DNA of 32,777 nucleotides from Bordetella sp. BOR01 (GTDB taxonomy: Bacteria > Pseudomonadota > Gammaproteobacteria > Burkholderiales > Burkholderiaceae_B): contig NZ_JAHUWT010000008.1 of assembly GCF_019218885.1 (NCBI RefSeq), positions 1 through 32,777 of the forward strand, written 5' to 3'. This document shows, piece by piece, positions 1 to 32,777 of this stretch (its first letter is position 1; the number at the start of each line of letters is the position of its first letter). The position numbers were made by a program, and so were the translations under genes. The notes beneath the pieces are model-generated. The model did not search any database. It saw only the letters and a list, made by a program, of their open reading frames with translations, and was not told the origin of the DNA.

Positions 1-814
1 CGACCCCGCGGCGAACCTGCGATACCGTGCGCGCCAGGTTCTCCTGCATGCGCTTGAGCGCCCCGAACAACTGTCCTACCTCGTTGCTGTTGCGAACCTC
101 CACACGCGCCGTCAGGTCGCCGGCGGCTATCTTGTCGAAGTGCTGCCCGGCGTGATTCAGCGGCCGCAGCAAGCTGCGCTGCATGAACATCCAGCACAGT
201 ACCGACAGCAGCACCGAAATGACCAATAGCGCGATCGACACGGTCTTCGACAACATGTAGTCGCTCCCGGCATCGACCACTAATCGATCGGTACGCGCAT
301 CGACATACTCAAGATAGGCCGACACCGCGCCATCGAACACCCCCCCGTCTGTCTGCGTACTGGTGTTCTGGTCAATGAAGCCGCGGATATCCTGGCGGCC
401 CAGGGCATCGGCCTGGCGGCCTGCCTGGCTGGCGTAGCGCTGATACGCCGACTGTACCGCCGAGGCTTTTTCCTGCAACTCGGGGGTTTTCTCGATTTTC
501 GAGAAGGCGTCCATCGATTTGCCCGCAGCCTCGCCCGCGCTGCGCGCGCGGCCCAGGAACTGCCCCGACTCGCGCAGGCGGCCCTCCTGCAGCTCGATGA
601 TGGCTGCGCCCAGATCCAGCCGCGAGCGTTGCAGCAGCGTATAGGCTTCGTACAGGGGCGTGACCTGATTCGAGTATACCGAGTTGACCCGATCCAGCTT
701 GTCGTTGCTGGAATACATGGCGAGCCAGGCGGCGCCATTGGACACCAGCAAGGCCAGCAGGAATGTTCCAAGCACAAGCAGGATGCCTGTGCGCACTTTC
801 AGATTGGACAGCAT
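1..814 (-). CDS. Methyl-accepting chemotaxis protein, N-terminal part (3' end beyond window)
   Basis: This is a transmembrane chemoreceptor that would sense a periplasmic ligand and control CheA. The visible 271 residues read from an ATG at 814 and run off the left edge with no stop. TM1 is about residues 9-30, a helical periplasmic ligand-binding domain of the Tar/Tsr four-helix type spans about 35-188, TM2 is about 191-212, and a HAMP linker follows at about 213-265 (RPLN, AAGDL, NEVGQL motifs). The signalling hairpin is outside the window. It lies 46 bp after flgL in the same direction, so it may be read as the last gene of the flg operon. No clear Shine-Dalgarno sequence precedes the ATG. 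The coding strand contains a run of seven G (positions 340-346) in the periplasmic domain. The family is certain; the ligand is unknown. Confidence 0.93.
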   Translation of the reverse strand, partial: MLSNLKVRTGILLVLGTFLLALLVSNGAAWLAMYSSNDKLDRVNSVYSNQVTPLYEAYTLLQRSRLDLGAAIIELQEGRLRESGQFLGRARSAGEAAGKSMDAFSKIEKTPELQEKASAVQSAYQRYASQAGRQADALGRQDIRGFIDQNTSTQTDGGVFDGAVSAYLEYVDARTDRLVVDAGSDYMLSKTVSIALLVISVLLSVLCWMFMQRSLLRPLNHAGQHFDKIAAGDLTARVEVRNSNEVGQLFGALKRMQENLARTVSQVRRGV

Positions 815-860
815 GATCTAAGGTGATTGATGTAAGAGCGCAAGAAGTGCCCGGCCGCCT

Positions 861-2087
861 TCAGCGACCGCGGCTGAACAGGCTGGATCCCTGGATGATC
901 GAGAACGACGAAGAAGCCGCGTCCAGCGCGACCTTGCGCAGCAGCAGCTCGGACGTCACCGAGTAGATATCCACGTCTTCCAGGTCGGAAAGCTGTTTGG
1001 TGTATGAAAGCGTGCGCTGCGAACCCACGGCATCGAGCGCGTCGATTTCGTTCAGGCGCGCACCGACCGAGGCCTGCACGGTAAGCACGTTGTCCAGCGT
1101 CAGCGACAATTTCTTGTTTGCCGTGGCCAGCATGTTGTTGATGGCGGTGGCGGCGGCCGGATCGTTCGTCGCCGTGCGGCCCAGCGTGTCGATCAGGTCG
1201 TCCATGGTCTGGAACATGTCCATGTTCGAGGTCTTCGGGGTCTCGACCGTATAGCTGTCGCCGTCGGCCGGCTGGCCCGAGAGCTTGACAGTGACTCCGC
1301 CCATGTCGATGGCCTGCCCTTCGACATAAGCCACCGGCGCGGGCGGCGGAACCGAGCCCGGAACCGTGTCGGCGGTGTAGTGCATCACGCCGCCGATCTC
1401 CGCGAACGTGATGGTGAAATCCTGGCCCACATTGTTGCCGGGCGCCGGCGCCCCGAACGACACCGTGCTGAACTGGCCCGTACCCGTATTGTCCGCATCG
1501 GCCTGGATGATGTAGGCCATCGAACCGCTCGAAGCCTTGCCGAAGATGTCCGCCACCACATCGGTGCCCGCCATCTGGCGGCTTTGGTCGACCTGGATCA
1601 GGCGCTGGCCGTCGTCGCCGCCATAGGTGATGGAACCATCGGCATTGAGCGTGACGGGCTGGGTGAAGCCGTCGTGGCCCGAGAACAGGAACTGGCCGTT
1701 GCCATCTGTGGAATTGGCCAGGCCCACCAGTTGCTCGCGCGCGCCCTTCAGTTCGGTCACCAGCGCCTGGCGATCGGCGTCGCTCAGCGTGCCACCGGCC
1801 TGTACCACGCGCTCCAGCACTGATTGCAGGGTCGTCACCACCGAGCTCAGGGCGTTGCTTTCCATGCCCAGCGTCTGCTTGGCGGTATTGCGGTTGGCCG
1901 CATACGTGGCGTTCATGCTGGATGTCTGCGACAGGTTCACCGCCAGCGAAGCGGCCAGGGGATCGTCAGCCGGGGTCAGCACGCGGCGGCCGCTGGCCAG
2001 TTGCTCTTGCAGCCGGGACAAGGTGGCTTCCTGCTTCAGGATGCCGTTCAGGCCGTTCTGGTAAATCAACGAGGTGCTCAGGCGCAT
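861..2087 (-). CDS. flgL: Flagellar hook-filament junction protein FlgL (HAP3)
   Basis: FlgL is the second junction protein between hook and filament, exported through the flagellar type III apparatus. The 408-residue protein opens with the flagellin-like N-terminal helix (MRLSTSLIYQNGLNGI, then LASGRRVLTPADDP) and ends with a matching C-terminal helix region, so both coiled-coil D0/D1 halves are present. It is longer than the E. coli protein (about 317 aa); the extra length lies in the central surface domain, roughly residues 130-290. It follows flgK by 35 bp, the standard flgK-flgL order, and precedes a chemoreceptor gene. The identity is secure because sequence ends and position agree. Confidence 0.96.
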   Translation of the reverse strand: MRLSTSLIYQNGLNGILKQEATLSRLQEQLASGRRVLTPADDPLAASLAVNLSQTSSMNATYAANRNTAKQTLGMESNALSSVVTTLQSVLERVVQAGGTLSDADRQALVTELKGAREQLVGLANSTDGNGQFLFSGHDGFTQPVTLNADGSITYGGDDGQRLIQVDQSRQMAGTDVVADIFGKASSGSMAYIIQADADNTGTGQFSTVSFGAPAPGNNVGQDFTITFAEIGGVMHYTADTVPGSVPPPAPVAYVEGQAIDMGGVTVKLSGQPADGDSYTVETPKTSNMDMFQTMDDLIDTLGRTATNDPAAATAINNMLATANKKLSLTLDNVLTVQASVGARLNEIDALDAVGSQRTLSYTKQLSDLEDVDIYSVTSELLLRKVALDAASSSFSIIQGSSLFSRGR

Positions 2088-2122
2088 TGGGAAAACTCCA
2101 GGTGCGTGTCAATCAGCATCTA

Positions 2123-3769
2123 TCAGCGCAGGCCCAGCAAGGTGTCGAACACCGTGCTGGCCACGTCCAGGATCTTGGCGCTGGCCTGGTACTGCTCTTG
2201 GTAGATCGTCAGGTTGACGTATTCTTCGTTCAGGTTGACCCCCGAGACCGACAGATGGGCCGAGGTTTGCTGCGTGATCAGATTGGCCTGGGCCGTGGCG
2301 GCCGTCTTGATCTGCTGGGTCTGCACGCCGACGTTGTTGATCAGTTGCGAGAATTGCCCGCTCAGGCTCAAGGTGCCGCCGCCCAGCACCTTCTCGGTCT
2401 GCAGCTTGGCCAGCAACAATCCGTTGGCGCCGTTGGTCGTGCCGCCGCCGGCATCGGCCAGGGCGATCTTGGCCGGATCGGTGATCAGCATCTTCAGGTC
2501 GCGCGCGGCATCGCGGGTGGGCTGCAAGGTCCAGGTGTCGCCTGCCATGGGCGCGCCGCCCAGGCTCAGCGACATACCGTCGAATTCGATGGTGGGCGGC
2601 ACACCGGCCGGCGTCAGCGCCTGGGTAGTACCGTCCGAGCCCCGCGTCACCAGATATTGGGAACCGTCGTAGCGAATGTCGTACGTCGTCGCGTGCACCG
2701 CGCCGGCATCGGTGAATTCGGCGGTCAGGGAGCCCGTGCCGGCGTTGCCGGCGGTGGGAATGGCCGCCGGCTGGCCCAGCCCGAACATGGCCTGGCCCGG
2801 ATCGCCGTTCAGGTCCAGGCCGGCCTCATGCTGCGCATTGAATGCCAGCGCCAGCCCGATGGCGAGCTGGCCCAGCTGGTCTTGCACTGCGTTCAACGAC
2901 TCGCCGCGGAACTTCAGGAAACCGGCCAGTTGTCCGCCGCTGATCTCGGTATCGGCCAGCTCGACCTTGACGACCGAACCCGCGCCCGCGGGCAGGGAAT
3001 AGGCCAGCGCCATGCGTGTGGGGTCGCTGGCCGACTGGACCGCGGCCAGCGGGTACACGGTGGTGCCCGACAACAGCGTCTGGCCGCTTTGCAGGGTGAT
3101 GTTCAGGCTGTTGCCTTGCTCGTAATAGCGTATGCCCACCAGTTGGTTCAGTTCCGACAGCGCCTGGTCGCGCTGGTCCAGCAAGTCGTTGGGCGCATGG
3201 CCCGACTTGCCCTGGGCCACGACGATCTGCTGGTTCAGGTCGTTGATGCGTTCCAGGTAGCTGTTGGCCTGGTCCACCGTCGTGGAGATCTGGGTATTGA
3301 CGCCTTCGCGCAGGCTCTGCAACTCGCGATACGCGGTATTGATCTGCGTGACCAGCGAGTTTGTCTTGCCGATGATGTCCTGCCGCACCGCGGGATCAGC
3401 CGGATTGCTGGCACCAGCATTCAGGCTGGCGAAAAATCCTTCCAGCGCCGGGGTGATCCCCACCGTGCGGTCGCCGAAAAGATTATTGATCTGTGAAATC
3501 TGGTCGTAATGGGTGCCAAGCTGGGCGCCCGTACCCTGTGCGCCCACCATCTGGCGGTACAGGAAGCTGTCGTACTGGCGCTTGACCGTGTCGATCTGCA
3601 CGCCCCGTCCGAAGAAACCCTGGCCGGTGGCGGTGGCGCCGGCGGTCGAAGTGATCAGCCGCTGCCGGCTATAGCCGGCGTTGGCCGCGTTGTTGATGTT
3701 GTGGCTGGTGACTTCCATCCCCGCCTGGGAAGCACTCAGCCCGCTCAGCGCCAGGTTATACAGATTCAT
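2123..3769 (-). CDS. flgK: Flagellar hook-associated protein FlgK (HAP1)
   Basis: FlgK forms the first hook-filament junction ring. The 548-residue protein starts MNLYNLALSGLSASQAGMEV followed by HNINNAANAGYSRQ, the family's N-terminal rod/hook-type motif. It ends in the C-terminal helix (NEEYVNLTIYQEQYQASAKIL...FDTLLGLR) that packs against it. Length is normal for the family. The 69-bp gap to flgJ is one of the longer gaps in the operon and contains repeated hairpin-forming sequence, which could set the level of the late hook-associated genes. No convincing sigma-28 promoter is seen in that gap. Confidence 0.96.
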   Translation of the reverse strand: MNLYNLALSGLSASQAGMEVTSHNINNAANAGYSRQRLITSTAGATATGQGFFGRGVQIDTVKRQYDSFLYRQMVGAQGTGAQLGTHYDQISQINNLFGDRTVGITPALEGFFASLNAGASNPADPAVRQDIIGKTNSLVTQINTAYRELQSLREGVNTQISTTVDQANSYLERINDLNQQIVVAQGKSGHAPNDLLDQRDQALSELNQLVGIRYYEQGNSLNITLQSGQTLLSGTTVYPLAAVQSASDPTRMALAYSLPAGAGSVVKVELADTEISGGQLAGFLKFRGESLNAVQDQLGQLAIGLALAFNAQHEAGLDLNGDPGQAMFGLGQPAAIPTAGNAGTGSLTAEFTDAGAVHATTYDIRYDGSQYLVTRGSDGTTQALTPAGVPPTIEFDGMSLSLGGAPMAGDTWTLQPTRDAARDLKMLITDPAKIALADAGGGTTNGANGLLLAKLQTEKVLGGGTLSLSGQFSQLINNVGVQTQQIKTAATAQANLITQQTSAHLSVSGVNLNEEYVNLTIYQEQYQASAKILDVASTVFDTLLGLR

Positions 3770-3788
3770 GCTGCCGATATCCCGTAGA

Positions 3789-3817
3789 AAACCGCATCCG
3801 GTTTAGATACCGGTTTA
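3789..3817 (-). promoter_or_regulatory. Possible alternative hairpins in the flgJ-flgK gap
   Basis: On the plus strand, AAACCG (3789-3794) can pair with CGGTTT at 3799-3804 (4-nt loop) or at 3811-3816. The octamer CCGGTTTA occurs twice, 12 bp apart (3798-3805 and 3810-3817). In the flgK-sense RNA the nearer hairpin is followed by a few U. It might act as a weak attenuator or a processing site between flgJ and flgK. The structure is seen directly; its function is inferred. Confidence 0.35.
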
Positions 3818-3838
3818 ACGGCAGGCAGGGGAGCGAAT

Positions 3839-4780
3839 TTAGCGCTCACCCGAAAAATCCACGCCGCCTGCGCTGCGAAACTGCTCCATGACGGCAATCA
3901 GCTTGTCGGCATAGGCCGGGTCGGTGGCATAGCCGGCCGCCTGGATGCGCCGTGCCGCCTCGACCTCGTTGCGCGCCTGCAAGACCGACTCATAGCGCGG
4001 GCTGCCGCCGACCAGGCGCGCATAGTCGGCAAATGATTCCTCGTACGAGCCATAGGCGCGGAAGGGCTGCACCACCTTGCGTGCCACGCCGCCTTCATAC
4101 TCGGTGGTCAGCACGTTGACCACCTTGCCGTTCCAGCTCGATCCGGCCTTGATGCCAAAAAGGTTGTAACTGGTGCTGCCATCGCCGTACTTCAGTTCGC
4201 TGCGTCCCCAGCCTGATTCCAGGGCTGCCTGGCCCAGGATCAGGCGCGCCGGCACGCCCGTCTGGCGGGCCGCCTCTTGTGCGGCGCCGGCCATGCGCGA
4301 CACGAAGTCCACGACATGCGCGGGCGCCCCTTCGGCGGCGGCCAGGGCCCGGTCGCCGGTCCGGTTGTTGCGCAGCACATCCAGCAACGCCGTCACCTGG
4401 CCAGGCCTGGCGGCGGACTGCAAGGCGCCGTCCAGAGCCGCATCGGCCGCCCCTGCCGGCCTGCCCTGCTGCATCTGCTGCAGCATCGCGTGGGCCAGGC
4501 CCACGCCAGGTTGGGACAATTGCAGCGCCAACTGTTCGTCGGCCATGGACTGCATCATTTGCGATTGCTGCGAATCGAACAGGCCACCCTTGGGCGTGGC
4601 TTCGCGCATGCGCTTGATCATCATCTGCAGGAACAGCGCCTCGACCTGCGTGGCCACCTTCTTCTGTGCCGCGCCATCATCCGGCTGGGCCTGGACCCCG
4701 CGTTTCAAGTCGGCCAGGCGGCCCAGGTCGAATACCGACTGCTGGGAACCCGGGCGCGGCGTGTAGCTGACGAAGGCCAT
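3839..4780 (-). CDS. flgJ: FlgJ, rod-cap scaffold with peptidoglycan hydrolase domain
   Basis: FlgJ caps the growing rod and opens the peptidoglycan for it. The 313-residue protein has an N-terminal rod-scaffolding domain (about residues 30-105, with EALFLQMMIKRMREATPKGG). A linker leads to a C-terminal glucosaminidase domain (about 155-305). The motif LILGQAALESGWG carries the likely catalytic Glu188, and YNLFGIKAG follows. This is the dual-domain form typical of beta- and gamma-proteobacteria. It is exported without a cleavable signal peptide. The gene lies 9 bp after flgI. Confidence 0.96.
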   Translation of the reverse strand: MAFVSYTPRPGSQQSVFDLGRLADLKRGVQAQPDDGAAQKKVATQVEALFLQMMIKRMREATPKGGLFDSQQSQMMQSMADEQLALQLSQPGVGLAHAMLQQMQQGRPAGAADAALDGALQSAARPGQVTALLDVLRNNRTGDRALAAAEGAPAHVVDFVSRMAGAAQEAARQTGVPARLILGQAALESGWGRSELKYGDGSTSYNLFGIKAGSSWNGKVVNVLTTEYEGGVARKVVQPFRAYGSYEESFADYARLVGGSPRYESVLQARNEVEAARRIQAAGYATDPAYADKLIAVMEQFRSAGGVDFSGER

Positions 4781-4789
4781 GGCTCGGGC

Positions 4790-5923
4790 TTAGATGATCT
4801 CGAGGTCGGCGCGCAGCGCGCCGGCCGATTTCATGGCTTGCAGGATGGCCAGCAAGTCTTGCGGCGTGGCGCCCAGCGCGTTAAGCGCCTTGACGACGTC
4901 GGCCAGGTTGGCGCTGGTCCGCACCCGGTGCAAGACACCGTCGTCCTGGCGCACCTCGATCTGGGTATTGGGCACCACCACGGTCTGCCCGCCGCCAAAC
5001 GGCGTGTCGGGCTGCGAAACCAGCGCCTGCTGGTTGATGATGACCGACAGGTTGCCATGGGCCACCGCAGCCTCGTCGACCATGACCGTCTGGTTCATGA
5101 CCACCGAGCCGGTGCGGGCATTGATGATGACCTTGGCCGTGGCCGGCGCGCGCCGCACCTGCAGGTTCTCGACCTGGGCCAGGAATGCCGCCTGGGCCGA
5201 CGCGTCGAGCGGCGCGCGCAATTGCACCACCCGGCCATCCACTGCCTGGGCCGTGCCGGCGCCGAATTGGCGATTCAGCGCCGTCACCACGTTCTGCGTG
5301 GTGCCGAAATCGGTGACATCCATTTCCAGGTAGATATTGCCGTCGTGCGCGAACGAGGTCGGCACCCCGCGTTCGACAATGGCGCCCGCGTTGATGCGCC
5401 CGCCATTGAGCTGGTTGATCTGCACACTGGACCCGCCGGCCGATGCGCCGGCCCCACCCACCAGGATATTGCCCTGGGCAATGGCGTACACCTGGCTGTC
5501 CGCACCCTTGAGCGGCGTCATCAACAGCGTGCCGCCGCGCAGGCTCTTGGCATTGCCCATCGACGACACCACCACGTCCAGCCGCTGGCCAGGCCGGGCA
5601 AAGGCCGGCAATGTTGCCGTCACCATCACGGCCGCCACATTCTTGAGCTGCATGTTGCTGCCGGGCGGCACGGTGATGCCCAGCTGCGACAGCATGTTGG
5701 TCAGGCTCTGCTGCGTGAACGGCGTCTGCCGCACCTGGTCGCCGCTGCCGTCCAGGCCCACCACCAAGCCATAGCCGATCAACGGATTGCCGCGCACGCC
5801 CTGGATGGACGCCAGGTCCTTGATTCGCTCGGCCTGGGCAGGGCCGCCCACGACGAACAGCGCCACGACGATGGCGCGGCCGATCCAGCACGGCAAGATG
5901 GAAAACGGATGCGGAAGGCTCAT
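4790..5923 (-). CDS. flgI: Flagellar P-ring protein FlgI
   Basis: FlgI forms the periplasmic ring that acts as a bushing for the rod in the peptidoglycan layer. The ATG at 5923 gives 377 residues with a Sec signal peptide and likely cleavage after AQA (about residue 31). The mature protein starts [21 protein letters not shown], a family hallmark. The end, with [22 protein letters not shown], is also typical. A TTG at 5929 is a possible alternative start, but the ATG sits just after the flgH stop (TGATCATG), which suggests translational coupling. No strong Shine-Dalgarno sequence is seen for either. Confidence 0.95.
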
Positions 5924-5925
5924 GA

Positions 5926-6615
5926 TCAAAATGGCGAAGCGATCAGGAAAAAGCGCTGCAGCCAGCCCATGGTTTGCACTTCATCCATGACGCCCTTGCT
6001 GCGGTATTCAATGCGGGCGTCGGCGACCTGGGTCGAAGACACCGAGTTCGCCCCGGTGATAGAGCGCGGATCGACCACGCCGGCAAAGCGCACATATTCG
6101 CTACCGCGGTTGATGGCGATCTGCTTCTCGCCCGCCACTTGCAGATTGCCGTTGGGCAGCACGCCGATCACGGTGGTGGTGATGGTGCCGGTAAACGTGT
6201 TGTTGGCGCTGGAATCGCCCTTGCCCGAAGCCTTGTTGGATCCTGATATGTCGGTGTCCAGCTTGGCGTTGGCCCAACTGTCCATGAAGCCCGGCGCGGC
6301 GGCCACGCCCAGGCCGGCATTGCCGCTGCGGTCGGTATTGGTGGCCACATTCTTGGCTGCATTGGTGCGCTCGTTCAGCACGATGGTCACGATATCGCCC
6401 ACGTTGCGCGGCCGCCGGTCTTCGAACAACGGATAATTGCCATAGACGCGGGGCTGGTAGATAGAGCCATTGGGCTGGGCCGCCGGCATGGGCGGTGGTG
6501 GCGGCGCCGCCGTCACCGGGCCGGTCACGATGGGCTCGGGCGGAATCATGGCGCAGCCGGCGACGGCCAGCACCAGGACGGCCGCGGACAGCAGGCGCAG
6601 CACGGTCATCGACAT
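5926..6615 (-). CDS. flgH: Flagellar L-ring lipoprotein FlgH
   Basis: FlgH is the outer-membrane ring lipoprotein of the basal body. From the ATG at 6615 the protein has 229 residues with a lipoprotein signal: a hydrophobic stretch then the lipobox VAGC with Cys21 as the lipidated residue. The segment [19 protein letters not shown] is the family signature, and [19 protein letters not shown] is also characteristic. A proline-rich stretch follows the lipobox. The start overlaps the flgG stop as TGATG; a GTG one codon upstream (6618) is possible but less likely. Confidence 0.95.
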
Positions 6616-7400
6616 CACAGTTGGGTCAAGCGGGCCAGCATTTCATCCGAGGTCTTTACAGCCTTGCTGTTCATCTCGTACGCGCGCTGCGTGGTGATCA
6701 TATTGACGAGCTCTTCCGCCACGTTCACGTTCGACGTCTCGACATACTGCTGCAGAATGGATCCCGCCCCGTCGAGCCCCGGCTGCAGGATATTGGCCGG
6801 CCCGGACGAATCCGTTTCCAGGTACAGGTTCTCGCCCACGCTCTGCAAGCCGGGCGGGTTGATGAAGGTGGCCAATTGCAGTTGGCCGATCTGCACGTTC
6901 ATGCCGGCCGCGCCGGGCTGCGTCACCGACACCGTGCCGTCCTTGCCGATGGTCAGCGACAGCGCATTGTCGGGCACGTTGATGGGCGGCTGGATCACAT
7001 AGCCGCCTGCCGTGGTCAATTGGCCGTTCTGGTCCACCTGCAAGGCGCCGTCGCGGGTGTACGCCTGGGTGCCGTCGGGCAGGTCCACTTGCAGGAACCC
7101 CTTGCCGTCGATGGCAATGTCGAGATCGCCGCCGGTATTGTTCATATTGCCCTGGCTGAACACCCGCTCGGTCGAAGCCACCCGCACGCCGGTGCCCAGC
7201 TGCAGGCCCGTGGGCAGCTGGTTGGCGTCGCCCACCTGGGCGCCCGGCTGGCGCAGGGTCTGGTACATCAGGTCCTGGAAGATGGCGCGGCCGCGCTTGA
7301 AGCCGTTGGTCTGGACGTTGGCCAGGTTGTTGGAAATCACGTCCATCGAGGTCTGTTGACCTTCCAGGCCTGTCTTGGCAATCCAAAGCGAACGCATCAT
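6615..7400 (-). CDS. flgG: Distal rod protein FlgG
   Basis: FlgG builds the distal flagellar rod. The 261-residue protein begins [20 protein letters not shown] with [19 protein letters not shown], the rod/hook N-terminal motif. It ends with [36 protein letters not shown]. The length matches FlgG of E. coli (260 aa). The gene overlaps flgH by one base and follows flgF after 54 bp. That gap opens with eight T on the coding strand (7447-7454) directly after the flgF stop. Confidence 0.97.
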
Positions 7401-7454
7401 GCTGGAAACTCCTGGCGCGGCCCGGCATGCGCCCGGCCTGCACGTGAAAAAAAA

Positions 7455-8213
7455 CTAGCTCATCGACAGCAGGCCATTGGCCCGCTCGGCGTTCTTGTCC
7501 GCCTCGCTGATCACCTGCATCTGCATCTCGAAACGCCGGGCATTCTCGATCATGCCCACCATGGCCTTGATGGGGCTGGCGTTGCTGCCTTCGAGCACAC
7601 CCGGCATGACCCGCAGCGCCGGGTCGGCGGGCAGCGGCCCGGCCGGCTGGCCGCCCACCTGGGCCATGCGGAACACGCCGTCGTCGCCGCGCACCAAGGC
7701 TGTCTCGGGCGGGTTCACCAGTTTCAGGCGTCCCAGGTTCAGGATGTTGTTGGGTGGGTCGCCCGCGCCCAGCGCCGTGATGGTGCCGTCGCTGGCAATG
7801 GTCAGCGTGGCCAGTTCAGGCACGTCTATCACCCCGTTCTGGTCGGACAACACCGGCTGTCCTTGCGAGGTTTGCAGCAAGCCGTTGACACCGATCTGCA
7901 GACCGCCCGCGCGGGTATAGGCCTCGCCCTGCGGCGTCTGGATGGCCAGCCAGCCCGGCCCGGCCAGCGCCACGTCCAGGGCGCGGCCGGTGGTGTCCAT
8001 CGTGCCGGCCACAAAGCTACTGCCTGGCGTGGCGGTCACGCTGGACACACGCGTGGGCAGCGAGGTGCCGTCCAGCACCGGCACCGACCGGTACATCGCG
8101 ATCTGCTCGCGAAAGCCCGGCGTGCTGACGTTTGCCATGTTGTTGCTCAACACGGCCTGGTGCTCGGCAACCCGCGCCGCTCCGCTCATGGCGGTGTAGA
8201 TGATTCGATCCAT
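7455..8213 (-). CDS. flgF: Proximal rod protein FlgF
   Basis: FlgF is one of the proximal rod subunits. The 252-residue protein begins MDRIIYTAMSGAARVAEHQA with VLSNNMANVSTPGFREQIA, matching the rod-protein N-terminal motif in its FlgF variant. The C-terminus (GVLEGSNASPIKAMVGMIENARRFEMQMQVI) carries the paired helix. The length is family-typical. It lies 30 bp after flgE and before flgG, the conserved order. Confidence 0.96.
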   Translation of the reverse strand: MDRIIYTAMSGAARVAEHQAVLSNNMANVSTPGFREQIAMYRSVPVLDGTSLPTRVSSVTATPGSSFVAGTMDTTGRALDVALAGPGWLAIQTPQGEAYTRAGGLQIGVNGLLQTSQGQPVLSDQNGVIDVPELATLTIASDGTITALGAGDPPNNILNLGRLKLVNPPETALVRGDDGVFRMAQVGGQPAGPLPADPALRVMPGVLEGSNASPIKAMVGMIENARRFEMQMQVISEADKNAERANGLLSMS

Positions 8214-8243
8214 GACTCAGTCCTGTGCGATGCCTGGCGCGCC

Positions 8244-9494
8244 TTAGCGCATGTTCATCAGCACTTGCATGACCTCGTCCTGGGTCTTGATGGTCTGTGC
8301 ATTGGCCTGGTAGGTGCGCTGGGCCACGATCATGTTGACCAGTTCCTTGCTCATGTCCACATTCGAGGCTTCCACCGCCTGGCCGACGACAGTCGCCAGG
8401 CCGTTGCTGCCGGGCTGGCCCAGCGTCGCCTGGCCCGAAGCGGCCGTCTCGGCCCAGGCGTTGTTGCCTACCGGCTGCAGGCCCTGCACATTGTTGAAGT
8501 TGGCCAGCGCCAGGGTGCCGATGACCGCGGTCTCGCCATTGGTGTAGCTGGCTTGCAGCGTGCCGTCCTTGCCGACCGAAATACCCGAGAACTCGCCGCT
8601 GGAATAGCCGTTCTGCGTGATCTTGGGCGAGAAGTCGCTGCCGTACTGGGTCACGCCGTCATAGCTCATGACGATGTTCAGTGCCTCGGCCGGCGAAGTC
8701 GTGCCGCCAGGCTGGCCAAACGACAAGGGCACGGTCGAGGGCGTGGTCGTCAGGCGGCCCGCCGAGTCGAAGGTCAACGGCGTGGCGCCGCCCCACGCGC
8801 CAGAAGCGGCGTCCTTGGAAGTCGGCTGCATCGGCTCGCCATCCAGCGTGTAGTACACGTCGTACACGCTCTCGCCCGTTGCCGCATCACCGTCGCGCTT
8901 GACGAAATACTGGGTCAGTTGGTGTGCATTGCCCAGCGAGTCGTACACCGTGGTGGGCACCGAATCGGTATAGGTCGAGGCCAGGGTCGGGTCGAACGGC
9001 GAGGTGATCGGGTCGATAGCGTCGGCGTTGGCATTCAGGTTGGTCTGCAGGCTGGCCGTCGAGGTGGGGCTGGGTGCGATATTGCCCTGCGGCAGGCGCA
9101 GGTCCACCGGGGCCGACCCCACCGCACCGGCGGCGTAGCCGGTCAGGCGAAAGCCCTGCGCGTTGACCAGATAGAAATCCTTATCCACCAGGAACTCGCC
9201 ATTGCGCGAGTAGAACACCCCGCCGCTGGGATCGGTCAGGCGGAAGAAGCCCTTGGGCCCGTCGATGGCAATGTCGTACTCGCCGCCAGTCACAGTAACG
9301 TTGCCGACCGTGAAGCGCTGGTTGATGGCGCTGACCTTCACGCCCAGGCCCACCCGCGAACTGGCGTACACATCGGCAAACGAAGCCGTGGCGGACTTGA
9401 AGCCCACGGTACCCGAGTTGGCGATGTTGTTGCCGATGACGTCCAGGTTCTGCGCCGCGGCGTTCAAGCCGCTCAATCCTTGTCCGAAACCCAT
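8244..9494 (-). CDS. flgE: Flagellar hook protein FlgE
   Basis: FlgE polymerises into the hook, the universal joint of the flagellum. The 416-residue protein starts MGFGQGLSGLNAAAQNLDVI with GNNIANSGTVGFKS. It contains the hook-specific middle domains (about 75-330) and ends with the C-terminal helix (VEASNVDMSKELVNMIVAQR...TQDEVMQVLMNMR). Size and ends match FlgE. It sits 72 bp downstream of flgD, a relatively long gap that carries a strong GC hairpin. Confidence 0.97.
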   Translation of the reverse strand: MGFGQGLSGLNAAAQNLDVIGNNIANSGTVGFKSATASFADVYASSRVGLGVKVSAINQRFTVGNVTVTGGEYDIAIDGPKGFFRLTDPSGGVFYSRNGEFLVDKDFYLVNAQGFRLTGYAAGAVGSAPVDLRLPQGNIAPSPTSTASLQTNLNANADAIDPITSPFDPTLASTYTDSVPTTVYDSLGNAHQLTQYFVKRDGDAATGESVYDVYYTLDGEPMQPTSKDAASGAWGGATPLTFDSAGRLTTTPSTVPLSFGQPGGTTSPAEALNIVMSYDGVTQYGSDFSPKITQNGYSSGEFSGISVGKDGTLQASYTNGETAVIGTLALANFNNVQGLQPVGNNAWAETAASGQATLGQPGSNGLATVVGQAVEASNVDMSKELVNMIVAQRTYQANAQTIKTQDEVMQVLMNMR

Positions 9495-9530
9495 GTGTTA
9501 TCTCGCTCGTCTGTGAGTGTCTAGTCGATT

Positions 9531-9548
9531 GCCGGCGCGGGCGCCGGC
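9531..9548 (-). promoter_or_regulatory. GC-rich inverted repeat between flgD and flgE
   Basis: GCCGGCGC and GCGCCGGC form a perfect 8-bp inverted repeat around GG, folding as a 6-bp stem with a 6-nt loop or longer. It sits in the 72-bp gap of the flg operon. There is no T tract, so it is not a classical terminator. An RNA processing or stability element is possible. Confidence 0.35.
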
Positions 9549-9566
9549 GTTTGCTGCCACGTACCC

Positions 9567-10262
9567 TCAGGTACCTAGCACTTTGCGTACATCCAGCATG
9601 CTGATCTGGCCAGCCAGGCCCAGGTCCAGCCGCAGCCCGTCGGTGGAATACGACACGCTGTTGACCTTGCCGTAGGTCAGCGTCTCGGCCTGCACCTTCT
9701 TTCCATCGGCGTCCGTGGCCAGGACATTCACGGTGTACTTGCCGTCCACCAGCGCCTGCCCACCATCGTTGGTGCCGTCCCATTCCATGGTCAGCACACC
9801 GGTGTCTTCCTGACCCAGTTCCATCGTGCGCACCACGGCCCCGGACGCATCCAGGATCTTGACCGTGACCTTGGCGGCATCGCCTTGCAGGTCGATGCCG
9901 AAGGGCGTGGCCACGCGCTTGGAAGGATCGCTGGCATCGGTGCCCAGCGAGATCTTCTCGCCTGGGATCAGCACGCCCTTGCCTATCATGGCCACCGCAT
10001 TCATCGACTGCGACACATCGATCTGGCCGCTGATGGCCAGCAAGGTGTTCTTCAGGTTGTTGATGCCTTCCACCGTGGAGATCTGCGCCAATTGCGAGGT
10101 CAGCTCGGCGTTTTCCATCGGATTGAGCGGATCCTGGTTCTTCAACTGCGTCACCAGCAACGTCAGGAAACGGTCCTGTAGGCCCTGCGCCGAACTGGCG
10201 CCCGCGCCGGTTTGCGCCAGCGCCATCGCGGTGGAATCGGTATTGTTGTTGACCGTGGTCAT
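9567..10262 (-). CDS. flgD: Hook-capping scaffold protein FlgD
   Basis: FlgD caps the growing hook and guides FlgE assembly, and is absent from the finished structure. The 231-residue protein has a low-complexity N-terminus, then the family motif QDRFLTLLVTQLKNQDPLNP with MENAELTSQLAQISTVEGIN. A C-terminal FlgD Ig-like/Tudor region spans about residues 90-225 (MEWDGTNDGGQALVDGKYTV). Length and position between flgC and flgE fit. Confidence 0.97.
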   Translation of the reverse strand: MTTVNNNTDSTAMALAQTGAGASSAQGLQDRFLTLLVTQLKNQDPLNPMENAELTSQLAQISTVEGINNLKNTLLAISGQIDVSQSMNAVAMIGKGVLIPGEKISLGTDASDPSKRVATPFGIDLQGDAAKVTVKILDASGAVVRTMELGQEDTGVLTMEWDGTNDGGQALVDGKYTVNVLATDADGKKVQAETLTYGKVNSVSYSTDGLRLDLGLAGQISMLDVRKVLGT

Positions 10263-10282
10263 CAGGTGCTCCGTTCAGGGGT

Positions 10283-10702
10283 TCACGACTGGCCGATGGT
10301 CAGCGTCTTCATCATCAATTGCTTGGCCGTATTCAGCACCTCCACGTTGGCCTGGTACGAACGCGAGGCCGCGATCATGTTCACGGTTTCGGCCACCGGG
10401 TCGACATTGGGCATGTTCACGTAGCCCTGCTCGTCGGCCAGCGGATGGGCCGGATCGTAGATGCGCTTGGGCGGCGATGGATCCTGCACCACGCCGGCCA
10501 CACGCACTCCGCCGATCTCCCGGCCATAGGGCTGGCCGGCTGGTGGACTCACCTGGAACACCACCTGGCGTGCGCGATAAGGCTGGCCGTCCGGGCCCAC
10601 GGCGCTGTCGGCATTGGCCAGGTTGCTGGCCGACACGTTCATGCGCTGCGACTGGGCCTGCAGTGCCGAACCGGCAATATCGAAAATACTGGTCAAGGGC
10701 AT
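10283..10702 (-). CDS. flgC: Proximal rod protein FlgC
   Basis: FlgC is a proximal rod subunit. The 139-residue protein begins [20 protein letters not shown] with [19 protein letters not shown], and contains the FlgC-type [20 protein letters not shown] followed by [18 protein letters not shown]. The length is standard (134-140 aa). It is separated from flgB by 16 bp and from flgD by 20 bp, so co-transcription is near certain. Confidence 0.97.
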
Positions 10703-10718
10703 GGCGGTAATCCGTCTG

Positions 10719-11126
10719 TTATTCCTGGATGGCGGACATCATCGAGCGGATGCGGCCCGACAGCATCTGCAAGCTGCTCTGGTAGTGCAGCGTGTTATCG
10801 GCAAACTGCACGCGCTCGGCATCCATATCCACCGTATTGCCGTCGGCGCTGGGCTGGTAAGGCAAGCGATACAGCATCTCCACCGGGTTGGGTGTCGCCG
10901 CCTTGCCGGGAATATGGCGCGCCGAAGTCAGCGCCAAGTGCGTATCGGGCAAGCGCATGCGCGCATCCAGCGCGCCCTGCATGGCGGCCTGGAAGTTGAA
11001 GTCGCGCGCCTTGTAGTTCGGGGTATCGGCATTGGCGATGTTCGAGGACAGCACTTCCTGGCGCTGGGCGCGCAGCGAAATCGCCTGCTGGTAAAAGCGG
11101 AAGTCCTCGTTGAGCCTGTCTAGCAT
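10719..11126 (-). CDS. flgB: Proximal rod protein FlgB, first gene of the flg operon
   Basis: FlgB starts the rod next to the MS ring and export gate. I choose the ATG at 11126 (135 aa) over an upstream start at 11183. [20 protein letters not shown] matches known FlgB N-termini, the length becomes standard, and an AGGA sequence lies about 10 nt upstream. The rod motif [19 protein letters not shown] is clear. As first gene of the eleven-gene flgB-flgL run, its leader (11127-11291, shared with flgA) should carry the FlhDC-dependent class II promoter. Confidence 0.96.
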
Positions 11127-11200
11127 CCTGGCAACGTCCTGCGGGAAAGTGAAGGGACCGGCGGGACCGCGGCACGCCGCCATCCTTTATGCATGACGGC

Positions 11201-11249
11201 ATCTTAGGTGCCGCACCCGCAACACAATCAGCCAAATAACCCGTCATTT
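11201..11249 (-). promoter_or_regulatory. Candidate class II (FlhDC-type) promoter region of flgB
   Basis: The 165-bp flgB-flgA divergent gap holds an imperfect palindrome, AAATAAC-CC-GTCATTT (11234-11249). Its first arm sits in a longer match to the FlhDC half-site consensus (AAT at 11226-11228, AAATAAC at 11234-11240). In the flgB direction a TAAGAT hexamer (11201-11206) could be the -10, with the palindrome centred about 35-40 bp upstream of it, as expected for an activator. The sequence is seen; FlhDC binding is inferred from the E. coli consensus. Confidence 0.4.
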
Positions 11250-11291
11250 CCGAGTCAATTCGCCTCTTGCCCGCAAGCCCCCGCTTCTACA

Positions 11292-12029
11292 ATGCACAGC
11301 ATCATGCAATCGCTATCGCGCGCTCTCCTGCAACTGGCCCTGGTGGGCACCGTGCTGCTGCCGGTGCCGCCGGCCCAGGCATCGGCACGCGCCGATGCGG
11401 CATCGGCCACGGCCCACGCCGCCGCCATCGCGCAGGCCGCCGAAGCCTTCCTGCGCGATCAGCTCGCCAGCCTGCCCGGCACGCTGTCCGTCACGCTCGA
11501 CCCCATCGATCCCGCACGCGCGACGGCCTGCACTGAACTGGCGCCCTTCCTGCCCTCGACCTTGCGGCCCCGCTCGCGCATGACCGTCGGCGTGCGCTGC
11601 AGCGCGCCGCAATCCTGGACCTTGTACCTGCAAGCCACGGTCAGCGTGCGTGGGCAGTATTACGTGGCTGCGCACATGATTCCCGCCGGCCAGGCCATCC
11701 AGGCCGACGACCTGGCTGCCCGCGACGGCGACCTGGTCACCCTGCCGCAGGGCGTGGTGGTCGATCCGGCCGCAGTGCTGGGCATGCGGGCGCGCTACCG
11801 TATCGCCGCGGGCCAGGCCGTCAGGGCATCGGCCCTGCGCAGCGCCCGCGCGGTCACTCGCGGCCAGCAGGTGCGCATCACCGCGCGCGGCCCCGGCTTC
11901 GTGATAAGCAGCGAAGGCGAGGCACTCGACGATGCGCCGCCGGGCGCCCCGGTGCAGGTGCGCACGTCATCCGGCCAGATCGTCAGCGGCATTGTGCGCA
12001 ATGCCACCCTGGTCGAGGTCGCGCTGTAA
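11292..12029 (+). CDS. flgA: FlgA, P-ring assembly chaperone
   Basis: FlgA is the periplasmic chaperone needed to assemble FlgI into the P ring. From the ATG at 11292 it has 245 residues: a Sec signal peptide ending near PAQAS, an N-terminal domain with conserved cysteines, and a C-terminal SAF-type domain (about 130-245; YYVAAHMIPAGQAIQADDLA, then GQQVRITARGPGFVISSEGE). Another ATG at 11304 gives 241 residues. Neither has a clear Shine-Dalgarno sequence, and a TACAAT hexamer overlaps the first ATG, so the start is uncertain. An in-frame upstream ATG (11208) is rejected because it would place the signal peptide internally. The gene is divergent from flgB, as in enteric bacteria. Confidence 0.93.
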   Translation: MHSIMQSLSRALLQLALVGTVLLPVPPAQASARADAASATAHAAAIAQAAEAFLRDQLASLPGTLSVTLDPIDPARATACTELAPFLPSTLRPRSRMTVGVRCSAPQSWTLYLQATVSVRGQYYVAAHMIPAGQAIQADDLAARDGDLVTLPQGVVVDPAAVLGMRARYRIAAGQAVRASALRSARAVTRGQQVRITARGPGFVISSEGEALDDAPPGAPVQVRTSSGQIVSGIVRNATLVEVAL

Positions 12030-12067
12030 AATGTTACGAATTGCCGCCAAGCACCGGGCGCCCGCGC

Positions 12068-12094
12068 TAAAGTTCGCCGCATGGCGGCCGTTAC
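12068..12094 (+). promoter_or_regulatory. Sigma-28 (FliA) promoter for flgM-flgN
   Basis: TAAAGTTC (12068-12075), exactly 11 bp, then GCCGTTAC (12087-12094) closely match the sigma-28 consensus TAAAGTTT-N11-GCCGATAA. Transcription should begin near 12101, about 55 nt before the flgM start. This gives FlgM a class III promoter in addition to read-through from flgA, so sigma-28 would drive synthesis of its own inhibitor. It also argues against an upstream ATG at 12081 as the flgM start, since that lies upstream of the transcription start. Confidence 0.8.
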
Positions 12095-12155
12095 AAGGAC
12101 AAGAGTCGGCCGCCCCTCCCGGTGCCGGCCGGCACAACGCCTTGCGGAGACTGTC

Positions 12156-12446
12156 TTGAAAATCCCCCCCCCTTCTTCTCGCCCGATTGGCGCCCAGGCG
12201 CTTGGCGGGCGGATGGACACCCCGGCCGCGGCGACACCTTCCGCCGGTCCGGCGAATACCCGCAGCGCGCAGGTCGCGCTCAGCCCCGCGTCACGCCAAT
12301 TGCTGGCCCTGCAGGACGGTGCCAGCGATATCGATCTCGAGCGCGTAGCCGCCATTCGCGCTGCCATCGCTTCCGGACAATTGCAGATCGATCCCGGCCG
12401 CATTGCCGACACCCTGATCGCCAGTGCCCGGGACCTGCTCAAGTAA
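12156..12446 (+). CDS. flgM: Anti-sigma-28 factor FlgM
   Basis: FlgM binds sigma-28 (FliA) and holds back late flagellar genes until it is exported through the completed hook. I choose a TTG start at 12156 (96 aa) because GGAGA lies 5 nt upstream and the resulting length is family-typical. The N-terminus has the usual export-type MKIPPPSSRPIGAQ look. The C-terminal half (about 45-96; VALSPASRQL, then IDLERVAAIRAAIASGQLQI and IADTLIASARDLLK) is the sigma-binding domain. Codons 3-6 lie in a run of nine C, a potential slippage site. An in-frame ATG at 12213 could give a shorter product that keeps the sigma-binding part. Confidence 0.93.
   Translation: MKIPPPSSRPIGAQALGGRMDTPAAATPSAGPANTRSAQVALSPASRQLLALQDGASDIDLERVAAIRAAIASGQLQIDPGRIADTLIASARDLLK
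12164..12172 (+). repeat. C9 homopolymer at the 5' end of flgM
   Basis: Nine consecutive C lie in codons 3-6 of flgM, the longest homopolymer I see in the window. Gain or loss of one C would shift the frame at the start of the anti-sigma factor gene. Poly-C tracts are known phase-variation sites in Bordetella (fimbrial promoters, bvgS); that this one varies is inference. Confidence 0.9.
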
Positions 12447-12468
12447 ATCTTCCCCGTACGGCCCGCCT

Positions 12469-12945
12469 ATGAACCTGCCTGCTTCTTTGCTCGAATGCCT
12501 GCTGCGTGAAAACGCCCTGGTGCTGGAATTCTCGGCCGCGCTCGACAGCGAGACCCAGGCGCTGGTGGACCGCACCGCCTTCCAGCAATTGCCCGCCCTG
12601 ACTCAGCAGAAAGAATCGCTGGCACTTCAGTTGGCGGCGCTCAGTGATCATCGCGACCTCCTGCTGGGCCAAATGGGGCTGGCGGGCGGCCATGACGGCA
12701 CCGAACACGCCGCCGCCCGCGACCCGCAACTGGCCGAGGCCTGGCAAACGCTGCTGGCCAATGCGGCAGTGGCGCGTGAGCGCAACACCCGCAACAGCGC
12801 CCTGGTGGAAGTCAGCTTGCGCTACACACAGCAGTCGCTGGACGCGCTGCGTGAATTGGGCGGGCTGGCCAATGCCGGCACCTACGATGCCCAGGGCCGC
12901 GGCCGACACGGCACGTACGGCGGAAAGAGCATCGTCGCCGCCTAG
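12469..12945 (+). CDS. flgN: FlgN, export chaperone for FlgK and FlgL
   Basis: FlgN is a cytoplasmic type III chaperone that delivers the hook-junction proteins FlgK and FlgL to the export gate. From the ATG at 12469 the protein has 158 residues and is predicted to be almost all helix (SLLECLLRENALVLEFSAAL, LTQQKESLALQLAAL, ARERNTRNSALVEVSLRYTQ). The C-terminal tail (TYDAQGRGRHGTYGGKSIVAA) is of the FlgN type. It starts 22 bp after flgM and ends 16 bp before the convergent flhF stop, leaving no room for an ordinary terminator. Confidence 0.92.
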   Translation: MNLPASLLECLLRENALVLEFSAALDSETQALVDRTAFQQLPALTQQKESLALQLAALSDHRDLLLGQMGLAGGHDGTEHAAARDPQLAEAWQTLLANAAVARERNTRNSALVEVSLRYTQQSLDALRELGGLANAGTYDAQGRGRHGTYGGKSIVAA

Positions 12946-12961
12946 CAGGCGGTACGCTTTT

Positions 12962-15319
12962 TCAGGCCGCCATTTCCAGCATCGAGAATATCTTCAGCAA
13001 GGCAGCCGGCACCGCGCGGGCCGTCAGTTTGCGCCCCTGCCCCAGCGCGCCGCGCAGGGACGATTCCAAAGCCGCGGCGCCGGGCGCGTGCGCCAATTGC
13101 CAGCACGCCGCCCCCAATTGAGCGGCCAGGGCCGCACGGCCGGCCAAGCCAGCCGCGCCGCCGTCGGCGGGCAAGGCCGGCCAGGCCTGCGCCATATCGC
13201 GAAACGTGCGGCGCGCCCGTTCCTGCAAGACCAGCCAGCGGGCCACCGCGGCCGCGTCGGCCTGGCTGGCCGACAGGCTGGTCAGGCCGAACAATTGCCG
13301 CAGCACCGTACCGTCGCTACTGGCTACCCGCGCGCACACCAAGCGCAGGGCCAAGGCCGGCGCGCCACGGCGCGGCACGCTGATCTCGGTGCCGGAAGCC
13401 CATAGGTCAAGCGCGGCGGCATCGGCCTGGCCTGTACGCAAAGCCGCGACCCCGGCGGGTGCGTCCAGCCTGCCGGCCGGCAGATAACCCAGCGCCTTGC
13501 CCACCGCGTTCAGTGTGGTCGGGCAGTCGTCATGCAATACCTTCGTACCCCCCGCGCAGCGGGCCAGCCAGGCCGTGCCGGCTGGCAACGCACGCCAGGG
13601 CGATTCGTCGTCGGGCTCCACCAGGTGCACCATCGGCACCTTCGGCATCCCCTCTGCCAATACGGCAGCCCGCTCGGCCAGCGTGCGGCCCGGCCCGGAC
13701 TGCGTCCAGGCCTGGGCGCTGGCCACCGCACGCTGCCGCAGCCTGCCGGCTACGGCGCCCAGCGCGGCCCCGCGATCGCTCAGCAACAGCGCCGCCTGCA
13801 GCAAGGTGCCCGAACGTGCCGCGCCATCCACCAAGGCTGTGCCATGCAATGCCAGCAGGTAGCGATCGCAGGCCGATGGGAAAGCGCGCTGTACACAGCC
13901 CAGGCCGGATACGGAAGATGCAGCCGGCACATGGCCGGCCATGCCGGCCTGACGCCAGGTCGCGCGTGCCTGGCCGCATGCGGGATCGCTATCCAGCCAC
14001 GCCAGGGCTTGCGGCAAGGACGGCGCGGCCGCCGCGCCGGCGGGTAACAACGCCGCCGCCAGCCATTGGCGCCGACGCTGCGCGCCGTCGTCCTGCGTGG
14101 CCGCGCGCGCGCGCCATAACGATGCCATGTCGGCCTCGCTGGGCGCATACAGCGCGGGCGCACGCTCCGGGGCGGCGAGTGCGCGGTCCACCAGCTCGTC
14201 GGCACGCGCCAGTGTCAAGTCTTCAGGAACTTTCTGGCCCACGCACACATAGTGCACTGGCAGCCGATGGCGTATGGCCGTGTCCAGCGCCGGCCCCAGG
14301 CGCGCAGCTTCGTCCAGCTTGGTAACGATGCAGCCCACCACGTCTTCGCCTGCGCCATGCCGGTAGGCGTGCGCCACTTCGTCCAGGGTGTCGCCCTGGC
14401 TGGCGGCGTTCAGCACCAGCAGGCGCCGCACCGGCCGGCCTGCGCCGCATAGCAGGGCCGCTTGCGCCGCCACATTGCGGTCGCGCTGGCTGATGCCGGT
14501 CGTGTCTATCAGCACGATCCGGCGGTCGCCCAACTCGGCCAGCGTCGCACGCAGTTCCGCCACATCGCGCACCGAGCGTGCCGGCACACCCATCAGGCGC
14601 CCATATATCTGCAATTGCTCCAGCGCGCCGATACGGAAATTGTCGGTGGTCAGCATGGCCACCTGGTCGCGGCCCACGCGCGCCACGCAACGCGCCGCCA
14701 GCTTGGCCAGCGTAGTGGTCTTGCCCACTCCGGTGGGACCCACCAGCGCATACACCCCGCCCTGGCCCCACAGCTCGTCTTCGCGGGCCAGCACCGGCAG
14801 GTGCGTGACCAGTTCGTTGCGCACCCATGACTGGGCCTCGCGTTCTGCCAGGGTGCCGGGCAGGCGTTCCAGCATCGCGCGTGCCAGGCGCGCGCTGAAC
14901 CCGGCGTCCAGCAGCAGGCGAAACAGCGCGGCGCGCAATGGCTCGCGCCCAGGTGCGTCGTTGCCTCCCCAGAGCAGGCCGTCCAGCCGGCTTTCCAATG
15001 CTCCGCGCAGGGCTCCGATGGCCGCTTCCAGGCCGGCCGCGCCCGCCTCCGGCTGCTCCGCAGGCGCCCATGCAGGCGGCTCATCGGGACGTGGCAAGGC
15101 AAGCGCTGGCGCGGATGCAGATATCGATGCTGGTTCCGGTGCCGGCCCGGGTACCGGCACCGGCACCGCATCGGCGGCCGGCTCGTCCAGCGTGGCCATC
15201 ACTTCCACCCCATCGGCCACGCTGCGATTGGACACGATCAGGGCATCCGGCCCCAGTGCCTCGCGCACCTGGCGCATCACCTCGCGGCTGGTGGCGCCGA
15301 TGAATCTGCTTATCTTCAT
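12962..15319 (-). CDS. flhF: FlhF, SRP-type flagellar GTPase with long C-terminal extension
   Basis: FlhF is a signal-recognition-particle-like GTPase that influences flagellar placement and gene expression. In this 785-residue protein the N-terminus (MKISRFIGATSREVMRQVRE) and the Pro/Ala-rich linker (45-95) are typical. The NG GTPase core spans about 120-390: P-loop GPTGVGKTT (194-202), TTDNFRIGALEQL (224-236), DTTG (272-275), TKLDE (333-337) and GQKVPEDL (361-368). All catalytic motifs are intact. Beyond about residue 400 lies an unusual extension of some 385 residues, rich in Ala/Leu/Arg, that I cannot assign. Well-studied FlhF proteins are roughly 370-500 aa. The gene overlaps flhA by 4 bp. 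No flhG (MinD-like partner) follows it; flgN is convergent instead. Confidence 0.95.
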   Translation of the reverse strand: MKISRFIGATSREVMRQVREALGPDALIVSNRSVADGVEVMATLDEPAADAVPVPVPGPAPEPASISASAPALALPRPDEPPAWAPAEQPEAGAAGLEAAIGALRGALESRLDGLLWGGNDAPGREPLRAALFRLLLDAGFSARLARAMLERLPGTLAEREAQSWVRNELVTHLPVLAREDELWGQGGVYALVGPTGVGKTTTLAKLAARCVARVGRDQVAMLTTDNFRIGALEQLQIYGRLMGVPARSVRDVAELRATLAELGDRRIVLIDTTGISQRDRNVAAQAALLCGAGRPVRRLLVLNAASQGDTLDEVAHAYRHGAGEDVVGCIVTKLDEAARLGPALDTAIRHRLPVHYVCVGQKVPEDLTLARADELVDRALAAPERAPALYAPSEADMASLWRARAATQDDGAQRRRQWLAAALLPAGAAAAPSLPQALAWLDSDPACGQARATWRQAGMAGHVPAASSVSGLGCVQRAFPSACDRYLLALHGTALVDGAARSGTLLQAALLLSDRGAALGAVAGRLRQRAVASAQAWTQSGPGRTLAERAAVLAEGMPKVPMVHLVEPDDESPWRALPAGTAWLARCAGGTKVLHDDCPTTLNAVGKALGYLPAGRLDAPAGVAALRTGQADAAALDLWASGTEISVPRRGAPALALRLVCARVASSDGTVLRQLFGLTSLSASQADAAAVARWLVLQERARRTFRDMAQAWPALPADGGAAGLAGRAALAAQLGAACWQLAHAPGAAALESSLRGALGQGRKLTARAVPAALLKIFSMLEMAA

Positions 15320-17430
15320 GCGCCCGCACCGATCAGCGCCGTCACGCGCAGCATGCGTTCATCGGGGATCTCGGCATTGGACAACACCCCCAGTTGCGGC
15401 AGGTGATGGCGCAGAAAGCGCGACAACGGTGCCCGCAAGGGTGGCGACACCACAAGCACCGGCGCGTGGCCTTGGGCTTCCTGTTTGGCTACGCTGCTTT
15501 GCGCCTCGCGCAACAGCGTGTCGGCCAGGCCGGGCTCCAATCCGCCGCTGGTCGTCAATGCCTGGGTCAGCACCCGTTCCAGCTTTACGTCCAGGCCGAT
15601 CACCTGCAGCTCGCCGTCGCCCGGAAACCATTGCTGGGTGATGGCGCGCCCCAGGGCGCGACGCGTCAGGGCAATGAGCTCGGGAACATCGGCCACGCCG
15701 CCCGTGGTGGCGGCCTGCGCCGCCAGGCGCGGCGCATGCTCGGACAATGTATCCACGATCGAGCGCACATCGCGTATCGGCACTTCCTCGGCCAGCAGGC
15801 CCTGCAACACTTTCTGCAGCGTGGTCAGCGACAGGGTCTTGGGTACCAGGTCCTCGACCAGCTTGGGCGCTTCGACGGCAATGCGGTCCAGCAACTGCTG
15901 CGCCTCCTGGCGGCCCAGCAGGCTGGCGCCGTGGCGGTGCATCATGTGGTTCAAGTGCGTGGCCACCACCGTGCTGGCGTCGACCACGGTATAGCCCGCC
16001 GCCTGTGCCGCATCGCGCTGCCCGCTGTCGATCCACAGCGCGGGCAGGCCAAAAGCCGGATCGGTGGTCGCCGTACCCTTGATCGGGCTGGTCACCCCGC
16101 CCGGATCGATTGCCAGCCATTGGTTGGGCATGGCCATGCCATGGCCGATTTCCACGCCGGACAACAGAATGCGGTAATCGTTGGGCTTGAGCTCCAGGTT
16201 GTCGCGGATATGCACCACCGGCGGTAGAAAACCCACGTCCTGGGCGAACTTCTTGCGCAGGCTGCGTATGCGGTGCAGCAGTTCGCCATTCTGCGCATGG
16301 TCCACCAGCGGGATCAGCCGGTAGCCCACTTCAAGCCCCAGCGGGTCCACCATCGATACATCATCCCAACTGGCCTCGGCCGCCGCGGCCTGCGCCTGCG
16401 CTGCCGCCTGCGAGGGCTGGGCGGCGGTCGCCTGCGCCGCCACCTGCGCACGCCGGTACAGTGTCCAACCCGTGCCGGCCAGGATCGTCGCCAGGGTCAG
16501 GAATGCCAGGTGCGGCATATTGGGAATCAGACCCATGATGCCGATAATGCCCGCCGTCAGGAACAGCACACTGGGATTGGAGAACAACTGCGCCAGTATC
16601 TGCTGGCCCACGTCCTGGTCGGTCGATACGCGCGAGACCACCACGCCTGCGGCGGTCGAAATGACCAGCGCGGGAATCTGCGCCACCAGGCCGTCGCCGA
16701 TCGTCAGCAGCGTATACACGCGCGAGGCCTCGCCGACGGCCATGTCGTGCTGCGCCACGCCCACGATCAGGCCACCCACGATGTTGATGACCATGATCAA
16801 CAGGCCTGCGATGGCGTCGCCGCGCACGAACTTGCTGGCACCATCCATCGAACCGAAGAAATCCGCCTCTTGCGACACCTCGGAACGTCGCCGCCGGGCC
16901 TCGTCTTCGCCGATCAGGCCGGCGTTCAGGTCGGCGTCGATGGCCATCTGCTTGCCCGGCATCGCGTCCAGCGTGAACCGCGCGCCCACTTCGGCAATAC
17001 GCCCGGCGCCCTTGGTAATGACGATGAAGTTGATGATGGTCAGGATCACGAACAGGATGATCCCCACGGCGAAATTGCCGCCCACCAGGAAATGCCCGAA
17101 GGCTTCGATCACCTTGCCGGCCGCGTCCGGCCCCGTGTGGCCGTGCAGCAGCACCACGCGGGTCGAGGCCACGTTCAACGACAGGCGCAGCAGCGTGGCG
17201 AACAGCAGCACGGCCGGAAACGCGGCAAAATCCAGCGGTTTGCGCGTGAACATCGCCACCAGCAGGATCATGACCGACAACGCGATGTTGAACGTGAACA
17301 GCAGGTCCAGCAAGAACGTGGGCAGCGGCAGCACCATCATGCCCAGCACCAGCACGATCAGTACCGGTCCGGCCAGCATGCGGGCATTGGCCGCGCCGTG
17401 GGTCTTCAATGCGGAAAGCAATTGGCTCAT
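15316..17430 (-). CDS. flhA: FlhA, flagellar type III export gate protein
   Basis: FlhA is the large integral-membrane export gate component that couples the proton motive force to export of flagellar subunits. The 704-residue protein has about eight transmembrane segments in residues 20-320. The FHIPEP-family signature RIAEVGARFTLDAMPGKQMA and the nearby IGEDEARRRRSEVSQEADFF are conserved. The large cytoplasmic domain that docks chaperone-substrate complexes occupies about 355-704. It starts 32 bp after flhB and overlaps flhF by 4 bp (ATGA), so flhB-flhA-flhF is a tight operon. Confidence 0.98.
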   Translation of the reverse strand: MSQLLSALKTHGAANARMLAGPVLIVLVLGMMVLPLPTFLLDLLFTFNIALSVMILLVAMFTRKPLDFAAFPAVLLFATLLRLSLNVASTRVVLLHGHTGPDAAGKVIEAFGHFLVGGNFAVGIILFVILTIINFIVITKGAGRIAEVGARFTLDAMPGKQMAIDADLNAGLIGEDEARRRRSEVSQEADFFGSMDGASKFVRGDAIAGLLIMVINIVGGLIVGVAQHDMAVGEASRVYTLLTIGDGLVAQIPALVISTAAGVVVSRVSTDQDVGQQILAQLFSNPSVLFLTAGIIGIMGLIPNMPHLAFLTLATILAGTGWTLYRRAQVAAQATAAQPSQAAAQAQAAAAEASWDDVSMVDPLGLEVGYRLIPLVDHAQNGELLHRIRSLRKKFAQDVGFLPPVVHIRDNLELKPNDYRILLSGVEIGHGMAMPNQWLAIDPGGVTSPIKGTATTDPAFGLPALWIDSGQRDAAQAAGYTVVDASTVVATHLNHMMHRHGASLLGRQEAQQLLDRIAVEAPKLVEDLVPKTLSLTTLQKVLQGLLAEEVPIRDVRSIVDTLSEHAPRLAAQAATTGGVADVPELIALTRRALGRAITQQWFPGDGELQVIGLDVKLERVLTQALTTSGGLEPGLADTLLREAQSSVAKQEAQGHAPVLVVSPPLRAPLSRFLRHHLPQLGVLSNAEIPDERMLRVTALIGAGA

Positions 17431-17462
17431 GCGTGGAATTCTCTAGGGCCGGTTGACACAAC

Positions 17463-18602
17463 TCACTGGGCGCTGGCCAGGGGGTCCAGCTCGGCGGGCA
17501 CCGCCAGGCCGGTCGGCGCGGGTGGCTCGGCCCCCCACTCGGCCCGCCAGCTGCGCAGCTGGAACACCCAGGCCAGCACCTCGGCCACGGCCGTATACAG
17601 GGCCGCGGGAATCTCCTGGCCCAACTCGACATGCTCGTGCAGGGCCCGCGCCAGCGGTGGCGCCTGCAACAGCGGCACGCGGTGTTCGGCGGCCAGCTCG
17701 CGGATGCGGGCTGCCACCAGGCCAGTGCCCTTGGCCACCACCCGCGGTGCCGCCTGTCCATCGACGTAGCGCAACGCCACGGCATAGTGGGTGGGGTTGG
17801 TGACCACCACATCGGCCCGCGGCACCTCGGCCATCATGCGACGCCGTGCCATGGCGCGCTGCTGCTGACGTATGCGTGCCTTGATATGCGGGTCGCCTTC
17901 ACTTTCCTTGTGCTCCTGGCGTACGTCTTCCTTGGACATGCGCAGCTTCTTCAGGTGGTTCCAGATCTGCCAGGGCACGTCCAGCAGCACGATGATTGCC
18001 AGCGACGCCACGATCAGCGCAGCGCACAGCACCACCAGCCTCAAGGCGCGCACCAGCGCTTCGGTCGGCGCCGCGTGCATCAGGGCCAGCATGTCGTCGC
18101 GATGGCTGGCGATGACGGCCACCGCCACGCCGCCCACCAGCAACGCCTTGGCGATCGCCTTGACCAGTTCCACAACGGTTTGCGCCGACACCATGCGCTT
18201 CAAGCCGGAAAGCAGGCTCAGTTTCTTGAAATCTACCTGCAAGGGCTTGGACGAGAAGATGAACCCGCCCAGCAACACGCTGGCCAGCACCGCCACCGCC
18301 ATCAAGACACCGAAAATCGGCAGCACCAACAGCAACGCCTGGCTCGCGCCATCGACCGCCTGGGCCACCATGATGCCCGGGTCGCGCCCGATCCGCGCGT
18401 CGAAACCCAGCCCGTTGCGCAGCACGCCGGTCAAGCCGCGGTACAGCACCGAAGCGTTCAACCACAGCCCGCCCACGCCCGCTGCCAGCAGCAGGAAAGT
18501 GCCCAGTTCGCGCGAACGCGCGATCTGCCCCTCCTCGCGCGCCTTTTCCAGGCGCCTGGGAGAGGCGGCTTCGGTTTTCTCCAGATCGCTTTCGTCGGCC
18601 AT
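17463..18602 (-). CDS. flhB: FlhB, export gate and substrate-specificity switch
   Basis: FlhB regulates the switch from rod/hook to filament-type export. I choose the ATG at 18602 (379 aa) because MADESDLEKTEAASPRRLEK is the family N-terminus; a TTG at 18638 would add an atypical 12 residues. Four membrane segments fall in about residues 30-210. The cytoplasmic domain includes the autocleavage motif NPTH in VVVTNPTHYAVALRY. In the E. coli order flhB directly follows cheZ; here about 10.9 kb of unrelated genes separates them, so flhB must have its own promoter or use read-through from iclR. Confidence 0.97.
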   Translation of the reverse strand: MADESDLEKTEAASPRRLEKAREEGQIARSRELGTFLLLAAGVGGLWLNASVLYRGLTGVLRNGLGFDARIGRDPGIMVAQAVDGASQALLLVLPIFGVLMAVAVLASVLLGGFIFSSKPLQVDFKKLSLLSGLKRMVSAQTVVELVKAIAKALLVGGVAVAVIASHRDDMLALMHAAPTEALVRALRLVVLCAALIVASLAIIVLLDVPWQIWNHLKKLRMSKEDVRQEHKESEGDPHIKARIRQQQRAMARRRMMAEVPRADVVVTNPTHYAVALRYVDGQAAPRVVAKGTGLVAARIRELAAEHRVPLLQAPPLARALHEHVELGQEIPAALYTAVAEVLAWVFQLRSWRAEWGAEPPAPTGLAVPAELDPLASAQ

Positions 18603-18656
18603 GCTCGCGGTATCGTCCGCCGCCCGTGCGTCTTGCAAACAGGGCGGCCCGCCGAG

Positions 18657-18722
18657 ATTCTAGGAGGCCCGGGGCCCCGGCGATCAGCCAAGAAACAGGG
18701 GGAAAGCAGCGCTATTCAGCGC
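18657..18722 (-). promoter_or_regulatory. Possible flhB promoter region
   Basis: The 136-bp gap between the iclR stop and the flhB start contains, in the flhB direction, a good -10 hexamer TAGAAT (18657-18662). About 50 bp upstream is GAATAGCG (18710-18717), close to the core of the FlhDC half-site, inside an inverted repeat GCGCT-ATTC-AGCGC (18709-18722). A CCGGGGCCCCGG palindrome (18669-18680) lies between them. No good -35 is present, as expected for an activated promoter. The assignment is tentative. Confidence 0.35.
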
Positions 18723-18738
18723 CGCGCTGGCGAAACCG

Positions 18739-19476
18739 CTAGGCGTTGCCGGCCAGCAGGCCGTTGAGCTTGTCCGCCGCCACCTGCAGCGGTGGCAATA
18801 ACCGCTGTATATCGAAACGGGTGGCCGGCATCACCAGCGACAATGCTGCCGCGCACTTGCCCTGGCGATTCATCACAGGAACCGCCAGGGCAAGAATGCC
18901 TGGGATTTCCAACCCGCTGGACACCGCATACCCCTGCGCGATGACATCGGACATGACTCCGGGGTCTGGCAACGTTGCGCCCTGATCCCGCAGATACTGC
19001 TGCACGGCCGAATCGGCGTAGGCGGACAAAATGCGCCCGGACGCACTGATTTCCAGCGAAAAAGTCGTACCGACATGCACATTGGCGCGCAACATTCCCT
19101 TGGCCTCGACGCGCTTGGCCAACACAACCTGCGTACCGGCGATCACCGCCAAAGACGCGGTCTCGCCGGAAGCGAAGACCAACTCTTCCAGTACTGCCGT
19201 GGCCCGCTCACCCAAGCTGGCCTGGTCAAACGCCGCCTCGCCCACCCGCGCCGCATGTAGCGTCAGGCGATAAGCACCGTCTTCGTCGGTTTCTACCCAA
19301 CCGGCCTCAATCAGGGTTACCAGGCGCTGGTAGACGGTAGCCCGGTTGCCGCCCTGTGCCGCAACCAGCTCGGCCAGCTTCAGCGGACGGTCGGACGCGC
19401 CGAGCAAATCCAGCACAGCCAGCGTCTTCAATACCGAACTCAGCGAACGGACGCCGCTGCCATTTCGCTCTGTCAT
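18739..19476 (-). CDS. IclR-family transcriptional regulator
   Basis: This is a 245-residue regulator with an N-terminal winged helix-turn-helix (about 10-70; SVLKTLAVLDLLGASDRPLK, then ELVAAQGGNRATVYQRLVTL) and a C-terminal effector domain (about 80-240; FSLEISASGRILSAYADSAV, then IPGILALAVPVMNRQGKCAA). It is divergent from the transport operon, with 213 bp between the two starts, which suggests control of that operon and of itself by a small metabolite taken up or processed by it. The gap contains tandem palindromes and a separate perfect inverted repeat. It is codirectional with flhB, 136 bp downstream. The ligand cannot be read from sequence. Confidence 0.93.
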   Translation of the reverse strand: MTERNGSGVRSLSSVLKTLAVLDLLGASDRPLKLAELVAAQGGNRATVYQRLVTLIEAGWVETDEDGAYRLTLHAARVGEAAFDQASLGERATAVLEELVFASGETASLAVIAGTQVVLAKRVEAKGMLRANVHVGTTFSLEISASGRILSAYADSAVQQYLRDQGATLPDPGVMSDVIAQGYAVSSGLEIPGILALAVPVMNRQGKCAAALSLVMPATRFDIQRLLPPLQVAADKLNGLLAGNA

Positions 19477-19507
19477 GGCCCTTCAAGCTTCCTTATATGG
19501 GGCGCCC

Positions 19508-19536
19508 ATCCTAAGGCATCGGATTTTGGCTGTAAA
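19508..19536 (-). promoter_or_regulatory. Sigma-70 type promoter of the IclR gene
   Basis: On the minus strand TTTACA (19531-19536) and TAGGAT (19508-19513) are separated by exactly 17 bp, matching five and four of six consensus bases. The predicted start is about 25 nt upstream of the ATG at 19476. The perfect inverted repeat at 19548-19567 lies just upstream of its -35. Confidence 0.6.
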
Positions 19537-19547
19537 CCCGAGCGATA

Positions 19548-19567
19548 AATCAGGGTTTTCCCTGATT
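19548..19567. promoter_or_regulatory. Perfect inverted repeat in the iclR-operon divergent gap
   Basis: AATCAGGG-TTTT-CCCTGATT is a perfect 8-bp inverted repeat with a 4-bp centre. It lies 11 bp upstream of the iclR -35 and about 30 bp upstream of the operon -35. It could be a second regulator site or the site of a different factor. It differs in sequence from the tandem TTCTATT sites. Confidence 0.5.
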
Positions 19568-19598
19568 AGGGATTTCCCGCGAACTGGGCGCGAGTTGA

Positions 19599-19627
19599 TT
19601 TACGACAAGGCGCGCTCCCGTTAGTAT
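19599..19627 (+). promoter_or_regulatory. Candidate promoter of the transport operon
   Basis: TTTACG (19599-19604) and TAGTAT (19622-19627) are separated by 17 bp, each matching four of six consensus bases. The -10 abuts the first of two tandem palindromes, so a bound repressor would block polymerase. The leader to the ATG at 19690 would be about 55 nt. This is a moderate match only. Confidence 0.4.
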
Positions 19628-19657
19628 TCTATTTGAATCTTTATGATTCTATTAGAA
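19626..19657. promoter_or_regulatory. Tandem palindromic operator, probably for the IclR regulator
   Basis: ATTCTATTTGAA (19626-19637) and ATTCTATTAGAA (19646-19657) are a near-identical direct repeat (11 of 12 bases) exactly 20 bp apart, two helical turns. Each copy is itself palindromic; the second contains the perfect TTCTA-T-TAGAA. This is the only strongly AT-rich spot in the gap and overlaps the predicted -10/+1 of the operon. IclR proteins commonly bind such repeated short palindromes as a dimer of dimers. Binding by the adjacent regulator is inferred. Confidence 0.6.
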
Positions 19658-19689
19658 GACATTCATTGGCAAGTGTTGAAAGGAAGTCC

Positions 19690-21384
19690 ATGACGATCGA
19701 ATCGTCCGCCGCCCCTGTCGCAGAACACCCCATGCAGTCGCACCGGCTGGCCATGTTGCAGCCCAGCCGCATGAGCGTCTCGCGGCTGTTCATGGCGCGC
19801 GCCATTCGGGAAAAATGGCGCATACGCCGCATTCGTTGGGAAATCGACGGCCACGCACGGGGCCAGGCCGTCTACCAGATCGATACGCCCACCATGGCGC
19901 TGAGTTTCGCCATCTACTCATTCGAACCCACCGCGCAAGGCAAGACCGGCCGCATCATCGGACGCTCCTGGGACATGATGGCTGCCTTGGTAGAAGGCTG
20001 CATATCAGAGCAGGACCTACAAACCACCGCGGTGGAACTACCCAAGCTCTACGAAGGACGCGCCACGCCGGGCACCCTGGTATGGGCGCGCGCGAATCGC
20101 AGTTCCCGGGTGTTCGACCACACGGTCGCATCGCTGGCCGAGGGCCGGCAGCCGGATATCGCCGAGCTGGCTCAGGTCTGCTACCTGATGCGCAACACTG
20201 GCCTGGACGGCAATGGCACCTTCGGCACCCGCAGCTACCGCACGCTGGAAGCCGACCACCCCCTGCACCGACCGCTTGACGCCCAAATGCTGTCGGCCTA
20301 CCTGATGCGCGTGTTCTCAATCGACCTGGTGCATCACCTGGCGCGCGAGCGCAATCCACAGGCACCCGAGATCGACCCGGCCATTCAACGCTACCTGGGA
20401 GTAGGCAACGGTTCCGCGCTGGGATTGATCCTTTTCGTGAACAACCACCCCCGGCTGATGCAGCAGTGGTTGGCGGCGCATCAGGCCGCGGTTGACACCG
20501 CCTGCTCGCTGGCGGCGAATCCGCGCGGCCCCGACGTCGCGCAATTGCAGCACTTGCTGGAGCGGGCCATCGCCTTTCGCCAACAAGACCGCATGGAATA
20601 CGAACGCTATGCCGACAGCGCCATGGTCGCCGACGAATTGCGCCGCCTGCGGGGGCGACTTGGCGAATATGCACAGGCTGGCACCTATGACGGCGCAGCT
20701 CCCAAGATTGCGCCGTTTGCCGCGCTGGTGGCCTGGGCCCGCCAAACCTTGCACGAGGAAACAGTGCAGACCTTTCTGGGGCTGCTGACCGAACTGGTTC
20801 CCGACCACTGCGACGCACAGGCCGAGTCACTGAGCGCCGACGAAGAATTCACGACAGTCCCCGACATGACTGTAGCGGAACTGCGCGGCCTGGTCGCCCG
20901 CGAATACGCCTGGACGCTGTCGCTGGATCTGGACAGCGAGGTCTCGCGCCGCTACGTCTGGTACAAGTCGGCCACCGCCGAAGAACCGCGCCGCGGCCCT
21001 GTCGCGGAAATCGAGTACGTCTACAACCTGGGCCTGGACCTGCCCAGGCTGGCCCGCGTCGTCCTGGCCGAACTGGAGCAGCGCCCCGCCGACGAAAGCA
21101 CAGCCCGCTTCCTGCTGCACCATCCGCAATATCGCATGATCGTGGCACGCATCCAGTCGTTGCGCGGGCTTGGGCTGCATTCGCCACACATGGACATCAT
21201 GAGCGAGGCCTTTGTTCCGGTGGACATCGTACGCCTGATGAATGTCGGCCTGCACGGCATCGACAAGGCGCGCGACTACCTGGGCCGCAATCTTCGTGGC
21301 GTGCTGTTTCACGGCGCGCCGATACCTGCCGATATCGAAGCGGGTGCCGACCCCACCTGGTTTTTCCCGAAGGAACCTGCATAA
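19690..21384 (+). CDS. Unrecognised 564-aa protein, first gene of the transport operon
   Basis: I do not recognise this protein and assign no function. The ATG at 19690 is chosen because AAGGAAG lies 6 nt upstream; an in-frame start at 19633 would lie inside the tandem operator. The protein is soluble: no signal peptide or membrane segment is seen. Conspicuous stretches are TPTMALSFAIYSFEPTAQGK (about 65-85), VCYLMRNTGLDGNGTFGTRS (about 165-185), RYLGVGNGSALGLILFVNNH (about 233-252) and HHPQYRMIVARIQSLRGLGL (about 490-510). Arg, His and Asp are frequent. The gene abuts the next one (TAA then ATG), so the two products are probably made in step and may form a complex. It could be a cytoplasmic enzyme acting on the imported compound. 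Confidence 0.85.
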   Translation: MTIESSAAPVAEHPMQSHRLAMLQPSRMSVSRLFMARAIREKWRIRRIRWEIDGHARGQAVYQIDTPTMALSFAIYSFEPTAQGKTGRIIGRSWDMMAALVEGCISEQDLQTTAVELPKLYEGRATPGTLVWARANRSSRVFDHTVASLAEGRQPDIAELAQVCYLMRNTGLDGNGTFGTRSYRTLEADHPLHRPLDAQMLSAYLMRVFSIDLVHHLARERNPQAPEIDPAIQRYLGVGNGSALGLILFVNNHPRLMQQWLAAHQAAVDTACSLAANPRGPDVAQLQHLLERAIAFRQQDRMEYERYADSAMVADELRRLRGRLGEYAQAGTYDGAAPKIAPFAALVAWARQTLHEETVQTFLGLLTELVPDHCDAQAESLSADEEFTTVPDMTVAELRGLVAREYAWTLSLDLDSEVSRRYVWYKSATAEEPRRGPVAEIEYVYNLGLDLPRLARVVLAELEQRPADESTARFLLHHPQYRMIVARIQSLRGLGLHSPHMDIMSEAFVPVDIVRLMNVGLHGIDKARDYLGRNLRGVLFHGAPIPADIEAGADPTWFFPKEPA

Positions 21385-22137
21385 ATGACTGCGCACACTC
21401 GCTCCGCACCACGCCAGCTTTGCTTATCCGTGCGCGAAGCCCGTCTCGTTGTAGAGCGCATTCTGCTGACCTGCGACGCTCCCGCAGGCTACGTGGCCGC
21501 AGTACGCGACACCGTTTTGGCCTCGCAAGGCCTGGGGCTGTCTGGCATGCATGGCCTGATCGCCGTGGCGGCTCGTGCGGCGTTGGCCGCCGACTTCAAG
21601 CGCATTATCGAAATGCATGAAGAGACCACGGCCGCAACATTCAACGGCGCGGGCTTGCATGCCTGGTGTGTCGTGCCCACCCTGGCCGACCTGCTTGTGG
21701 CCGACGCACGCAGTTCGCGCCGTACCAGCATGCGAGTCCGCAACGTGCGTGAGCCCGAAGAACTAGCGTGCGCCATACCGATCGCCGGGCGATACGGGGT
21801 GCGGCTGCGCTGCGATATCGATCCAGAAGGAGCCAACCTGCATGTATTGCGGATCGAGCCGCAACCAGACTCCTGGAAAGCTCGAGACCCGCTGCTGGCA
21901 CACAGCCTGCGGCACGGCTATGCCATGGCCGAAGATGCGTGGTGGAAGTTGTATGCGGCATCGAACAAGGCGCTCTCCCCTGATTCGATAACGTCCAGGC
22001 GCCACGCGGGCCCCACCATCGTGCAGGACGACGGCACCGTCATCGGCCGCGCCCCGGCCGACGACGATACCGATCTTGCCATGCTGCGCCGGTCGCAGGC
22101 CGCGGCGGAAGGCGTCGATTTTTCACTTGCACCCTGA
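21385..22137 (+). CDS. Uncharacterised 250-aa protein (possibly DUF3726-like)
   Basis: The function is unknown. The N-terminal region (LSVREARLVVERILLTCDAP to GLGLSGMHGLIAVAARAALA) recalls the opening helices of type-2 malate/lactate dehydrogenases and of the DUF3726 family; this is a recollection of pattern, not a match I can verify. The rest (about 65-250) has no nucleotide-binding motif I can identify. There is no signal peptide or membrane segment. The start codon directly follows the stop of the upstream gene, with an AAGGA sequence about 11 nt before it, suggesting translational coupling. Co-occurrence with an M19-like protein and an aminotransferase-like protein suggests a role in handling an amino-acid-like compound. 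Confidence 0.82.
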   Translation: MTAHTRSAPRQLCLSVREARLVVERILLTCDAPAGYVAAVRDTVLASQGLGLSGMHGLIAVAARAALAADFKRIIEMHEETTAATFNGAGLHAWCVVPTLADLLVADARSSRRTSMRVRNVREPEELACAIPIAGRYGVRLRCDIDPEGANLHVLRIEPQPDSWKARDPLLAHSLRHGYAMAEDAWWKLYAASNKALSPDSITSRRHAGPTIVQDDGTVIGRAPADDDTDLAMLRRSQAAAEGVDFSLAP

Positions 22138-22150
22138 TGGAACAATCAAC

Positions 22151-23119
22151 ATGATCATAGATGGTTTGCAGTGCGGCCATTTCGACCGCGACGTATTCGA
22201 GGCCCTGAAGCGCGGCAACGTAGGCGGCGTGACAGTGACGCTGGGTTTCTGGGAAGGCGCAGTACAGTCGCTCGAAGCCATAGACCGCTGGCGTACGCTG
22301 GCGCGAGACAACGCCGACCTGGTCGGCATTGCCCACAGCGCGGCCGAGATCGAAAATCTGGCAAGCCAACGCAAAGTAGCGTTGCTGCTGGGTTTTCAGA
22401 ACGCCAATCTGCTCGAAGGGCATATCGGCTTTGTCGAGCTGTATGCCGACCTGGGGGTGCGTGTCATCCAGCTGACCTACAACAACCAGAACGAGCTTGG
22501 CGGCAGTTGCTACGAAGCGCACGACTCTGGCCTGGCACGCTTCGGCAAGGAAGTAATCCGTGAAATGAACCGCTGCGGCGTGGTGGTCGACCTGTCGCAC
22601 GTGGGCAATCGAACGTCCCTGGATGCAATCCAGTATTCCGAAAAGCCCGTGGCGATCACGCACGCCAATCCGGACTCGGTGTATCCCCACAAGCGCAATA
22701 AGACCGACGATGTACTGCTCGCACTGCGCGAGAACGGCGGCATCATCGGATGTGCAGCCTACCGCAACATTGCGGGCGATGAGTATTGCACGACAGTCGA
22801 AAAATGGTGCGAACTGGTCGCTCGCACTGTCGATATCGCGGGCATCGACCATGTCGGTATCGGCACCGACCGCAGCCACAATACGACCCAGCGCGACCTG
22901 GATTGGATGCGCAAGGGCAACTGGACACGCGGCACCGACCTTGGCGCGGGTTCAGCCTCGCGGCCAGGTAAAGCGCCTCCGCCGGACTGGTTCACCAAGG
23001 TCGAGCATCTCGGCGAGGTCATTCCCGCACTGGCGCGCGTGGGCTTCAACGAAGAGGAAGTCGCGAAAATCACGCACTTGAACTGGCTGCGCGTCTATCG
23101 CGCCACGATGGGTGCCTGA
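22151..23119 (+). CDS. M19 (renal/membrane dipeptidase)-like protein with altered metal site
   Basis: This 322-residue TIM-barrel amidohydrolase-type protein belongs to peptidase family M19. Retained family features are VVDLSH (His150), AITHAN (His171) and DHVGIGTDRSH (Asp240). The usual N-terminal DGHxD metal motif is instead DGLQCGHFD (residues 4-12), so the expected His follows neither spacing nor position. The bridging Glu of VEGG is Gln83 in LLLGFQNAN. I recall a DGLQ-type subfamily in Pseudomonas betaine/sarcosine catabolism loci, so this may be a conserved variant and not decay. There is no signal peptide, so it is cytoplasmic. The ATG at 22151 is chosen by the conserved N-terminus; its Shine-Dalgarno sequence is weak. 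Classical dipeptidase activity is doubtful. Confidence 0.88.
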   Translation: MIIDGLQCGHFDRDVFEALKRGNVGGVTVTLGFWEGAVQSLEAIDRWRTLARDNADLVGIAHSAAEIENLASQRKVALLLGFQNANLLEGHIGFVELYADLGVRVIQLTYNNQNELGGSCYEAHDSGLARFGKEVIREMNRCGVVVDLSHVGNRTSLDAIQYSEKPVAITHANPDSVYPHKRNKTDDVLLALRENGGIIGCAAYRNIAGDEYCTTVEKWCELVARTVDIAGIDHVGIGTDRSHNTTQRDLDWMRKGNWTRGTDLGAGSASRPGKAPPPDWFTKVEHLGEVIPALARVGFNEEEVAKITHLNWLRVYRATMGA

Positions 23120-23120
23120 C

Positions 23121-24404
23121 ATGCCCGCCGCATCCGCCCAAGGCATTGGGCACTCGCGTGTCCAGGGCCAGCGGGCTTTGGCGGACGCCTCGATTGCCGC
23201 ATTGGGCGCACCGGTCGAGCGCGCGCTCAATGCAGAAGTCTGGACGACTGATGGCCGTCGCCATATCGATTTCTCCGCGAGCGCCGGCATCGTAGGGCAT
23301 CGGAACGAACAAGTAACGAGGTCAATAGCCGCCCGATTGGGCACCCCAGGCATCATCCAGGCGAGTCCGGCGCTCGATCCCGACGCCATCCGCCTGGCCG
23401 AACGGCTAACCATGCTGCACGTGGATCAAGCTGAGCGGCGCACGATGCTTTACGGATCCGACGCCGAAGCCATCGAAGGCGCCATAGTGTACGCGCGGCG
23501 CTATACCAGGCGCCCTATCTTGCTCGCCTTCTCGGGCGCCGCCCATGGGCACGGCAACCTGGGGGTGGCGCTGTCAGGGTTGGCCCACTGGGCCAAGGCG
23601 GCGGGTGGATCTTATCCGCCATTCATACACCATTTGCCATTCCCGCACGTGTCGCTCGGCGTCTCGCTGCATGAAACGCGGCGTGCCTTCGAACACTTGA
23701 CCCAATCCACGATCATGCCGTCCGACATCGCCGCAATCATCGTCGAGCCGATCCAGCGCGAGGGCGGCATACTGCCCTGCTCCGCCGAGCTGCTTGGATT
23801 CTTGCGAGCGACCTGCGATCAGCACGGTATTGTCCTGATCGCCGACGAAACCCGTACCGCACTCGGGCCCACGGGCCGCATGCTGGCCGCCGATCACTTC
23901 GCACCTGGGCCGGACCTGATCGTGATGGGCGGCGCCCTGGCCGCCGGCATGCCACTATCAGCCGTGGTCGGCGCGGCTGCCATCATGGGCAGTGCCCTTC
24001 ACGGCATGCCAATGCAAAATGGCGCTGTCAACACGCTGGCCCTGGCCGCTGCCCACGCCGTGCTCGACCTGGTACAGGAAGCCGGCCTTTGCGAACGCGC
24101 CGTAGCCCTGGGCCGGCACTGGACGGCCCGCATGAACAGCGTACGCCCGCCAGCGCGCCTGCTGCTGGATCTGCGCGGACTGGGCGCTTTGCGCGGTATC
24201 GAATTGCGCGATGCCGCAGGCGCGCCCGCTGCTGCCCAGGCCCGCACCATTTGCGACGACTGCCTGGCACACGGCCTTCTTCTTCACCCTGCCGGCCCCA
24301 AAGGCAACGTCATCCCTTTCCTGTTTCCGCTCACCATTGAACTGCCTGTGCTGGACGAGGCGCTGGGCATCTTCGCCGACGCCCTGCACCGGGTGATTCA
24401 CTGA
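23121..24404 (+). CDS. Class III aminotransferase-like protein lacking the PLP lysine
   Basis: The 427-residue protein has the GabT/glutamate-1-semialdehyde aminotransferase fold. Visible features are WTTDGRRHIDF (41-51), YGSDAEAIEG (111-120), AHGHG (141-145), AAIIVEPIQREGG (204-216), the pyridine-binding LIADETRT with Asp242 (239-246), and LIVMGGALAAGMPLSAVVG (266-284). In active family members the last segment reads like TFAKSLAGGFPLSAV; here the Schiff-base lysine position is Gly271, encoded GGC, at least two base changes from a lysine codon. The intersubunit phosphate-binding Thr (GTYAG in GabT) also seems replaced (PMQNG). It is therefore probably not a transaminase and may be a binding or structural protein. 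The ATG at 23121 follows the previous stop by one base. Confidence 0.88.
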   Translation: MPAASAQGIGHSRVQGQRALADASIAALGAPVERALNAEVWTTDGRRHIDFSASAGIVGHRNEQVTRSIAARLGTPGIIQASPALDPDAIRLAERLTMLHVDQAERRTMLYGSDAEAIEGAIVYARRYTRRPILLAFSGAAHGHGNLGVALSGLAHWAKAAGGSYPPFIHHLPFPHVSLGVSLHETRRAFEHLTQSTIMPSDIAAIIVEPIQREGGILPCSAELLGFLRATCDQHGIVLIADETRTALGPTGRMLAADHFAPGPDLIVMGGALAAGMPLSAVVGAAAIMGSALHGMPMQNGAVNTLALAAAHAVLDLVQEAGLCERAVALGRHWTARMNSVRPPARLLLDLRGLGALRGIELRDAAGAPAAAQARTICDDCLAHGLLLHPAGPKGNVIPFLFPLTIELPVLDEALGIFADALHRVIH

Positions 24405-24438
24405 ACTGGCCATCGGCCACATCACCACTGGAGCCGCA

Positions 24439-25503
24439 ATGAACTCTTCCACATTGAACTTCGCGCCCACGCGCAGAAGTCTCCTGAAAGGACTGGCCGC
24501 CAGCGCCGCGCTGTCAGCTCCGTGGATCGGGCGCCTGGCGAACGCCGCCGAGACGCTCTATGTGAATACCTGGGGCGGCACGTGGGAAACCGCAGCCGCC
24601 CGGCACCTGTTCGAACCGTTCCAGCAATCCAGCGGCACCACGATCCGCTCGGTGTCACCTGTTTCGTTTGCGAAACTCGCCGCCCAGGCGCGTACCGGCG
24701 TCTATGAATTCGACGTCACCACCCTGGGGGGAGCCGACCTGGTACGCGCCAACGAAGCGGGCCTTATCGAGGCTATCGACACCAGCATCCTGCAGCCAGA
24801 CGGCCTGGATGAAGGGCAGGTCTATCAGAATGGCGTCGGCTCGCACGCGTTCGCGACCGTTATCGCCTATCGAACCGATCGCTACCAGAATGGCGGTCCG
24901 TCCGACTGGAAGGCGTTCTTCGACTTGCAGCGGTTTCCCGGCCCACGCACTTTGCAGCGCCACGCACCCCGGGTCCTTCCGCTGGCCCTGCTGGCCGACG
25001 GAGTGCCGCTAGACCAACTGTACCCCGTCGATATCGAACGTTCTCTAAGGTCGCTCGACCGCATCAAGCCGTCGGTTCGTGTCTGGTGGACGCAAGGCCA
25101 GCAATCGCAGCAACTGTTGCGTGACGGCGAGGTGGACGCCGCCGCCATATGGCATGGCCGCGTGGTAGAGCTGATGCGCCAGAAGCAACCCGTTCGGCTG
25201 GAATGGAACCAGGGCCAAGTAGACCGGGCCTATTGGGTGGTGTCCAAGGGTTCGCCTCGCGCCAAGCTGGCGTGGCAGTTCATCAATGCGTCCGTACGCG
25301 GCGAGCGCCTGGCCGGCTTTTGCCGCCAGGCCGACTACGGCCCGCTGAATCGGAAGGCGTTCGAATACATCCCCGAGGAAGACGCACGCATGATGCCGAC
25401 CCAGCCCGACAACTACAAACTGCTGTTCGAACAAAACGTGGAAGAACTCGCACCGCAGCTCAACGATATTGCACGCCAGTTCGACCGCTGGGTCGTGCGC
25501 TGA
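24439..25503 (+). CDS. Tat-exported ABC transporter substrate-binding protein (PotD/PotF-like)
   Basis: This is the periplasmic binding protein of a polyamine/opine/iron-type ABC importer, 354 residues. The N-terminus carries a twin-arginine signal (TRRSLLKG, Arg12-Arg13), with cleavage likely after ANA (about residue 36). The mature protein begins ETLYVNTWGGTWETAAA, typical of the PotD-like family 1 spermidine/putrescine-binding proteins, and IWHGRVVELMRQKQPVRLEW is the usual hinge region. Tat export implies folding before export, sometimes seen when a ligand or cofactor is loaded in the cytoplasm. It starts 34 bp after the aminotransferase-like gene with a GGAG sequence. The substrate is not determinable; polyamine, opine or betaine-like compounds are all plausible. 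Confidence 0.93.
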   Translation: MNSSTLNFAPTRRSLLKGLAASAALSAPWIGRLANAAETLYVNTWGGTWETAAARHLFEPFQQSSGTTIRSVSPVSFAKLAAQARTGVYEFDVTTLGGADLVRANEAGLIEAIDTSILQPDGLDEGQVYQNGVGSHAFATVIAYRTDRYQNGGPSDWKAFFDLQRFPGPRTLQRHAPRVLPLALLADGVPLDQLYPVDIERSLRSLDRIKPSVRVWWTQGQQSQQLLRDGEVDAAAIWHGRVVELMRQKQPVRLEWNQGQVDRAYWVVSKGSPRAKLAWQFINASVRGERLAGFCRQADYGPLNRKAFEYIPEEDARMMPTQPDNYKLLFEQNVEELAPQLNDIARQFDRWVVR

Positions 25504-25528
25504 ACACGGCAATTCATCGGATCAAAGA

Positions 25529-26377
25529 ATGAGCGCTATTTCTTCGCACAATCCACGCCGGTGGCGCAGCCTGTTGCTGCTGGCACCCGTGGTCATCTTC
25601 CTGCTCGCATTCTTCGTGGTTCCCCTGTTCCAGGTCTTGCTGCTCAGTGTCAGCGATCCGGGCTGGAGCCTCGAACATTACTACTACCTGTTCTCCGACG
25701 GCTTCTTTATCGGTGTGCTTTCCAGCACCTTCCTGACAGCACTGGGCGTCACCCTTGTCTGCCTGGCGCTGGGGTATCCCCTGGCGTACACGGTGGTGCG
25801 GCTCGGTGGCGGTTTCGCCAAATCGGCGCTCGTGCTGGTGGGTCTGAGCCTGTGGGTCAGCTTCCTGGTGCGCACCTACGCGTGGATGGTGATACTGGGA
25901 AATCGCGGGCCCATTGTGGCGCTGCTCGACCGCCTGGGCCTGGGCAATGGGGAACTGCTCTTTACGCGTTTCAGTTCGACGCTGGGCATGGTGCACGCGC
26001 TATTGCCGTTGATGGTGATGACGCTCTACTCCGTCATGCGCAAGATCGACCCCGCCTATATTCGTGCGGCGCGCGGCCTGGGCGCCAGCAGCTGGGCGGC
26101 CTTCCGTCATGTATTCTTGCCGCTCAGCGCGCCCGCCATCGTCAACGGCTGCACCCTGGTGTTCATTACCTGCCTGGGCTTCTATGTCATGCCCGTACTA
26201 CTGGGCGGACCGGGCGAGCAAATGCTCGCCGGCCTGATCGGGCAGCAGATCGAAGAACTGCTGAACTTCGGCGAGGCCGCCGCGATGTCCGTGGTGCTGC
26301 TCGTCGCGTCCCTATCGGTATACGCTGTCTACAACCATGCCTTCGGCATCGACAAGCTGTGGGGAGAACCGCGATGA
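25529..26377 (+). CDS. ABC transporter permease (PotB/PotH-like)
   Basis: This 282-residue inner-membrane permease has about six transmembrane segments: the first at 14-40, then LSSTFLTALGVTLVCLALGY, LVGLSLWVSFLVRTYAWMVI and others. The cytoplasmic EAA coupling loop is YIRAARGLGASSWAAFRHVF with LPL (about 178-200). The family is the PotB/PotH half of polyamine-type importers. The ATG at 25529 was chosen because the first hydrophobic segment then follows a short basic N-terminus; an upstream in-frame start adds residues that overlap the binding-protein gene. The stop overlaps the start of the second permease (ATGA). Confidence 0.93.
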   Translation: MSAISSHNPRRWRSLLLLAPVVIFLLAFFVVPLFQVLLLSVSDPGWSLEHYYYLFSDGFFIGVLSSTFLTALGVTLVCLALGYPLAYTVVRLGGGFAKSALVLVGLSLWVSFLVRTYAWMVILGNRGPIVALLDRLGLGNGELLFTRFSSTLGMVHALLPLMVMTLYSVMRKIDPAYIRAARGLGASSWAAFRHVFLPLSAPAIVNGCTLVFITCLGFYVMPVLLGGPGEQMLAGLIGQQIEELLNFGEAAAMSVVLLVASLSVYAVYNHAFGIDKLWGEPR

Positions 26378-27204
26378 AAGCGCTGCGATGGTTCTCTATC
26401 TTGATCGTTGCCTTTGTAACCGCGCCAATGTTCATCGTGGTGCCGATGTCGTTCAGCCATTCGCAATCGTTCGAATTTCCGCCGCCAGGTTATTGGCTTG
26501 GATACTACGAGGCGTACTTCTCCGATCCTCGCTGGACGCTTCCTACCTTGAACAGCCTGCTGATCGGCCTGGGCACGGCACTACTGACCATGATGCTGGT
26601 CGTGCCCGCCACCTTCGCCCTGACGCGCGACAACTTCCGCGGCAAAAGCGTACTGAACCTGTTGCTTATTCTGCCACTGACCGTGCCGCACATCGTGGTC
26701 GCCCTGGGCTACTACTACTATTTCGGCGAGCTTGGACTGATTCAGAGCCGCCTGGGCGTAATACTGGCGCATACCTGCCTCAGCGTACCGGTGGTTTACC
26801 TGATCGTATCGGCCACGCTCAAGGGCTTCGACCAGAATCTTGAACGTGCTGCCCAGAATCTCGGGGCGTCGCCCATGAAGGCCTTCTTCCTGGTCACGTT
26901 TCCAGTATTGAGACCGGGCTTCCTGGCCGCCGCACTGTTCGCATTCGTGCATTCGTTCGACGAGGCCGTGGTGTCGCTGTTCATATCGGGGCGCGACGCC
27001 GCCACCCTGCCGCGCCAGATGTTCGACAGCTTGCGCATGCAGGCCGATCCCATCATCTCGGTCGTCTCCACGCTGATTCTTATGGCCATGATTCTGGCGC
27101 TGGCAGCCCCGCGCGCTTTGCGCTGCATTCGGTCAACCCAACGCCCTTCGAAAGAAACGCAAACGTCGCCTCTGCCCGGCGGCCGTCTGGAGAACCCATG
27201 CTGA
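26374..27204 (+). CDS. ABC transporter permease (PotC/PotI-like)
   Basis: This is the second inner-membrane permease, 276 residues with about six transmembrane segments (first about 7-28). The EAA loop is LERAAQNLGASPMKAFFLVT with FPVLRPG (about 156-182), interacting with the ATPase. It starts within the stop of the first permease (ATGA), with GGGGAG upstream, and its end overlaps the ATPase gene by 7 bp. The C-terminal tail (RSTQRPSKETQTSPLPGG) is hydrophilic. The two permeases should form the heterodimeric channel. Confidence 0.93.
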   Translation: MKALRWFSILIVAFVTAPMFIVVPMSFSHSQSFEFPPPGYWLGYYEAYFSDPRWTLPTLNSLLIGLGTALLTMMLVVPATFALTRDNFRGKSVLNLLLILPLTVPHIVVALGYYYYFGELGLIQSRLGVILAHTCLSVPVVYLIVSATLKGFDQNLERAAQNLGASPMKAFFLVTFPVLRPGFLAAALFAFVHSFDEAVVSLFISGRDAATLPRQMFDSLRMQADPIISVVSTLILMAMILALAAPRALRCIRSTQRPSKETQTSPLPGGRLENPC

Positions 27205-28313
27205 ACGCCTCTATTTCCCACCAGAATGGCGAGCTCGACGAGCACCTGCACATCGAAGCGCTGCAAAAAACCTACGACGGCCGGCATAACGCCGTTGATG
27301 GCGTCAGCCTGACGTTGCGCCAAGGCGAGTTCGTCACATTCCTGGGGCCCAGCGGCTCCGGAAAAACCTCGACCCTGGCCATGGTGGCCGGGTTCGAGGC
27401 GCCTACCGCGGGCGAGATCCGGCTGCGCGGTACTGCGCTGACGGGCGTCCCGCCGCACAAGCGCAATATGGGCATGGTGTTCCAGAACTATGCGCTGTTT
27501 CCGCACATGAGCGCGGTCGAGAATGTCATTTTTCCATTGCGCATGCGCAAGGTGACCGCGGCTGACGCGGCCGCGCGCGCGCGTCGCGTGCTGGACATCG
27601 TCGGCTTGGCTCAGCATCGCGATCGCCTGCCCAAGCAGCTTTCAGGGGGCCAGCAGCAACGGGTCGCCTTGGCGCGAGCGCTGGTGTTCGAACCCGAAGT
27701 ATTGTTGCTGGACGAGCCCTTGAGCGCACTCGACAAGAATCTGCGAGAACAGATGCAGCTTGAAATCAAACGGCTGCATACCGAGTTCGGCATCACCAGT
27801 ATTTTTGTCACCCACGATCAATCCGAAGCCATGACGATGTCAGACCGCATCGCTGTCTTCAATGCCGGCCGAGTAGAGCAATTCGCGCCGCCCATGCAGG
27901 TATATGCCGCGCCCGCCACTCACTTCGTGGGGTCTTTCGTAGGCGAAAGCAATTTTTTCGGCGTCCGGCGCCTTGACCCGGCGCGGGGAGAATACGCCTG
28001 CGATTCGTTGGGCCGCACCTTGCGCGCGCACTCAGCCTCGGACCATGCCGCCGGCAAAGACGCATACATGATGGTCCGGCCCGAATCCTTGCGCCTGCTG
28101 GAGCAGGCCGATTCGGCCGAGCAAGACAACGTGCTGGACTTCCAGATCACCGGCGTTGTCGACTACGGCGCGAGTCTCTTGCTCAGCGGCCTGAGCGGCG
28201 AGGTGCCCGTACGCATACGCGTGCCCGGCGCGCGCGCAAGAGCGCTGGCGAACGGATCGCGGCATCGTATTGCCTGGAACGCGGGAGACGCGCACATCGT
28301 GCCTCGCATCTAG
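27198..28313 (+). CDS. ABC transporter ATP-binding protein (PotA-like)
   Basis: This is the cytoplasmic ATPase of the importer, 371 residues. All motifs are intact: Walker A GPSGSGKT (50-57), Q-loop Gln96 in MVFQNYALFPH, signature LSGGQQQR (148-155), Walker B VLLLDEP (168-174), D-loop SALD and H-loop His206 in FVTHDQSEAM. The C-terminal TOBE-type regulatory domain covers about 240-371 (YMMVRPESLRLL). The ATG at 27198 has GGAG about 7 nt upstream and overlaps the permease gene by 7 bp, so it belongs to the same transcript. Binding protein, both permeases and ATPase are all present, so the importer is complete. Confidence 0.96.
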   Translation: MLNASISHQNGELDEHLHIEALQKTYDGRHNAVDGVSLTLRQGEFVTFLGPSGSGKTSTLAMVAGFEAPTAGEIRLRGTALTGVPPHKRNMGMVFQNYALFPHMSAVENVIFPLRMRKVTAADAAARARRVLDIVGLAQHRDRLPKQLSGGQQQRVALARALVFEPEVLLLDEPLSALDKNLREQMQLEIKRLHTEFGITSIFVTHDQSEAMTMSDRIAVFNAGRVEQFAPPMQVYAAPATHFVGSFVGESNFFGVRRLDPARGEYACDSLGRTLRAHSASDHAAGKDAYMMVRPESLRLLEQADSAEQDNVLDFQITGVVDYGASLLLSGLSGEVPVRIRVPGARARALANGSRHRIAWNAGDAHIVPRI

Positions 28314-28321
28314 GTCACCAA

Positions 28322-28337
28322 TCGCCAGATCTGGCGA
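28322..28337. promoter_or_regulatory. 16-bp perfect palindrome before the porin gene
   Basis: TCGCCAGATCTGGCGA is a perfect palindrome 8 bp after the ATPase stop and 49 bp before the porin start. As RNA it folds into a 6-bp stem with a GAUC loop; as DNA it is dyad-symmetric enough to be an operator. A second short repeat GGTGC...GCACC (28345-28367) follows. It may separate porin expression from the transporter genes. Confidence 0.5.
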
Positions 28338-28386
28338 AATTCCGGGTGCCGGCGTGGTGCCAGCACCTCGATCCAAGGGGAAACCA

Positions 28387-29472
28387 GTGAAAACAAGCAC
28401 ATGGTTGCGCTTCGGCGCATCCGTCTGCCTGGCGGGCGCGGCTGCGCCTGCTCTGGCGGACAATGTCACACTGTATGGCGTGGTGGATTCCTACATCGGG
28501 GCCATCAATAGCAGTGGCCGCACCGAGAAATCCGTGGATAGCGGCGGACTGCAGGTCTCGCGCTTCGGCCTGATGGGAAGCGAGGATCTTGGCGGCGGAA
28601 CTCGGGCAGTATTCCGCCTGGAAGGTGGCTTCAACACCAACAACGGCAACGCTTCCGTAGCCGGCCAGATGTTCGGCCGGCAGGCCTGGGTGGGTTTCGC
28701 CAATAACGACTGGGGCGAATTCCGCATCGGCAAGCAAAACAGCGTCTTCTTCAATATGCTGGGCAAGATCGCCGCATTCTATGGCGGCACCTTTGGCGCG
28801 GGGCTGGGTACCCAGTCCGGCTACAACTTTCGCAATAACAACGACATCAGCTATAGCTCGCCACGCTGGCATGGCTGGCGCCTGGAAACGCACTATGCGC
28901 TGGGCGACAGCTACCGTCACAGCCAAGCCGGCCGAGTCTGGCAGGCGGCAATCGAATACCAGAACGGGCCCTACTACTTCCTGGCCGCCCACGTGGACAA
29001 TACGCTGCCCGGCGCCACCGACGACCTGTATGACGGCACCCGCAACCGTCAAACCGCGATCGGGGGCAGCTACGACTTCGATCCGGTCACCGTATACCTG
29101 GGCTACTTCAAGAACGAGCAGACCGACGGCAGCATCGACAAGGACCTGTATTCGATCAGCGTTGCGTTCGATCTTACCGCGGCCGACCAACTAAGCCTGG
29201 GCTGGACGTACATCGACGTCAAAGCCGACAACGCCAACACCGATCCTTCAACCTTCGGCGGATCGTCACACGCCAATCACTACGGCATCATGTACCTGCA
29301 CCGCTTGTCCAAACGCACCACGCTCTATGCGGCGGGCGCATGGATCGACAATGGCGAAGGGCTGCGCTATGCAATCGGAGCCGCGCAGGCGCCCAGCGCC
29401 GACTGGCGCAACCGCCCTCTGGCCGGAGACGCGACCCGGGGGGTGCAATTCGGTATACGCCACGTGTTCTAG
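28387..29472 (+). CDS. Outer-membrane trimeric porin (beta-proteobacterial type)
   Basis: This is an outer-membrane diffusion channel, 361 residues from a GTG at 28387, chosen because AAGGGG lies about 8 nt upstream and the resulting N-terminus is a textbook signal peptide (KTSTWLRFGASVCLAGAAAPALA, cleaved before DNVTLYGVVD). The mature start NVTLYGVVDSYIGA and the segments SRFGLMGSEDLGGGTRAVFR and AWVGFANNDWGEFRIGKQNS are hallmarks of the neisserial/Bordetella porin family. The protein ends in an aromatic residue (IRHVF), as needed for barrel assembly. It follows the ABC genes by 73 bp in the same direction and likely provides outer-membrane entry for the same substrate. It is convergent with cheZ. 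Confidence 0.95.
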   Translation: MKTSTWLRFGASVCLAGAAAPALADNVTLYGVVDSYIGAINSSGRTEKSVDSGGLQVSRFGLMGSEDLGGGTRAVFRLEGGFNTNNGNASVAGQMFGRQAWVGFANNDWGEFRIGKQNSVFFNMLGKIAAFYGGTFGAGLGTQSGYNFRNNNDISYSSPRWHGWRLETHYALGDSYRHSQAGRVWQAAIEYQNGPYYFLAAHVDNTLPGATDDLYDGTRNRQTAIGGSYDFDPVTVYLGYFKNEQTDGSIDKDLYSISVAFDLTAADQLSLGWTYIDVKADNANTDPSTFGGSSHANHYGIMYLHRLSKRTTLYAAGAWIDNGEGLRYAIGAAQAPSADWRNRPLAGDATRGVQFGIRHVF

Positions 29473-29487
29473 CCTCGTGCCGGGCAA

Positions 29488-29503
29488 GCGCCGCTTGCGG
29501 CGC
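29488..29503. terminator. Possible weak bidirectional terminator between porin and cheZ
   Basis: GCGCCGC-TT-GCGGCGC is a perfect 7-bp inverted repeat in the 69-bp gap between two convergent genes. The overlapping GCAAGC...GCTTGC can form an alternative stem. No T tract follows on either strand, so intrinsic termination would be poor; position is the main argument. Confidence 0.3.
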
Positions 29504-29541
29504 CGCGCCCCTGCATTGCCGCGAGCCAGTATGAACAGGCG

Positions 29542-30174
29542 CTAGAACCCCAGGCTCGCCAGCAGGTCGTCGACCTGGTCCTGGCTGGTTACCACGTCGG
29601 CCTTGCCGGCCGGACTGACCTGGGGCCCGTTGAGCAATGTCTGCGCTTCGTCGCGGCGCTCTTGAGGCACGTTGTCCAGCAGAACCTGCAGCAGTTCGCG
29701 CTCGATGGCACCCACCACGTCCATCATGCGCATGATCACCTGGCCGGTCAGGTCCTGGAAATCCTGCGCCATCACGATTTCCATCAACCTGCCCTGGGTC
29801 TGCTGGGTCTGGACCGGCACGTCGGCCAGAAAGGCCCGCGTATCCTTGACCAATTCGCGCGCCTCGGGCAGCTCCAGCGGCTGATCGAACCATTGCTGCC
29901 AGCGTACGTCCAGCGCCTGGGCCGAACGGGCCATGCCGTCCTGGATGGGGCCGGCCGCGTCGGTGGCGTTCAAGACGCGGTTGGCGGCTTGTTCGGTCAT
30001 CTGCGCCACATAGCGCAGCCGGTCGCGGGCGTCGGGAATCGCCTGCGCGGCATCCTTGATGGCCTGGTCCAGCCCCAGTTCGCGCATGCTGTCGCGCAGC
30101 ATGCGCGTCAGCGAGGCGATACGGTGTATCAGGTCGGCCGGGTCTGCCTTGCTGCCAATTTCAATTGCGCTCAT
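29542..30174 (-). CDS. cheZ: CheZ, CheY-P phosphatase
   Basis: CheZ dephosphorylates CheY-P and so resets the motor signal. The 210-residue helical protein contains the catalytic motif [10 protein letters not shown] (conserved Asp and Gln in the long four-helix bundle). It ends with the CheY-binding peptide [12 protein letters not shown] after a flexible linker. It is the last gene of the cheR-cheB-cheY-cheZ run, starting 8 bp after cheY. In the enteric arrangement flhB would follow; here the convergent porin does. Confidence 0.96.
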
Positions 30175-30182
30175 ACCGCACC

Positions 30183-30572
30183 TCAGCCCGCGATTTTCTC
30201 GAAGATCTTGGTCAGCTTCTCTTCCAGCGTCGCCGCCGTGAAGGGCTTGACCACATAGCCGCTGGCCCCGGCTTGCGCGGCGGCCACGATATTCTCTTTC
30301 TTGGCCTCGGCCGTCACCATCAGCACCGGCAGCGACTTCAGCGCGCCGTCGGCACGAATCTGCTTGAGCATTTCCAGGCCGTCAAGATTGGGCATGTTCC
30401 AGTCCGACACCACGAACTGGAAACTGCCGTTGCGAAGTTTTTCCAGGCCGATGGCACCATCTTCGGCTTCATCCACGTTCTCGAAACCCAGCTCTTTGAG
30501 CAGGTTACGGATAATGCGCCGCATCGTGGGGAAGTCATCCACCACCAGAATCTTCATACCCTTGTCTATCAT
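30183..30572 (-). CDS. cheY: CheY, chemotaxis response regulator
   Basis: CheY is the single-domain receiver that, when phosphorylated by CheA, binds the flagellar switch protein FliM. The 129-residue protein has all key residues in E. coli numbering: Asp12-Asp13, phospho-acceptor Asp57 ([12 protein letters not shown]), Thr87 and Lys109 (YVVKPF). The length is exactly typical. The start at 30572 is supported by this numbering; an internal Met at codon 6 is less likely. It follows cheB by 48 bp. Confidence 0.98.
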
Positions 30573-30620
30573 TTCAACTCCAGAAAATAGTCTTTCGCGC
30601 CCGCCGCCGACACTGCGGCC

Positions 30621-31676
30621 TCAGACACGGTTCGCGTGGTCGCCCAGGCGCGTCAGAATGTGTTCGCTCATTGCCGCCAGTGGTACCACTTCGGCCGCCG
30701 CGCCCAGCAAGATGGCTTCGCGCGGCATGCCGAACACCACGCAACTGGCCTCGTCCTGTGCCAGCGTATGCGCACCCGCCCGCCGCATGGCCAGCAGGCC
30801 GGCGGCGCCGTCCTTGCCCATGCCGGTCAGGATGACCCCGATGGCGTTGGCTCCCGCCGCGCTCGCGGCCGAGCGGAACAACACGTCCACTGACGGACGG
30901 TGACGATTGACCGGCTCGCTCGCCTCGAGCTCGATGACGTAGTTCGCGCCGCTGCGCCCCAGTTTCATGTGCGTGTCGCCGCCTGGTGCCAGGTACACAT
31001 GCCCGGGAAGCACGCGCTCGCCATCGCTTGCCTCGCGCACGGTCACAGCGCACAAGGCGTCCAGGCGCTGGGCAAATGAACGCGTGAAGCCGGCCGGCAT
31101 ATGCTGGGTAATCAGCATCGCCGGGCTATCCGGCGGCAAGGGTCGCAGCACTTCGCGTATAGCCTCGGTGCCACCCGTGGATGCCCCCACCATCACCAGC
31201 TTTTCCGAGCTGGAATATGGGCTGCGCAAGCGCACCGGCGGCGCGGACTGCGCAGCCGGCGTGGGGACCTGCAGGCGCGCACGCGCGGCTGCCCGGATCT
31301 TGTCGGCGATCAGTTCGGCATACTCGAGCATGCCGTGGCGTATCCCCAGCTTGGGCTTGGTCACGAAGTCGATGGCCCCCAACTCCAGGGCCCGCAAAGT
31401 GGTCTCGCCGCCGCGTTCGGTCAGCGACGACACCATCACTACCGGCATGGGCCGCAGCCGCATCAGTTTTTCCAGGAAATCCAGCCCGTCCATACGGGGC
31501 ATTTCCACATCCAGCGTCAGCACGTCGGGGCCATGCTGCTTGATCAGCTCGCGCGCCACCAGCGGGTCGGGCGCGACCGCCACCACCTCCATGTCGTCGC
31601 GGCTGTTGATGATCTCGGTCATCAGGCCGCGTACCAGGGCCGAATCGTCCACGCACAGAACGCGTATTTTCTTCAT
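30621..31676 (-). CDS. cheB: CheB, receptor methylesterase/deamidase
   Basis: CheB removes methyl groups from (and deamidates) chemoreceptors for adaptation. The ATG at 31676 (351 aa) is chosen because [19 protein letters not shown] is the family start; an upstream in-frame start would run into cheR. The receiver domain is about 1-125 with Asp56 ([12 protein letters not shown]). The linker is about 130-155. The esterase domain is about 158-345 with Ser166 (GASTGG), His192 (ITQHMP) and Asp289 (TGMGKDG). All catalytic residues are present. It lies 7 bp after cheR with no cheD between. Confidence 0.97.
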
Positions 31677-31683
31677 CTTCGCC

Positions 31684-32544
31684 TCAGCGTCCCGGCTGCA
31701 TGCCCACGCACTCGTACACGGTCTGCCCGCGCAGGCGGAAATCCCGGCTGATATACGTGAAATTCTCGGAATGGCCGGCAAACAGCAACCCGCCCGCTTT
31801 CAATAGCGGAACGAAGCGCTGCAGAATGCCGGCCTGGGTGGGTTTATCGAAATAGATCATCACGTTGCGACAGAAGATCGCGTCAAACTGCTCGGCGATC
31901 GGCCAGGATCGCGCCAGCAGATTCATGGTCTCGAAGCGCACCATGGCAGCCAGTTCGGGCCGCACGCGCACCTGCCCTGTATTGGAACCCCGCCCACGCA
32001 AGAAGAAGCGTTTCAACCTGGCCGGGTCCATGCGAGCCACGCGCTCGTCGGCATACACGCCTGCGCGCGCCTTGTTCAGCACATTCGTGTCGATGTCGGT
32101 GGCCAGCACCGTGGCCGACGAAGCCCGTTCGCCCAGCGTCTCGGCCAGCGTCATGGCGATCGAATAAGGCTCTTCACCGGTCGATGCCGCGCAGCACCAT
32201 ACAGATAGCGGCGCTGTGCGGGTCCGGGCCAATTCGGCCAGTATCGGAAAATGGTGCGCCTCGCGAAAGAACGCGGTCAGGTTGGTGGTCAGCGCATTGA
32301 CAAAATCTTCCCACTCGGCAGCAGCCGGCTGGTTCTCAAGATGATCCAGATAACCCGAGAAGTCCTGCCGGCCCAGTGCGCGCAGGCGGCGCGTCAGGCG
32401 GCTGTACACCATTTCGCGCTTGTGTTCGCCCAGCGAGATGCCGGCCCGCTCATGGATCATGCGCCGCACGCGTGCGAAATCGGCCTCGAGGAACTCGAAC
32501 TGCCGCTCGGCCGAAAACGATGCGCTGGCGCCAGAGCTTGCCAC
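31684..32544 (-). CDS. cheR: CheR, receptor methyltransferase
   Basis: CheR methylates glutamates on chemoreceptors using S-adenosylmethionine. The 286-residue protein has the N-terminal helical domain ([20 protein letters not shown]) and the substrate-side motif [17 protein letters not shown]. The SAM-binding Rossmann part contains [23 protein letters not shown] and [14 protein letters not shown]. It is predicted to start at a GTG (32544), 6 bp after the upstream chemoreceptor stop; no clear Shine-Dalgarno sequence is visible, so the start is moderately certain. The order receptor-cheR-cheB-cheY-cheZ matches E. coli. Confidence 0.95.
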
Positions 32545-32550
32545 GGCAGA

Positions 32551-32777
32551 TTACTGCTGCAAGGCCAGCGCGCCCGCCATGGCGGGGTCGCGCTCTTGCG
32601 GGTGGTGGCGCAACCCGTCACGCGCCGCACGATCGCCACCCAGCTGCCGTGCCGGCACCTCGATGACCTCGCCCGCGATGATCTTGAACACCGACACCGC
32701 CTCGGCCAGCCGCTGCGCCTGCTCCTGCAGCGAACCCGCCGCCGCCGCGGCCTCTTCCACCAGCGCCGCGTTCTGCT
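32551..32777 (-). CDS. Methyl-accepting chemotaxis protein, C-terminal end (5' part beyond window)
   Basis: This is the last 75 residues of a chemoreceptor whose gene enters from the right edge. NAALVEEAAAAAGSLQEQAQ with RLAEAVSVFKI is the standard end of the signalling/methylation helix bundle. A tail of about 40 residues follows, rich in Arg, Ala and Gln, ending in LALQQ. The NWETF-type CheR-docking pentapeptide is not at the C-terminus. It is immediately upstream of cheR in the same direction, as tar/tap are in E. coli. Confidence 0.93.
   Translation of the reverse strand, partial: QNAALVEEAAAAAGSLQEQAQRLAEAVSVFKIIAGEVIEVPARQLGGDRAARDGLRHHPQERDPAMAGALALQQ

Follow-up and report, generated by a model that had tools for sequence, protein, structure and literature searches.

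Between the flagellar gene flhB and the chemotaxis gene cheZ of Bordetella sp. BOR01 lies an inserted block of ten genes, which probably serves to take up and degrade a small zwitterionic amine such as a betaine, a cyclic amino acid, or an N-methyl amino acid. The block contains a new and unnamed gene pair, orfA and orfB, together with two enzyme folds whose catalytic residues are altered. On balance we favour reading it as a horizontally acquired, substrate-induced catabolic operon for such an amine.

The window (the whole stretch of DNA analysed, 32,777 nucleotides) is one entire contig, C28. Pfam identifies flhB and cheZ, and the distance measured between them is 10,903 bp; the original prediction put it at about 10.9 kb. 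Also identified in the flanks are flhA, cheY, cheB, cheR, and, where flhF would be expected, an SRP54-GTPase protein; beyond cheR, at the contig end, an MCP-like carboxyl terminus (NAALVEEAAAAAG) was recognized by eye. The features are as follows, with starts refined by eye for OrfA (moved from 19633 to 19690), the M19-like protein, both permeases, and the porin.

17463-18638, minus strand: flhB (Bac_export_2)
18739-19476, minus strand: IclR-family regulator, divergent from the operon (IclR_C, 1.9e-22; HTH_IclR, 3.3e-12)
19477-19689, no strand: intergenic control region; two imperfect inverted repeats resembling operators, 19624-19639 and 19645-19660
19690-21384, plus strand: OrfA, orphan of 564 aa, the family marker (no Pfam or NCBIfam match)
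21385-22137, plus strand: OrfB, orphan of 250 aa (relatives weakly similar to Ldh_2)
22151-23119, plus strand: M19-dipeptidase-like protein (Peptidase_M19, 3.8e-75; nearest solved structure 2i5g)
23112-24404, plus strand: class-III aminotransferase-like protein (Aminotran_3, 4.4e-61; PLP lysine replaced by Gly274)
24439-25503, plus strand: periplasmic solute-binding protein (SBP_bac_8, 2.1e-29; twin-arginine-like leader by eye)
25529-26377, plus strand: ABC permease 1, PotB-like (Pfam/NCBIfam, BPD_transp_1)
26374-27204, plus strand: ABC permease 2, PotC-like (Pfam/NCBIfam, BPD_transp_1)
27198-28313, plus strand: ABC ATPase, PotA/UgpC-like (Pfam/NCBIfam)
28387-29472, plus strand: outer-membrane porin (Porin_4, 2.3e-48; same position in loci L016 and L027)
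29542-30174, minus strand: CheZ (Pfam)

The genes that the original prediction placed in the insert are all there (a divergent regulator, two orphans, two altered enzyme folds, an ABC importer, and a porin), the importer being of the polyamine/opine type. With ten genes, the divergent IclR gene among them, the block is the self-contained regulated module that was proposed.

Comparison of cheZ-flhB neighbourhoods, which the original prediction called for, establishes the insertion. Among nine genomes of the genus, the window's included, cheZ was matched in eight and not in the ninth; four have cheZ beside flhB, 106-202 bp apart, and the block occupies the gap in two. The wider family sample comprised 61 genomes, 46 of them with cheZ, and the 30 loci listed are the window and 29 others. 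In 19 of these 29, flhB lies at most 1 kb downstream of cheZ on the same strand; in the other ten, no flhB match lies closer to cheZ than about 1.5 kb. Adjacency is thus common in the family, not universal, and the feared objection that the ancestral order always contains the block's genes falls away. The slot also houses an MCP gene in relatives, where it separates cheZ and flhB (two of the nine genus genomes).

At the left junction of the block the upstream region of flhB is retained. The two junctions gave no target-site duplication, the longest word common to both being 9 bp and GC-rich, and neither the module's ten genes nor the scanned flanking proteins include a transposase or integrase. 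The insert has 62.6% GC, whereas the flanks have 66.1% and 64.9%; its GC3 is 0.76, compared with 0.83. The lower GC content first noticed by eye is therefore a true signal but a weak one, because GC and GC3 both fall inside the spread of 117 ORFs picked mechanically from the genome; codon usage and GC gave no strong foreign signal.

The block recurs away from flagellar genes, as a mobile functional unit was expected to do. A genome of another Alcaligenaceae genus (G009) carries all ten genes plus a gene for a TPP enzyme; its cheZ and flhB genes, 110 bp apart, are about 0.8 Mb away from them. OrfA matches were found in 13 of 250 family genomes, two of nine genus genomes, and 29 of 398 genomes of the phylum, each count including the window's own genome. 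A further 168 matches are plasmid records, every one below 60% identity; the closest OrfA listed is that of Bordetella genomosp. 2, 84% identical. An OrfA tree was built from 50 loci, with ten of the 168 plasmid records opened and two loci (L102 and L026) left out as near-copies of L100 and L025. Eighteen loci group together in a clade with support of 1.0. The core of IclR, OrfA, OrfB, and M19-like genes is present in all 18, with IclR adjoining OrfA in each, so the fear that the genes never co-occur elsewhere is also removed; these loci were picked by OrfA similarity, and several are close kin, including five near-alike Pigmentiphaga-type loci. Their transporters are of two kinds: a POPT-type ABC importer (11 loci) or a tripartite-tricarboxylate binding protein (six), with neither type seen in one locus on a short contig that ends too soon. 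Neighbouring genes encode a TPP enzyme (four loci), RidA (four), an SSADH-like protein (three, plus one weak match), a GabT-like aminotransferase that bears the lysine (two), and another lysine-bearing aminotransferase (two).

A second clade of 30 loci has a different make-up. Near OrfA are the M19-like gene (28 loci), aldehyde dehydrogenase (21), the betaine transporter BCCT (16), DUF3726 (16), and Ldh_2 (nine), as counted by tblastn at E<=1e-8 in stretches no longer than about 22 kb; the fullest arrangement is LysR-ALDH-M19-like-BCCT-OrfA-DUF3726-Ldh_2. Genes resembling four-subunit sarcosine oxidase lie near OrfA in Ruegeria TM1040 and a Phaeobacter. Inner branches of this clade are partly weak (support down to 0.03), and OrfA identity between the clades is about 28-36%. 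The two remaining loci, L032 (from a Pigmentiphaga-type genome, G043) and L104 (from the archaeon Natrinema), stand apart. The window belongs to the IclR type, with IclR next to OrfA and with OrfB and the M19-like gene; it has no LysR, ALDH, BCCT, or Ldh_2, and its OrfA falls outside the LysR-type clade.

The two altered enzyme folds named in the original prediction are real. In the aminotransferase-like protein the PLP-binding lysine, the mark of an active class-III aminotransferase, is replaced by Gly274 in the window, by Gly in L016, and by Asp in L027. The catalytic lysine is thus missing from all three modules that carry this gene, a new observation. It is kept in all 28 of the closest paralogues listed in a search of 250 family genomes, in the GabT-like proteins of both L071 and L106, and in a GabT of the window's own genome. 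The protein shares the full-length class-III fold with the 4-aminobutyrate aminotransferase PuuE/GabT (7jh3; E 8.6e-74), but has Gly where the catalytic Lys stands. Its dN/dS is 0.27 against L016 and 0.44 against L027, whereas other module genes give 0.05-0.13 and 0.08-0.19, respectively, and OrfB gives 0.26 and 0.24 (in L027 comparisons synonymous sites are near saturation). The porin value against L016 (0.50 at 89% identity) was inconsistent and was dropped. Given these ratios, the aminotransferase-like protein evolves fast yet under constraint. We infer that it is no ordinary PLP transaminase, and is either a relic or a protein with a new role. A lysine-less aminotransferase relative under purifying selection lends itself, as an experiment of nature, to studying how enzymes are lost or re-used.

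The M19-like protein has lost a different set of residues. For the metal ligands and catalytic residues of M19 enzymes we use names from renal dipeptidase, presumably HxD, Glu, two His, and Asp. The HxD ligands are Leu6 and Cys8 in the window and the bridging Glu is Gln83, so the binuclear-zinc dipeptidase site lacks these, while His150, His171, and the catalytic Asp240 are kept; the same losses and retentions occur in all 15 aligned rows. The closest solved structure, the family M19 amidohydrolase 2i5g, is homologous over the full length (E 4.7e-58) and likewise lacks the HxD and Glu ligands at the aligned start. A member of this M19-like subfamily belongs to the dimethylglycine cluster, where PMC12093977 places a gene for a predicted dipeptidase. 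We take 2i5g to be that Pseudomonas aeruginosa protein.

OrfA and OrfB are orphans as originally described, neither having a Pfam or NCBIfam match at E<=1e-3. OrfA has no match in the PDB at E<=10 (phmmer). Its predicted model is poor and has no structural match; the VIA and Foldseek rows are mostly helical bundles of the fumarase superfamily with insignificant scores, and that fold was dropped. Matches to P450 profiles (E 0.16 and worse) were taken as noise. Searches of the literature on homarine, DUF3726, S. meliloti transport, PA5396, and SMb tags found no paper naming OrfA.

Gene fusions connect the pair. A Mesorhizobium coding sequence fuses OrfA to DUF3726, which sits at the OrfB position in the second clade; in G043, a 954-aa ORF links OrfA with a part that weakly resembles Ldh_2; and the Natrinema neighbour of OrfA combines Ldh_2 similarity at its start (4.8e-9) with an OrfB-like end (1e-5). 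(Long frames in L079 and L088 were rejected as fusions, being upstream start overruns.) From these fusions and the Natrinema hybrid, OrfB looks like a relative of Ldh_2 that has been shortened and that partners OrfA, a suggestion that profile comparison did not confirm. Ldh_2 matches among OrfB relatives have E-values of 4.8e-9 (L104), 0.0052 (L032), 0.0054 (L101), and 0.096 (L100), with none in L106, L108, or window OrfB. The best of them, L104, reaches 36.2 bits against a cut-off of 38.8, and hhalign gives a probability of 0.4%, so OrfB was not assigned to Ldh_2. OrfA and OrfB probably form one complex. More tentatively, and with the odds clearly against it, they could constitute a two-component enzyme of a new kind, opening or demethylating betaines or N-heterocyclic compounds by an undescribed chemistry and working alongside repurposed scaffolds that have lost catalytic groups. 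The scaffolds in question are the metal-ligand-poor M19 fold, the lysine-less class-III aminotransferase, and the shortened Ldh_2.

The solute-binding protein is closest to the GABA sensor 6dgv, 9d57, 4i1d, and 4eq7 (with 4euo, presumably a GABA binder), and then to agropine and mannopine binders. Two putative operator inverted repeats before orfA are conserved in the window, L016, and L027. A promoter scan of the region upstream of orfA found no sigma-70-like site on the plus strand and no excess over shuffles.

These observations suggest a general model. A small zwitterion with a carboxylate and an amine would cross the porin, be captured by the binding protein of the GABA/opine group, and be imported by the ABC transporter. 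OrfA-OrfB and the M19-like protein would carry out the committed steps, and the product would enter the GABA/succinate-semialdehyde route by way of enzymes from other parts of the genome, which has a 54% identical SSADH relative besides its lysine-bearing GabT. IclR would act as a repressor at the operators before orfA, and binding of the substrate or of an intermediate would relieve the repression. Substrate class, reaction order, and repression are all things we infer from gene context. A small zwitterionic amine is favoured because IclR-clade neighbours (SSADH-like, GabT-like, PuuR-like, TPP enzyme, and RidA) point to GABA and succinate semialdehyde, because second-clade genes (BCCT and sarcosine-oxidase-like) point to betaines and N-methyl amino acids, and because of the context given by two papers.

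The block entered the cheZ-flhB gap, with nothing to connect it to motility. The link between nutrient status and motility raised by the original prediction was not upheld: apart from the window, Bordetella genomosp. 2, and the third genome with the block, 15 IclR-type loci were tabulated, and in none of them was an flhB or cheZ match seen beside the module; the slot in relatives is empty or filled by MCP. The position within a motility locus looks accidental. This bears on the idea that the module senses rather than catabolizes, with its altered folds serving as ligand-binding regulators of uptake or motility. Three proteins do look changed and chemotaxis genes adjoin; however, that location is not common to other modules, the core is accompanied by active enzymes elsewhere, and the M19-like change, common to every aligned row, is old. 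We consider a sensing role highly improbable.

Two catabolic readings name a narrower substrate, and each strikes us as unlikely to a similar degree. The module might import a GABA-containing amide or lactam, which the M19-like protein would hydrolyse to release GABA for GabT and GabD. The closeness of the binding protein to the GABA sensor fits, as do the GabT-like, SSADH-like, and PuuR-like genes adjoining the module in L106 and partly in L071 (the PuuR-like match falls below the curated cut-off). However, the M19-like protein lacks half its metal ligands, the scheme leaves OrfA and OrfB without a role, and second-clade OrfA accompanies betaine transporters. The other narrower reading is a homarine (N-methylpicolinate) or near-homarine pathway, with committed steps as in the second OrfA clade. 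A homarine operon, reportedly named homABCDER, was described in 2026, and the second-clade operon may be the same one. PMC13390433 gives Mgd a part in homarine catabolism, with reference to a paper in Nature Microbiology of 2026. The full second-clade make-up also adjoins sarcosine-oxidase-type genes; against this stand the low OrfA identity between clades and the absence of ALDH, Ldh_2, and BCCT from the window block. The homarine operon possibly shares OrfA, the DUF3726/OrfB position, and the M19-like gene with the window, a lead rather than a test, whereas the window block has instead IclR, an ABC importer, and a porin. The system was originally called possibly undescribed: its genes are indeed unnamed in the database records examined, but a related operon may be this homarine operon.

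Together, these results give the OrfA family a function-ready context. The family spans genomes of alpha-, beta-, and gammaproteobacterial type and one haloarchaeal plasmid, and its context links terrestrial with marine betaine-type catabolism.

Among known systems, the POPT-type GABA/opine ABC importers (6dgv, 4eq7, 6hly) share with the window a binding protein, two permeases, and a PotA-like ATPase; the window importer differs in standing in an OrfA/OrfB operon. Trigonelline is disfavoured as substrate, because growth on it, reported in PMC4207669 for the wild type only and not for a delta-pSymA strain, is lost without pSymA, whereas the Sinorhizobium meliloti 1021 module is on pSymB (a second pathway may exist). 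That pSymB locus (L100) has IclR, OrfA, OrfB, the M19-like gene, and a POPT ABC importer in the same order as the window. It has no porin, and continues instead with genes for a lysine-bearing aminotransferase from a different subfamily, for SSADH, and for two RidA proteins.

Two further genomes from the genus have a gene for an MCP in the gap between cheZ and flhB, where Bordetella sp. BOR01 has the ten-gene module:

L091 16719-18251, MCP gene
L093 2304-3875, MCP gene

The gap is therefore a variable slot. In the second of these genomes (G141), the flhA match is split in two, with about 1.2 kb between the pieces (L093 5153-8549). Within the BOR01 contig, the SRP54-GTPase gene at the flhF position contains a local GC peak (73%, window 13001-14000).

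Elsewhere, four genomes have a PRK07586-type TPP enzyme alongside the module:

L027 5227-6783, TPP enzyme
L106 7296-8843, TPP enzyme
L108 17782-19332, TPP enzyme
L071, TPP enzyme

One further module locus, L102, lies in a Sinorhizobium meliloti Ak57 record titled pSymA, yet the record's size and module are those of pSymB; its label may have been swapped.

The second-clade operon, from the OrfA group with LysR-type regulators, is adjoined by four sarcosine-oxidase-type subunit genes and by a gene for a GbdR-like AraC regulator (L152 9010-16010; L109). A haloarchaeal plasmid, from Natrinema versiforme, carries a BCCT transporter as well as a relative of the orphan protein OrfA with its Ldh_2-like partner (L104 10070-12600).
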